Assembly (NCBI RefSeq): GCF_019947135.1 | Contig: NZ_JAGSHT010000031.1 | Span: 1-61,780, forward strand | DNA: 61,780 bases | Reading direction: 5' to 3' | From: Occultella gossypii | GTDB taxonomy: Bacteria > Actinomycetota > Actinomycetes > Actinomycetales > Beutenbergiaceae | In this document: positions 1 to 61,780 of the stretch, one piece after another | Position numbering within the stretch: position 1 is the stretch's first letter | Layout: every line of letters starts with the position of its first letter | Made by a program: the position numbers and the translations under genes | The notes under the pieces: generated by a model | Seen by the model: the letters and a program-made list of their open reading frames with translations, nothing else | Database searches by the model: none | What the model was told of the DNA's origin: nothing

Positions 1-185
1 CCACCCAAAGGCAGCCACAAGCACCGACACTACGAAGCAACCCCCACCACAACCAAAGCTGCAATGGAAGCCGATTCAAAACCCGGCCCGACCAGCCATC
101 TGGCACAACTGGTCAAACCAAATAAACAAACTATTCGGCATCGATTATATGACACACTGTTGAGTTCTCAAGGAGCGGACGCGCA
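1..185 (-). promoter_or_regulatory. Leader of an rRNA operon (16S gene beyond the left edge)
   Basis: On the minus strand this stretch is much richer in A+T than the rest of the window. It contains CTTGAGAACTCAACAGTGTG at 172-153, which resembles the box-A antitermination element of actinobacterial rRNA leaders. T-rich sequence follows toward the left edge. Two tandem promoters lie just upstream (228-257 and 429-457). From family knowledge this combination precedes 16S rRNA. The 16S start itself (GAGAGTTTGATC-type sequence) is not inside the window, so the gene is inferred to begin just to the left. A TATAAT at 149-144, 16 bp after TTGAGA, could be a further promoter or chance. Confidence 0.65.
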
Positions 186-227
186 CCAACCCAGACCCGC
201 TAAGATCCTCGCTGGGGCAACCTCTCT

Positions 228-257
228 ACCCTAGCCCAGCTTGTCCGTGTCTTCCAA
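228..257 (-). promoter_or_regulatory. Probable rRNA operon promoter, proximal (P2)
   Basis: The minus strand carries TTGGAA (257-252), an 18-bp spacer and TAGGGT (233-228), pointing toward the box-A-like leader. Just downstream is GTTGCCCC, also present after the distal promoter, suggesting two related tandem promoters. No start site has been measured. Confidence 0.5.
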
Positions 258-428
258 ATCGAGCACCGGCCGTATTGCACCGACACCGATCGTCTGACCG
301 ATCGAACTGAGTTCCGGTTCCTGGCCTTCCAGGCGCTTCGCGCCGGCCGGACCGGATCCAGGGGCTGCCTGACCGGGGACTGGCCACCTCTCGGTGTCCG
401 TTCCTCCCTGTCGGGGCAACGAGATGTA

Positions 429-457
429 ACACTACGCGGATCGGGGGTAGTGGTCAA
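429..457 (-). promoter_or_regulatory. Probable rRNA operon promoter, distal (P1)
   Basis: The minus strand carries TTGACC (457-452), a 17-bp spacer and TAGTGT (434-429), a good match to an actinobacterial housekeeping sigma promoter. GTTGCCCC follows the predicted start, as it does after P2. The 458-625 stretch back to def holds no convincing gene. Confidence 0.6.
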
Positions 458-625
458 ATCATGGTCGAGCGGCCCGAATGCGCGCGGATGAACCTTGCTC
501 TGGCCTCGGCGGGCTGTCAGGAACGGCAGGATTCCGCCGTTCTGGCCGCGCGGGGTGCGGCTCCGGCAGCGCGTCGGGGCGGAATCTGTCGGCACCCCGG
601 ACCGGTCCGTGTGGGGCGGAACACA

Positions 626-1285
626 TCACGGGTTGATGAGGTCGAATCCCAGCGCCTCGGCGGCTGCGGTCGGGTGCGCCGGCCCGGCCCAACGGCCGGC
701 CAGGCTCTCGTGCGCCAACGACCTCGGCTCGGCGCGGTCGAGGTAGAGCTCGCCGGCGAGGTGATCGGTCTCGTGCTGGACGATCCGCGCCGGCCACCCG
801 TGTAGGACCTCGTCGATCGGTGTGCCCTCGGGAGTCTGGGCACGCAGCCGAACCGTGCGCCATCGCCGTCGGACGGCCAGCCATCCCGGGATCGAGAGAC
901 AGCCCTCGTAGAACGCGGCGACGTCGGTGCCGACCGGTTCGTAGGTGGGGTTCGCCAAGATCATCGGCGGGCACGGCCGCCGGTCCCGCGCGTCCGCGAC
1001 CGCCGGGTCGGTGGCCCCCGTGTCCTCGATGACGGCGAGCGCCAGCGGCAGCCCGATCTGAGGAGCCGCCAGGCCGACCCCTGGGGCCGCGTGCATCGTA
1101 CGGAACATCGCCGCGACCAGCTCGTTGCGCAGTCCCGGGTCCAGGTCGCCCCGGTAGGGCAGGGCGCGGCGCCGAAGGACGGGATCGCCGGCCCGCACGA
1201 TCGGCAGGACGCCGTCCTCGGCGCGCTCGAGCAACTCCCCGACCCGCGCCGCCAACGAGTCTGTGGCCCTCGGCCCTTCGGTCAT
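626..1285 (-). CDS. def: Peptide deformylase
   Basis: This enzyme removes the formyl group from the initiator methionine of nascent proteins in the cytoplasm. All three signature motifs are present in 219 residues: GVGLAAPQ near residue 69, EGCLS with the metal-binding Cys near 129, and QHETDH with the two metal-binding His (about 171 and 175) and the catalytic Glu between them. The ATG start lies 4 bp after the glmM stop, so it is probably translated with glmM. The product acts just ahead of methionine aminopeptidase (map), also in this window. The roughly 20-residue N-terminal extension before the fold is common in actinobacteria. Confidence 0.96.
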   Translation of the reverse strand: MTEGPRATDSLAARVGELLERAEDGVLPIVRAGDPVLRRRALPYRGDLDPGLRNELVAAMFRTMHAAPGVGLAAPQIGLPLALAVIEDTGATDPAVADARDRRPCPPMILANPTYEPVGTDVAAFYEGCLSIPGWLAVRRRWRTVRLRAQTPEGTPIDEVLHGWPARIVQHETDHLAGELYLDRAEPRSLAHESLAGRWAGPAHPTAAAEALGFDLINP

Positions 1286-1289
1286 CGAC

Positions 1290-2642
1290 TCATGCGAGCG
1301 CGAGCCTGGTGAGGACCACGTCGCTGAGCGTGCGCGCCTCGGTGTCCGCCTGCTCCTGGTTGGCGGCTTCCACCATCACCCGCACCAGGGGCTCCGTCCC
1401 GGAGGAGCGCAGCAGCACCCGCCCGGTGTCGCCGAGCCGTTCCTGTGCGGCGCTGACTGCGGCCGAAACACCCTCATCGGAGTTCACGCGGGACTTGTCC
1501 ACGCCGGGCACGTTGATCAGGACCTGAGGCAGCCGCTGGATCGCAGAGGCGAGGTCCGCGAGGGTGCGACCGGTGGCTGCCACCCGGGCGGCGAGGTGCA
1601 GCCCGGTCAGGATCCCGTCACCGGTGGTCGCGTGATCGGACATGATCACGTGACCGGACTGCTCCCCACCGAGGCTGAACCCGCCGGCTCGCATGGCTTC
1701 CAGCACGTAACGGTCTCCGACGCCGGTCTGCTCGGTGCGGATCCCCGCCTCCCGCATCGCCAGGATCAGGCCGAGGTTGCTCATCACGGTGACGACCAGG
1801 GTGTTCTGGGCCAGCCGCCCCTCCTCGGCCAGTGCCAGCGCAAGCAGGCCCATGATCTGGTCGCCATCGACCAGGGCGCCGGTGTGGTCGACCGCGAGGC
1901 ATCGGTCGGCGTCTCCGTCGTACGCGACCCCGAGGTGGGATTCGGACGCCACCACGGCGGCCTGGAGCTGCTCGGGATGCGTCGAGCCACACTTCTCGTT
2001 GATGTTGCGACCATCGGGTGAGGCGTTGATGACCACGACGTCGGCCCCCGCGGCCCGGAGCACGTCGGGGCCCACCTGGCTGGCGGCGCCGTTCGCGCAG
2101 TCGACCGCGATCCGCAGACCCGAGAGGTCGTGGCCGATCGTGCCCAGCAGGTGCTGCACGTACCGGTCACCGCCCAGGCCACGGTCGTGCGTGATGCGAC
2201 CGACGTCGGCGCCCGTGGGCAGTTCCCAGTCCCTACCGAGCTGGGCCTCGATGGCGTCCTCGACAGCATCGTCGAGCTTGACGCCGCCGCGCGCGAAGAA
2301 CTTGATGCCGTTGTCCGCCATCGGGTTGTGCGAAGCCGAGATCATGACGGCGAGGTCCGCGTTCTCGGCGGCGGTCAGGTAGGCCACAGCCGGCGTCGGG
2401 AGAACCCCGAGGTCCTCGGTGTCCACCCCGGCGCTGGCCAGTCCGGCGATCACGGCGGCCGAGAGGAACTGTCCGGAGACACGCGGGTCGCGGCCCACGA
2501 TCGCGTGCGGGCGGCGGTCGGCGAAGGTTCCGCGTTCACCCAGCACGTGCGCGGCGGCCGTGCCCAACTGCAGCGCGAGTTCGGCAGTCACCTCCCGGTT
2601 CGCAAGTCCCCGCACCCCATCGGTGCCGAAAAGTCGTGCCAT
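1290..2642 (-). CDS. glmM: Phosphoglucosamine mutase
   Basis: It converts glucosamine-6-phosphate to glucosamine-1-phosphate, feeding UDP-GlcNAc and peptidoglycan synthesis. The 450-residue protein begins [12 protein letters not shown]. It has the phosphoserine loop ISASHNP (about 101-107), the Mg-binding loop DGDADRC, the sugar-specificity motif GEQSGH and the C-terminal phosphate-binding SSGTEP. I chose the ATG at 2642 because an AGAGAGG-like ribosome-binding site precedes it and it matches family N-termini; a longer reading frame exists but extends into the upstream terminator. It follows rplM and rpsI, the usual actinobacterial order, and def follows. Confidence 0.97.
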
Positions 2643-2691
2643 GGCTCTGCCTCTCTCTGCTGCCGACGCCGCGCCCGTGGGGCGACATGAC

Positions 2692-2731
2692 ATCGGCCCC
2701 GAACGGACCACAGGGGTCGTTCGGGGCCGAT
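2692..2731 (-). terminator. Hairpin between rpsI and glmM
   Basis: A perfect 14-bp inverted repeat (2692-2705 with 2718-2731) with a 12-nt loop lies just after the rpsI stop on the minus strand. There is no T-run, so it may be a U-less terminator or a processing/attenuation hairpin that lowers glmM-def expression relative to rplM-rpsI. Confidence 0.6.
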
Positions 2732-2747
2732 GGTAGTACTGCGCCGA

Positions 2748-3242
2748 TCAGCGCTTGGAGTACTGGGGGGCCTTACGGGCCTTCTTGAGACCGGCCTTCT
2801 TACGCTCGGTGACCCGGGCGTCGCGGGTGAGGAAACCAGCCCGCTTGAGCGTGGCGCGGTTGGACTCGCCGTCGATCTCGTTCAGCGCCCGCGCGATCGC
2901 CAGGCGCAGCGCGCCAGCCTGGCCGGACACCCCGCCGCCGGTGATGCGTGCGACGACGTCGAAGCGGCCGGTGAGGTCGAGCAGAGTGAACGGTGCGCCC
3001 ACGAGCTGCTGGTGCAGCTTGTTCGGGAAGTACTCCTCGAGGGTGCGGCCGTTGACCTTCCAGGTCCCGGTGCCAGGAACCAGCCGCACGCGGGCGATGG
3101 CCTCCTTGCGGCGGCCGAGGGCTGCGCCAGGGGCGGTCAGGGAGCGGCCGGCGCCGGTGGTCGCGGCAGCGGTGGTCTCGGTGGTGTACGACGAGGGGGC
3201 TTCGCCCTCGAGCTCGTCGATCTCAGTGATGGTCTCGGACAC
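2748..3242 (-). CDS. rpsI: 30S ribosomal protein S9
   Basis: S9 (uS9) sits in the 30S head, and its C-terminal tail reaches the P-site tRNA; the tail here ends in the conserved SKR. The GTG start at 3242 is supported by an AGGAGA ribosome-binding site and gives 164 residues. The first 38 or so form a Glu/Thr/Ala-rich extension typical of actinobacterial S9, and the conserved body begins at [12 protein letters not shown]. It follows rplM by 43 bp, and the two are certainly cotranscribed. Confidence 0.97.
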
Positions 3243-3285
3243 GATTCTCCTAAGTTCTTCTTCGCGGCAGTAAGCGCGGGGCGCG

Positions 3286-3729
3286 TTACTGCGCGACCTG
3301 GGTGATCTCGAAGGTCGTGGGCTGCTGCGCCGAGTGCGGGTGCTCCCCACCGGCGTAGACCTTCAACTTGCGCATCTGGGCGCGGCCCAGGCGGGTCTTG
3401 GGGATCATGCCCCGGACGGCCATCTCGACGGCCCGCTCGGGGTGCTTCTCAAGCAGCTCGGCGTAGTTCGTCGCCCGCAGACCACCCGGGTAGCCGGAGT
3501 GGCGGTAGGCGAGCTTGTTCTCCCGCTTCGCACCGGTCAGCGCGATCTTCTCCGCGTTGATGACGATGACGAAGTCGCCACCGTCCACGTGCGGGGCGAA
3601 GGTGGCCTTGTGCTTGCCCCGGAGCAAGGTGGCGACCTGGGTGGCCAAGCGGCCGAGGACGACGTCGGCAGCGTCAATGACGTACCAATTGCGCTCGGTC
3701 TCGCCTGCCTTGGGGGTGTACGTACGCAC
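3286..3729 (-). CDS. rplM: 50S ribosomal protein L13
   Basis: L13 (uL13) is an early assembly protein of the 50S subunit. The 147-residue length is exactly that of the family, with the conserved body [16 protein letters not shown] near the start and the [18 protein letters not shown] segment toward the C-terminus. The GTG start at 3729 (VRTYTPK) fits known actinobacterial N-termini and has a GAAGG upstream. It is first gene of rplM-rpsI(-glmM-def), with a promoter at 3914-3943 and a leader of about 180 nt. Confidence 0.97.
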
Positions 3730-3913
3730 GGTCGTAGCCTTCGTTTCTCTGCTGGTCTGCTTGCGGCACGCTGCCTGCCCCCTCGGCCCCTCGCGGGGCG
3801 CGGACACACAGTGGACCGGATGGTCACTTCGGTGGTTGGTGAGCGTCATCATCACGCGCGATGCGGTGAGTGGGAGGCACCGACCAGCGAACGCGGACGC
3901 ACAACGACTCCAC

Positions 3914-3943
3914 AGAGTACTCCGAGCGTGCCGTCACGGTCAA
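3914..3943 (-). promoter_or_regulatory. Probable rplM promoter
   Basis: The minus strand has TTGACC (3943-3938), an 18-bp spacer and TACTCT (3919-3914). The same layout, TTTGAC, 18 bp, TACTCTG, occurs before rpsL at 40252-40281, which raises confidence in both. The remaining sequence 3730-3913 is the rplM leader. Confidence 0.6.
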
Positions 3944-4002
3944 AGCGAGATGGGTCACGGCCGGAGCGACGTTCGTCACGCCGCGGTCGCGGTAGCCACA
4001 GT

Positions 4003-5685
4003 TCAGCGGCGCCGGAGCGCTCCGTCATCGGACCATACCGGTTCATCGGTCTCCACCACCCGCCCGTCAGCCCGCACCTGCAGGAACCTGTCGAAGGTCC
4101 GGGTGAACCACCGGTCGTGGGTCACCGCGATAACCGTGCCCTCGAACGCCGTCAGGCCCGCCTCCAGCGCCTGCGCGGAATGCAGGTCCAGGTTGTCCGT
4201 GGGCTCGTCGAGCAGCAGCAGGGTCGCGCCGGCGAGCTCCAGCAGCAGGATCTGCAGCCGGGCAACCTGCCCACCGGACAGCGTCTCCACCCGCTGCTCG
4301 GCGGCGGCCGCAAGTTCGTAGCGGTCGAGCACCCGGCCGGCCTGCTCCCGCGGGATGCCGTGCCTGCGCCCCTCACCGCGGCCGAGGATCTCCACGAGCG
4401 TGCGGCCGACGAGCGCCGGCGGCAGCGCCTGCTGCGTGAACCAGCCGGGCAGCACGCGGGAGCCGAGCACCGCGCGCCCGGTGTGCGCGACCGGGGCGGG
4501 CAGCACGTCGGTGACCGGTCGGTGCTCCACGTCGGGGTCGCTGCCGCCGCCGGCCAGCAGCCGCAGCAGGTGGGACTTGCCGGTGCCGTTCGCGCCGAGC
4601 ACCGCGACGCGCTCGCCGAACCAGATCTCGAGGTCGAAGGGCTGCGTGAGCCCGTCCAGCGCGAGCCCGGTGCACACCACCGCCCGTTTGGCCGTGCGGC
4701 CGCCGGTCAGCCGCATGGTCACGCGCTGGTCCTTGGTGACCTCCTGCGGTGGCCCGACCTGCTCGAACTTCTCCAACCTCGTCCGGGCCGCCTGGTACCG
4801 CGAGGCCATATCGGCGTTGTAGGCCGCCTTCTGCTTGTACATCAGCATCTGGGTCCGCAGTTTCTGATGCTCCTCGTCCCATCGGCGGCGCAGGTCCTCC
4901 AACCGGGCCATCCGGTCGATGCGCGCCTGGGCGTAGTTCGCGAAGCCTCCTCCGTGGATCCATGCCGTGGAACCGGTGCCGGCCGGCTCCAGCGTCACGA
5001 TCTGCGTGGCGGTCGCGGCCAGCAGCTCCCGGTCGTGGCTGATGTAGAGGACGGCCTTGCCACTGGCCCGCAACTGCTCCTCGAGCCAGCGTTTGGCTGG
5101 TACGTCAAGGGAGTTGTCCGGCTCGTCGAGCACCAGGATGTCGGCCGGCCCGCGTAGCAGTGCGGTGAGTACGAGGCGCTTCGCCTCACCCCCGGAGAGG
5201 CTGTCCGCGCGGCGCCACTGCGCACGCTCGTAGGGCTGTGCGAGTACGGCCATGCACATCTCGTCCCACTCGGCCTCGAGCTGGTACCCGCCGACGTCGG
5301 CCCAGTCGGCGAGGGCCTGCGCGTAGGCGAGCTGGGTGGGCTCGTCGTCGGCGAGCATCATCGCCTCCTCGGCGGCCTCGATGCGGCGCGCGACGGCGGC
5401 GGGTACCGGCGGGGCGTGCTCGACGAGCAGGTCCCGCACGGTGCGCTCGTCCGAGTCGCGACCTACCCACTGGTCCATGACCGCGAGCGACCCGGAATGC
5501 GTCACCGTGCCGGCATGCGGCGCCGATCGTCCGGTCGCGATCCGCAGGAGGGTCGACTTGCCGGCCCCGTTCGGGCCGATGAGGGCCATCCGGGCCCCCT
5601 CGCCGACGCGCATCGAGACGTCGTCGAGCAGGACCCGGCCGTCCGGGAGACTAAAGCCGATCCCGGCCAGTTCGAGGTGTGCCAC
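4003..5685 (-). CDS. ABC-F family ATP-binding protein
   Basis: This soluble protein carries two ABC ATPase domains fused in tandem and no membrane segment, as in the ABC-F family, whose members act at the ribosome (translation factors or antibiotic protection). Domain 1 has GPNGAGKST, SGGEAKRL and DEPDNSLDVP. Domain 2 has GANGTGKSH, SGGQVARL and DEPTDNLD. The linker between them is Arg/Lys/Glu-rich and probably coiled coil (RLEDLRRRWDEEHQKLRTQM region). GTG at 5685 gives 560 residues and a normal N-terminus (VAHLEL); the open frame continues upstream but without family similarity. The Walker B region of domain 1 reads DEPDNSLD rather than the usual DEPTNHLD, as in an actinobacterial subgroup. 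Whether it is regulatory or a resistance factor cannot be told. Confidence 0.9.
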   Translation of the reverse strand: MAHLELAGIGFSLPDGRVLLDDVSMRVGEGARMALIGPNGAGKSTLLRIATGRSAPHAGTVTHSGSLAVMDQWVGRDSDERTVRDLLVEHAPPVPAAVARRIEAAEEAMMLADDEPTQLAYAQALADWADVGGYQLEAEWDEMCMAVLAQPYERAQWRRADSLSGGEAKRLVLTALLRGPADILVLDEPDNSLDVPAKRWLEEQLRASGKAVLYISHDRELLAATATQIVTLEPAGTGSTAWIHGGGFANYAQARIDRMARLEDLRRRWDEEHQKLRTQMLMYKQKAAYNADMASRYQAARTRLEKFEQVGPPQEVTKDQRVTMRLTGGRTAKRAVVCTGLALDGLTQPFDLEIWFGERVAVLGANGTGKSHLLRLLAGGGSDPDVEHRPVTDVLPAPVAHTGRAVLGSRVLPGWFTQQALPPALVGRTLVEILGRGEGRRHGIPREQAGRVLDRYELAAAAEQRVETLSGGQVARLQILLLELAGATLLLLDEPTDNLDLHSAQALEAGLTAFEGTVIAVTHDRWFTRTFDRFLQVRADGRVVETDEPVWSDDGALRRR

Positions 5686-5840
5686 GGACCCAGCATGCTG
5701 CCCGGGCGGCCGGCGAGCCAACCTGATTCCGCCTCCGACGGCCGGGGCGGACCGGAGCGGGCGGGCCGACCACCTCGGGAACCGTCCCGGGTCCGGGCGG
5801 ATCTGGTGCGCACTCGGCCCGGAGGTGCCAGTCTGAGGGT

Positions 5841-6386
5841 ATGAGCGGAACCGAGGAGACCCCAGGCACCAGCACCGATCCCGAGCTGCCCGGCGAGGGT
5901 GACAACGATCAGCTGGCGCGTGAGGACATGCTCGAGTCGCGGGCGGTGGATGATCTGCTCGACGAGGGCTACTCGCCGCCGGAGCGCGATCGAAACAACC
6001 ACTGGGGTGAGACGGCCTACGAGGAGTCCCGCGGAGAGAGCCACGACCAGCAGCTCGCCCAGGAGCGACCGGAGGCCTGGCAGGAGCGCGGTGCGACCGA
6101 GTACCGCCAGGCCGACCGGGCCGGCCGGCTCGAGGACGTCCGGGACGGTTCCCGCGAGCAGGACGGCTGGGGTCGCGACGCGGGCGTGGCGGGCGGCGCC
6201 GCCTCCGCCGAGGAGGCGGCGATGCACATCGTGGTCGGCGAAGATGAGGACGCGGACGGCGAGCCCGATCCCGAGGGCGTGGTCGCCTACGTGCGCGGTG
6301 ATGAGGACGGTCTGCCGGACCAGGACCGTCCGGACCGCGATGACGAGGACGACGACGAGGGCGGACCCGGTCGCCGTCGCCATTGA
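5841..6386 (+). CDS. DUF5709 family protein
   Basis: A 181-residue hydrophilic, strongly acidic protein of unknown function. LLDEGYSPPER followed by HDQQLAQERPE and a later GRLEDV segment match the actinobacterial DUF5709 pattern as I know it. The C-terminus is a run of Asp/Glu ending in Arg residues. There is no signal peptide or membrane segment, and it is likely disordered or nucleic-acid-like in behaviour. It is a single gene between the divergent ABC-F gene and the convergent truA. No function can be assigned. Confidence 0.8.
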   Translation: MSGTEETPGTSTDPELPGEGDNDQLAREDMLESRAVDDLLDEGYSPPERDRNNHWGETAYEESRGESHDQQLAQERPEAWQERGATEYRQADRAGRLEDVRDGSREQDGWGRDAGVAGGAASAEEAAMHIVVGEDEDADGEPDPEGVVAYVRGDEDGLPDQDRPDRDDEDDDEGGPGRRRH

Positions 6387-6395
6387 CCGAGCCGG

Positions 6396-7361
6396 TCAGA
6401 CCGGCCCGGAGGGCCGGTTCGGCAAGGTGCGGACCGCCCGGGAGACGCGCGCACGCTCCGCGAGTTCGCCGTCGGGCGGGTAGGCGACCTCCTCGAGGGT
6501 GAGCCCGCGCGCCGGGGCGACCGTGACGCGCGGATCGCGTCGGGCCGCGGCAAGGATCAACGAGGGCCAGTCCGGCTCGGCGCGCCCCTCCCCCACGACC
6601 AGGCACCCGCCGACCAGCGCCCGCACCATCGAGTGACAGAACGCATCGGCGCGCACGCGGGCCTCGACGAGCCCGGACTCGGGGTCCCGGTGCCACCCGA
6701 ACTCCTGCAGCGTCCGGATGGTCGTGGCCCCTCGGCGGGGCTTGCAGTACGACGCGAAGTCGTGTTCGCCGACGAGGGCGCGGGCTGCTGCATCCATCGC
6801 GTCGACGTCGAGTTCGCGCTTGTGCCAGGTCACGCCGGTGCGGGACAGCGGATCCCGGTCGCCGATCCGGTCGACGAGCCGGTAGCAGTAGCGTCGCCAG
6901 ATCGCCGAGAACCTGGCGTCGAAGCCGGCGGGGGCTGGCGCGACGGACCGCACCACGATGTCCGGCGCGAGTACGGCCATCAGCCTCCGAGCGAGCGCCA
7001 CCCCGGGAGTCCGGTCGCTGCGTCCGGGGGTCGCCTCCCAGGCACCCCGGGGCAGATCCACGTGTGCGACCTGGCCGCGGGCGTGCACGCCCGCGTCGGT
7101 CCGGCCGGCGACCGTCAGCCGAGGGAGGTCCGGCAGCCGCAGCACCCGGGCGAGCGCGGCTTCGATGTCACCTTGGACGGTCCGCTGGCCGGGTTGGATG
7201 GCCCAGCCGGCGAGGTCGGTACCGTCGTAGGCGACGTCGAGCCGCACGCGCACGACGGCGTCGCTCGCCGGTGCGGGTCGCTCGCCGCCTGCGGGGGTCG
7301 GCTCGGGCGCCGGCGCAGTCGCGCGGTCCGGCGGGTTCGGGGCGTCGCTGTCTGGAAACAC
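6396..7361 (-). CDS. truA: tRNA pseudouridine synthase A (positions 38-40)
   Basis: TruA isomerises uridines 38-40 in the anticodon arm of many tRNAs. The catalytic motif GRTDAGVHA with its Asp lies near residue 87, and AYDGTDLAGWA opens the conserved fold. A Pro/Ala-rich stretch of about 35 residues precedes that fold; the GTG start at 7361 was taken, but a start nearer VVRVRLD is possible. truA usually follows rplQ directly in actinobacteria; here a hydrolase and a plus-strand kinase lie between them. Its 3' end faces the DUF5709 gene, 9 bp apart. Confidence 0.94.
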   Translation of the reverse strand: MFPDSDAPNPPDRATAPAPEPTPAGGERPAPASDAVVRVRLDVAYDGTDLAGWAIQPGQRTVQGDIEAALARVLRLPDLPRLTVAGRTDAGVHARGQVAHVDLPRGAWEATPGRSDRTPGVALARRLMAVLAPDIVVRSVAPAPAGFDARFSAIWRRYCYRLVDRIGDRDPLSRTGVTWHKRELDVDAMDAAARALVGEHDFASYCKPRRGATTIRTLQEFGWHRDPESGLVEARVRADAFCHSMVRALVGGCLVVGEGRAEPDWPSLILAAARRDPRVTVAPARGLTLEEVAYPPDGELAERARVSRAVRTLPNRPSGPV

Positions 7362-7404
7362 GCCCCAAGTCCATCACGACCGGGGCGAAGGTAGAGTCAC
7401 GCTC

Positions 7405-8166
7405 GTGCAGGACACACCAGCGACGCTGGCGGTCGATTGTGGCGGAGGCGGCATCAAGGCGTCGGTGCTCGACGCCGCCGGGACCATGCACGCCCAACCG
7501 GTCCGTGCGGCCACGCCCTACCCGTTGCCCCCGGAGCGTCTCCTCTCGCTCATCGCGGACCTCGCGGGCCGGCTCCCCCCGGCCGGCCGGGTGACGGTCG
7601 GCATGCCCGGGATGATTCGGCACGGCGTGGTGGTCCACACGCCGCACTACGTCACGAAGGCCGGTCCGCGGACCCGGGTCCTGCCGGAGCTCGTGACCGC
7701 CTGGTCCGGGTTCGACATGAGGGCCGCGATCAGCGCGGAGCTCGACCTGCCGGCCCTCGTCCTCAACGACGCGGAGGTCCACGGTGCCGGGGTGATCGCC
7801 GGAGCCGGCCTGGAGCTGATGCTCACGTTCGGTACCGGGCTCGGCAACGCCGTGTTCGACGGCGGCATGCTCGCCCCGCACCAGGAGCTCTCCCAGGGTC
7901 CGGTCCGGTGGGGCCTGACCTACGACGAGTACGTCGGTGAGCACGAGCGGCTCCGGCTCGGCGACTCGCAGTGGTCCCGTCGGATCCGCCGGGTCGTGGA
8001 CGCGCTGCGCCCCGTCTACCTCTGGGATCGGCTCTACATCGGCGGCGGGAACTCCCGTCGACTGACCCCGACCGTGCTCGAGAAGCTGGGCGACGACGTC
8101 GTGATCGTGCCCAACAGCGCCGGCATCATCGGTGGGGTGCGAGCCTGGTCGCTCCGGACCGAGTGA
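7405..8166 (+). CDS. ROK family kinase, PpgK (polyphosphate glucokinase)-like
   Basis: The 253-residue protein has an ATPase-fold phosphate loop (DCGGGGIKASVLD), a sugar-side LNDAEVHG containing the catalytic Asp, and LTFGTGLGNAVFDGG, all matching the PpgK branch of the ROK family, which phosphorylates glucose with polyphosphate or ATP. The usual E[FL]GH segment is changed (about residue 158 reads ELSQGP), and no zinc-binding Cys cluster is present, so the substrate may differ. The GTG start has no ribosome-binding site; TAGAGT lies 7 nt upstream (7392-7397), suggesting a leaderless message. It is divergent from truA. Confidence 0.8.
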   Translation: MQDTPATLAVDCGGGGIKASVLDAAGTMHAQPVRAATPYPLPPERLLSLIADLAGRLPPAGRVTVGMPGMIRHGVVVHTPHYVTKAGPRTRVLPELVTAWSGFDMRAAISAELDLPALVLNDAEVHGAGVIAGAGLELMLTFGTGLGNAVFDGGMLAPHQELSQGPVRWGLTYDEYVGEHERLRLGDSQWSRRIRRVVDALRPVYLWDRLYIGGGNSRRLTPTVLEKLGDDVVIVPNSAGIIGGVRAWSLRTE

Positions 8167-8179
8167 GCGGAACCACCGG

Positions 8180-8899
8180 TTACGCGGTGACGAGCCGGGT
8201 ACGTTCCACCAGCAGCCCGGTCAGCCGGGCGAACGCCTCGGGCCGGTCGAGGCTGACCAGGTGACCGGCGCGGGGAACCACACACAGCTGCGCGTACTGC
8301 GCGGCGGCCACGAAGCGACGCTCCTGGGTGCGGAAGTGGTCCCAGGCACCGTTCACGAACCAGATCGGTGCCTCGATGGCCGCCAGGTCGGCGAGCGTGT
8401 CCACCTCGTTCATCGCGGTCAGGGCCGGCCCCATGACGCCCCACGGCACGCCCCCGGCATTGACGTCACGGGCCGCGTCCTGGGAGAGCGTCAGCCGGGC
8501 CATGGTGTTGCCGATGAACCGGCCCCGGTCGGGTAGGGCCTCGATCGCGCCCGCGACCGCCCGATAGCCCGCCAGCGCGGCCCCACTGGGCTGGGTGCAG
8601 CACGACGCCGCGAGGATGGCCGCGGGCGGCTGCTCCGCTCGGGCCGCCCAGTGCAGTGCGATGTAGCCGCCCATGGACAGGCCGACCACGACGTGCGGTC
8701 CCGGCAGGTCCGCGACCGCCTCGTCGATGGCGGCCCGGGCGCCGGCGAGGGTGAACGGTTCGTCCATCCGGTTCCCGTGTGCGGGCAGGTCCACCGCGGC
8801 GACCCGGCGCCCGGCGGCCTCGTGCAGCTCGATCTGCCCGCGCCACATCGTGGCCGAGGTCCGGATGCCGTGCACGAAGATGATCGAGGGAGTGCTCAT
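8180..8899 (-). CDS. Alpha/beta hydrolase
   Basis: A 239-residue single-domain alpha/beta hydrolase. FVHGIRTSATMW provides the oxyanion hole, GLSMGG the nucleophilic Ser, NGAWDHF the acid Asp and RAGHLVSLDRPEAF the catalytic His. The substrate is unknown; size and motifs fit a small esterase/lactonase-type enzyme. I chose ATG at 8899 (MSTPSIIFVHG). No Shine-Dalgarno precedes it, but TACCCT (8911-8906) ends 6 nt before the ATG, which suggests a leaderless transcript. It lies downstream of the rplQ terminator, so it is probably independent of the alpha operon. Confidence 0.88.
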   Translation of the reverse strand: MSTPSIIFVHGIRTSATMWRGQIELHEAAGRRVAAVDLPAHGNRMDEPFTLAGARAAIDEAVADLPGPHVVVGLSMGGYIALHWAARAEQPPAAILAASCCTQPSGAALAGYRAVAGAIEALPDRGRFIGNTMARLTLSQDAARDVNAGGVPWGVMGPALTAMNEVDTLADLAAIEAPIWFVNGAWDHFRTQERRFVAAAQYAQLCVVPRAGHLVSLDRPEAFARLTGLLVERTRLVTA

Positions 8900-9013
8900 C
8901 GATCCAGGGTACGTGGGGCGAGTGCCCTGCGGGTCGGCGAGGCGGGGCAGGACTGCCCGGGCCCACCACGCCGCGAGGCACAGCCGGCTCTGCCGGCACC
9001 GCTGCGCACAAGG

Positions 9014-9059
9014 CGAGGGGCCCGCCACCAGGAGATCATCCTGGCCGGCGGGCCCCTCG
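9014..9059 (-). terminator. Terminator of the alpha operon (after rplQ)
   Basis: A 13-bp perfect stem (9014-9026 with 9047-9059) encloses a second 6-bp perfect stem (9028-9033 with 9039-9044). It lies about 60 bp past the rplQ stop on the minus strand. It has no T-run. Confidence 0.75.
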
Positions 9060-9119
9060 TTGGGACGGACGCGGCAGGTCGTGCCGCGACAGGTGTCCCA
9101 GTCCTCCGAAGAGGAGGTT

Positions 9120-9719
9120 CTACTTCTCGGCCGGAGCCTCGTCGTCGGCAGCGTCGGCCTCGTCGGCAGCGTCGGCCTCGTCGGCGTCCACGGCTTCGTC
9201 CGCAGCCTCGGCGTCCTCGACGACGGCGTCGCTGTCGACGTCCTCGACGTCGTCAGCCTCGTCCGTGGTCGCCTCGACGGCCGCTGTCTTGGCAGCCTTC
9301 TCCTTGACGTCCCGCTTCGTGGCGGCCTCGGCCTCGCGGACCGTGGCCTGCTTCGGGCTGACCGGCTCCGTCACGAGCTCGATGACCGCCATGGGGGCGT
9401 TGTCGCCCTTGCGCGGGGCGATCTTCGTGATCCGGGTGTAGCCACCCGCGCGCTCGGCCATCGCCGGGGCGATGTCGGCGAACAGCGTGTGCACCACGTC
9501 CTTGCGGGAGAGCACGGCAAGGACCTGACGGCGGGCGTGCAGGTCGCCACGCTTGGCCTTGGTGATCAGGCGCTCGGCGAGGGGGCGAAGACGCTTCGCC
9601 TTGGCCTCGGTGGTCGTGATGCTCTGGTGCTCGAACAGCGACTGGGCCAGGTTGGCCAGCATCAGCCGCTCGTGCGCCGGTCCGCCACCGAGACGAGGAC
9701 CCTTCGTGGGCTTGGGCAT
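9120..9719 (-). CDS. rplQ: 50S ribosomal protein L17 with acidic tail
   Basis: L17 (bL17) sits near the polypeptide exit tunnel. The first ~120 residues are canonical ([46 protein letters not shown]). A C-terminal extension of about 75 residues follows, Lys/Ala-rich and then almost wholly Asp/Glu/Ala ([15 protein letters not shown]). Total length is 199 residues against about 120 in E. coli. It is last gene of the alpha operon, 41 bp after rpoA, and is followed by a strong hairpin. Confidence 0.97.
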
Positions 9720-9760
9720 GATATTTCCTCAGTTCCTAACGAGATGGAAAGACCGGCAGG

Positions 9761-10765
9761 TCAGTTGTAGGCGTCGAAATCGTCGCCGTCGTCGTAGGCG
9801 TTCGCCACGAGCGTCGGGTCGAAGTCCGCGGGGCTGTCCTTGAGCGAGAGGCCCAGGCCGACCAGCTTCTCCTTGACCTCGGTGATCGACTTCGCACCGA
9901 AGTTGCGGATGTCCAGCAGGTCCGCCTCGCTGCGCGCCACGAGTTCACCCACCGTGTGGATGCCCTCACGCTTGAGGCAGTTGTAGGACCGGATGGTCAG
10001 GTCCAGCTGCTCGATCGGACGGGCGAGGTCCTCCGCGACGGCGGCGTCCGTCGGGGACGGGCCGATCTCGATGCCCTCGGCCTCGGTGTTCAGCTCGCGG
10101 GCGAGGCCGAACAGCTCGACGAGGGTCTTGCCCGACGAGGCGAGCGCGTCGCGGGGAGCCATCGAACGCTTGGTCTCGACATCGACGATCAGCTTGTCGA
10201 AGTCCGTGCGCTGCTCCACACGGGTGGCCTCGACCTTGTAGGTGACCTTGAGCACCGGGGAGTAGATCGAGTCGACCGGGATGCGCCCGATCTCGGCGTC
10301 GAAGTTCTTGTTCTGCGCGGCCGAGACATAACCGCGGCCACGCTCGACGGTGAGCTCGATCTCGAGCTTTCCCTTCGCGTTGATGGTCGCGATGTGCAGG
10401 TCCGGGTTGTGGATCTCGACGCCGGCCGGCGGGGTGATGTCCGCGGCGGTGACGGTGCCGGGACCCTGCTTGCGCAGGTACATCACGACGGGCTCGTCGT
10501 TCTCCGAGGAGACCACGATGTTCTTGATGTTCAGGATGATCTCGGTGACGTCCTCCTTGACACCGGTGATCGTCGAGAACTCGTGGAGCACGCTGTCGAT
10601 CCGGATGCTCGTGACCGCAGCCCCCGGGATGGAGGAGAGCAGGGTCCGACGCAGGGAGTTACCAAGGGTGTACCCGAAGCCAGGCTCGAGGGGCTCGATG
10701 ACGAACCGCGAGCGGTAGTCGTCGACAACTTCCTCGGTCAGGGTGGGGCGCTGTGCGATGAGCAC
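9761..10765 (-). CDS. rpoA: RNA polymerase subunit alpha
   Basis: Alpha forms the dimer that nucleates RNA polymerase assembly. Residues 1 to about 230 form the assembly domain ([23 protein letters not shown] is split here as [15 protein letters not shown]), and about 255-320 form the DNA- and activator-binding C-terminal domain ([31 protein letters not shown]). Length is 334 residues. The GTG start at 10765 has an AAAGGA ribosome-binding site and matches the standard [10 protein letters not shown]-terminus. It lies between rpsK and rplQ, with no rpsD upstream. Confidence 0.98.
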
Positions 10766-10870
10766 GGATATGTCCTTTCGGCAGGCGTCCGCCATATGAC
10801 GCCATGCAAAGCCCCCCGCCCATCGGTCCGGTCGAGGGGGTCGTGCGGTACTGCGGTCATGCGTTGAGCC

Positions 10871-10912
10871 GGGATCGGGCCGCGGCGGTGTTCATCCCCC
10901 CGGCCCGGTCCC
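10871..10912 (-). other. Hairpin in the rpsK-rpoA gap
   Basis: A 12-bp stem (10871-10882 with 10901-10912, one G-T pair) begins 12 bp after the rpsK stop. In many bacteria rpsD (S4) occupies this junction; here the 158-bp gap holds only this hairpin and the rpoA ribosome-binding site. It may moderate transcription into rpoA. Confidence 0.5.
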
Positions 10913-10923
10913 GAGGTACGGGA

Positions 10924-11331
10924 TCAGACGCGGCGGCGCTTGGGCGGCCGGCACCCGTTGTGCGCCTGCGGCGTCACGTCCTGGATCGAGCCGACCTCGA
11001 GGCCGGTGGCCTGCAGGGAACGGATCGCGGTCTCGCGGCCGGAACCCGGGCCCTTGACGAACACGTCGACCTTCTTCATCCCGTGCTCCTGCGCCTTGCG
11101 GCCAGCGGCCTCAGCGGCGAGCTGGGCGGCGAAAGGCGTCGACTTGCGCGACCCCTTGAAGCCGACCTGGCCCGAGGAGGCCCAGGCGATCACCGCACCC
11201 GAGGGGTCGGTGATCGAGACGATCGTGTTGTTGAACGTGGACTTGATGTAGGCGTTGCCCGCGGAGACGTTCTTCTTCTCCTTGCGGCGCGGCTTGCGCA
11301 CGCCGGCTGCCTGGCGAGTCTTGGGAGGCAT
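10924..11331 (-). CDS. rpsK: 30S ribosomal protein S11
   Basis: S11 (uS11) lies on the 30S platform by the mRNA exit and the Shine-Dalgarno helix. The 135 residues include the Lys/Arg-rich N-terminus, [32 protein letters not shown] and the conserved C-terminal [12 protein letters not shown]. The ATG start has AGGAAT upstream. It is between rpsM and rpoA. Confidence 0.98.
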
Positions 11332-11400
11332 TCTGAGATTCCTTCTTCTTCGGTGAGGTCGTCGATCCGGACCGGCGGTGCGCCGGTCGACGGACTACTG

Positions 11401-11778
11401 CTAGCGGGCGGCCTTCTTCTTACCGGCCACGGTGCGCTTCGGACCCTTGCGGGTACGAGCGTTCGTCTTGGTGCGCTGCCCGTGCACGGGCAGGCCGCGG
11501 CGGTGCCGCAGACCCTGGTAGCAACCGATCTCGACCTTGCGGCGGATGTCCGCGGCGATCTCGCGGCGGAGGTCACCCTCGAGCTTGTAGGTGCCCTCGA
11601 GGAAGTCACGCAGCGCGACGATCTCGTTATCGGTGAGGTCCTTGACCCGCAGGTCGGGGCTCAGGCCGGTGGAGGTCAGGGTCTCGGCTGCCCGGGTACG
11701 CCCGACGCCGAAGATGTAGGTGAGCGCAACCTCTAGCCGCTTTTCGCGGGGGAGGTCGACGCCGACGATTCGTGCCAA
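11401..11778 (-). CDS. rpsM: 30S ribosomal protein S13 (TTG start)
   Basis: S13 (uS13) lies in the 30S head and contacts the P-site tRNA and the 50S subunit. The 125 residues carry [41 protein letters not shown] and a basic tail KKKAAR. The start is TTG at 11778 ([10 protein letters not shown]), ten bases after AGGAG; the only longer alternative would add a non-homologous stretch. TTG starts are also used by rpoB, rpoC and secY in this window. Confidence 0.97.
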
Positions 11779-11949
11779 CTTCTTCTCACTCCTGTGAGTA
11801 TCGGAGGTCTGCCGCACCATCGTCCCGGTGTTCCGGGCCCCGGCCTCCGACCGGGGGTTGCGCCGCGTACACCCTCACGGGCGACGGCGGAGCTGATGAT
11901 GCGCTGGTGGCGTCACCCCTGATCGGGGTGCGCCGGACGCGTCAGGGTG

Positions 11950-12063
11950 TCAGCCCTGGCGCTGCTTGTGCCGCGGGTTGTCGCAGATGACGCGCACGCT
12001 TCCGTTACGGCGGATCACCTTGCACTTGTCGCAGATCTTCTTGACGCTCGGCTTGACCTTCAT
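11950..12063 (-). CDS. rpmJ: 50S ribosomal protein L36
   Basis: A 37-residue protein beginning [11 protein letters not shown] and ending KQRQG. Cys11, Cys14, Cys27 and His32 form the zinc site of the C+ (zinc-binding) type of bL36, which stabilises 23S rRNA in the 50S subunit. It lies between infA and rpsM, the standard position. The 170 bp between it and rpsM contain only GC-rich sequence and the rpsM ribosome-binding site. Confidence 0.97.
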
Positions 12064-12138
12064 GGCTCTTCCTTTGCCGCCGCGCGCGGGAACAACGCCC
12101 CGTGGGGTTTGCTCGCGACGGCTTGATCGAGAGGGGGG

Positions 12139-12360
12139 TTACTTGTAGCGGTAGACGATGCGCCCGCGGGACAGGTCATACGGGCTGAGTTCGACCACGA
12201 CCCGGTCCTCGGGGAGGATCCGGATGTAGTGCTGCCTCATCTTGCCCGAGATGTGAGCGAGAACCTTGTGACCATTGGTGAGCTCCACGCGAAACATCGC
12301 GTTCGGCAGCGCCTCGACCACGTTGCCCTCGATCTCGATGACACCGTCCTTCTTTGCCAT
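12139..12360 (-). CDS. infA: Translation initiation factor IF-1
   Basis: IF-1 is a 73-residue OB-fold protein that occupies the 30S A site during initiation. The sequence ([23 protein letters not shown] and [16 protein letters not shown], the latter at the C-terminus) is nearly invariant in actinobacteria. The ATG at 12360 sits right after GGAGGAC. It begins the infA-rpmJ-rpsM-rpsK-rpoA-rplQ unit. The preceding 994 bp are non-coding, so a promoter should lie there, though none stood out. Confidence 0.98.
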
Positions 12361-12588
12361 GTCCTCCGCTAACTGCTGTGCTGTGCATGCCGGCGTGCGT
12401 GCCGACCTGCTGGTCCGAACGAGCGCGACACCTGCCCGCGGTGGTACCGCGAACATGCCACGCCCAACGGTCTATCGTACGGCATCGCTGCCGTTTCCGG
12501 TAACCGCGCGGAGCGCCCGGGCTGCGGTCTGGCTCACACCGACTGACCTGTCGGGACCGAGCCGCCGGCTCGGCGCCGGAGACGAAGC

Positions 12589-12625
12589 AGGAGCCCCGGC
12601 CGTGGGGGAAACGACCGGGGCCCCT
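12589..12625. repeat. G-loop hairpin 1 of 3
   Basis: The stem is 12589-12603 with 12611-12625 (15 bp, two mismatches), and the plus-strand loop is GGGGGAA. It shares loop and overall form with the hairpins at 12820-12860 and 12866-12900. Confidence 0.6.
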
Positions 12626-12819
12626 ACTCGTTACCGCCGGTCCGCGCTTGGAGTCGCATCGGGCGGGTCCGGCCGGTCAACCGAGCCGAACATCACCTAT
12701 CCGACCAGATCTCCCGGCCGCGACCAATGGCCCCGGGTGATGAAGAGCAGGTGATCCGCCCGGGGTGAACCGAGCCCCGGAGAGGGTGAGGAGGGGACCG
12801 TCGCCCACCCTGGCCCAGC

Positions 12820-12860
12820 ACAGGGGCCCCGACCGTGGGGGAGACGGTCGAGGCCCCTGT
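12820..12860. repeat. G-loop hairpin 2 of 3
   Basis: The stem is 12820-12836 with 12844-12860 (17 bp, one mismatch), with plus-strand loop GGGGGAG. The arms resemble those of hairpin 1 (GGGGCCCCGACCGT against GAGCCCCGGCCGT), so the two probably arose by duplication. Confidence 0.7.
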
Positions 12861-12865
12861 GGGTT

Positions 12866-12900
12866 GCGGCGCGGTTCCGGGGGAGCGGAACCGCAGCCGC
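12866..12900. repeat. G-loop hairpin 3 of 3
   Basis: The stem is 12866-12878 with 12887-12900 (13 bp, one bulged A at 12895), with plus-strand loop GGGGGAGC. The arms differ from hairpins 1 and 2, but the loop is the same. It starts 6 bp after hairpin 2. Confidence 0.65.
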
Positions 12901-12932
12901 GTCTGAGGCGGTGGCCGAGTCGGCCACCGGGT

Positions 12933-13091
12933 CTACTCCGCCGCGCGCCCCTTCCGGCGTTCGCGGCCGAGGAACGTGCTGCCGAGACCGAGGATCACCA
13001 GCGGGGCAACGGACGTCACCGAGGGGCACACCCGGTGGCACCGGCTGCGCATCGGCTCGGTCATACGGGTCGGTCGTACGGTGTGCCTCAT
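12933..13091 (-). other. Short frame with hydrophobic C-terminus, possible small membrane protein or gene remnant
   Basis: A minus-strand frame of about 52 codons from ATG 13091. Its last part reads VAPLVILGLGSTFLGRERRK and then GRAAE: a short hydrophobic segment followed by basic residues. This resembles the membrane end of a small anchored or surface protein, but no sorting motif precedes it and the hydrophobic stretch is short. It may be a remnant or chance. It is on the same strand as, and downstream of, the regulator genes. Confidence 0.2.
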
Positions 13092-13354
13092 CGGCCTCCC
13101 CCATCGTCGGCGGTTCACATCACTCGGGATCCGCACGACCGCGTCGACGTCACCGAGACGCGGAGGTGGGTTCCAGACCAGATGACCAGATCCGACGCGG
13201 CTCCGCGCACACCTGGCGTGGTGATCGCCTGGTGATTCGGCAGCCGCGGACTTCCGTGGCTGCGGGTGTGGCCAAGGGTGAAGGGTGAGAGTGAGGGTGT
13301 CGGGTGGCCGACGGCAGGAGGGTCAGGCCGCCGCCGAGCGGCGGCTCACCGGCG

Positions 13355-15931
13355 TCAGTCGACCGGATCCACGTCCACCAGTGGAGGCAGGAGACCGAGT
13401 TCGCGGGCGCGATCGATGGCGTCCTCGCGGGTGTGCACGCCCAGCTTCCGGTAGATGTTGCGCATCTGTGTCTTGATCGTGTTCTCGGAGACGTACAACC
13501 GCCTGGCCGCGTGGGAGAGCGACAGCCCCGGGGCGATCTCGGTGAGTACCCGCAGTTCTCGCTCGCTCAGCCGGATCGCCTCGTGCGGGGCTGGGAACAG
13601 CTCAGGGGCGTCGACCAGCTCAGGACGGTAGAGGAACTCCGCAGCCTGGGGCATCGACGCGCCGATCTCCTCCAGGTCGGCGCGCGGCACCATGAGGAAC
13701 GGTCGCAGCTGCCCGCTCTGCTCGGCTACCGCGATCGCCAGGTGCAGCGCATCCGCGGCCTGATCGGCCAGACCGGCCCGGTGCGACGCGCTCGCGCGCA
13801 GCAGGGCCAGGTGCAGGGAGGTCCGGGGCCGGACGCCGGCCTGGGCGACCGCATTGTCGGTGAACGCGATCGCTTCCTCGAACTCACCTGCGTACAGCGA
13901 GTGCCGGGCGTGGGCCAGGCGCTGCCAGGCGCTGTTGGGATCGGCCTCGGTGAGCATCGCGCGTGCGCGGTCCGACTGACCGGTCTGGACGAGCAGGTCC
14001 ACGAGTGAGGTCACGACCACGTTGTCCGCGAGACCCGGTCCCTTGCCCTGCTCCCGCAACTGCTGCCGGTAGCTCTCCAGCATGCCGATGGAGTCGAAGC
14101 GGCTCCCGGAGTGCATCGACCGGCTCGCGTGCAACTGGAGCGCGATGGCCCGCAGGTCCGCGAGCGCCACCGGAAGCCTCGGCTCGCGCCACTGAGGGCC
14201 GACCTCGAGACGGAGCGAGTCCAGGTCGATGATCTCGTGCACGAACCGCACACTCAGCTGCTCCAGTGTGCTCGGCTCAACGTCGTCGGAGAGCGGGAGG
14301 CCGCCGACGCGCGTCAACCACCGTTGCGCACCGAGGGTGTGCCCGAGGATGGCCAGTGAGAGCGCCAATCCGGCGCCCGCCTCCCGCTTGGCCGGGGTCA
14401 GCCCGCGCTCCCCGGCCCAACGGTAGGCCTCCCGGAACGCGTATGCGGCGCCGACCGTGTCGGCGCCGAAGAGTCTCGTGATGCTCCACTGCAGGAGCAG
14501 TTCAGGCATCTCGGACAGGACGTCCTCGGTCCAGGCCCCGTCCGCGGTGAGCAGGTCGACCCGTTGTCGCTCGACGATCTCGCGGGCGATCTCGTACTGG
14601 CCTGTGGACCGGAGCGAGAGGACCTGTCCGAGCGAGAGCCGTAGCTCCCCCGTGCGGCCCAGATCGGAATCCACATCGAGCAGGCCCGCCCGCAGCGCCG
14701 ACACCGAGCGCTCGGAGGTATCCACGTTGAGGATGTAGTCGCGGGCGACCAGCAGGCGCGCACTCCCCCGGACCAGCGCCGCCGGAAGTCGCCCCAACGC
14801 GTCGCGGACCTGGTCGGGGTGACCCGAGACAAGTTCGACCCAGTACGCCTCGATGATCGACGCGGTCGACGGCCAGTCCTCCGCCCGGACCGCGTGTTCC
14901 AGGGCGGCGTCGGCCACCCCGCGTTCGCGGTACCAGGCCGCCATCTCCCGGTTGGCCCGCTGATACCCCTCGGGGTCCCGCTCGGCGTACACACGAAGGA
15001 TGGCGAGGCGCACCACGCTCGAGTAGTGGTAGGAGGGCAACCCGGTCGCCGCCGACCTGGTGAGCAGACCGGAACCGGTCAGATAGCCGAAGGCCCGGTC
15101 CGCCACCGCCCGCCCGAGGACGTGCGCGGCGATGTCCTCGGTGAACTCACGCGGGACGGCGATCGCCATCACGAACGGGGCGGTCGCCGCCACGTCGGGA
15201 TCGGACAGCACCAGCCGGGTGTACTTCTCGACGGCGGACCAGTCGACGCGGAGCTCGCCGTCCGGGCCCCGGGTCGACTCGAGCAGGACGGCTCGCACGA
15301 GAGCCGGCCAGCCGCCGAGCTCGGTCCGCAGCCGCTGGGCCTCCGCGATACTGACGGGCAGGTCGGCTGCCTCGGCCAGGTCCGCCACCTCCGCCGTCCC
15401 GAGCGTCAGTTGCGCGACCCGGAACACGACGCCGTCCGCCGTGATCTTCGCGAGCGTCTCGATCGGTCGCTCGTCACGCATCATCACGAACAGGTGGAAC
15501 GACTCGTTCTCGTTGACCAGAGCCAGGAGCTCCTCGTCGACGCCAAGGTCGGTGACGTGGTGCAGGCCGTCGATCGCGAGGACCAGGTGGCGCGCTCGCT
15601 CGTAGATCGTCCGGTGCACGTCGTCCCAGGTGTCGGAACCGGCCAGGTCCCCGAGACCGGCGTCCCGGATGCGCCGGTGGACGATCCGCCAGAACTCCTC
15701 ACGCCCGACCTCGCGGCTCGGCACGTTGATCCAGATCCGGTCGTACCCGGAGCCGAGTTGGCGCAGCCAGTACGAGGCCGTGCTGGTCTTGCCCCACCCG
15801 CGTGGGCTGCGGAACACCACCAGCGAGGGCACCGAATCCAGCGCACGACGCACCTCGGGCGCGGGGACGAACCCGATCGGGACGCGAGGCATGCCGAAGC
15901 CGTCGCCTGCGCCGGGGCTCACCACGCCCAT
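13355..15931 (-). CDS. Large ATP-binding LuxR-family (MalT-like) transcriptional regulator 1
   Basis: An 858-residue STAND-type regulator. The N-terminus has a P-loop variant SPRGWGKTS (about residues 41-49; Ser replaces the first Gly, as in MalT-like proteins) and a Walker B-like LVLAIDG. A long helical middle follows, probably TPR-like sensor repeats. The C-terminal LuxR helix-turn-helix is LSERELRVLTEI...ARRLYVSENTIKTQM. I chose ATG 15931 because GGAGG lies 8 bp before it; a GTG at 15952 is possible. Its targets and inducer are unknown. It is in tandem with a second regulator of the same build (16130-18688), separated by 198 bp, and the pair sits within an insertion between map and infA. 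Confidence 0.88.
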   Translation of the reverse strand: MGVVSPGAGDGFGMPRVPIGFVPAPEVRRALDSVPSLVVFRSPRGWGKTSTASYWLRQLGSGYDRIWINVPSREVGREEFWRIVHRRIRDAGLGDLAGSDTWDDVHRTIYERARHLVLAIDGLHHVTDLGVDEELLALVNENESFHLFVMMRDERPIETLAKITADGVVFRVAQLTLGTAEVADLAEAADLPVSIAEAQRLRTELGGWPALVRAVLLESTRGPDGELRVDWSAVEKYTRLVLSDPDVAATAPFVMAIAVPREFTEDIAAHVLGRAVADRAFGYLTGSGLLTRSAATGLPSYHYSSVVRLAILRVYAERDPEGYQRANREMAAWYRERGVADAALEHAVRAEDWPSTASIIEAYWVELVSGHPDQVRDALGRLPAALVRGSARLLVARDYILNVDTSERSVSALRAGLLDVDSDLGRTGELRLSLGQVLSLRSTGQYEIAREIVERQRVDLLTADGAWTEDVLSEMPELLLQWSITRLFGADTVGAAYAFREAYRWAGERGLTPAKREAGAGLALSLAILGHTLGAQRWLTRVGGLPLSDDVEPSTLEQLSVRFVHEIIDLDSLRLEVGPQWREPRLPVALADLRAIALQLHASRSMHSGSRFDSIGMLESYRQQLREQGKGPGLADNVVVTSLVDLLVQTGQSDRARAMLTEADPNSAWQRLAHARHSLYAGEFEEAIAFTDNAVAQAGVRPRTSLHLALLRASASHRAGLADQAADALHLAIAVAEQSGQLRPFLMVPRADLEEIGASMPQAAEFLYRPELVDAPELFPAPHEAIRLSERELRVLTEIAPGLSLSHAARRLYVSENTIKTQMRNIYRKLGVHTREDAIDRARELGLLPPLVDVDPVD

Positions 15932-16129
15932 CGTCCGCTCCTCCCCGGTCACGATTCCATCGGCACACGGAGCGCCATGACCTCGAACTCGTCCCCCATC
16001 ATGCTCGTCCTCGCGCCCACGCGTCGGCCTTCCGGCGAACGACCGGCCAACGGCTCAAGCGCGTTTGGTGTCGCTGCGTCCACCTTCGTGTCGTTTCGGA
16101 CCGTTCGGCGGCACGGGATCACCGACGAG

Positions 16130-18688
16130 TCAGGCCTGATGGATGCCATGCTCGGCTGCGGCGAGCGCCTCGTTCCGGTTCGAGACGCCGAACTTCTTGT
16201 AGATCGTCCGCAGGTGCGTCTTCACGGTGTTCACCGAGAGACCGAGGTCGTGGGCGATCCCCACCGGCCCGGCGTGGACCTCGAGGGCGCGCAACACCTG
16301 CGCCTCGCGCATCGTCAGTGTCTGCATCTCATCGGCCAACGGGGCCGGCTGCTGCACCGGAGCACCCTCGGCGCCCGGCCACAGCTGGTGGATCCTGGCG
16401 TCGTCACCGGCGAGCGTCTCGAAGACATACCGCTGCATCAGGAAGAACGGCCGCCGCTGACCCGTCGCCTGCGCGAGCCGAACGGCGGTGGCGAAGGCGC
16501 GCCGGGCTTCGGTGAGGTTCCCGAGTGCGTGGTGGGCACTGGCCAGGATCACCTGACACTCCACCGCGGCCCGCCGCGAGCCGCCCGAGTCGAGCGACTT
16601 CGTGGCGTAGGAGATCGCTTCGCCGAAGGTGCGGTCGGTCAGGTGTACCTTCGCGATCGCCGCCCAGGCCACCGGGTTGCCGTCGTACCGGTCCGAGACC
16701 TCACGCGCCACCCCCGGCATCTGGGCGACCAGGAGCAGTTCCACGAGGGTCGAGCTCAGGACCGCCTCGACGAGGCTCCCGCGGGCGATGTGACGCAGTG
16801 CGGCTCGCAGGTGGTTCGTCTGCCGGAAGATCCGATCCGTGGTGCCCTCCAACACCGCATGGTGGGCTCGGATGAACACGGTCAGCGCCCAGAGTTCGTC
16901 CCGGTGCCGGGGCTCGATCATGGTTGCCACGGCCTCGTCGGCACCCGGATGAGCGGCATCGACCATGGCGAGTGCCCGCGCGATGCTGGCCGCGACGAGT
17001 GCGATGTCCCGCGCGTCCTCCGGTTGCGCGTGCTGGATCCGGTCCTGCAGCGTCGAGTCCTCCAGCCAGCGCAGGGCGAGGTCCGGTTCGCCGTTCAACG
17101 CGTGCACCAGCGCGAGGCCAACCGTACCCATCTGCAGGGCACCGGTGTCGGACGGCGAGATCAGGCCGCGCTCGCGGGCACGGCTGAACGCGTAGACGGA
17201 GGTGTCCAGGTTGCCGCCGAGCAGGCTGGAGATACCCCATTGCAGCAGGACCAGGCTCTCGTCCCGCTCGGGGTCGCCTGCCCCCGAGCGGTCCTCCTCG
17301 ATGATCGAGTTGATGGTGGTGTAATCCGGGACCGCCCAGATGCTGTCCGGGGCGTGCGGGTCGAGCGCCCCCTCGACGTAGTCGACCGCCACCCGGAGTC
17401 GGGCGTTGGCAGCAACCAGGTCATCGGGGAACATCCGGGCCGCTGCGATCAGGGTGAGCGGCTGGTGGGTGAGCAGTCGCGCCCACTGCCTTTCGATGAC
17501 GTCCATGGCGGTCGTCCACTGGGCCGCGTGGACGGCGTGGGTCAGAGTCTCCCCCGGGTCCTTGTTGGCGGCCGAGAGGTTCATCAGGGCCAGGTGCACC
17601 TCGCGGAAGAGCTCGGGCCGCGACTCACGCATCACCCGGATGAGTGCGTTACGGATGGCCGGGGCGTAGGAGTACATCTGCCCCTCGACCGTGTGCCTTT
17701 CACTGAGCAGGCCCGCCGCGCGCACGTTCCGTAGGATCCGGACGGTGTTCCCCTCGGGGGCGATCGCCCTGGCCATCTCGATGTCGAACTGCTCAGGGAT
17801 CGCGGTACGCAGCAGGAACGAGCGCACGTTCTCGAAGCGAAGATCTCGGACCATGGTCGCGATGTAGCCGTCCACCAGGCTCCCATCGACCAGCGTTCCG
17901 CCCTCGCCCTCGCCGTCGACGCCGGAGACGGCGCGCATCAGGCCGGCGCGGATCGCGGACGGCCAGCCACCGAGGTCGACGGCGATCTGTTGGGCCTGGT
18001 CCATCGTGATCGTGACCCCGAGGCGAGTCGCCAGATCATGCACCTGCGGTCCGGTCATCCGCAGGTCGGCCGGTCCGATCATCGCCGCCTCGACGGAGAG
18101 CGCGCCCGTCGTCTCGAGTGCGCGCAGTGTCCGGGAGCCCACCACGAGGAAGAGTTGGTCGTTCTGGCGGACCAGGTCGACCATCTCGTCATCGATCGTC
18201 GCGGCACCATGCTTCAGTCCCGCCTCGTGGAAGTCATCGATGATCAGCACCAGCGGCTCGCTCCGCTCCGCGAGCAGTCCGGTCACCTCCGCATGCGGAT
18301 CGGAGTCCGATGCCGAGGCACCCAGCAGGTCCGCCCGTTCGAGCCCGGACCGCAGCTCCGCCCAGAACCCGGCCAGCTCGTTGCTCGCGGTGCTGAGCGT
18401 GACGTAGACGGTGGGGTGCCGATGGCCCTCGCTCCGCAGCCACGTCACGATGGCGCTCGTCTTGCCATAGCCGCGCGGCCCGCGGAGGACGGTCAGAGGA
18501 TGCTCACCGGCGAGTGTGTTGAGGACGTGCTCGCTGATCTGGGTGTCACGCGGGATCCGCGGCAGGCCAGACGGCAGCGACGCCGACCCGACTGTCACCG
18601 TGTCACCCCGGCCCGGTTCCGGCGCCGCCCGAGCCCGTCGGGGCACCGTGAACCGCGCGCACCACTCTGCGCGTTCCCAACGACCCAT
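16130..18688 (-). CDS. Large ATP-binding LuxR-family (MalT-like) transcriptional regulator 2
   Basis: An 852-residue paralogue-like neighbour of the regulator at 13355-15931. It has P-loop RGPRGYGKTSA (about residues 69-79), Walker B-like LVLIIDDFHEA, a long helical repeat region and a C-terminal LuxR helix-turn-helix (LTMREAQVLRALE...AHDLGLSVNTVKTHLRTIYKKFGV). The start is uncertain: ATG 18688 has no clear ribosome-binding site, and a GTG about 30 codons further in (VTVGSASLP) is an alternative. Proteins of this build sense a ligand through the repeat region. The gene lies downstream of the sugar-phosphate transferase and nucleotidase-like genes, so a link with exopolysaccharide or surface control is possible but only inferred. 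Confidence 0.86.
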   Translation of the reverse strand: MGRWERAEWCARFTVPRRARAAPEPGRGDTVTVGSASLPSGLPRIPRDTQISEHVLNTLAGEHPLTVLRGPRGYGKTSAIVTWLRSEGHRHPTVYVTLSTASNELAGFWAELRSGLERADLLGASASDSDPHAEVTGLLAERSEPLVLIIDDFHEAGLKHGAATIDDEMVDLVRQNDQLFLVVGSRTLRALETTGALSVEAAMIGPADLRMTGPQVHDLATRLGVTITMDQAQQIAVDLGGWPSAIRAGLMRAVSGVDGEGEGGTLVDGSLVDGYIATMVRDLRFENVRSFLLRTAIPEQFDIEMARAIAPEGNTVRILRNVRAAGLLSERHTVEGQMYSYAPAIRNALIRVMRESRPELFREVHLALMNLSAANKDPGETLTHAVHAAQWTTAMDVIERQWARLLTHQPLTLIAAARMFPDDLVAANARLRVAVDYVEGALDPHAPDSIWAVPDYTTINSIIEEDRSGAGDPERDESLVLLQWGISSLLGGNLDTSVYAFSRARERGLISPSDTGALQMGTVGLALVHALNGEPDLALRWLEDSTLQDRIQHAQPEDARDIALVAASIARALAMVDAAHPGADEAVATMIEPRHRDELWALTVFIRAHHAVLEGTTDRIFRQTNHLRAALRHIARGSLVEAVLSSTLVELLLVAQMPGVAREVSDRYDGNPVAWAAIAKVHLTDRTFGEAISYATKSLDSGGSRRAAVECQVILASAHHALGNLTEARRAFATAVRLAQATGQRRPFFLMQRYVFETLAGDDARIHQLWPGAEGAPVQQPAPLADEMQTLTMREAQVLRALEVHAGPVGIAHDLGLSVNTVKTHLRTIYKKFGVSNRNEALAAAEHGIHQA

Positions 18689-18919
18689 TGACCGAACGAC
18701 CCGGGCTTACTGACGATGAGGCCCCCCTGACACACCGTTACGGGCTCGAACGCGGCTCGCAGACGATCTCACACTGGGTTGACCACCTGAGGATAACGAG
18801 AAGGCCGCAATCTTGTAAGCAATTGCTTCTGATCGAGACCTGCTCGTTACCACATCGGGCCACGCCGGTCCCTTCCGGCCACCTCGCGGGTCCTGCTCTC
18901 ACGACGGATCCGGGTCGGC
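18689..18919. other. Intergenic stretch upstream of regulator 2
   Basis: 231 bp with locally lower GC and no gene. It would hold the promoter of the regulator pair; I see no convincing -35/-10 pair. No strong hairpin stands out. Confidence 0.4.
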
Positions 18920-19693
18920 TCACCCGGTCAACGGCATCGCCCGCACGATCCGGAGGAGGTCCGGTGCCAGTTCCTTGCGGCAGATCAGGAGGTCGGGCAC
19001 CAGGTGGTCGGCTCGGTCGAGCCGCACCTCGCCGCCGTCCATCCGGCTCGCATGGAGCCCTGCGGCGCGCGCGATGGCCACCGGCGCCGCGACATCCCAG
19101 ACCGGGAGCCTGCCCAGGTGCAGGTGGGCGTCCGCCTCTCCCCGAACGACGGCGGCGGTGCGGTAGGCGACGGAGCCCGCCTGGACCGTACGGCCCCCGA
19201 TCGCCGACGCGACCGCCTCCACCAGGGCGGTGCTGGTGCCCCGTTCGACGACGAGGCGGCGCTGTGCCTCCCCCGGGTACGGCGGGGTCGGTGAGTCGTT
19301 GCTCAGCACCAGGTCCAGGCCCGGCAGCGCGACGGCCGCGGCCGTGACGGTGCCGCCGACCACCAGTGCGACGCCGACGCCCCAGTCCCGGCGCCCGGCG
19401 GCGTACTCGGGGACGCCGTCCAGGGCTCCGATCAGCCAGGTGCGCAGTGCCCGGGGGTCGAAGGCGCCGGCGTGCACCCCTGATAGCACCGAGTCCATCG
19501 GGCACCGCGCGATGAGTTGCGCCGCGAGGAAGGCACCTGCACGCTGCAGTGCCAGCGCACCGAGTGCTGCCGGCTGGAGCCCGGCGCCATCGGCGCGTAG
19601 CTCCTCGAGAAGATCGGCGGTGGACCCGGCCAGTACCTGGGCGAGGTGGAGGTCGTCGAGGTCCCCATCCATGGTGGCCGCGACCGGCGACAT
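18920..19693 (-). CDS. Inositol monophosphatase/CysQ-like protein, probably catalytically inactive
   Basis: This 257-residue protein aligns with actinobacterial 3'(2'),5'-bisphosphate nucleotidases along its whole length: DWGVGVALV, the VALPGLDLVLS core, VRGEADAHLH, VWDVAAPVAIARAAGLH and PDLLICRKELA. Three metal-site motifs are altered. The expected LSEE reads LSGV (about 70-73), the expected DPLDGT reads GALDGV (about 89-94), and the upstream GD...D motif reads GALALQ. Only the Asp of LDG and that of WD remain. It is therefore probably a pseudoenzyme. The start (ATG 19693) is tentative; ATG 19672 is also possible. It is 108 bp downstream of the polyprenyl transferase. Confidence 0.8.
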   Translation of the reverse strand: MSPVAATMDGDLDDLHLAQVLAGSTADLLEELRADGAGLQPAALGALALQRAGAFLAAQLIARCPMDSVLSGVHAGAFDPRALRTWLIGALDGVPEYAAGRRDWGVGVALVVGGTVTAAAVALPGLDLVLSNDSPTPPYPGEAQRRLVVERGTSTALVEAVASAIGGRTVQAGSVAYRTAAVVRGEADAHLHLGRLPVWDVAAPVAIARAAGLHASRMDGGEVRLDRADHLVPDLLICRKELAPDLLRIVRAMPLTG

Positions 19694-19801
19694 CCCGGCA
19701 ATCACAAGGGCACCACGCCCGAACTGGTGGCGAGAGGCGGGGGTGCGCCCCCGTCGGGGGTACGAGGGCGCACCCCCTCCACCCGGCGCCAACCCGTAGC
19801 G

Positions 19802-21280
19802 TCAATAGGCACCGCGGCCTCCGAGGACGGCGCGCGCGGTGCGCCAGAGGATCATGAGGTCCATGGACAGCGTCCAGTTGTCGACGTAGCGCAGGTCGAG
19901 CCGGATGGACTCCTCCCAGGAGAGGTCCGATCGTCCGCTCACCTGCCAGAGTCCGGTCAGACCCGGGCGGACCTGCAACCGGCGGCGAGACGCCTCGTCA
20001 TAGCCGGACACCTCGCTGGCCAACGGTGGTCGGGGACCGACCAGGGACATGTCACCGCGCAGCACGTTCCACAGCTGCGGGAGCTCGTCGATCGAGAACC
20101 GGCGCAGGAACCGGCCGACGGGTGTCGTGCGCGGATCACGACGCATCTTGAACAGCGTGCCGTTGCCGTCGCTGCGGTCCTCCAGAGCTGCCAACCTGGC
20201 CTCGGCGTCGGAGTACATCGACCGCAGCTTGTACATCGTGAACGGTGCGCCGTCGAGCCCGATGCGGGTCTGGCGGAACAGCGCGGCGCCGGGCGAGCTC
20301 AGCCGGATCACGAGCGCCGCCGGGACCAGCACCAGCATGGCGACGAGCAGCAGAACCGCGGCCAGCACCCGGTCACCGATGACCTTGCCCCAACGGTGCA
20401 GCGGCCCGGGGTCGGCCGAGAGGGTCAGGACCGGCGTGTCCATCAGTCCCCGCAAGGTCACCCTGGAGGCCCCCACCTGAGCCACGTCAGGGGCCAGCAG
20501 GACCTCAACGTCGAGTGCCTCGAACTGGCGACCGAAGCGGCTGAGGTCCGCCACGGCCACGCTGTCACCAGCGATCACCACGGTCTCCACACGCAGGCTC
20601 CGAACGAGGTCGGGCACGTCAGCGACCGCGCCGAGCACCGGCACGTCCGTGGCCTCGTCGCTGGTCCCCTCGGGTGGGCAGATCCCGGTGAGCGCGAAGC
20701 CGTGCCCTGGTTCCCGGGCCAGCTCAGCGAGAACGGGCGCCAACCGCGCCGGTTGGCCGACCAGCAGGGTGCGCCGCAGCATCCGGCCGCGGGACCGGGC
20801 CCGCCGCACCACGTACCGCTGACCCGCTCGCAGCGCCAGGGCGGCGACCGTCGTGAGGGCGAGGCTCACGATCACCAGGGTTCGCGGCACTGGCACGTTC
20901 ACGAAGACGAGCAGCATGCACCCGACGGCGAGGAACAGTCCGCCGCGCAGCAGCGACGTGAGCTCCTCGCGTCCCGCAGCGGCTCGGCGCCGGTCGTAGC
21001 CACCGCACAGTGCGACCGCCGCCACGAACAGGACCGCCGCGCCGAGCCCCGCGATGAATGCGATCCCGGCCGGGTAGACGAAGGCGGTGGCCGGCCAGGT
21101 GACGGCGGCGGCGATCGTGGCGTCGGAGGCGATCGCGATGGTGCGGTAGCGCCGGGAGATGACGGCCCAGGTGGGCTCCTCCTCGGCGGGAACGGTCGAC
21201 GCCAACCGGGCGATCAGGTTGGTGAGGAGTTCGCCTCGACTGGAACGGATGCGGGAGGGACGGTCGGTCGTGAGGGCCAC
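19802..21280 (-). CDS. Polyprenyl-phosphate sugar-1-phosphate transferase (WcaJ/PssY type)
   Basis: This integral membrane enzyme starts exopolysaccharide or glycan assembly by moving a sugar-1-phosphate from a nucleotide sugar to the polyprenyl carrier. The 492 residues comprise several N-terminal membrane helices, a CoA-binding-like middle domain (TLLVGQPARLAPVLAEL, VETVVIAGDSVAV), one more helix (VLAAVLLLVAMLVLVPAALVI region) and the C-terminal catalytic domain with FRQTRIG, YKLRSM, SIDELPQLWNVLRGDMSLVG and PRPPL. GTG 21280 is preceded by GAGGT. No glycosyltransferase, flippase or polymerase genes are nearby, so the rest of the pathway must lie elsewhere. Confidence 0.92.
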   Translation of the reverse strand: MALTTDRPSRIRSSRGELLTNLIARLASTVPAEEEPTWAVISRRYRTIAIASDATIAAAVTWPATAFVYPAGIAFIAGLGAAVLFVAAVALCGGYDRRRAAAGREELTSLLRGGLFLAVGCMLLVFVNVPVPRTLVIVSLALTTVAALALRAGQRYVVRRARSRGRMLRRTLLVGQPARLAPVLAELAREPGHGFALTGICPPEGTSDEATDVPVLGAVADVPDLVRSLRVETVVIAGDSVAVADLSRFGRQFEALDVEVLLAPDVAQVGASRVTLRGLMDTPVLTLSADPGPLHRWGKVIGDRVLAAVLLLVAMLVLVPAALVIRLSSPGAALFRQTRIGLDGAPFTMYKLRSMYSDAEARLAALEDRSDGNGTLFKMRRDPRTTPVGRFLRRFSIDELPQLWNVLRGDMSLVGPRPPLASEVSGYDEASRRRLQVRPGLTGLWQVSGRSDLSWEESIRLDLRYVDNWTLSMDLMILWRTARAVLGGRGAY

Positions 21281-21619
21281 CGTGCTACCTCGTTGTCCTG
21301 TGGTCGGCGCGCGCGCGGGAGGTCTTCCCCGCTGCCCCGATGTTGTCGCGATTCGACACTGCCCCGTCCTCCGTACCGCTGCGTCTGGCTGACGCACGGG
21401 GTATCGGGCAGGATCGGCTGCCTCTCGAATCCCCGGCTGTGTGAACTCAACCATCTGACGCCGGGACCGAGAAGGTCATCCACGGATGATTGCTCCAGGG
21501 CCGTGGGTGAACGAGTTCCGCATGGCGGGTGAGGTGGGGGTGAGGCCATCGGCACCCCGAGGGCGTTGAGCGTTCCAATGCCGGACCGCGCACCCACGCG
21601 CACGAACGTGCGCCAGGAT
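21281..21619. other. Intergenic stretch between map and the polyprenyl transferase
   Basis: 339 bp without a convincing gene. It marks the end of the secY-adk-map string and should carry the promoter of the transferase. A weak candidate (TTCGAG, 18 bp, GATACC on the minus strand, about 21405-21440) is too poor to call. No perfect long hairpin is visible. Confidence 0.4.
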
Positions 21620-22438
21620 TCAGGCGATCGGGACGACCCTCACCCCGTGCCGTGCGAGGCCCGCGGCACCACCGTCGCGGGCAGTGAGAACCCAGATGCC
21701 GCCGGCGTGCACGGCCACGCTGTGCTCGAAGTGGGCGGCCCGGGAGCCGTCCACGGTGACCACCGTCCAGTCGTCGGAGAGCACCGTCGTCGTCGGCTCA
21801 CCCCGCACGAGCATCGGCTCGATCGCGAGGCACATGCCGGGACGGACCCGCGGCCCGCGGTGGCCGGAACGGTAGTTCAGCACGTCCGGGGGCTGGTGCA
21901 TCGCGGAGCCGATGCCGTGGCCGACGTATTCGGCAACGATGCCCAAGTCACCGGCGGCCGTGACGGCGTCGTCGATGGCCTCCCCGACCTGTCCGAGCCG
22001 GTCCGCCGTGGCGAGCGCCGCGATACCGGCCCACATCGCCTCCTCGGTGACCCGCACCAAGTCGAGGTCCGCTGGATCCGCGTCGGGGACGACCATCGAG
22101 AACGCCGAGTCACCGTGCCAGCCGTCGACGATCGCACCACCGTCGACCGAGACCACGTCGCCGGGCTCGATGACGCGCTCCCCCGGGATGCCGTGGACCA
22201 CCTCGGAGTTCACCGAGATGCAGACCCGAGCCGGGAAGCCGTGGTAGTTCAGGAAGTTCGACGTCGCACCGGCGTCGGCGATCACCCCTGCAGCCACGGC
22301 GTCGAGTTCGGCCGTGGAGACCCCCGGCCGGACCTGCTCGCGGACGGCGTCCAGCAGGTCCGCGACGACGAGACCCGCCCGCCGCATGATGCGCATCTGC
22401 TCGGGGGTCTTGTACTCGATCCGGTCGCGGCCGAACAC
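21620..22438 (-). CDS. map: Methionine aminopeptidase, type I
   Basis: It removes the initiator Met from nascent proteins after deformylation. The five metal ligands are all visible in 272 residues: Asp99 and Asp110 (VSVDGG..WHGDSAF), His174 (GHGIG), Glu207 (AIEPM) and Glu238 (HFEHSV), with the substrate His in VVHGIPG. GTG 22438 has GAGGG upstream. The gene is 10 bp after adk, the usual secY-adk-map order, but infA does not follow: about 9 kb intervene. Confidence 0.96.
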   Translation of the reverse strand: MFGRDRIEYKTPEQMRIMRRAGLVVADLLDAVREQVRPGVSTAELDAVAAGVIADAGATSNFLNYHGFPARVCISVNSEVVHGIPGERVIEPGDVVSVDGGAIVDGWHGDSAFSMVVPDADPADLDLVRVTEEAMWAGIAALATADRLGQVGEAIDDAVTAAGDLGIVAEYVGHGIGSAMHQPPDVLNYRSGHRGPRVRPGMCLAIEPMLVRGEPTTTVLSDDWTVVTVDGSRAAHFEHSVAVHAGGIWVLTARDGGAAGLARHGVRVVPIA

Positions 22439-22448
22439 GGCAGCGCCC

Positions 22449-23018
22449 TCAGTCTGCGTCGAGCGCGGCCAGCAGGTGCTGGGTCACCTCATCGACACTG
22501 CCCATGCCGTCCACCTGGACCAGCAGACCACGCTCGGTGTAGAGCGTGACCAGCGGCTCGGTCTGCTCGGCGTAGACCTCGAGCCGACGGCGGATGACGT
22601 CCTCGGTGTCATCGGCACGGCCCTGTTCCTCGGCCCGGTTCAGCAGCCTGGCGACGACCTCCTCGGTGTCCGCCGTCAGCTCCACCACACGGGTCAGCGC
22701 GGTGCCCGCCCCCGCGAGCATCTCGTCCAGCTCGTGCACCTGCGCCTCGGTCCGGGGGTAGCCGTCGAGCAGGAACCCGGCTTCGGCGTCGGGCTGGGTC
22801 AGGCGGTCGGCGACCATCTTGTTGGTCACTTCGTCCGGGACGTACTCGCCCGAGTCCATGTACCGCTGCGCGAGCTTGCCGAGCTCGGTCCCCTGGGCCA
22901 CGTTGGCGCGGAAGATGTCGCCGGTGGAGATCGCGGGCACGCCGAGACGGTCGGCAACCCGGGCCGCCTGCGTGCCCTTGCCCGCCCCGGGCGGGCCGAG
23001 GAGGATGAGACGAGTCAT
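22449..23018 (-). CDS. adk: Adenylate kinase
   Basis: It interconverts ATP+AMP and 2 ADP. The 189 residues begin [18 protein letters not shown] with the P-loop. They include STGDIFR (AMP site), the DGYPRTEAQ motif and a short LID without zinc Cys residues, as in other actinobacteria. Its ATG overlaps the secY stop by 4 bp, indicating translational coupling. Confidence 0.97.
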
Positions 23019-24316
23019 CGGAGGAACCCTTCGTAGTGGCGCTGCTGGAGTTGCGCGTCGATCTGCTTGACGGTCTCCAGGCCGACCCCCACAACGATCA
23101 GCAGCGAGACCCCACCGAACGGGATCTGGGTGCTGATGTTCATGAGCTTGAACGCGATCGTCGGGATCAGCGCGACCAGGGCCAGGTAGATCGCTCCGGC
23201 GGCGGTGATCCGCGAGATGACGAACTGCAGGTACTCAGCGGTCGGCCGTCCGGCCCGGATGCCCGGGATGAAGCCGCCGTAGCGCTTCATGTTGTCCGCG
23301 ACCTCGTCCGGGTTGAACGTGATCGAGGTGTAGAAGTACGCGAAGAAGATGATCAGCACGATGTAGACGGCGATGTGGACGTTCGCGCCGGGATCCATCA
23401 GGTTGACCGCGACCCACTGCACCCAGGGCGTGGTCTGGTCCTCCACGAACTGCGCGGCCAACGTCGGCAACGCGAGCAGGGATGACGCGAAGATCACCGG
23501 GATCACACCGGACATGTTGATCTTGATCGGGATGTAGGTGCTCGACCCGCCGTACATCCGCCGGCCCACCATGCGCTTGGCGTACTGCACGGGGATGCGG
23601 CGCTGGGACTGTTCGACGAAGACGATCAGGCCGACTACGAGCAGCGCGATGACCAGGAAGATCGTGAAGTTCACGATCCCGTTGTCAGAGGTCGCGATCT
23701 GCCACATGGCGCTCGGGAAGGAGGCCGCGATCGAGGTGAAGATGAGCAGGGACATGCCGTTGCCGACACCCCGCTCGGTGATCAGCTCACCCATCCACAT
23801 GATCAGGCCGGTACCGGCCGTCATGGTGACGATCATCAGGAGCATCGTGGTGACCGAGTCGTTCGGGATGATCGGCACGGTGCAGTCGGGGAACAGGTTG
23901 CCGGTCCGGGCCACGGTGATGATCGTGGTGGCCTGCAGGACGGCGAGGAAGATCGTCAGGTACCGGGTGTACTGCGTGAGTACCGCGGTGCCGGACTGGC
24001 CCTCCTTGTGCAGGGCCTCGAACCGTGGGATGACCACCCGGAGCAGCTGGATGATGATGCTCGCGGTGATGTAGGGCATGATCCCCAGGGCGAACACCGA
24101 CAGTTGCAGCAATGCTCCGCCACTGAACAGGTTCACCAGGCCGAGGACGTCCTGGCCATCTCCCGCGGTGCCGATGCACTGCTGGACGTTGACGTAGTCG
24201 ACGCCGGGCGTCGGGATGAAGGAGCCGAGCCGGAACACGGCCATGATGGCCAGCGTGAAGAGCAGCTTCTTCCGCAGATCCGGGGTCCGGAACGCGCGAG
24301 CGAATGCGCCGAGCAA
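23015..24316 (-). CDS. secY: Preprotein translocase subunit SecY (TTG start)
   Basis: SecY is the ten-helix channel of the Sec translocon, partner of SecE (also in this window). Conserved pieces include [41 protein letters not shown]-type [24 protein letters not shown] and the C-terminal [12 protein letters not shown] at 24316 directly follows AGGAGGACC and gives the usual N-terminus ([12 protein letters not shown], 433 residues); another TTG lies 7 codons earlier. It is separated from rplO by 156 bp that contain a strong hairpin. Confidence 0.97.
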
Positions 24317-24421
24317 AGGTCCTCCTGCTTGGGTCAACGGGCGTAGTGCGCAGCTCGCGCACGGCGTGACGCCCGATGGGTACCGTCCGACCTTAACGGT
24401 CGACGGGGCCGATAACGGCGT

Positions 24422-24458
24422 ACGGCGGCGCAGGAATCATTGCTTCCTGCGCCGCCGT
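24422..24458 (-). terminator. Hairpin between rplO and secY
   Basis: A perfect 15-bp stem (24422-24436 with 24444-24458) with a 7-nt loop, TCATTGC. It starts 15 bp after the rplO stop on the minus strand. It probably ends or attenuates the ribosomal part of the spc operon so that secY-adk-map are read separately or less often. There is no T-run. Confidence 0.7.
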
Positions 24459-24472
24459 TCACCTGGGGTGCC

Positions 24473-25000
24473 TCAGGCCTGCTCGATGCTTCCGCCTGCT
24501 GCGACGATCTTGTCCTTCGCGGACGTGGAGTACGCGTTCACCGTGACGTCCAGCTTCACGCTGACCGCGCCGGTGCCGAGAACCTTGACCGGGTGGCCGC
24601 CGCGGACGGCGCCCTTGGTGACCAGGTCGGACACGGTGACCTCGCCACCCTCGGGGTAGAGCGCGGAGAGCTTGTCCAGGTTCACCACCTGGTACTCGGT
24701 GCGGAACGGGTTCTTGAACCCGCGCAGCTTCGGCAGCCGCATGTGCAACGGCGTCTGCCCACCCTCGAACCGCGCCGGCACCTGGTACCGGGCCTTGGTG
24801 CCCTTGGTACCACGGCCGGCGGTCTTCCCCTTGGAGCCCTCGCCGCGACCCACGCGGGTCTTGGCAGTCTTGGCTCCCGGGGCCGGACGCAGGTGGTGCA
24901 CCTTCAGGGTGCCCGGACGCGACTCGGTGGTCGCCTCCGCCTTCGTGGGCTTGGTGGCCTTGTCGGCCTTCTTCTCCGCCTTCACAGCCTTCTCAGCCAT
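24473..25000 (-). CDS. rplO: 50S ribosomal protein L15
   Basis: L15 (uL15) is a late assembly protein of the 50S subunit. It has an N-terminal Lys/Ala-rich extension (about 30 residues), then [44 protein letters not shown] and the globular C-terminal domain, 175 residues in all. ATG 25000 follows GAGGAGG, which lies in the rpmD 3' end; the rpmD stop is 1 bp upstream. Confidence 0.97.
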
Positions 25001-25001
25001 G

Positions 25002-25184
25002 TCAGTCGACCTCCTCAACGGTGACCAGGTGCGCCACCGTGGTGACCATGCCACGGATCTCGGGACGGTCCTCCTTGACGACGGTGTCGCCAATTCGCTT
25101 CAGACCGAGCGAACGCAGCGTGTCGCGCTGGTTCTGCTTACCGCCGATCCCGGACTTCTTCTGGGTGACCTTGAGCTGCGTCAT
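25002..25184 (-). CDS. rpmD: 50S ribosomal protein L30
   Basis: A 60-residue uL30, beginning [20 protein letters not shown] and containing [15 protein letters not shown]. It lies between rpsE and rplO. Its ATG overlaps the rpsE stop (ATGA), so the two are translationally coupled. Confidence 0.97.
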
Positions 25185-25873
25185 GACGCCACCGCCCCGG
25201 AGGTCGCGGCCTCGGCCGCGTCGCTACGTCCGGCGGCCTGCGCCCGCAGCAGCGCCGCGGGGGCGACGTGCTCGAGGGGCAGTCCACGCCGGGCGGCAAC
25301 CGCCTCGGGCGGCTCGAGTCCCTGCAACGCGGCGACCGTGGCGTGCACGATGTTGATCGCGTTCTCGGAACCGAGCGACTTGCTCAGGATGTCGTGGATC
25401 CCGGCGCAGTCGAGGACGGCGCGAACCGGACCACCGGCGATGACACCGGTACCCGGCGAGGCCGGACGCAGGAAGACCACGCCGGCCGCGGCCTCACCCT
25501 GCACCTGGTGCGGGATGGTGCGCTGGATCATCGGAACCTTGAAGAAGTTCTTCTTGGCCTCCTCGACACCCTTGGCGATCGCCGCGGGCACCTCCTTGGC
25601 CTTGCCGTAGCCGACGCCGACCGTGCCTTCACCGTCGCCGACGACGACCAGGGCGGTGAAGCTGAACCGACGCCCGCCCTTGACGACCTTCGAGACGCGG
25701 TTGATGGTCACGACGCGCTCGACGTAAGTGTTCTTGTCGGCGTCGTTCCCACGGCGGTTGTCCCCGCCGCGACGGTCACGACGGTCGTTGGAGCGCTCGT
25801 TCGAACGCTCGCCGGTGCCGCCACCGGCGGTGCCGGCGCTCGTGCCGGTCCTGCTGCGCTGTGGAGCAGCCAT
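25181..25873 (-). CDS. rpsE: 30S ribosomal protein S5
   Basis: S5 (uS5) takes part in decoding accuracy and mRNA unwinding at the entry site. It has an N-terminal extension rich in Arg/Gly/Asn/Asp ([20 protein letters not shown]), then the double-stranded RNA-binding fold ([22 protein letters not shown]) and the C-terminal domain with [14 protein letters not shown]. The total is 230 residues. Two adjacent ATGs occur; the second (25873) has the better spacing to AAGGA. The C-terminal tail is Ala-rich. Confidence 0.96.
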
Positions 25874-25910
25874 CATGCGATCCTTTGCTTGTCGGAATGC
25901 TGGGGCGTCG

Positions 25911-26282
25911 TCACAGGGACAGTCCCCCCTCGCGGGCGCCCTCGGCGACCGCGGCGACACGTCCGTGGTACTTGTTGCCACCGCGATCGAACACGACGGC
26001 GTCGACACCCTTGGCCTTGGCCCGCTCGGCGACCAGTTCGCCGACCTTGCGAGCCTTGTCGGTCTTCGCGCCGTCCGCAGTGCGCAGGTCGGCCTCGAGC
26101 GTCGAGGCGGAGACCAGCGTCGTACCGGTGGTGTCGTCGACCAGCTGCGCCACCATGTGGCGCGCGGAGCGGTTCACCACCAGGCGGGGCCGCACGGCCG
26201 TGCCGGTGACACGCTTGCGCACCCGAAGGTGGCGCCGTGACCGGGCGACGCGCTTGCCCTTTCCCTTGATGGACAGTGCCAT
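25911..26282 (-). CDS. rplR: 50S ribosomal protein L18
   Basis: L18 (uL18) binds 5S rRNA in the central protuberance with L5. The 123 residues have a basic N-terminus ([20 protein letters not shown]), [19 protein letters not shown] and the C-terminal [21 protein letters not shown]. It follows rplF by 2 bp and is close to rpsE. Confidence 0.97.
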
Positions 26283-26284
26283 GG

Positions 26285-26824
26285 CTACTTACCAGCCTTT
26301 CCGACCTTGCGGCGGACCTGCTCGCCCGCGTACCGCACACCCTTGCCCTTGTAGGGCTCGGGCTTGCGGATCTTCCGAATGTTCGCGGCGACCTCGCCGA
26401 CCTGCTGCTTGTCGATGCCCGCGACCGAGAACTTGGTCGGGGACTCGACGGCGAAGGTGATGCCCTCCGGGGCCGTCACGGTGACGGGGTGGGAGAAGCC
26501 GAGCGCGAACTCGAGGGTGGAACCCTTCGCGACCACGCGGTACCCGGTACCGACGATCTCGAGCTTCTTCTCATAGCCCTGTGTGACGCCCTGCACCAGG
26601 TTGGCGAGCAGCGTGCGGGTCAGGCCGTGCAACGAACGCGACTCGCGCTCGTCGTTGGGGCGGCTGACCACGATCGCGCCGTCATCGTCGCGAGCGACGG
26701 TGATGGGCGCGGGGATGGTGTGCGCAAGGGTGCCCTTGGGCCCCTTGACCGTGACCGCGGCACCGTCGATGTTGACATCGACGCCGCTGGGAACGGTGAC
26801 CGGAACCTTACCGATTCGAGACAT
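26285..26824 (-). CDS. rplF: 50S ribosomal protein L6
   Basis: L6 (uL6) lies near the factor-binding site and sarcin-ricin loop. The 179 residues show the two related folds and the C-terminal signature [28 protein letters not shown] 26824 ([15 protein letters not shown]) has GGAGGAGAA upstream. Standard spc position between rpsH and rplR. Confidence 0.97.
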
Positions 26825-26848
26825 GGGGTTCTCCTCCTGATTCCCTGG

Positions 26849-27247
26849 TCACCAGACGTAGGCGAGGACTTCCCCACCCACGCCCTTCTTGGCCGCCTGA
26901 CGGTCGGTGAGCAGGCCGGAGGACGTGGACAGAATCGCCACGCCCAGGCCGCCGAGCACCTTCGGCAGGTTGGTCGACTTCGCGTACACCCGGAGCCCCG
27001 GCTTCGAGACACGGCGCACACCGGCGAGCGAACGCTCCCGGTTCGGGCCGAACTTCAGCGAGAGGTTCAGGGTCTGGCCCACCTCGGCGTCCTCGACGGA
27101 CCAACCGGTGATGTAACCCTCCGCCTGGAGGATCTCAGCGATGTGGGACTTGAGCTTGGAGTACGGCATCGAAACCGACTCGTGATACGCCGAGTTCGCG
27201 TTGCGCAGACGCGTCAACATGTCGGCGATCGGGTCTGTCATTGTCAT
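26849..27247 (-). CDS. rpsH: 30S ribosomal protein S8
   Basis: S8 (uS8) binds the central domain of 16S rRNA and in E. coli is the spc-operon repressor. The 132 residues begin [18 protein letters not shown] and end with the conserved [26 protein letters not shown] motif split over the C-terminus. ATG 27247 is favoured over the one two codons later because AAGGG lies 9 bp before it. Confidence 0.97.
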
Positions 27248-27304
27248 TGGGCTGTTGCCCTTCCTCGTCGCGGTTTCCTCATCGGGACCTGCGACGTAGT
27301 CGTT

Positions 27305-27490
27305 TTACCAGCTGCTCTTGGTCACGCCGGGGAGCTGGCCGGCAAGGGCCATCTCCCGCAGGCACACTCGGCACAGGCCGAACTTGCGGTACACCGAGTG
27401 CGGACGGCCGCAGCGGTTGCACCGGGTGTAGGCCCGCACGCCGAACTTCGGCTTGCGGTTCGCCTTCTGGATAAGCGCGGTCTTCGCCAT
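27305..27490 (-). CDS. rpsN: 30S ribosomal protein S14, zinc-binding type (S14Z)
   Basis: A 61-residue short uS14 with CNRCG and CRVC cysteine pairs, the zinc-binding (C+) form. It is in the standard spc position, 5 bp after rplE. Actinobacteria often keep a second, zinc-independent S14 elsewhere; none is in this window. Some annotators use the symbol rpsZ. Confidence 0.96.
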
Positions 27491-27495
27491 CCGAC

Positions 27496-28080
27496 TCAGG
27501 CCTCCTGGAACGGGAAGCCGAGTCGACGCAGCAGCGAGCGACCCTCTTCGTCCGTGGTAGCGGTCGTGACGACCGTGATGTCCATGCCGCGCACCCGGTC
27601 GATCTTGTCGACGTCGATCTCGTGGAACATCGACTGCTCCGTGAGCCCGAAGGTGTAGTTGCCGTTCCCGTCGAACTGCTTCGGGGAGAGGCCGCGGAAG
27701 TCACGGATGCGGGGCAACGCGAACGTCAGCAGGCGGTCCATGAACTCCCACATGCGGTCGCCGCGGAGCGTCACGTGGGCGCCGATGGGCTGGCCTTCGC
27801 GCAGCTTGAACTGGGCGATCGACTTGCGCGCCCGGGTGGTCTGCGGCTTCTGCCCGGTGATCGCGGTCAGGTCGCGGATGGCGCCCTCGATGACCTTCGA
27901 GTCACGAGCGGCGTCCCCCACACCCATGTTGACAACGATCTTGGTCAGACCGGCCACCTGGTTGACGTTCTCGTGGGAGAACTCTTCGCGCAGGCCCGCG
28001 ACGATCTCCTCGCGGTACTTCTGCTTGAGCCGGGGCAGCACCACTGCGCTGTCCGGGCCCGATTCGGTGACGGTGCTCAT
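27496..28080 (-). CDS. rplE: 50S ribosomal protein L5
   Basis: L5 (uL5) binds 5S rRNA and contacts P-site tRNA and S13. The 194 residues include [56 protein letters not shown] and [19 protein letters not shown]. Its start overlaps the rplX stop (ATGA). Confidence 0.98.
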
Positions 28081-28421
28081 GAGATGTCCTTACCGGAACG
28101 CTTGGCGACGCGGACCCGCTGCGTGCGGGTGCGGCCGTCACGTTCGACCTCTTCCGTGCGGTAGCCGACCCTGGAGCCCTTCTTGGTCTCCGGGTCCACG
28201 ACCATCACGTTGCTGATGTGGATCGGGGCCTCGACGGTCTCGATGCCGCCGGTCCGCGAGCCCCGCTGGGACTGCGCGACCTTCGTGTGGCGCTGCACGC
28301 GCTGCACACCTTCGACGATCACCCGGTCGGAGTCGACCAGGACCTCGAGAACACGTCCCTGCTGGCCCTTGTCGCGGCCCGCGATGACGACCACCAGGTC
28401 GCCCTTCTTGACCTTTGCCAT
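28077..28421 (-). CDS. rplX: 50S ribosomal protein L24
   Basis: L24 (uL24) is an assembly initiator with a KOW motif ([23 protein letters not shown] near the N-terminus, read in parts). 114 residues, with [23 protein letters not shown] in the middle. It follows rplN by 2 bp. Confidence 0.97.
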
Positions 28422-28423
28422 GG

Positions 28424-28792
28424 TTACAGCACCTCCGGTGCGAGCGAGACGATGCGCATGAACTTCTTGTCACGCAGCTCGCGGCCCACCGGGCCGAAGA
28501 TGCGCGTGCCACGCGGCTCGCCATCAGCCTTGAGGATCACCGCTGCGTTCTCGTCGAAGCGGATGTAGGAGCCATCCGGACGCCGGCGCTCCTTCACGGT
28601 ACGAACCACGACCGCCTTGACGACGTCGCCCTTCTTCACATTGCCGCCGGGGATCGCGTCCTTGACGCTGGCGACGATGACATCGCCGATGCCGGCGTAG
28701 CGACGACCGGAACCGCCGAGAACGCGGATGCAAAGGATCTCCTTGGCACCCGTGTTGTCGGCGACCTTGAGTCGCGACTCCTGCTGGATCAT
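28424..28792 (-). CDS. rplN: 50S ribosomal protein L14
   Basis: L14 (uL14) lies at the subunit interface. The 122-residue sequence ([56 protein letters not shown]) is typical in length. A 109-bp gap separates it from rpsQ, longer than other spacings in this operon, and may hold a weak internal promoter; none was convincing. Confidence 0.98.
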
Positions 28793-28901
28793 GTGGATCT
28801 ACTCCTGTTGTCGTGCCGGTTCTCGCCCTCGGGCGAGCCTTGCCGAACGGATGGGTTGTCAGTTGCCGCGCCCGGCTGCACGCACCCGGGCTGCGGCGGT
28901 C

Positions 28902-29192
28902 CTACTTGGCCTTCTCGAGGATCTCGACGACCCGCCACCGCTTGGTGGCGGACAGCGGCCGAGTCTCCATGATTAGCACGAGGTCACCGATGCCGACCTC
29001 GTTCGCCTCGTCGTGGGCCTTGACCTTGTTGGTGCGACGCATGACCTTGCCGTAGAGCGGGTGCTTGACCCGGTCCTCGACCTCGACCACGACGGTCTTG
29101 TCCATCTTGTCGCTGACCACATAGCCGCGACGGACCTTGCGGTCGGCGCGTGCCGTCTCGGCCCCGGCTTCGGGGGTGGTGGGAGTGCTCAT
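28902..29192 (-). CDS. rpsQ: 30S ribosomal protein S17
   Basis: S17 (uS17) is an OB-fold primary binder of 16S rRNA. The conserved part is [28 protein letters not shown] and [17 protein letters not shown] take ATG 29192 ([10 protein letters not shown]), 8 bp after GAGG, giving 96 residues; a GTG overlapping the rpmC stop would add six. The first 20 residues are a low-complexity extension. Confidence 0.96.
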
Positions 29193-29206
29193 TGTCGTTG
29201 CCTCGT

Positions 29207-29449
29207 TCACTTCGCGTCGGCGGTGGGCTCGGTACGAATGCCGAGCTCACGCTCGCGCAGGATCGTGTAGATGCGGGCGATGTCGCGACGCACCGTCTTC
29301 AGCCGACCGTGGTCCTCGAGCTGACCGGTGGCCGAGGAGAACCGCAGGTTGAACAGCTCCTGCTTGGCCTTCTTCAGCTCGGCGACCAGGCGCTCGCTGT
29401 CCATGCCGTCGAGCTCGGACGGCGCCAGTTCCTTGGATCCGATAGCCAT
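29207..29449 (-). CDS. rpmC: 50S ribosomal protein L29
   Basis: L29 (uL29) lies at the tunnel exit beside L23. The 80-residue helical hairpin ([41 protein letters not shown]) is typical. The ATG overlaps the rplP stop by one base (TGATG). Confidence 0.97.
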
Positions 29450-29868
29450 CACGCGTCACCACCCTCGCGACGCACGAAACGCGTCTTCATCGGGAGCTTG
29501 TGCTGCGCGCGGCGCAGGGCCTCGCGAGCCAGCTCTTCGTTCACGCCGGCGAGCTCGAACAGAACTCGGCCGGGCTTGACATTGGCGACCCACCACTCGG
29601 GCGAACCCTTACCGGAACCCATGCGGGTCTCGGCCGGCTTCTTGGTGATGGGACGGTCGGGAAAGATGTTGATCCACACCTTGCCGCCACGCTTGATGTG
29701 GCGGGTCATGGCGATACGAGCGGCCTCGATCTGGCGGTTCGTGACGTACGCGGGCTCGACGGCCTGGATGCCGAAGTCGCCGAAAGTGACGTTCGTGCCG
29801 CCCTTGGCCGCACCACGCCGGGTGGGGTGGTGCTGCTTACGGTGCTTGGTGCGCCGGGGGATGAGCAT
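29449..29868 (-). CDS. rplP: 50S ribosomal protein L16
   Basis: L16 (uL16) is a late assembly protein near the A-site tRNA and peptidyl transferase centre. The 139 residues begin [15 protein letters not shown] and contain [20 protein letters not shown]. It is 3 bp after rpsC and overlaps rpmC. Confidence 0.98.
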
Positions 29869-29871
29869 GGC

Positions 29872-30684
29872 TCAGGCCTCCGTCTCGGTGCCGCCGGCCG
29901 GAGCCGCGGCGGGGGTGGATGCGGGGGCTTCGGCGGCGGGCGCCGAAGGAGCGTCGGTGCGGCGGCCGCGCGGACGGTCACCACGGTCGCCACGGCCACG
30001 AGGGGCACGGGGGCCGGAGTTGACCTGGTCCGCAGCGAACTGCTTCTCGGTCATGTCGCCCTTGTAGATCCACACCTTCACGCCGATGCGACCGAAGGTG
30101 GTGCGGGCCTCGAAGAAGCCGTAGTCCACGTACGCCCGGAGGGTGTGCAACGGCACGCGACCCTCGCGGTAGAACTCGCTACGGCTCATCTCGGCGCCAC
30201 CGAGGCGGCCCGAGCACTGCACCCGGATGCCCTTGGCGCCGGCGCGCTGCGCGGACTGCATGCCCTTGCGCATCGCACGACGGAAGGAGACGCGGGAGGC
30301 AAGCTGCTCGGCGATGCCCTGTGCGACCAGCTGAGCGTCGATCTCGGGGTTCTTGACCTCGAGGATGTTCAGCTGCACCTGCTTGCCCGTGAGCTTCTCG
30401 AGCTCACCGCGCAGGCGGTCGGCCTCCGCGCCACGACGCCCGATGACGATGCCCGGGCGGGCGGTGTGCAGGTCGACGCGGACTCGGTCGCGGGTGCGCT
30501 CGATCTCGACCTTGGAGATGCCTGCGCGCTCGAGGCCAGTGGCCATCAGCTTGCGGATCTCGACGTCCTCGCGGACGTAGTCGCGGTAACGCTGCCCCTC
30601 CTTGGTGGAGTCAGCGAACCAGCGGGACCGGTGGTCGGTGGTGATGCCGAGCCGGAACCCTGTGGGGTTGACCTTCTGGCCCAT
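29872..30684 (-). CDS. rpsC: 30S ribosomal protein S3
   Basis: S3 (uS3) lines the mRNA entry channel and has helicase-linked KH and C-terminal domains. The first ~215 residues are conserved ([53 protein letters not shown]). A roughly 55-residue extension rich in Arg/Gly and then Pro/Ala follows, as in other actinobacteria. The ATG overlaps the rplV stop by one base. Confidence 0.98.
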
Positions 30685-31052
30685 CAGCGAGCCCCTCCCT
30701 TGGTCTGTCGCTCAGCCACGATCACGGTGATGTGGCTCGTGCGCTTGAGGATCTGGTTGGCCCGTCCCTGGGCACGCGGCCGGAACCGCTTCAGCGTGGG
30801 ACCTTCATCCACGAACGCCTCCGCGATCACCAGGTCGCCCTCGTTGAACGCGACCGAGGCGAGCTCGGCCTTGACGCGGGCGTTTGCGACCGCGCTCTCC
30901 ACTACCTTGCGCACGGTCTCCGCCGCCGCCTGGGGGGCATATCGGAGCACGGCCACGGCCTCATCGGCCTGCTTGCCGCGGATGATGTCCACGACGCGCC
31001 GGGCCTTCTGGGGCGTGACGCGCACGAACCGCGCCTGCGCCTTGGCTTCCAT
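30684..31052 (-). CDS. rplV: 50S ribosomal protein L22
   Basis: L22 (uL22) extends a hairpin into the exit tunnel and is a site of macrolide resistance mutations. The 122 residues contain [18 protein letters not shown] and the hairpin [23 protein letters not shown], which looks wild type. The ATG follows AGGACATCG. Confidence 0.97.
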
Positions 31053-31104
31053 CGATGTCCTGCCTTCTCAAAGAGTGTGCTTGGTGAGTTCGCGTGTCGC
31101 GAGA

Positions 31105-31386
31105 TCAGCGACGACGCGCCTTGCGGTCGTCCTTCTCATGCCCACGGAACGTGCGCGTCGGGGCGAACTCCCCCAGCTTGTGGCCGACCATCGACTCGGT
31201 GACGAACACCGGGACGTGCTTGCGACCGTCGTGTACCGCAAAGGTGTGACCCAGGAAGTCGGGCGTGATGACCGACCGACGTGACCAGGTCTTGATGACG
31301 TTCTTCGTGCCCTTCTCGTTCTGTCCGTCCACCTTCTTCTGCAGGTGGCCGTCCACGAAGGGACCCTTCTTCAGACTGCGAGGCAT
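31105..31386 (-). CDS. rpsS: 30S ribosomal protein S19
   Basis: S19 (uS19) is a 30S head protein that works with S13. The 93 residues begin [18 protein letters not shown], with [25 protein letters not shown] and [16 protein letters not shown]. The standard position is between rplB and rplV. Confidence 0.98.
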
Positions 31387-31404
31387 CTCGTCGTCGTCTC
31401 CCTA

Positions 31405-32241
31405 TCAGCGCTTCTTGCCGGTACGGCGACGGCGCACGATGAGCTTGTCGCTCGGCTTGTTCGGACGGCGGGTACGACCCTCGGTCTGGCCCCAAGGGCT
31501 GACCGGGTGACGTCCACCGGAGGTCTTTCCTTCACCACCACCGTGGGGGTGGTCGACCGGGTTCATGGCGACACCACGGACGGTCGGGCGCTTGCCCTTC
31601 CACCGCATCCGGCCGGCCTTACCCCAGTTGATGTTCGACTGCTCGGCGTTGCCGACCTCACCGATGGAGGCGCGGCAGCGCAGGTCGACGTTGCGGATCT
31701 CGCCGGAGGGCATCCGCAGCTGGGCGTACGGGCCGTCCTTCGCGACGAGCTGCACCGAGGATCCGGCGGAGCGAGCGATCTTCGCGCCACCGCCCGGCTT
31801 GAGCTCGACGGCGTGGATGACGGTACCGACGGGGATGTTGCGCAGCGGCAGGTTGTTGCCCGGCTTGATGTCGGCGCCCGCGCCGTTCTCGATGCGGTCA
31901 CCCTGCTTCAGCCGCACCGGGGCGAGGATGTAGCGCTTCTCCCCATCGGCGTAGTGCAGCAGCGCGATGCGCGCGGTCCGGTTCGGGTCGTACTCGATGT
32001 GCGCGACCTTCGCCGGCACGCCGTCCTTGTCGTGACGACGGAAGTCGATCACGCGGTAGGCGCGCTTGTGTCCACCACCGATGTGCCGTGCCGTGATCCG
32101 GCCCGAGGCGTTGCGCCCACCGCTCTTGGTGAGCGGACGGACCAACGACTTCTCCGGCGTCGTGCGGGTGATCTCGACGAAGTCGGCAACGGACGAACCG
32201 CGGCGGCCCGGCGTAGTCGGCTTGTACTTACGGATTCCCAT
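31405..32241 (-). CDS. rplB: 50S ribosomal protein L2
   Basis: L2 (uL2) is needed for subunit association and peptidyl transferase activity. It is 278 residues, including the conserved C-terminal [19 protein letters not shown] region with its key His and the [12 protein letters not shown]-like tail ([18 protein letters not shown]). The N-terminus [16 protein letters not shown] is normal. Confidence 0.98.
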
Positions 32242-32281
32242 GGGATTAGATCCTCAATCTGTTCTGGTGCGACCGCCGGCG

Positions 32282-32584
32282 TCAGCCGACCGCTCCGCCG
32301 AAGATGTCGATGCTGCCTTCACGCAACGTGACGATGGCGCGCTTGGTGTCCTTGCGCTTGCCCGTCCCGAAACGCGTCCGGCGCGTCTTGCCCTTGCGGT
32401 TGATCGTGTTCACGGACTCGACCTTGACGTTGAAGATCTGCTCGATGGCGATCTTGATCTCGGTCTTGTTCGAGCGCGGGTCCACCAGGAAGGTGTACTT
32501 GCCCTCGTCGAGAAGGTTGTAGCTCTTCTCGGAGACGACCGGGGAGATCACGACGTCGCGCGGGTCCTTGAGTGCTGCGCTCAC
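32282..32584 (-). CDS. rplW: 50S ribosomal protein L23
   Basis: L23 (uL23) is the docking site for trigger factor and SRP at the tunnel exit. 100 residues, with [21 protein letters not shown] and the loop [18 protein letters not shown]. The GTG start overlaps the rplD stop (GTGA), so translation is coupled. Confidence 0.97.
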
Positions 32585-33273
32585 TTCTGCTCCTCCTCGA
32601 CCTCGGTCGAGCTGGCGACGGCGGTCGCGCCACGGCCCTGTGCGGGGCCGGCCACGAAGGCCTCGTAGGCGCCCGACGTGAAGACCACGTCGTCGCTCAC
32701 CAGCACGTCGTAGGTGTTCAGCTGGTCCGGGTAGATCAGGTGCACCGTGGGCACGTTGCGCAGGCTCTTCCAGCTCAGCTCGTCCTGGCGCTCGAGCACC
32801 ACGAGGACGTGGCGCGAGGAGGCAACGCCTGCGAGCACCGAGACCGCGGTGGCGGTCGACGGCGTCCCATCGGCGACGAAGGAGCTCACCACGTGCACGC
32901 GCTGCGCGCGGGCCCGGTCGGAGAGCGCGCCGCGCAGGGCGGCGGCCTTCATCTTCTTGGGGGTGCGCTGGCTGTAGTCGCGCGGGACCGGCCCGTGCAC
33001 GACGCCACCACCGGCGAACTGGGGGGCTCGGGTCGAACCCTGACGGGCGCGACCGGTGCCCTTCTGCTTGTAGGGCTTGCGGCCACCACCGCGGACCTCG
33101 CCGCGGGTCTTGACCTTGTGCGTGCCCTGGCGGGCCGCCGCGAGCTGCGCGACGACGACCTGGTGGATCAGCGGCACGTTCGTCTGGACGTCGAAGATCT
33201 CCGAGGGGAGATCCACCGAGCCGGACTTCTTGCCCTTGGCGTCGATGACGTCGATCACGGTTGCGTCGGTCAT
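32581..33273 (-). CDS. rplD: 50S ribosomal protein L4
   Basis: L4 (uL4) reaches into the exit-tunnel constriction and in E. coli represses the S10 operon. The tunnel loop ([19 protein letters not shown]) looks wild type. The C-terminus carries a short acidic tail EVEEEQK. ATG 33273 is preferred because GGGGG lies 10 bp upstream; a GTG three codons earlier overlaps the rplC stop. Length 230 residues. Confidence 0.97.
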
Positions 33274-33278
33274 GACGC

Positions 33279-33944
33279 TCACGCCCCCTTCACGGCGGTG
33301 CGAACCACGACGAGCCCGCCCTTGGGGCCGGGGACCGCGCCCGTGATGAGCAGCAGTCCCTTCTCGGCGTCCACGGCGTGGATGGTCAGGTTCTGGGTGG
33401 TCTGGCGGTCGTGGCCCATCCGGCCGGCCATCCGCACGCCCTTGAACACGCGCGACGGGGTGGAGGCCCCACCGATCGAGCCGGCCTTGCGGTGGTTACG
33501 GTGTGCACCGTGGGAGGCGCCGACGCCGTGGAAGCCGTGACGCTTCATCACACCGGCGAAGCCCTTGCCCTTGGTGGTGCCGATCACGTCGACACGTGTT
33601 CCGGACTCGAACGTCTCCGCGGTCAGCTCCTGGCCGACCTCGTAGGAATCGGCGTCGGAGGTGCGGAACTCGGCGGCGTGCCGACGCGGGGTGATGCCCG
33701 ACTTGTCGGAACGGACCCGCAGGGGCTGGGTGACCTTGCGCGGGTCGATCTGGCCGAAGCCGAGCTGGACGGCCGAATAGCCGTCCTTGTCCACCGTGCG
33801 GATCTGGGTCACGACGTTGGTGCCCACCTGCACGACGGTGACCGGGAACTGACGACCGGCGTCGTCCCACACCTGGGTCATGCCGAGCTTCGTGCCGAGG
33901 ATGGCCTTGACGGCGCGCTCGGACTGCTGGGGAGTAGAAGTCAT
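33279..33944 (-). CDS. rplC: 50S ribosomal protein L3
   Basis: L3 (uL3) contacts the peptidyl transferase centre through its central loop. The 221 residues contain [40 protein letters not shown] and [13 protein letters not shown]. The first ten residues are a short extension. It is the second gene of the S10 operon, 10 bp after rpsJ. Confidence 0.98.
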
Positions 33945-33954
33945 GACTGAGTCC

Positions 33955-34263
33955 TCAGAGCTTGATCTCGATGTTGACGTCGGCCGGCAGGTCGAGTCGC
34001 ATGAGCGAGTCCACGGCCTTCGGCGTCGGGTCCACGATGTCGATCAGCCGCTTGTGCGTGCGCATCTCGAAGTGCTCGCGGCTGTCCTTGTACTTGTGCG
34101 GAGAACGGATGACGCAGAACACGTTCTTCTCGGTTGGCAGCGGCACCGGGCCCACGACCGTCGCACCAGCGCGAGTCACCGTGTCGACGATCTTGCGCGC
34201 CGAACTGTCGATGACCTCGTGGTCGTAGGACTTGAGCCGGATGCGGATCTTTTGTCCCGCCAT
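33955..34263 (-). CDS. rpsJ: 30S ribosomal protein S10 (NusE)
   Basis: S10 (uS10) is a 30S head protein that also acts as NusE in rRNA antitermination with NusG, whose gene is at 57367-58170. The 102 residues begin [15 protein letters not shown] and end [11 protein letters not shown] 34263 is fixed by homology; the open frame continues upstream without similarity. It is the first gene of the S10 operon, preceded by a long leader region. Confidence 0.98.
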
Positions 34264-34842
34264 GGCGTCGTCTGACTCTCTCTCGTAGTACCAACTGACC
34301 GACCCCCGCGCTCGGGCGTGTCGCGCTTTGCGACACACCCCACCGCCGTACACCGGTTGGTGTGGGTCGGAAGATGACTTGTGTGATCCGTCCGCCTGCC
34401 CCGTGGGCCAGTCAATCGAATCGGTCTGGGTCGGATGCCTGGTCGAGGGTCGAACTCGCCGTGTCTGCGACTGGCCGGCAGCTGAATCAACCAGCCGACC
34501 TACGCACACGCGTGTCCTGCACCCCTCGCACGAGGCAACCTGAACAGTCTGCCACAGGTGATGGGCAGATCCCAAGTCGGGCCTCGGTGGGATACGCCAC
34601 ACGGCCCGACGGCGGGGGTCACCGCGGGTCGTGCCGGTCGCCCCTCGAGCCGTTCCCGACACGCTACCAGCGCGCCTGCGGCGCCGCTGGTCGGCGCGCC
34701 CACGGCGTGCGCTGGGGATGCCTCCCGTAGGTGCCGTGCGCCGGCCTGCGCCACTGGCCCCGACGGCGGTCTCCCGCCGTCGCACGACGGCTCACGCCCA
34801 CGCCCTTGCCGCCGCGTGGTCACGCGCAGGACGGCAGCCTAC
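34264..34842 (-). promoter_or_regulatory. Promoter and leader region of the S10 operon
   Basis: A non-coding region before rpsJ. Positions 34301-34323 are identical to 40060-40082 in the rpsL leader. A hairpin (34318-34324 with 34330-34336, extendable) overlaps its end. A TTGACT lies at 34415-34410, but the sequence 18 bp on (ACGGAT) is a poor -10, so I do not call the promoter. If the leader begins near there it would be about 120 nt or more. Confidence 0.5.
34301..34323 (-). repeat. 23-nt leader motif, S10 copy
   Basis: Identical over 23 nt to 40060-40082 upstream of rpsL. The minus-strand sequence begins CGACACGCCCGAGCGCGGGG. It ends 38 bp before the rpsJ ATG and overlaps the side of a hairpin. 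The position in both major ribosomal leaders suggests a shared 5'-leader element. Confidence 0.75.
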
Positions 34843-34999
34843 GGTGCGCTCACGAGCCCTACGTGCGCTCACGCGGACAACCAGTGCACCGCGTGTGCTG
34901 ATGCCGGTCAGGGCAGCCCGCGATGTGCTCACGCCCGGCCACGGCAGCCCCGCGATGTGCTCAAGCCCGGCCACGGCAGCCCCACGGTGTGCTCACGTG
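34843..34999. repeat. Degenerate direct repeat array upstream of the S10 operon
   Basis: Six copies of a [G/C][A/G]TG[C/T]GCTCACG core start near 34843, 34862, 34891, 34922, 34954 and 34986. The last four are spaced about 31-32 bp and share flanks (CCCGGCCACGGCAGCCCC). No gene is present. It could be an array of protein-binding sites or a decaying minisatellite. Confidence 0.6.
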
Positions 35000-35083
35000 G
35001 GGCGGTGGCTACGCTCGGTCGGCGCCCGTCGCCGCTGGCGAGCACCGGGAGCGGGAACAGGACCAGGGTGCGAGCCTGGCGCC

Positions 35084-35455
35084 TCAGAGGCCGGTGACCG
35101 TCGAGTTCTCGTCCAGTCCGAGGATCTCGACCCGCAGACTCAGGTTCGCGACGTTGAAGCTGATGTACTTGTCGACGCCGGCGGATTCGGGTCGGTCCTG
35201 ACCGACCGAGATCTCACCGATGGTCCCCCGCGCGAAACCGGCCTTGCCGGTGATGATGACCTGCTGTCCCACTCGGAACGTGCCACTGACCACCTGGCCG
35301 GTGAACACCGTGCCGCTGCCGGGGACCTGGAAGGCATCCATGAGCTTCAGCGTCGCTGAGCCCAGGCCCGCCTCGGGCGCCTCGGCGTCCCATAGCGATT
35401 CCGCCTCTGCCGGCGTCGGTCCCTTGACGTCATTCCCCTGTGTGAACCATCCCAT
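35084..35455 (-). CDS. Small protein resembling a free-standing EF-Tu domain 2
   Basis: A 123-residue protein. From about residue 37, [20 protein letters not shown] followed by [15 protein letters not shown] resembles domain 2 of EF-Tu, whose copy in this window reads [16 protein letters not shown] followed by [15 protein letters not shown]. No GTPase motifs are present, so only the beta-barrel half could be made. An N-terminal stretch ([20 protein letters not shown]) is unlike EF-Tu. It lies on the same strand just after tuf, but a strong hairpin separates them, so expression may be separate. Function is unknown; binding to a nucleic acid, tRNA or peptide is conceivable. Confidence 0.75.
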
Positions 35456-35550
35456 GCGGGCCAGCGTACTGGCATCGACCGCCCGTTGGCGGGGACGGGG
35501 ATGGGCACCTCTACCTACCTTGCAGCGACCGCGGCCACGATCGGGACATG

Positions 35551-35585
35551 ACGAAGGGCCCGCCGGCGACCGGCGGGCCCTTCGT
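35551..35585 (-). terminator. Terminator after tuf
   Basis: A perfect 16-bp stem (35551-35566 with 35570-35585) with a 3-nt loop starts 29 bp past the tuf stop. It is among the strongest hairpins in the window. No T-run follows, as with the other terminators here. Confidence 0.8.
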
Positions 35586-35613
35586 CGGTGCTGGGCTCAG
35601 GCCCAGCGGTGGA

Positions 35614-36804
35614 TCACTTGATGATCTTGACCACGCGGCCGGAGCCGACGGTCCGGCCACCCTCGCGGATGGCGAAGCCGAGGCCCTCCTCCATGGCGAT
35701 CGGCTGGATCAGCGCGACCGTCATCTCGGTGTTGTCGCCGGGCATGACCATCTCGGTGCCCTCGGGCAGCGTGATGACACCGGTGACGTCCGTGGTACGG
35801 AAGTAGAACTGCGGACGGTAGTTCGCGTAGAACGGGTTGTGACGGCCGCCCTCGTCCTTGGCCAGGATGTAGACCTGAGCCTCGAAGTCGGTGTGCGGGG
35901 TGATCGAACCCGGCTTGGAGACGACCTGGCCGCGCTCGACGTCCTCGCGCTTGGTGCCGCGGAGCAGCAGACCGACGTTCTCGCCCGCGTCAGCGGTGTC
36001 GAGCAGCTTCCGGAACATCTCGATGCCGGTGACGATCGTCTTCTGCGGGGCGCGGATACCGACGATCTCCACCTCCTCGTTGACCTTGAGCTGGCCACGC
36101 TCCACACGACCGGTGACGACGGTGCCGCGCCCGGTGATGGTGAAGACGTCCTCGATCGGCATGAGGAAGGGCTTCTCGATGTCGCGGACCGGGTCCGGGA
36201 CGTTCTCGTCGACAGCGTCCATGAGGTCCTCGACGGACTTGACCCAGACCGGGTCGCCCTCGAGCGCCTTCAGGCCGGAGACGCGCACGACGGGCACGTT
36301 GTCGCCGTCGAACTCCTGGCTCGACAGCAGCTCACGGACCTCCATCTCGACGAGCTCGAGGATCTCCTCGTCGTCGACCATGTCGGACTTGTTGAGCGCG
36401 ACGAGCAGGTAGGGCACACCCACCTGGCGGGCGAGCAGCACGTGCTCGCGAGTCTGGGCCATCGGACCGTCGGTCGCCGCGACCACGAGGATCGCGCCGT
36501 CCATCTGCGCGGCACCGGTGATCATGTTCTTGATGTAGTCAGCGTGACCGGGGGCGTCAACGTGCGCGTAGTGGCGCTTCTCCGTCTGGTACTCCACGTG
36601 GGAGACGTTGATCGTGATACCGCGCTGACGCTCCTCCGGAGCGTTGTCCACCTGGTCGAACGGGGTGAACGTGTTCAGGTCGGGGTACTTGTCAGCGAGC
36701 ACCTTGGAGATGGCAGCGGTCAGCGTCGTCTTGCCGTGGTCGACGTGACCGATCGTGCCGATGTTGACGTGCGGCTTGGTCCGCTCGAACTTGGCCTTCG
36801 CCAC
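35614..36804 (-). CDS. tuf: Elongation factor Tu
   Basis: EF-Tu carries aminoacyl-tRNA to the ribosome. The 396 residues include GHVDHGKT (G1), DAPGHADY (G3), NKSDM (G4), the domain 2 barrel and the C-terminal [23 protein letters not shown] (in parts). GTG 36804 ([12 protein letters not shown]) follows AGGAGG, matching known actinobacterial N-termini. It is last in rpsL-rpsG-fusA-tuf, 123 bp after fusA. Confidence 0.98.
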
Positions 36805-36927
36805 TTGGTTCCTCCTGGAACTTGGGTAGTTGTACGCAGCATCTGGGGTGACTGGCTGTCGCCCCACTGAGGCTGAGCGATCCTACGGGTCGGTTTGGTG
36901 ATGGTGAAACAGGGTCGACCTGTGGGA

Positions 36928-39042
36928 CTACTCGCCCCGGGTCTTCTTGATGATCTCCTCGGAGACATTCCGAGGCACTTCGGCGTAGTTGCTGAACTGC
37001 ATCGAGTACACCGCACGACCCTGGGTCTTGGACCGCAGGTCGCCGATGTAGCCGAACATCTCCGACAACGGCACCAAGGCGCGAACCACCTTAACGCCGC
37101 TCGCGTCCTCCATCGACTGGATCTGGCCGCGGCGGGAGTTCAGGTCGCCGATGACTTCGCCCATGTACTCCTCGGGCGTGCGCACCTCGACGTCCATGAC
37201 CGGCTCCAGGAGCACCGGGTCGGCGCGCCTGACGCCTTCCTTCAGTGCCATCGAGCCGGCGATCTTGAAGGCCATCTCCGAGGAGTCGACGTCGTGGTAC
37301 GCGCCGTCCAGCAGAGTGGCCTTGATACCCACGAGCGGGTAGCCGGCGAGCACGCCGACCTGCAGGGCGTCCTGCACACCGGCGTCGACGCTCGGGATGT
37401 ACTCCCGCGGGACGCGGCCACCGGTGACCTTGTTGTCGAACTCGTAGAGTTCGCCGGCGTCGCTCTGGAGCGGCTCGAAGGACATCTGGACCTTCGCGAA
37501 CTGGCCCGAGCCACCGGTCTGCTTCTTGTGGGTGTAGTCGAGCTTGTCCACCTTGCGGCGGATCGTCTCGCGGTAGGCGACCTGCGGCTTGCCGACGTTC
37601 GCCTCGACGCGGAACTCGCGTCGCATGCGGTCCACCAGGATGTCCAGGTGGAGCTCGCCCATGCCGCCGATCTCGGTCTGGCCGGTGTCCTCGTTGAGGG
37701 ATACGGTGAACGTCGGGTCCTCGGCCGAGAGCTTCTGGATGGCCGTGGAGAGCTTCTCCTGGTCACCCTTCGTCTTCGGCTCGATCGCCACGAAGATGAC
37801 CGGGTCCGGGAAGGACATCGACTCGAGCACGATCGGCGCGTCCAGGGCCGCCAAGGTGTCACCGGTGGTGGTGTCCTTGAGCCCGATCGCGGCGTAGATG
37901 TGGCCGGCGTGGGCCTCGTCGACCGGGTTCTCCTTGTTGGCGTGCATCTGGAACAGCTTCCCGATGCGCTCCTTGCGGCCCTTGGTCGTGTTCATGACCT
38001 GGTCGCCGGGGTGGGCGAGACCGGAGTACACGCGGATGAACGTCAGGGTCCCGAAGAAGGGGTGCGACGCGATCTTGAACGCGAGCGCGGAGAACGGCTC
38101 GGACTCGGACGGCGCGCGGGTCAGTTCGACCGACTCGTCCTTCGGGTCGTGGCCGATCATGGGGGGCACGTCGATCGGGGACGGCAGGTAGTCGATGACC
38201 GCGTCGAGCATCGGCTGCACACCACGGTTCTTGAAGGCGGAGCCACAGAACACCGGGTAGGCCTCGGAGTTGATCGTCATCTTGCGGATGCCGGCCTTGA
38301 GCTCGGGGACGGTGAACTCCTCACCCTCCAGGAACTTCTCCATGAGCTCGTCGGACGCCTCGGCGACGTCCTCGACCAGCTGGGCGCGGTACTGCTGGGC
38401 GCGCTCGAGCAGGTCGGCGGGGATCTCCTGCGTCTCGTACGCGGCGCCCATCGTCACGTCGCCCTTGGAGTCACCGGGCCACACGAAGGCCTTCATGGTG
38501 ACCAGGTCGACGACACCGACGAACTCGCTCTCGGACCCGATCGGCAGCTGCATGACCAGCGGCTTGGCGCCGAGTCGCTTCACGATGGTCTCGACCGTGT
38601 AGTAGAAGTCCGCACCGAGCTTGTCCATCTTGTTGACGAAGCAGATGCGCGGCACGACGTACTTGTCGGCCTGACGCCACACCGTCTCGGACTGCGGCTC
38701 GACACCTTCCTTACCGTCGAACACGGCAACGGCACCGTCGAGGACGCGCAGCGAACGCTCAACCTCGACCGTGAAGTCCACGTGACCCGGGGTGTCGATG
38801 ATGTTGATCTGGTTGCCGTCCCAGAAGGAGGTGACCGCGGCGGAGGTGATGGTGATGCCGCGTTCCTTCTCCTGCTCCATCCAGTCGGTGGTCGACGCGC
38901 CATCGTGCGTCTCACCGAGCTTGTGGTTGACCCCCGTGTAGAACAGGATGCGTTCCGTGGTGGTGGTCTTGCCGGCATCGATGTGGGCCATGATGCCGAT
39001 GTTGCGGACCTTGGTGAGGTCGGTCAGCACGTCGAGTGCCAC
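36928..39042 (-). CDS. fusA: Elongation factor G
   Basis: EF-G drives translocation and, with RRF, ribosome recycling. The 704 residues have the GTPase motifs [20 protein letters not shown] and [10 protein letters not shown], then domains II-V ending in [21 protein letters not shown] and [11 protein letters not shown]. The GTG start at 39042 ([22 protein letters not shown] region) has an AGAGAG upstream. It lies after rpsG with a 14-bp hairpin in the gap. Confidence 0.98.
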
Positions 39043-39080
39043 AGTTGCTCTCTTCTGGTCGATACGAGCGTGATCAGGTG

Positions 39081-39113
39081 GGTCATGGCACCGGTGGTGC
39101 CGGTGCCATGACC
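39081..39113 (-). other. Hairpin between rpsG and fusA
   Basis: A perfect 14-bp stem (39081-39094 with 39100-39113) with loop TGGTG lies 8 bp after the rpsG stop. Because fusA-tuf are expected to be co-transcribed with rpsL-rpsG, it may be an attenuator or RNA-processing site rather than a full terminator. Confidence 0.6.
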
Positions 39114-39120
39114 GGTTCGA

Positions 39121-39591
39121 CTACCAGCGGTAGTGCGCGAAGGCCTTGTTCGACTCGGCCATCTTGTGGGTGTCCTCGCGGCGCTTGACCGCGGCACCGA
39201 GGCCGTTCGAGGCGTCGAGGATCTCGTTCATGAGACGCTCGGTCATCGTCTTCTCGCGGCGGGCGCGGGCGTAGTCCACGAGCCAGCGCAGGGCCAGCGT
39301 GGTCTGACGCGAGGCGCGGACCTCGATCGGCACCTGGTAGGTGGCGCCACCGACGCGGCGGGACCGGACCTCAAGGGTCGGGCGGACGTTCTCCAGCGCG
39401 CGCTTGAGCACGACGGCCGGGTCGGACTGAGTCTTCTCACGGACGCCCTCCAGGGCGCCGTAGACGATCCGCTCAGCGGTGGACTTCTTGCCGTCCATGA
39501 GCACCCGGTTCACGAGCTGGGTGACCGTCGGCGAACCGTAGACGGGATCGATCGCGAGCGGCCGCTTCGGGGCCGGACCCTTACGAGGCAT
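39121..39591 (-). CDS. rpsG: 30S ribosomal protein S7
   Basis: S7 (uS7) organises the 30S head and contacts E-site tRNA. The 156 residues begin [20 protein letters not shown] and end in the Trp-containing HYRW tail. ATG 39591 overlaps the rpsL stop (TAATG) and has AAGGAG upstream. Confidence 0.98.
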
Positions 39592-39965
39592 TACTTCTTC
39601 TCCTTCTTCGCGCCGTAACGGCTGCGAGCCTGCTGACGGCCGCGAACGCCCTGGGTGTCGAGTGCGCCACGCACGATCTTGTAACGAACACCCGGGAGGT
39701 CCTTCACACGGCCACCGCGCACGAGCACGATGGAGTGCTCCTGCAGGTTGTGACCGACGCCGGGGATGTACGCCGTGACCTCGATCTGGCTGGACAGTTT
39801 GACGCGGGCCACCTTGCGCAGAGCCGAGTTCGGCTTCTTCGGGGTCGTCGTGTACACGCGGGTGCACACACCGCGACGCTGCGGGCTGCCCTTGAGGGCA
39901 GGCGTCTTGGACTTGCTCACTTTGGCGTGGCGACCCTTGCGGACCAGCTGCTGAATGGTGGGCAC
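39591..39965 (-). CDS. rpsL: 30S ribosomal protein S12
   Basis: S12 (uS12) is at the decoding centre. The 124 residues are nearly invariant ([15 protein letters not shown]-like start, [23 protein letters not shown]). Lys43 and Lys88, the classic streptomycin-resistance positions, are both wild-type Lys. GTG 39965 is the start. It heads the str operon, with a promoter at 40252-40281 and a leader of about 280 nt. Confidence 0.98.
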
Positions 39966-40251
39966 TACATCTCCGTCTCGAAAGGCTGACTGCTCATGGT
40001 GATCGGGGTGCGATCAGGACCGGAACACTGCTGGCGCCCGGCGTATTCCACCCCGACGTGACCCCCGCGCTCGGGCGTGTCGTCCCCCTGCTCTTCACGC
40101 ACACTGCGCCCATCACGGGTGTTGTGGTGGTCGGTGTGCGTGCCGGACGGGGGTGACCCACCGCACGCTCATCCTTGTCCGAGCCCGTTTCGGGGCGACG
40201 ACCAGGTAACAGCGCGCACGCGAGAGCCCGACAGAGCGGGCACTGCCGACC
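39966..40251 (-). promoter_or_regulatory. rpsL (str operon) leader
   Basis: About 280 nt between the predicted start and the rpsL GTG. It holds the 23-nt motif shared with the S10 leader (40060-40082) and a nested hairpin (40096-40104 with 40134-40142, plus an inner 7-bp stem with one wobble at about 40110-40130). This may be a regulatory leader; no protein or ligand is implied by the sequence alone. Confidence 0.5.
40060..40082 (-). repeat. 23-nt leader motif, str copy
   Basis: Identical to 34301-34323 in the S10 leader, same strand relative to the downstream gene. It ends about 95 bp before the rpsL start, against 38 bp before rpsJ. Confidence 0.75.
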
Positions 40252-40281
40252 AGAGTACTCTCCGCGCGTCGGAAGCGTCAA
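40252..40281 (-). promoter_or_regulatory. Probable rpsL promoter
   Basis: TTGACG (40281-40276), an 18-bp spacer and TACTCT (40257-40252) on the minus strand, with TTT before and G after as in the rplM promoter. It faces away from the plus-strand symporter gene 200 bp to the right. Confidence 0.6.
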
Positions 40282-40480
40282 AGCCGAGGGGCACGGTGTG
40301 GTGCGAAACACTCCCCTGTGCCGGGCTGGACCGAGCCGGTGAAGTTCCCACCCAACCGTAGCGCCGATCCGGTCGTCGTGGTGGGACCCGGATTCGAGGA
40401 GTCCACGATCCGGACGCACACTACGCTCGATGCAGGTGGGTGAGCCGCTCCCGGACGGTGGGTGAACAGGAGAGTCGACG

Positions 40481-42016
40481 ATGACGACACACGGTGATCA
40501 GGACGCCGTCGTCGGGTCTGCGCCCGTCACCGTCGGCGACGTTGCGCAGGACCCGTCCGCTTCTGGTGCCGGCACGACCGGCCGGAGCACTCGCCCGGTC
40601 CGTTACGCGGTCGGGATGTTCGGGACGTCGATCCCGATCAACATGTTCACGGCCTTCATGGCGTTCTTCTACATCGACGAGCTCGGCATGGACGGCCGGG
40701 CCTACGCGGCGGTCATGGCCGTGTACGCGGTCATCGACGCGATCGACAACCCCGTGTACGGCTACCTCTCCGACCGGACCCGGACCCGGTGGGGACGCCG
40801 GCGTCCGTGGATGATCGTGGCCGCGCCGGTCCTGGCGATCTCCTTCATCCTGTTCTTCTCCCCGCCCACCGGCCTCGAGGGCGCCACCCTCATCGTCTGG
40901 TTCGCCGTGTTCACCGTGCTGACCGGCACGTCCGACTCCCTCGTGAACGCGAACTACGGCGCCCTGCTGCCGGAGCTGTTCCGGAACGAGCGGCGGCGCG
41001 CCGTCGCGAACTCCCTGCGGCAGGGCTTCCAGCTGGTCGCGATGATCATCTCCGTGGCGCTGACGCCCATGATCACCGACGCGATCGGCTACTCCCGGAC
41101 CGCCATGATCTTCGGGGCCGTCGCCGCCGCCGTGATCATCTACTGCGCGCTCGGCGCCCGCGAGGATCCGCGCGCACTATCCGCCGACCAGCCGCGGTTG
41201 CTCGACTCGCTCCGGGTGATCGTGACGAACCGGAAGTTCTGGCTGATCGCCCTCACCAGCGGGCTCTATTCGGCAGGCATGGCACTCGTGATCGCGGCGG
41301 TCGCGTTCTTCGTCAAGTACACGCTGGAGCTACCCGGCACCAGCGCGACCTACCTGCTCGCCACCGTCATCGGGATCTCCGCGCTGTGCCTCGTGCTCTG
41401 GACCCGGCTGGTGAGGCGGTGGGGGCCGGAGCCGATCTGGCGGATCGCGCTGATCGTGTTGGCGCTCGCCCTGGCGTCCATGTCCCTGGCGAACTCCCTG
41501 GCGACCGCGATCGCCTGCGGCGCCCTGGTGGGCCTGGGCTACAGCGGGGTGATGGCCACGATGGACCTCATCGTGGCCCGTCTTCTGGACGAGGACACCG
41601 CCCGCACGGGGGTGCGCCGCGAGGGCATGTTCCTGTCCGCATTCGGCTTCTTCAACCGGCTGAACGCGTTCGTGAAGTCCCTCGGCTTCCTCGCCGTGGC
41701 GGCATTGTTCGGGTTCCACAGCGGTGATGACACCGGCACCCGTCCCGACGAGGCCGCCCGGTTCCTGCTGTCCACGTTCCCGTTCATCCTGGTCGCCTGC
41801 GCGGCGATCCTGTCGCGCTTCGTCCGCTTCGATCGCGGAGCGGCAGCGGAGATCCTCCCGTCGGTCACCGTTGGCGACCCAGCAGGCGGCGCCGGTGACG
41901 AGGTCGCCGAGGCGGCGGCGATCCACCGCCCCGGCACCGACGCGCCGGGGACCGACGACGCCGGCCCGCCCGGGCCGCCCGGCCGGGCGGACGACGTGCC
42001 TCGACCACGACCATGA
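40481..42016 (+). CDS. GPH family sugar:cation symporter
   Basis: A 511-residue, about 12-helix transporter of the MelB/GPH type (major facilitator superfamily), which imports glycosides, pentosides or hexuronides with a cation. DNPVYGYLSDRTRTRWGRRRPWM near residues 87-110 is the GPH signature, and GYSGVMATMDLIVARLLDED is the second-half counterpart. The N-terminal ~38 residues and C-terminal ~60 (Gly/Pro/Asp-rich) are probably disordered. AGGAGA precedes the ATG. It is coupled to the next gene by a 4-bp overlap. The substrate cannot be told. Confidence 0.9.
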   Translation: MTTHGDQDAVVGSAPVTVGDVAQDPSASGAGTTGRSTRPVRYAVGMFGTSIPINMFTAFMAFFYIDELGMDGRAYAAVMAVYAVIDAIDNPVYGYLSDRTRTRWGRRRPWMIVAAPVLAISFILFFSPPTGLEGATLIVWFAVFTVLTGTSDSLVNANYGALLPELFRNERRRAVANSLRQGFQLVAMIISVALTPMITDAIGYSRTAMIFGAVAAAVIIYCALGAREDPRALSADQPRLLDSLRVIVTNRKFWLIALTSGLYSAGMALVIAAVAFFVKYTLELPGTSATYLLATVIGISALCLVLWTRLVRRWGPEPIWRIALIVLALALASMSLANSLATAIACGALVGLGYSGVMATMDLIVARLLDEDTARTGVRREGMFLSAFGFFNRLNAFVKSLGFLAVAALFGFHSGDDTGTRPDEAARFLLSTFPFILVACAAILSRFVRFDRGAAAEILPSVTVGDPAGGAGDEVAEAAAIHRPGTDAPGTDDAGPPGPPGRADDVPRPRP

Positions 42017-42744
42017 CCACGTCCGTCATCATCACCGCCGACGATCTCGGCCTCTCCCCCGGCGTCAACCGCGCCGTCGCCGCCCTGGCCCGCGCCGGGG
42101 CCGTGACCGCCACGTCCCTGCTCGTCGGGCGGCCACACGCCGAGGCGGCCCTCGAGCTCGACCTGCCGATCGCCGTCGGGCTCCACGTGGAACTCGACCC
42201 GGCCCGGCTCGCCACCGCGAGCCACGACGAGATCGAGACCGCCATCGAGGACCAGGTGGCCTGGATGCGGACTCGAGGCGCCGTGCCCACGCACCTGGAC
42301 CTGCACACCGGAGCGCTGTACGGCCTCGGCCCGGCGTCCACCCGGCCGGGCGGGGTGCTCGTGGAGGCGATCGCCGTGGCCGCCCGACACCGCCTGCCGC
42401 TTCGGCTGCCCAGGCGAACGCCCGACGGCGCCGGCGTGGCCGAGGCGCATCGGCTCGCCGTCGCACTGGCTGACGACTCCGGCGTCCGCCTCCCGGAGAC
42501 GATCCGTACCGATCCGCGGCCGACCGCAGCGATCGACGGCCCGGACGACACGGCCCGCTACTACGCCGACCTGACGGCCACCCTCCCGGCCGGGGTCAGC
42601 GAGATCTTCCTGCACCCGGCGGATGTGGCCACCGACGAGCTCGGTGCGAAGCGCGTCTGGGAGTACCAGTTGCTGCGCGGCCGCGCCCTGCTCACGGCCC
42701 TCGCGGACACGGGCGTCACGGCGACCGATTGGGCGAGGATCTGA
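42013..42744 (+). CDS. ChbG/YdjC-type carbohydrate deacetylase
   Basis: A 243-residue protein of the YdjC family, which removes acetyl groups from N-acetylated sugars. ADDLGLSPGVNRAV holds the metal Asp pair, GLHVEL and PTHLDLHTGALYG carry the ligand His residues, and SEIFLHPA is the C-terminal family motif. Its ATG overlaps the symporter stop (ATGA), so the pair likely takes up and deacetylates a (probably oligomeric, acetylated) sugar. Its 3' end overlaps the convergent kinase gene by 29 bp. Confidence 0.87.
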   Translation: MTTSVIITADDLGLSPGVNRAVAALARAGAVTATSLLVGRPHAEAALELDLPIAVGLHVELDPARLATASHDEIETAIEDQVAWMRTRGAVPTHLDLHTGALYGLGPASTRPGGVLVEAIAVAARHRLPLRLPRRTPDGAGVAEAHRLAVALADDSGVRLPETIRTDPRPTAAIDGPDDTARYYADLTATLPAGVSEIFLHPADVATDELGAKRVWEYQLLRGRALLTALADTGVTATDWARI

Positions 42745-43285
42745 GCTGCGCCAGGACGCGCTCCGTGTCTGCGGGCGTGCCCAGGAGCAGGACCGGCGGC
42801 ACACCCGGGTCCGCGGCCCACGCGCGCATCCTCCTACGCTTGCTCCGCCACGACTGGAAGTGCCAGCGGATGATGGAGTCACTCGACAGCGCGTTGCGGA
42901 GGGTTTCGACATTGCCGTTGCACAGTGGCGCCTTGGTGACGATGTTGCGGTAGGTGCGCCGCACCAGCCGGGTCAGGGAGACGAGCCGCGGGTAGTCCAG
43001 TGCGACGATCACGTCCGCGCGGCGGAAGATGGTGTCCAGGTGCCGGGCGTACGCGGTATCGACCACCCACCGCCGGCCGCTCAGGGTCGAGGCGATGTAC
43101 TCCTCGAACTGCTCCGGTGGCGCCGGCACCCAGCCGGGCTCCCAGTAGTGCTCGTCCACCAGGGTGACGGGCAGGCCGAGCTCCGCCCCGAGGTGCTGCG
43201 CCAGGGTGGACTTCCCCGACCCGGTCACGCCGTAGCAGAGCACCCGGCGGGCACGACGCAGATCCGCCACGCTCCCCCGGCCCAT
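42716..43285 (-). CDS. P-loop NTPase of the topology-modulation/adenylate kinase-like family
   Basis: A 189-residue soluble nucleotide-binding protein. The P-loop is GVTGSGKST (about residues 19-27), with VDEHYWEPGW and VIVALDYPRLVSLTRLVRRTYRN after it. This layout matches small kinase-like proteins often annotated as topology modulation protein. The substrate is unknown. The ATG has no Shine-Dalgarno; TATCAT (43297-43292) ends 6 nt upstream, suggesting a leaderless message. It is between two plus-strand units. Confidence 0.82.
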   Translation of the reverse strand: MGRGSVADLRRARRVLCYGVTGSGKSTLAQHLGAELGLPVTLVDEHYWEPGWVPAPPEQFEEYIASTLSGRRWVVDTAYARHLDTIFRRADVIVALDYPRLVSLTRLVRRTYRNIVTKAPLCNGNVETLRNALSSDSIIRWHFQSWRSKRRRMRAWAADPGVPPVLLLGTPADTERVLAQLRSSPNRSP

Positions 43286-43357
43286 CCCGCGATGATAGCC
43301 CGCCGGGCACCGGTCACCATTGACTCCCATCCGAGCGGCGAGTAAGTTCTCGCTCTT

Positions 43358-44152
43358 GTGTCCGCCCTCGCCGTGTATGCCGGTCTCGGCTGGCGGCGAT
43401 GGTCCGCGTACCGCACCGCGGCCGCCGCGGGCGCATTCACGAACACGGTCTTCGGCCTCATCAAGGCGGCGATCACGATGGGGGCGATCGGGGCCGCCGG
43501 CGGGATGCTGGCCGGTTACGACGCTCTCACGGGGGCCACCTACGCCTGGCTCGCCCAGGCACTCATCGGTCCGGTGAACGTCTTCACCTGGTCCGAGCTC
43601 GCGGAGCGGATCCGGTCCGGGGACATCGCGATCGACCTGGCCCGCCCGATCGATCCGCAGGCCGGCTACCTGGCCGCGGACCTGGGCCGGGCCGCGTTCC
43701 AGCTCGTCCCCCGCGCCGCCCCACCGCTGGTGGTCGGCGCACTCGTGACCGGGCTGGCCCTGCCCGCTGAGCTCCTGCCCTATCTGCTCGGCCTGGTCTC
43801 GGTGACGCTCGCCGTCGTGGTCTCGTTCGCCTGCCGGTGGCTGGTCAACCTGGCGGCCTTCTGGCTGCTGGACCTCCGGGGCGTCATGACGCTCTACCTC
43901 GTCGCATCGAACCTCCTGTGCGGTCTCGTGGTGCCCGTGCACTGGTTCCCGCCCTGGCTCGCAACGGTGGCGGCGTGGACGCCGTTCCCGGCGATGCTGC
44001 AGCACCCGATCGACATCATCATGGGGCGCGCGGCGGGACCGGAGGCGTTGGTGCTGCTCGGCGAGCAGGTCGCGTGGGCGATCGGCCTGCTCGTGGTCGG
44101 GCGCGCGGTGTTCGAGATCGGGGCGCGGAAGGTGGTGGTGCAGGGTGGGTGA
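43358..44152 (+). CDS. ABC-2 type exporter permease, first subunit
   Basis: A 264-residue membrane protein with about six helices, of the paired ABC-2 permease families (COG4587/COG3694-like). It has a charged early segment (SGDIAIDLARPIDPQAGYLAADLGR) seen in such permeases. The GTG start lacks a clear Shine-Dalgarno; TAAGTT lies 9 nt before it. It is first of a three-gene operon (two permeases and an ATPase), overlapping the next gene by 8 bp. The substrate is unknown. Confidence 0.85.
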   Translation: MSALAVYAGLGWRRWSAYRTAAAAGAFTNTVFGLIKAAITMGAIGAAGGMLAGYDALTGATYAWLAQALIGPVNVFTWSELAERIRSGDIAIDLARPIDPQAGYLAADLGRAAFQLVPRAAPPLVVGALVTGLALPAELLPYLLGLVSVTLAVVVSFACRWLVNLAAFWLLDLRGVMTLYLVASNLLCGLVVPVHWFPPWLATVAAWTPFPAMLQHPIDIIMGRAAGPEALVLLGEQVAWAIGLLVVGRAVFEIGARKVVVQGG

Positions 44153-44948
44153 GGTCCTCGCGCCCTACCGGGCCCTGCTCGCTTCCCGGCTGCGCTCCCA
44201 ACTGGCCTACCGGCGCTCGTTCGTCCTGGACCTCATCGGTGCGGTCGGTATCGGTGTGCTCGAGCTCGCCGAGGTGCTCGTGATCTTCTCCTCGATCACC
44301 GTCCTGGGCGAGCTCGACCTGGCCGGGGCACTGCTGCTGTTCGCCTTCGCCGGGATCGGCTTCTCGCTCGCGGACATGGCGGTCGGGCATGTGGACTCGC
44401 TACCGCGGTACCTCCGCTCGGGCACCCTGGACGCGTTCCTGCTGCGTCCGCTGCCGGTCCTGGCCCAGCTGATCACCAGCGACCTGCAGCTTCGTCGCTT
44501 GGGCCGCACAGCGGTCGCTGCGGTGGTGCTGGTGATCGCGCTGTCGATGAACACGATCGCGTGGACGCCGGCACTCGTGGTCCTGGCCGTCCTGACGCCG
44601 TTGTTCAGCGCGATCATCTTCGCGGCGCTGTTCGTGTGCGCGGCCGGGGTGCAGTTCTGGCTCGTGGAGGGCGGCGAGTTCGCGAACGCGTTCACCTACG
44701 GCGGCTCGTACGCGGCGTCCTACCCCACCTCGATCTTCAGTCTGCCGATGCGCGTGCTGTTCACGTTCGTGGTCCCGGCCGCGTTCACCGCGTACCTGCC
44801 CACCCTCGTGCTCCTCGGCCACGCCGGACCGGCGTGGACACCGGCGGTCCTGGGGTGGTTCGCGCCGGTCGCGGCCGCCGGCATCTGGACCGTCGCCCTG
44901 CTCGGTTGGCGGGCGGGCCTACGTCACTACACAGGAGCGGGGTCATGA
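44145..44948 (+). CDS. ABC-2 type exporter permease, second subunit
   Basis: A 267-residue membrane protein with about six helices and the partner-like motif FALRPLPVLAQLITSDLQLRRLG (read as LLRPLPVLAQLITSD). It is the second permease. GTG 44145 overlaps the end of the first permease and its own stop overlaps the ATPase start (ATGA). Confidence 0.85.
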   Translation: MGEVLAPYRALLASRLRSQLAYRRSFVLDLIGAVGIGVLELAEVLVIFSSITVLGELDLAGALLLFAFAGIGFSLADMAVGHVDSLPRYLRSGTLDAFLLRPLPVLAQLITSDLQLRRLGRTAVAAVVLVIALSMNTIAWTPALVVLAVLTPLFSAIIFAALFVCAAGVQFWLVEGGEFANAFTYGGSYAASYPTSIFSLPMRVLFTFVVPAAFTAYLPTLVLLGHAGPAWTPAVLGWFAPVAAAGIWTVALLGWRAGLRHYTGAGS

Positions 44949-45913
44949 CCGAACCGATCATCAGCGCCACCGGCCTCGGCCGGGACTTCGTGATCCGGAC
45001 CGGTCGCGGACTGCGCCGCAGGCGCAGCATCACCCGCGCCGTCGCCGACCTGGACTTCACGATCGAGGCAGGGGCCGCCGTCGGGTACATCGGCGCCAAC
45101 GGCGCCGGGAAGTCCACCACCATCAAGATGCTCACCGGCATCCTGGTACCGACCGCCGGTCGCGTGCACACCTGCGGGCTGGACCCGCACCGCCACCGGC
45201 GCGAGCTTGCGCGGCGGATCGGGGTGGTGTTCGGGCAACGGTCCCAGCTGTGGTGGGACCTGCCGCTCGCCGAGTCCTATCGCGCTCTGGCGGCGATCCA
45301 CCGGCTCGGCCCGGACACGCTGCGGACCCGGCGGGGCACCCTGGTCGAACGCCTCGACCTCGGTGAGTTCCTCGAGACGCCGGTGCGTCAGTTGAGCCTC
45401 GGACAGCGCATCCGGGGTGAGATCGCGGCGGCACTGCTGCACTCCCCCGAACTGCTCATCCTGGACGAGCCGACCATCGGTCTCGACGTGCTGAGCAAGG
45501 AACGCTTGCGCCAGTTCCTGCTCGAGGAGCGGGCCGCCGGGGACACGACGCTGCTCCTGACCACGCACGACATGGACGACGTGCAGCGCCTGACCGACCG
45601 CATCATCGTGGTCGACCACGGCCGGATGGCCTACGACGGCACCCTGCCCGGCCTCGTGGAGCGGGTCGGCGCCGACCGCGTGATCGTCGTCGACCTCGAG
45701 GAGACCACGGCGCCGCTGGCGGACGTCGCCGGCACCAGGCTCCTCGGCGTCGAGGCGGACGGGCTCCGTCAGCGGCTCGCCTTCACCCCAGGATCGACCA
45801 CGGCGGCCGCGGTCCTGGCACACGTGTCGGCACGTGCCGAGGTGCGCGACCTCACGATCGAGGAGCCGGACATCGAGGACGTGGTCCGGCGGCTGTACGC
45901 GAGCGGGACCTAG
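44945..45913 (+). CDS. ABC exporter ATP-binding protein
   Basis: A 322-residue ATPase that powers the two preceding permeases. It has GANGAGKST, Q-loop region FGQRSQLWWDLPLAESY (typical of this ABC-2 subfamily), SLGQRIRGEIAAAL signature, DEPTIGLD and a switch His in LTTHDMDD. About 80 C-terminal residues form a family-specific domain. ATG 44945 is coupled to the second permease. Confidence 0.92.
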   Translation: MTEPIISATGLGRDFVIRTGRGLRRRRSITRAVADLDFTIEAGAAVGYIGANGAGKSTTIKMLTGILVPTAGRVHTCGLDPHRHRRELARRIGVVFGQRSQLWWDLPLAESYRALAAIHRLGPDTLRTRRGTLVERLDLGEFLETPVRQLSLGQRIRGEIAAALLHSPELLILDEPTIGLDVLSKERLRQFLLEERAAGDTTLLLTTHDMDDVQRLTDRIIVVDHGRMAYDGTLPGLVERVGADRVIVVDLEETTAPLADVAGTRLLGVEADGLRQRLAFTPGSTTAAAVLAHVSARAEVRDLTIEEPDIEDVVRRLYASGT

Positions 45914-45996
45914 CCGTACCGCCGAGCGCCGGCGAGGCCCGTCGCACCGGATCGGGCGCCGCTGCGGCCGGGGAGGACTGACTGCGGGCGAGAGGG

Positions 45997-46542
45997 TCAG
46001 GCCGCAACCTTCTCGCGCACGGCCGCGATGATCTGGTCGTAGAGGCCGCGCACCTCGTCGGCCGGGGCCGCCTCGAGGATGTCGCCCTCCGGGGTCAGAT
46101 CCTGGCCGAAGCTGAGACCCGGGCCGTCGAGACGGAGCGCCTTGACGCGGTCGAGGACCTCGCCGAACTGGCGGGCGGACCCGGCGGCGGCGCCCCAGCC
46201 GTAGCCGATGATGCCGATCGGTAGGTCGCTCCACTCGGCATGGAGGGTGTCGATGGCGTTCTTCACGACGGCCGGGTATCCGGCGTTGTACTCGGGCAGG
46301 GTGACGATGAGCGCGTCGTAGGCGCGCACCCGCTCCGACCACGCCAGGGTGCTGGCCTGGGTGTAGTTGCCGGCGGACGGGAGTTCGGGCTCCGCGAGGA
46401 AGGGCAGGGCCACCTCGGCAAGGTCGATGATGTCGATCTCGGTGTCGTTCGGCGCCTGGGCGCCGACCCACTGGGCGACCTTGGTGCCGATCCGGGTCGG
46501 ACGGGAGGAGCTGACGACGATGCCGATCTTGTGAGAAGTCAT
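45997..46542 (-). CDS. NADPH-dependent FMN reductase
   Basis: A 181-residue flavodoxin-fold enzyme with the flavin loop SSSRPTRIG near the N-terminus and LPEYNAGYPAVVKNAID in the middle, typical of NADPH-dependent FMN or quinone/azo reductases. ATG 46542 follows GAGAGG. It stands alone, 182 bp downstream of rpoC with the rpoC terminator between. The physiological substrate is unknown. Confidence 0.9.
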   Translation of the reverse strand: MTSHKIGIVVSSSRPTRIGTKVAQWVGAQAPNDTEIDIIDLAEVALPFLAEPELPSAGNYTQASTLAWSERVRAYDALIVTLPEYNAGYPAVVKNAIDTLHAEWSDLPIGIIGYGWGAAAGSARQFGEVLDRVKALRLDGPGLSFGQDLTPEGDILEAAPADEVRGLYDQIIAAVREKVAA

Positions 46543-46664
46543 GCACCTCTCAATAGGTGAACTTTCAATAACATTCCCCTCTTCGCCAGATGTGACTGGC
46601 CTCACCGCGACCACGCACCGCGTCCGCCCGGGCCGGCGGCCACCGATCCGGTGCCGGACACACG

Positions 46665-46700
46665 AATGGTCCGGCACCCCTCGCGGGATGCCGGACCATT
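46665..46700 (-). terminator. Terminator of the rpoBC operon
   Basis: A perfect 12-bp stem (46665-46676 with 46689-46700) lies about 25 bp after the rpoC stop. No T-run follows. Confidence 0.75.
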
Positions 46701-46724
46701 CAGTGGTCGATCAGGTCGTGCGAC

Positions 46725-50615
<3,891 letters not shown>

Positions 50616-50620
50616 TTTTC

Positions 50621-50774
50621 CTACTTCCTTCGGTGAAACACCGTGTGGAACCAATCAGGATGAGGGGGGCGTCAGCGGGGGGGGGGCGGGGGGCCCCCCC
50701 CCGGCCCGGGGGGCGCGAGAGCTACTTCCTGCGGTTAAACCCCGGGTGGAACAAATCTGGTTGTGGGGGGCGTC
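50621..50774 (-). repeat. Tandem near-duplicate flanking G/C homopolymers, rpoB-rpoC spacer
   Basis: Positions 50621-50673 and 50722-50774 match at 45 of 53 positions without gaps (offset 101 bp), both carrying a copy of the rpoC ribosome-binding region. Between them are G10, G6, C9 and G6 runs (50677-50686, 50688-50693, 50694-50702, 50708-50713). It may be real, or a misassembly at a strong hairpin. Confidence 0.7.
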
Positions 50775-50814
50775 TGGGGTCGGGTCACGTGGACCCGACC
50801 GCTGACGGGGCCGC

Positions 50815-53800
50815 TCAGATCTCTTCGACGCTGCTCGCGTCGGGACGACGGGAGAGGTCGATACCGAGCTCCTCAGCGGCCCGGTACACCTCCTCGTCGG
50901 TGTCACGCATCTCGATCGAGGTCCCGTCGGAGTTGAGCACCTCGACGTTCAGGCACAGCGACTGCATCTCCTTGATGAGCACCTTGAAGGACTCGGGGAT
51001 GCCCGGCTCGGGGATGTTCTCGCCCTTGACGATGGCCTCGTAGACCTTCACGCGGCCGGGGACATCGTCGGACTTGATGGTGAGCAGCTCCTGCAGCGCG
51101 TAGGCGGCGCCGTAGGCCTCAAGGGCCCACACCTCCATCTCGCCGAACCGCTGACCACCGAACTGCGCCTTACCACCCAGCGGCTGCTGCGTGATCATCG
51201 AGTACGGACCCGTCGAACGCGCGTGGATCTTGTCGTCCACCAAGTGGTGCAGCTTCAGGATGTACATGTAGCCGACAGCGATCGGCTCCGGGAACGGCTC
51301 GCCGGAGCGGCCGTCGAACAGCCGCGCCTTGCCGGACGCATCCACGAGCCGGTCCCCGTCCCGGGTGGGGGTCGTGGAGTCCAACAGGCCCGTCAACTCG
51401 TCCTCGTGCAGACCGTCGAACACCGGCGACGCCACGGGGGTTCCGGGTGCGCCCTTGAGCGCCTCCGGGGCGAGGTTCTTCGCCCACGCCGGGACCTTCC
51501 CGTTCTTGGCATCCTCGATGCCGGCCTCCCAGCCCTGCTTCGCGACCCACCCGAGGTGGGTCTCGAGGACCTGGCCGACGTTCATCCGGCCGGGCACGCC
51601 GAGCGGGTTCAGGATGATGTCCACAGGGGTGCCGTCCTCAAGGAACGGCATGTCCTCGATGGGCAGGATCTTTGAGATGACACCCTTGTTGCCGTGGCGG
51701 CCGGCGAGCTTGTCGCCGTCGGTGATCTTGCGTCGCTGCGCGATGTAGACACGCACCAGCTGGTTCACACCCGGGGGCAGCTCGTCGCCGTCCTCGCGGT
51801 TGAACTCACGCACCTCGATCACCGTGCCGGACTCACCGTGGGGCACCTTCAGCGAGGTGTCGCGCACTTCACGCGCCTTCTCACCGAAGATGGCGCGCAG
51901 CAGGCGCTCCTCCGGAGTCAGCTCGGTCTCACCCTTCGGCGTGACCTTGCCGACCAGCACGTCACCGGCGCCGACCTCGGCACCGATACGGATGATGCCG
52001 CGCTCGTCGAGGTCCGCGAGGACCTCGTCGGAGACGTTCGGGATGTCCCGGGTGATCTCCTCCGGCCCCAGCTTCGTGTCGCGGGCGTCGACCTCGTGCT
52101 CCTCGATGTGGATCGAGGAGAGGACGTCGTCCTGGACCAGGCGCTGGGAGAGGATGATCGCGTCCTCGTAGTTGTGACCCTCCCACGACATGAACGCGAC
52201 CAGCAGGTTGCGCCCGAGTGCGAGTTCACCCTCATCCGTGGCCGGGCCGTCCGCGAGCACCGAACCGACCTCGACCCGGGCTCCCTCTTCGACCAGCACA
52301 CGCTGGTTGTAGGAGGTGCCCTGGTTGGAGCGACGGAACTTGGCCACCCGGTAGGTGAACGTGGAGGCGTCGTCCTGGGCCACGACGATCGCGTCCGCGG
52401 AGACCTCCTGCACGACACCCGGCTTGGTGGCCACGATCACGTCACCGGCGTCGACCGCCGCACGGCGCTCCATACCGGTACCCACGAGCGGGGCCTCGCT
52501 GCGGACCAGCGGCACGGCCTGGCGCTGCATGTTCGCACCCATGAGGGCACGGTTCGCGTCGTCGTGCTCGAGGAACGGGATCATCGCGGTGGCGACGGAG
52601 ACCATCTGACGCGCGGAGACGTCCATGTAGTCCACGTTCTCCGCTGCGATGTCCAACGTGTCCCCGCCGCGGACCCGGACCAGCACGTCGGACTCGGCGA
52701 AGTGGCCGTCCTCGGTGAGTGGGGCGTTGGCCTGCGCGATGACGTACCGGTCCTCGTCATCGGCGGTGAGGTAGTCCACATCGTCGGTGACGCGACCCTT
52801 GATGACCTTGCGGTACGGGGTCTCGACGAAACCGAACGGGTTGATGCGGGCGTACGTCGCCAGCGAACCGATCAGACCGATGTTCGGACCCTCAGGGGTC
52901 TCGATCGGGCACATCCGGCCGTAGTGCGACGGGTGAACGTCACGGACCTCCATGCCGGCGCGGTCACGGGACAGACCACCCGGGCCGAGCGCGGACAGGC
53001 GACGCTTGTGCGTCAGACCCGCGAGCGGGTTGTTCTGGTCCATGAACTGCGACAGCTGGCTGGTCCCGAAGAACTCCTTGATGGAGGCCACCACGGGACG
53101 GATGTTGATCAGGGTCTGCGGCGTGATCGCCTCGACGTCCTGAGTCGTCATCCGCTCGCGGACCACGCGCTCCATCCGGGACAGCCCGGTACGCACCTGG
53201 TTCTGGATCAGCTCACCGACGGCGCGGATGCGACGGTTGCCGAAGTGGTCGATGTCGTCGGTCTCGACGCGAACGGCCACCTCCTTGCCGTCCTTCAGGC
53301 CGGGGATCTCGGCCTCGCCCTTGTGCAGGGCGGCGAGGTACTTGATCGTGCCGACGATGTCATCGCGGGAGAGGACCGAGTCGTCGATCGCAGCATCGAC
53401 GCCGAGCTTCTTGTTCACCTTGTAGCGGCCGACCTTCGCCAGGTCGTAGCGCTTGGCGTTGAAGTAGAAGTTGTCGAGGAGCGCCGTGCCGGCCTCGACC
53501 GTGGGCGGCTCGCCCGGGCGAATCTTGCGGTAGATGTCGAGGAGCGCCTCGTCCTGCGTGTGGACACTGTCCTTCTCGAGCGTCTCCAGCACGGACGGGT
53601 ACTCGGCGAACGACTCGCGGATCTCGCTCTCGGTCATGCCGAGGGCCTTGAGGAAGACCGTGACCGACTGCTTCCGCTTCCGGTCGACGCGGACGCCGAC
53701 TGCGTCACGCTTGTCGATCTCGAACTCGAGCCACGCGCCACGGGACGGGATCACCTTGGTGGTGAAGATGTCCTTGTCGGACGTCTTGTCCGGGGTGCGC

Positions 53801-54333
53801 TCGAAGTACACACCGGGCGAACGGACGAGCTGGGAGACGACGACCCGCTCGGTACCGTTGATGATGAACGTGCCGCGCTCGGTCATCAGCGGGAACTCGC
53901 CCATGAAGACCGTCTGCGACTTGATCTCGCCGGTCGTGTAGTTGACGAACTCCGCCGTGACGAACAGCGGCGCGGAGTAGGTGAAGTCCTTCTCCTTGCA
54001 TTCGTCGGCGGTGTACTTCGGCGGCTCGAACCGGTGGTCCCGGAACGACAGCGACATCGTCGCCCCGAAGTCCTCGATCGGCGAGATCTCCTCGAAGATC
54101 TCCTCGAGACCGGAGGTCATGGTGACGTCGTTGTTGCCCGAGTCGACGGCAGCCTGAACCCGCGCCTGCCAGTCCTCGTTACCGAGCAGCCAGTCGAAGC
54201 TGTCGGTCTGCAGCCCGAGAAGGTCGGGTGCCTGGAGAGGCTCGTGGATCTTTGCGAAGGAGACCCGGCGAGAGGCGGTACGTTGGGCGATGGCGTCGGT
54301 GGTCGGAGCAGAAGGGGTGCGCGAGGCAGCCAA
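50815..54333 (-). CDS. rpoB: RNA polymerase subunit beta (TTG start)
   Basis: The beta subunit, 1172 residues. The rifampicin region ([32 protein letters not shown]) carries wild-type residues at the usual resistance positions. Other landmarks are SSGQ-type [20 protein letters not shown] and the C-terminal [25 protein letters not shown] at 54333 (MAASRTPS) is six bases after AAGGA; nothing upstream is homologous. Promoter at 54491-54519 and a leader of about 150 nt. Confidence 0.98.
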
Positions 54334-54490
54334 GAGGGGTCCTTCCCTACGAATTGTGTGCACGCGCGCCGGACCACCCCAAACAAACCCCGCCCGAACT
54401 TCGCCCGGGCCAGACATCGCGCACGCGGACGTGTGTGATGGACCCGGTTCGGGAAGCGTGTGCTGGGGGCAGAAGACAGCGCAAAGCGAC

Positions 54491-54519
54491 AGCATAGCCA
54501 CTTTGGCTACGTCTGTCCA
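54491..54519 (-). promoter_or_regulatory. Probable rpoB promoter
   Basis: TGGACA (54519-54514), a 17-bp spacer and TATGCT (54496-54491) on the minus strand, immediately after the rplL terminator (54525-54560). Thus rpoBC can be transcribed independently of rplJL. Confidence 0.6.
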
Positions 54520-54524
54520 GTGGC

Positions 54525-54560
54525 GACGAGGCCCGCACCGGAATCGGTGCGGGCCTCGTC
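54525..54560 (-). terminator. Terminator after rplL
   Basis: A perfect 16-bp stem (54525-54540 with 54545-54560) with loop GAAT, about 115 bp past the rplL stop. It ends most rplJL transcripts before rpoB. Confidence 0.75.
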
Positions 54561-54674
54561 ATTGTGGCCTCGTTATTGGCGTGGCCGGGTAATGCCGGCG
54601 GGCTGCCCGGCTCCGAGCGCCCGGTGTCATCGCCTTGCGGCGTGAACCGGCGGAACTGACCACCCGCCGTCAGA

Positions 54675-55064
54675 TCACTTGACGGTGACGGTGGCGCCGG
54701 CGCCTTCGAGGGTTTCCTTCGCCTTGTCGGCGACGTCCTTCGCCACGCCTTCGACGATCGCCTTGGGGGCGCTGTCAACGAGGTCCTTGGCCTCCTTCAG
54801 GCCGAGGCTCGTGAGGGCGCGCACCTCCTTGATGACCTGGATCTTCTTGTCGCCGACGGAGTCGAGGATGACGTCGAACTCGGTCTGCTCCTCGGCCTCG
54901 TCGTCGCCACCACCGGCGGCGGGGCCGGCGGCGACCGCAACGGCGGCCGGAGCGGCGGCGGTGACCTCGAAGGTCTCCTCGAACTGCTTCACGAACTCGG
55001 AGAGCTCGATCAGGGTGAGCTCCTTGAAAGCGTCAATGAGCTCGTCGGTGCTGAGCTTCGCCAT
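54675..55064 (-). CDS. rplL: 50S ribosomal protein L7/L12
   Basis: The multi-copy stalk protein that recruits translational GTPases. 129 residues: an N-terminal dimerisation part ([26 protein letters not shown]), an Ala/Gly-rich hinge and the C-terminal domain with [37 protein letters not shown] (in parts). The ATG has AAGGAA upstream. It follows rplJ by 66 bp. Confidence 0.98.
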
Positions 55065-55130
55065 GATGGCGTTCCTTCCTGTTGGTCCTGCTTGCGGAGA
55101 AGCAGTGTGTGGTTGGTCGAAGACCGGGCC

Positions 55131-55658
55131 TCAGGCCGCGGACTCCGTCGCCTGCTTCTCACGCAGGGCTTCGATGGTGCGCACCGCCTTGGCAGCGGGA
55201 GCGTTGAAGACGTAGGCCGCCTGGTGCAGCTTCGCCTTGAACGCGCCGGCCGCCTTGGCCAGGAGCACCTCGCGGGACTCGAGGTCCGCGAGCTTGGTGA
55301 CGTCCGCGGACGTCAGGGCGCGCCCGTCGAGGACACCACCCTTGATAACCAGCTTGGGGTTCGCCTTGGCGAAGTCACGCAGGCTCTTCGCCGCCTCGAC
55401 CGGATCACCGGAGATGAAGGCGATGGCCGACGGCCCGGTGAGCTCGCCATCGAACGCGTCGATGCCGGCTTCCTTGGCCGCAATGCCGGTGAGCGTGTTC
55501 TTCACCACGGCGAAGCTGGTGGTACCGCCGAGATCGGTGCGCAGCGCCTTGAGCTGGGCCACCGTGAGCCCGCGGTACTCGGTCAGCACAGCGGCCGTGG
55601 ACTGGCGGAACTTCTCCGTCAGTTCGGCAACTGCTGCCGCCTTGTCAGGCCGTGCCAT
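55131..55658 (-). CDS. rplJ: 50S ribosomal protein L10
   Basis: L10 (uL10) is the stalk base that holds L7/L12 dimers and autoregulates its leader. 175 residues, beginning [20 protein letters not shown], with [17 protein letters not shown] and a helical C-terminal tail that binds L7/L12. ATG 55658 follows GAAGGAGG. Preceded by a typical L10 leader. Confidence 0.97.
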
Positions 55659-55846
55659 GGGCCCTCCTTCCGAGATGTGCCGCGAAGGTCGAGGGCGCAC
55701 ATACGGAAAGAACCCCGCGCAGATGCACGGGGTTCGGATTCGGAACGCTGACGCTCCGGCACTTGATCGAACTCGTCCACCTACGCTGGCTCCGCATCTG
55801 CGGACTTGGCCCCGTCGTGTGACGGGCGACCGGCGGTCTTGGGCAA
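55659..55846 (-). promoter_or_regulatory. Ribosomal protein L10 leader
   Basis: A roughly 190-nt leader. Near its 3' end a stem GAACCCCG/CGGGGTTC (55710-55717 with 55728-55735) is followed by TTTCC on the minus strand, as at the end of L10 leaders known in many bacteria, which bind L10-L12. Upstream sequence CAAGTGCCGGAGCGTCAGCG may be part of the binding fold. Not tested against a covariance model. Confidence 0.6.
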
Positions 55847-55851
55847 GTTCC

Positions 55852-55880
55852 ACTGTACACAGCCGCTGGTGCCTGACCAA
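55852..55880 (-). promoter_or_regulatory. Probable rplJ promoter
   Basis: TTGGTC (55880-55875), a 17-bp spacer and TACAGT (55857-55852) on the minus strand, placing the transcript start at the beginning of the L10 leader. Confidence 0.55.
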
Positions 55881-55942
55881 ATCCCAGGGCCTGTGTGATG
55901 TGCCACTGACCCGCCCCGGTCGTCCGGCGCCCCGAACGCAGT

Positions 55943-55975
55943 CGGTCCGGCCCCTCCGATGGAGGGACCGGACCG
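55943..55975 (-). terminator. Terminator after rplA
   Basis: A 15-bp stem with one mismatch (55943-55957 with 55961-55975) and loop GAT begins 50 bp after the rplA stop. It separates rplKA from rplJL, which have their own promoter. Confidence 0.7.
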
Positions 55976-56024
55976 GGCGTGCGAGATGCTGCCGGGATCC
56001 GACCAGCGGATCAGGCGATCGGAC

Positions 56025-56729
56025 TCAGGCGGTCTCTACCGCAAGCTTCGCCGGGTCGATCGCGATGCCGGGGCCCATGGTCGTGCTCAGCACGGCCTTG
56101 GTGATGTAGCGGCCCTTGGAGGACGCCGGCTTGAGGCGCATGACCTCTTCGAAGGCGGCCGTGTAGTTCGCCAGCAGCTTCTCCTGGTCGAACGAGACCT
56201 TGCCGATGATGAAGTGCAGGTTCCCGTGCTTGTCCACTCGGAAGTCGATCTTGCCGCCCTTGATGTCGGTCACGGCCTTGGCGACGTCCATGGTGACGGT
56301 TCCGGTCTTCGGGTTCGGCATCAGGCCACGGGGCCCGAGCACGCGGCCCAGACGACCGACCTTGCCCATCAGGTCCGGCGTGGCCACGGCCGCGTCGAAG
56401 TCGGTGTAGCCGCCGGCGACCTTCTCGATCAGGTCGTCGCCGCCGACCTCGTCGGCGCCGGCCGCGATGGCCTGCTCCGCGCGGTCACCGGTGGCGAACA
56501 CCAGGACCCGGGCGGTCTTGCCGGTGCCGTGCGGGAGGTTCACGGTGCCGCGAACCATCTGGTCGGCCTTGCGGGGGTCGACGCCGAGCCGGAACACGAC
56601 CTCGACGGTCGAGTCGAACTTCGTCGCGGCACCCTTGCGGGCGACCTCGATGGCCTCCGCCGGGGCATAGACGTGATCGGCCTGCACGAGTTCGGCGGCC
56701 TTGCGGTAATCCTTGCTGCGCGTAGTCAT
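56025..56729 (-). CDS. rplA: 50S ribosomal protein L1
   Basis: L1 (uL1) forms the mobile stalk by the E site and autoregulates rplKA in E. coli. 234 residues, with [35 protein letters not shown] and [22 protein letters not shown] 56729 ([13 protein letters not shown]) follows AAGGAG. Confidence 0.98.
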
Positions 56730-56830
56730 CTGCTTCTCCTTCATGTGAGCAGTCGTGGTGCGGGCCCGCGCGGGCCCTTCCACTGTGCGGTGCGCATGAT
56801 GCTCACCGCGGGGGTGGATCAGGGACGGGT

Positions 56831-57262
56831 TCAGTCCTTGACGCTGATGCCCATGGAACGGGCGGTGCCGGCGATGATCAGCGACGCGGCGTCGAGATCG
56901 TTGGCGTTGAGGTCGTCGAACTTCGTCTGAGCGATCTCGCGGACCTGGTCCTTGGTCAGCGAACCGACCTTGGTGGTGTGCGGGGTGCCGGAGCCCTTGG
57001 CCACGCCGGCGGCCTTCTTGATGAGCTCCGCAGCCGGCGGCGTCTTCGTGATGAACGTGAACGAACGGTCCTCGTACACGGTGATCTCGACCGGGATCAC
57101 GTTGCCGCGCTGCGACTCCGTGGCCGCGTTGTAGGCCTTGCAGAACTCCATGATGTTCACGCCGTGCTGACCGAGCGCGGGGCCGATCGGCGGCGCGGGG
57201 TTGGCTGCGCCGGCCTGGATCTGGAGCTTGATGAGGCCGGTGACCTTCTTCTTGGGGGGCAT
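56831..57262 (-). CDS. rplK: 50S ribosomal protein L11
   Basis: L11 (uL11) is part of the GTPase-associated centre and the thiopeptide (thiostrepton) site; the Pro-rich N-terminal part [24 protein letters not shown] is wild type. 143 residues ending [17 protein letters not shown] (in parts). It is 104 bp after nusG. Confidence 0.98.
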
Positions 57263-57366
57263 GCTCTACTGCTTCCTGTTGGTGGGCCGACGCCTTGGGC
57301 GATGACCCGGTTGCACGACCTTGCGGTCAGGACCCACCGTGGCGGGCCCCTGCTCGGGTGAGCGGG

Positions 57367-58170
57367 TCAGATCTTGGCGACCTGGTTGAACGACAGCTCG
57401 ACGGGCGTCTCGCGGCCGAAGATCGAGACCAGCACCTTGAGCTTCTGGCCCTCGGCGTTGATCTCGGAGATGGTGGCCGGCAGCGTGTCGAACGGACCGT
57501 CGGTGACGGTGACCGACTCGCCGACAGTGAAGTCGACCTGCACGGCGGGGGTAGCGGCGGTGGCGCGTCCACCGGTCGTTGCCGGCGCCTTCTGCTCCAC
57601 GGTCGTGGCGAGCATCGACATGACCTCGTCAAGACTCAGCGGGACCGGGGAGTGGGTGTGGCCCACGAAGCCGGTGACACCCGGAGTGTGCCGGACGGCG
57701 CCCCAGGACTCGTCGGTCAGATCCATCCGCACCAGCACGTAACTGGGGATCCGCACCCGGCGGACCACCTTGCGGACGGAGTTCTTGATCTCGACGACCT
57801 CCTCCATGGGCACCTCGACCTGGAAGATGTAGTCCTCCATGTTGAGGGACTGGATCCGGGACTCGAGGTTGACCTTCACACGGTTCTCGTAGCCGGCGTA
57901 GGAGTGGATCACGTACCAGTCACCGGGGAGCGAGCGCAGCTCGCGGCGGAACGCGACCAGGGGGTCCTCGTCCTCGACAGCGGCCTCGTCCTCGACGGCG
58001 GCCTCGTCAACTGCATCGGCCTCGTCCATTGCGTCGGCATCGCCGTCGGACACGGCCGAGTCCTCGGCGATGTCCGCGGAGTCCGCACCGTCGGCGGAGT
58101 CCACGCCCTCGGCGCCGACCTCCTCGACGACGTCGACCGTCTCGTCCACGTCGCGGGTCTCTTCAGACAC
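57367..58170 (-). CDS. nusG: Transcription termination/antitermination protein NusG
   Basis: NusG links RNA polymerase to Rho or to the ribosome (via S10). The NGN domain starts at [23 protein letters not shown], and the KOW domain is [21 protein letters not shown] at the C-terminus. GTG 58170 gives 267 residues. The first ~75 are a highly acidic Asp/Glu/Ala/Val extension ([20 protein letters not shown]), which is long even for actinobacteria. It follows secE with a 157-bp gap. Confidence 0.96.
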
Positions 58171-58327
58171 GTCCTGACCTGCTTCCCTCGTCTTGTCCTG
58201 CTCGTTGATCCTGCATGCTTCGTCGAGATCGGAACCGTCCCGACCTCGCCATTGTCCCGCTTCGTACCGCCGACGCCATACCGGAGCCGTCCCGGAGTGG
58301 TCTCCGGGCAACCGGGGGGCCGTTGCG

Positions 58328-58915
58328 CTAGGCGCCGAACGCCCAGAGCACCAGCTTGCCGATCGCGAAGTCCAGCACACCGACGTATGCCATGACGATC
58401 AGCACGAACACCACGACAACGGCGATGAACGTCAGTAGTTCCGACCGGGTCGGGGTGACGACCTTCTTGAGTTCGGCGATGACCTGGCGGACGAAGAGCG
58501 CGATCCTCGCGAACACGTTCGGCCGGACCTCACGCTCGGCCTCCGCACGGCTGCGCGTCGCTCGGCCCTTGCCGGCACCTGCCGACGCGGCCACGGCCTT
58601 GCTCGAGGAGGAGCGAGCCGACGACTTCGACGACCCGGACCTGGTCGTCGTGCTCTCGGCGGAGTCCGATGCGGTGCGCTTGGACCGGCTGCCGCGGCTC
58701 GAGATGGCCGCGGACTGCTCGGTCGAGGCCTCGTCGGCGCTCGCATCGGCGTCCTCGGCAGGCACCTCGGCGTCACCCGCCTCGTCCAGCGATTCCTCGT
58801 CCGCGTCCGCCGAGCCGATGGCATCACCTGGGGTGACGCCCTCCGTGGGGTCGGTGACGTCGCCACGTTCGCCGCTGTCGGGTTCGCCCGACTCCGGGTT
58901 CGTGGGAGTGCTCAC
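58328..58915 (-). CDS. secE: Preprotein translocase subunit SecE with long N-terminal extension
   Basis: SecE is the small clamp of the SecYEG channel. The conserved C-terminal part is [41 protein letters not shown] with one membrane helix (read in parts). About 120 residues before it are low-complexity: acidic Gly/Asp/Glu/Ala first, then Ser/Arg/Lys-rich ([18 protein letters not shown]). GTG 58915 has GGGGA upstream, 195 residues. It is next to tRNA-Trp and nusG, the standard layout. Confidence 0.95.
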
Positions 58916-58971
58916 AGATATTCCCCAACTCGTTCGTGTGTGACGGATCGACCGGCGATCGACTGACTGTG

Positions 58972-59044
58972 CAGGGCAGGAGGGACTCGAACCCTCAACC
59001 GCCGGTTTTGGAGACCGGTGCGCTACCAATTGCGCCACTACCCT
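58972..59044 (-). tRNA. trnW: tRNA-Trp (anticodon CCA)
   Basis: A 73-nt cloverleaf: 7-bp acceptor stem AGGGTAG/CTGCCCT, D arm GCGC/GCGC with loop AATTGGTA, anticodon arm CCGGT-CTCCAAA-ACCGG, T arm GAGGG-TTCGAGT-CCCTC and discriminator G. No CCA is encoded. It lies before secE as in most actinobacteria. Confidence 0.97.
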
Positions 59045-59126
59045 TTGCGATGAGTGCCGCCCGAACCGCGGACCACGACCCCTCGCGGGCGTGTTCCATC
59101 ATGGCGGGCGTCAACCACCTCGGATG

Positions 59127-59156
59127 AGTGTACGGGAGTCCGCGCCATGGGTCGAA
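59127..59156 (-). promoter_or_regulatory. Possible tRNA-Trp/secE promoter
   Basis: TTCGAC (59156-59151), an 18-bp spacer and TACACT (59132-59127) on the minus strand, about 75 nt before the tRNA. The match is moderate. Confidence 0.45.
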
Positions 59157-59221
59157 CTCGTGTGCAGCGGCTCACTCCCCCTCCCGGAGCGCCCGCCTCG
59201 CGACTACGCGATAATCGACCG

Positions 59222-60754
59222 ATGGCCACCCGTCGATTCCGTCTGCGCGCCTCGGTGCGTACCCGGGTCCTGGTCGCGCTCGTGCTGCTCACGACCGTCA
59301 CGGTCGCCCTCGCCGGCACGACGGCCTACATCCTCGAGTCCCAACGCATCGACGACCGCATCGAAGCCGTCCTGAGGGATTCGGTGGCCGAGTTCACGAA
59401 ACTCGCGCAGCAGGGCATCGACCCCGCCACCGGCGCGGCCTTCGCGAGCGCGGATGCCCTGCTGCGCACGGCCTTGAGCCGAATGGTGGTGCAGCCGAAC
59501 GAGGCGATGTTCGGAATGCTGGGAACCGAGGTAGCACTCGAAGCCGGCGCCGGCCCGACGCAGCAGTGGCTGGACGAGGACCCTGAACTCGTCGCCGCGG
59601 TCGCCAGTTCAGCCAGCTTGGAGAGGTCTCGGTTCTGGCAGGTCACCACCGACGCGCGGAACTACTACGTGGCAGCCGTGCCGGTCACGCCGGAGCCGGG
59701 CGGCGTCCCCGGCGCGCTCGTGCTCGCCTGGAATCTCGACGCGGAGCACGCCGAACTGGGAACAACGTTCCGCACCTACGCCCTGGTGGCGCTCGGAGCC
59801 ATCGTCTGGATGGCCATCATCGGCTGGTTCGTGGTCGGTAGCCTGCTCGAGCCGATCAAACTCCTGCGCACCACTGCCGGCGAGATCTCCAGCTCCAGCG
59901 ACCTGTCCCGGCGGATCGCAGTGGTCGGCAACGACGACCTCGCCGTGCTGACCGAGACCGTGAACGGGATGCTGGCACGCCTTGAGGACGCGTTCGGATC
60001 CCAGCGTCAACTGCTCGACGACGTCGGCCACGAACTGCGCACGCCGCTCACCATCGTCCGTGGTCACCTCGAACTGATGGATCCCGCGGACCCCACGGAC
60101 GCTGCGAGCACCAAGGAACTCGTCCTGGACGAGCTCGACCGGATGAACGGTCTGGTGGAGGACCTGGTCACGCTGGCGAAGGCCAGCCGACCCGACTTCG
60201 TCATCGCCGAGCCCACGGACATAGCGCTCCTCACCGACGAGGTCCTCACCAAGGCCCGCCCGCTGGGGGACCGACGCTGGGTCCTCGACGGACTGGCCGA
60301 CGTCACCGCCGACGTCGACCCCCGCCGGATCACCCAGGCACTGCTCCAGCTCGTCCAGAATGCGGTGAAGTTCTCCGAACCGGGGTCCACGATCGCCCTG
60401 GGTAGCTCGGCGACGAGCACCGAGGTCCGGCTCTGGGTCCGCGACGAAGGCGCCGGGATCGCCGAGCAACACCTGGACAAGATCTTTGATCGGTTCGAGC
60501 GCGCCGGCAGCCCCGCCGAGGGCTCCGGTCTCGGACTGACCATCGTGCGCTCGATCGCCGTCGCGCACGGTGGCCGCGCCACGGTCGAGTCCAGGCTCGG
60601 TAACGGCACCACGGTGAGCATCTACCTGCCCCTCATGGCAGAGTCCGAGAAGGCCGACTCCGAGCCGACCGACTCCGAAGCCGCCGACGACCCGACCGAG
60701 ACCACCTCCCCCGCCGGCGACGCGCCGAGCACCACCGCCCTGGAGCGCCGATGA
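59222..60754 (+). CDS. Two-component sensor histidine kinase
   Basis: A 510-residue membrane kinase: helix 1 about 16-38, an extracytoplasmic domain to about 183, helix 2 about 186-208, HAMP, then the phospho-acceptor His270 in DDVGHELRTPL, followed by N-box NAVKFS, DEGAGI and GSGLGLTIV. The last ~40 residues are Asp/Ser/Thr-rich and acidic. ATG 59222 lacks a Shine-Dalgarno; GATAAT (59210-59215) ends 6 nt before it, suggesting a leaderless transcript. It overlaps the response regulator by 4 bp. The signal is unknown. Confidence 0.93.
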   Translation: MATRRFRLRASVRTRVLVALVLLTTVTVALAGTTAYILESQRIDDRIEAVLRDSVAEFTKLAQQGIDPATGAAFASADALLRTALSRMVVQPNEAMFGMLGTEVALEAGAGPTQQWLDEDPELVAAVASSASLERSRFWQVTTDARNYYVAAVPVTPEPGGVPGALVLAWNLDAEHAELGTTFRTYALVALGAIVWMAIIGWFVVGSLLEPIKLLRTTAGEISSSSDLSRRIAVVGNDDLAVLTETVNGMLARLEDAFGSQRQLLDDVGHELRTPLTIVRGHLELMDPADPTDAASTKELVLDELDRMNGLVEDLVTLAKASRPDFVIAEPTDIALLTDEVLTKARPLGDRRWVLDGLADVTADVDPRRITQALLQLVQNAVKFSEPGSTIALGSSATSTEVRLWVRDEGAGIAEQHLDKIFDRFERAGSPAEGSGLGLTIVRSIAVAHGGRATVESRLGNGTTVSIYLPLMAESEKADSEPTDSEAADDPTETTSPAGDAPSTTALERR

Positions 60755-61410
60755 GCCAGATCCTGATCGCTGAGGACGAGATCCGGATCTCGTCGTTCGT
60801 CGCGAAGGGGCTGCGATCCGCCGGGTACGCGCCGACCGCCGTCACCACCGGGCGGGAGGCGGTGGACCTCGCGAGCACCGGCGACTTCGATCTCATGATC
60901 CTCGACCTCGGGCTGCCCGACATGGACGGGTTCGCGGTGCTGCGCCAGGTCCGCGCGATGAACATCACCTTCCCGGTGATCATCCTGACCGCACGGAACT
61001 CGGTCACCGACACCGTGGCGGGCCTGGAGGGCGGCGCCGACGACTACATGGCCAAGCCGTTCCGGTTCGAGGAGCTCCTCGCCCGGGTCCGCCTTCGGCT
61101 GCGGTCGGAGGGCGGTGCCGCCGAGCCGACGACGCTCGTGCACGGCGACCTCTCCTTGGACCTGCGCACCCGTCGAGCCCGCGCCGGGGACACCGAGGTG
61201 GACCTCTCGGCACGCGAATTCACGCTGGCCGAGACGTTCCTGCGCAATCCGGGCCAGGTGTTGACCCGCGAGCAACTGCTGTCGCGGGTCTGGGGCTACG
61301 ACTTCGATCCCGGCTCGAACGTCGTGGACGTGTACGTGCGCTACCTGCGCAAGAAGCTCGGCGCGGAGCGTTTCGAGACCGTGCGCGGGATGGGCTACCG
61401 GCTGCGCTGA
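60751..61410 (+). CDS. Response regulator, OmpR family
   Basis: A 219-residue DNA-binding regulator, partner of the preceding kinase. The receiver domain has acidic pocket E8-D9-E10, phospho-acceptor Asp52 (ILDLGLP), Thr80 and Lys102. The winged-helix C-terminal domain contains LSAREFTLAETFLRNPGQVLTREQLLSRVWGYDFDPGSNVVDVYVRYLRKKLG, cited in parts. Its ATG overlaps the kinase stop (ATGA). Targets are unknown. Confidence 0.95.
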   Translation: MSQILIAEDEIRISSFVAKGLRSAGYAPTAVTTGREAVDLASTGDFDLMILDLGLPDMDGFAVLRQVRAMNITFPVIILTARNSVTDTVAGLEGGADDYMAKPFRFEELLARVRLRLRSEGGAAEPTTLVHGDLSLDLRTRRARAGDTEVDLSAREFTLAETFLRNPGQVLTREQLLSRVWGYDFDPGSNVVDVYVRYLRKKLGAERFETVRGMGYRLR

Positions 61411-61477
61411 GTCCCGCGGCGGGACCCGCGGCGCGGGAGCCAGCCGACAGCCGAGTGCCGTCGGTCAACGCGAGCCG

Positions 61478-61615
61478 GCCGATGGCGTCCGTGCCGTAGG
61501 GCGCACCACGCGGAGGGGCCCGACGGCGTCGGTGCCGATCACATCCATGCGGGAAGGCCCGACTGCGTGCGGGCCGCGTAGGCAAATGCCGAACGCCCGA
61601 CGGCGTGGGTGCCGT
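61478..61615. repeat. Four degenerate direct repeats, about 39 bp apart
   Basis: Copies of CCCGACGGCGTGGGTGCCG-like sequence begin at about 61478, 61519, 61558 and 61597. The last one lies in the left arm and loop of the hairpin at 61590-61625. The stretch between the response regulator and the edge gene has no other feature. Confidence 0.55.
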
Positions 61616-61625
61616 CGGGCGTTCG
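61590..61625. terminator. Bidirectional terminator
   Basis: A perfect 15-bp stem (61590-61604 with 61611-61625) with loop GTGGGT between the 3' ends of the response regulator (plus) and the edge gene (minus). It can serve both; on the plus strand GGTTTCGG follows. Confidence 0.75.
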
Positions 61626-61672
61626 CGGTTTCGGTCCAGCCGTGCGCCGGCGCGATGGCCGGCGCGCCGGGG

Positions 61673-61780
61673 TCAGTCGCCGGAGCCGGCCGACGGGGCG
61701 CTGGCCGCGCTGGCCGGGCTCTGCGCGGACACCGGGCTCGGCGCCGACGCGGGGCTCGCGACCGGGGACGGCGCGGACAC
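61673..61780 (-). CDS. C-terminal end of a Ser/Ala/Pro-rich protein, partial
   Basis: A minus-strand frame running off the right edge: 35 codons ending in SAPSAGSGD and a TGA at 61675-61673. It is made of SAPSPV/SPAS-type near-repeats, as found in linkers or tails of secreted or wall-associated actinobacterial proteins. A strong hairpin follows 48 bp downstream, supporting a real gene end. The function lies beyond the window. Confidence 0.6.
   Translation of the reverse strand: MSAPSPVASPASAPSPVSAQSPASAASAPSAGSGD

Follow-up and report, generated by a model that had tools for sequence, protein, structure and literature searches.

Introduction

The closest described counterparts of the element studied here are operators of WhiA. 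In Mycoplasma gallisepticum, WhiA binds GAYACRCY in the promoter of the rpsJ operon, represses this operon and senses ATP (PMC11701221). According to the same study, phyla with whiA, among them Actinobacteria, carry the core ahead of rpsJ, together with second parts that are clade-specific, and in most Mollicutes WhiA sites lie downstream of the transcription start. In Streptomyces, WhiA is known mainly for its role in cell division. ChIP-seq in S. venezuelae gave the motif GACAC and listed rpsJ as a target, at 75 bp; the effect of WhiA was independent of site orientation, rpsJ was expressed at a lower level in a whiA mutant, and MEME on known Streptomyces WhiA targets retrieved nothing past GACAC, which at 5 bp is too common to predict sites from (PMC3781837). 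The main text of neither paper names rpsL. Open PMC papers were also searched, by motif letters and by WhiA together with rpsL. Among the matches listed, there was no report of a WhiA site at the str operon, and in those naming both WhiA and rpsL, the latter was a strain marker or a vector promoter.

Leader RNAs of ribosomal protein (r-protein) genes are likewise found before such genes and link their expression, but they are structured RNAs, unlike the motif described below (PMC7247131, PMC10931766). Among the table rows listed in these sources, the r-protein leaders of Actinobacteria are those of L17 and L31 only, and there is none for S10 or S12.

Here we describe a sequence shared by the leaders of the S10 and str operons of Occultella gossypii. 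Its S10-operon copy is partly known. The str copy, the rule of one site per transcription unit and the copies on mobile elements look new, as far as the literature searched goes.

An identical repeat before rpsJ and rpsL

The window, meaning the whole stretch of 61,780 nt analysed (contig NZ_JAGSHT010000031.1), contains rpsJ (33955-34263) and rpsL (39591-39965), which encode S10 and S12 and lead the S10 and str operons, respectively. Both are on the minus strand. Direct comparison of positions 34301-34323, before rpsJ, with positions 40060-40082, before rpsL, gave identity at 23 of 23 nucleotides, in the same orientation. In gene sense, on the minus strand, both copies read CGACACGCCCGAGCGCGGGGGTC. 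The gap to the rpsJ ATG is 37 nt, the gap to the rpsL GTG is 94 nt, and the flanks of the two copies look unrelated. When up to 3 mismatches were allowed, these were the only two matches in the window (none in 100 dinucleotide shuffles) and again the only two in the whole 5.84 Mb genome (none with reversed-pattern controls). The sequence-only reading of this DNA, which had proposed the identity and the otherwise unrelated surroundings, is therefore upheld on both points; its statement that no copy precedes rplM, infA, rplK or rpoB is borne out by the genome search, within the limit of 3 mismatches only.

An 18-nt core occurs exactly at 3 places in this genome. The third falls inside a 351-aa ORF and was rejected as a further site. 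With 1 mismatch, the core was found at 13 places, versus 8 for the reversed control. In the window, the 8-nt core GAYACRCC shows no enrichment (8 observed versus 14.7 expected). Two additional cores near rpsJ may be due to chance: GACACACC, which is inverted and adjoins the S10 site (34332-34339, plus strand), and GATACGCC at 34591-34598, which precedes the weak candidate for an rpsJ promoter presented below by some 15 nt. A second inverted core is not a general feature, being present in 2 of 78 leaders and also in 2 for the control. By eye, the motif resembles EF-G codons for DTPG.

Conservation across Actinomycetes

Conservation before rpsJ and rpsL in related genera, on which the earlier proposal hinged, was searched for, and the site is widely kept. 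With up to 3 mismatches, it was present in 51 of 59 related genomes and in 29 of 35 genera, the reversed control giving 6 matches. A degenerate pattern, allowing at most 1 mismatch, detected it in 181 of the 196 genomes of the class and in 75 of 82 genera (2 matches for the control). A GTDB scan with a 25-nt form of the motif returned at least 119 matching stretches. Among the 119 listed, 76 have the match before rpsJ and 39 before rpsL, all 115 in sense, and the remaining 4 matches each lie within 220 nt of an end of the examined stretch (contig or locus ends). All of the 80 match titles among those listed name actinobacteria.

The pattern of conservation was read from 95 leaders, 51 of rpsJ and 44 of rpsL, that carry the motif with up to 3 mismatches, most of them having been chosen by the motif. 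Bases 2-6 are invariant in all 95, and bases 2-9 read GACACRCC, base 7 being G or A in 93 leaders and T in 2. The second half, CGRNNKCGK, is gapless and at a fixed spacing from the core. In freshwater hosts, AACAC often stands in place of GACAC. Three outgroup rpsL leaders (L164, L165 and L167), which score low on the class matrix, differ from the class at the Y of GAYACRCY (base 4): they have GATACKCC where class leaders have GACACRCC. This sequence directly precedes a TTGACA-type promoter, so relative to the promoter the site has the opposite position in these genomes.

Among 81 low-GC genomes from the family of G220, a 16-nt core was present in 60, of which 57 have one copy and 3 have two (2 matches for the reversed control), and all 30 loci read carry the site in sense within the rpsL leader. 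Many rpsL leaders of this family (L220-L249) also show hairpin-like repeats upstream of the site, GCTCTT..AAGAGC for example.

About one site per transcription unit

To remove the bias of choosing leaders by the motif, one genome per genus was taken from an S10 search (124 of 128 genomes, 63 of 65 genera); 2 genera dropped out, their contigs ending at the gene. Scores came from a matrix derived from the earlier leaders, a part of which also belongs to this sample. Leader scores were bimodal, with sites at 20.7 or above and misses at 10.5 or below. The site was found in 49 of 51 rpsL leaders (the misses being L112 and L115) and in 28 of 61 rpsJ leaders.

In this sample, none of the 26 rpsJ leaders had a site when rpsJ was at most 250 nt from the end of tuf. 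The count was 3 of 9 for distances of 253-330 nt and 17 of 18 for those of at least 333 nt (the miss is L115), and all 8 leaders without tuf upstream of rpsJ in the locus had the site. The rpsJ site is thus present mainly where rpsJ is far from tuf, giving about one site per transcription unit, if, as the spacing suggests, an rpsJ far from tuf forms a separate unit.

L115 (G280) and G310, G319, G336, G354 and G362, which form a group of genera within the same order, have no site at either operon, or a decayed half (L115 rpsJ), yet whiA is intact.

Promoters and leader structure

Of 44 rpsL leaders, 38 have a predicted promoter-like sequence upstream of the motif, at a distance of 53-212 nt, compared with 8 of 440 shuffles. 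In the window, it is TTGACG-18-TACTCT (40252-40281, minus strand), about 170 nt upstream of the motif. The predicted rpsL starts are therefore more distant than in the Mycoplasma precedent, where the interval is 22-40 nt, and a site within the transcribed region, as predicted for rpsL, would be shared with most Mollicutes (PMC11701221). At the same promoter score, 0 of 47 rpsJ leaders were positive, and 14 of 470 shuffles, so none stands above shuffle level; the rpsJ candidate of the window, TTGGGA-18-CAGACT (34546-34575, minus strand), is a weak one.

In the window, the leader of rpsJ has a better fold than its shuffles (z -3.45), and that of rpsL does not (z 0.15). Over 78 leaders no consistent fold emerged, since pairing partners scatter and the best mean within the motif was 0.18. 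A bulged hairpin with a tetraloop, proposed by eye, was dropped, because bases 20-24 vary without compensation and their partners scatter. The best matches to 16S and 23S rRNA, whether by likeness or by complementarity of sequence, were at shuffle level, and Rfam gave no notable match, only a chance miRNA match of 25 bits versus a gathering score of 104.

WhiA as the probable reader of the site

Both repeats most probably constitute an extended WhiA operator. Bases 2-9 of the motif fit the published core GAYACRCY, the T at base 4 of the outgroup rpsL leaders agrees with its Y, and the M. gallisepticum operator has in common with the present site this core before rpsJ and a conserved part downstream (PMC11701221). 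The two differ in the second part, which is CGRNNKCGKGG here and GTTGT there, and in that an identical site here also precedes rpsL. With the S. venezuelae targets, the common points are rpsJ, GACAC and free orientation, whereas the motif is 5 bp long there (PMC3781837) and 17-20 bp are conserved here. As MEME shows GACAC only, a long second half is not a general property of WhiA sites. In three related Streptomyces rpsJ leaders, the core is 81-100 nt from the start.

O. gossypii (G000) encodes an intact WhiA of 333 aa, with all three Pfam domains and close to the solved chains 8dy7 and 8dy9. Among the genomes tested, 50 of 52 have whiA, including many without the site. A whiA match was absent only from G133 (clearly) and from G004, which is 89% complete, and the site was also lost where whiA remains. 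No co-evolution of base 2 of the site (AACAC in freshwater hosts) with the WhiA helix-turn-helix (HTH) was detected in 29 proteins, one of which (L395) is badly cut. These results on whiA and its HTH count against WhiA as the reader, as do the long second half, the lack of enrichment of GAYACRCC in the window, the fold of the rpsJ leader and the silence of both WhiA papers on rpsL in their main texts.

A different DNA-binding protein with a similar core, rather than WhiA, might read the site. Such a protein would account for a second half that lies outside the known Streptomyces WhiA motif, for the failure of whiA presence to predict the site, and for an HTH unchanged in AACAC hosts. We nevertheless hold it to be quite unlikely, given that the core is identical with GAYACRCY and that WhiA data at rpsJ come from two phyla.

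Copies on phages and plasmids

Exact matches to the motif were found on 42 stretches of viral contigs, 5 of which have two copies. By tblastn, none of these 42 stretches encodes S10, S12, S7, L3 or an elongation factor. Twenty whole viral records have 1 to 4 copies each, with up to 3 mismatches, and two phage copies are devoid of the final GG of the motif. Rough gene calls sorted the 39 distinct phage sites into 17 flanked on both sides by genes of the opposite strand, 3 that separate divergent genes, 13 contained in small predicted ORFs, and 6 other cases. CRP-like sites are present within 80 nt upstream of 24 of the 38 phage copies scored, versus 11 of 380 control windows; DnaA boxes are near 11 of 38 (10 of 380 in controls) and LexA boxes near 7 of 38 (6 of 380). 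A promoter score of at least 10 was reached at 35% of the phage sites in antisense and 3% in sense (n=37), and in 13% of random windows. In one phage family, promoter, LexA box, motif and operon follow in sense. AT-rich phage contigs (L178, L184, L185, L189 and others in L172-L213) have clusters of CRP-like sites, DnaA boxes and LexA boxes, with the motif, in early, gene-poor regions.

Plasmid NZ_CP049750 of Rhodococcus fascians A21d2 (L215) has two copies, each in sense before one of two divergent operons. One of these operons starts with an FtsK/SpoIIIE-type gene and a ParA gene.

That phage copies adjoin CRP-like, LexA and DnaA sites, and are often antisense to genes, points to DNA binding, and the mixed orientation in mobile elements fits a DNA site better than an RNA. 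Antisense copies also fit the orientation-free effect of WhiA in S. venezuelae.

If the motif were instead a leader-RNA element, an r-protein or elongation factor from these operons would bind the transcribed motif and feed back on both. Several results agree with this: the sense orientation of 115 of the 119 listed GTDB matches before rpsJ or rpsL, the presence of about one site per unit, the position downstream of likely rpsL promoters, the sense copy at each of the two plasmid operons, and the fold of the rpsJ leader (z -3.45). Moreover, the host copies that could be assigned are all in sense and, in the case of rpsL, inside the predicted leader, which would also be expected of an RNA element and counts against reading by WhiA. 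However, the 78 leaders have no consistent fold, rRNA likeness does not exceed that of shuffles, Rfam has no notable match, and 17 of 39 distinct phage sites are between two opposite-strand genes, all of which makes a leader RNA improbable. An element for pausing or antitermination of transcription, loaded where long operons begin, would suit the promoter-proximal position in rpsL units, the count of about one per unit and the phage family with its operon in sense, but is hardly credible, as the genome of O. gossypii has no third copy within 3 mismatches, hence none before other long operons, and most phage copies do not share the sense of the adjoining operon.

The earlier reading had suggested a shared leader element coordinating the S10 and str operons, for example through a protein, a stringent-response signal or an elongation pause. 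This is upheld in part: the element links both operons, is conserved well outside the genus and is most likely read by one protein. A leader RNA, a pause and a stringent-response signal find no support, given the lack of a consistent fold over 78 leaders, the antisense phage copies and the fit of the core to a WhiA site.

A proposed mechanism for WhiA at both operons

For WhiA, we infer the following mechanism, including its reading of the str copy and the role given to the second half. The C-terminal HTH of WhiA would read the core GACACRCC (motif bases 2-9), and its homing-endonuclease-like part would read CGRNNKCGKGG, as a clade-specific auxiliary part; reading in two parts would explain a site that is long, asymmetric and gapless. 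By occupying the leader DNA of each unit, WhiA would put the str and S10 operons under one signal, for which the ATP level is a candidate, as in the Mycoplasma precedent. Repression of the operons when energy is low has, in our estimate, slightly less than an even chance. Activation by WhiA, which is considered because rpsJ is lower in the Streptomyces whiA mutant, is a more tentative option.

The arguments seem evenly balanced for a broader proposal, in which WhiA acts throughout the Actinomycetes as a common switch for making ribosomes. Through a single extended operator in each str/S10 unit, one signal would set both operons, and every rpsJ that comes to form a unit by itself would receive a new copy. 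Phages and plasmids would copy the operator as well, frequently next to CRP, LexA and DnaA sites, in order to sense how their host is growing. If true, the 17-20 bp form, which marks the two operons in almost all genera sampled, would make part of the WhiA regulon predictable, division control would be tied to ribosome supply, and the co-ordination of both operons would have a testable answer in a phylum where little is known about it. The phage copies would then be viruses reading the same signal.

BLAST matches to named phages were weak, Moss and Franzy retaining only part of the site. On phage contig L178, around positions 580-640, a tRNA-like 3' end adjoins one phage copy.
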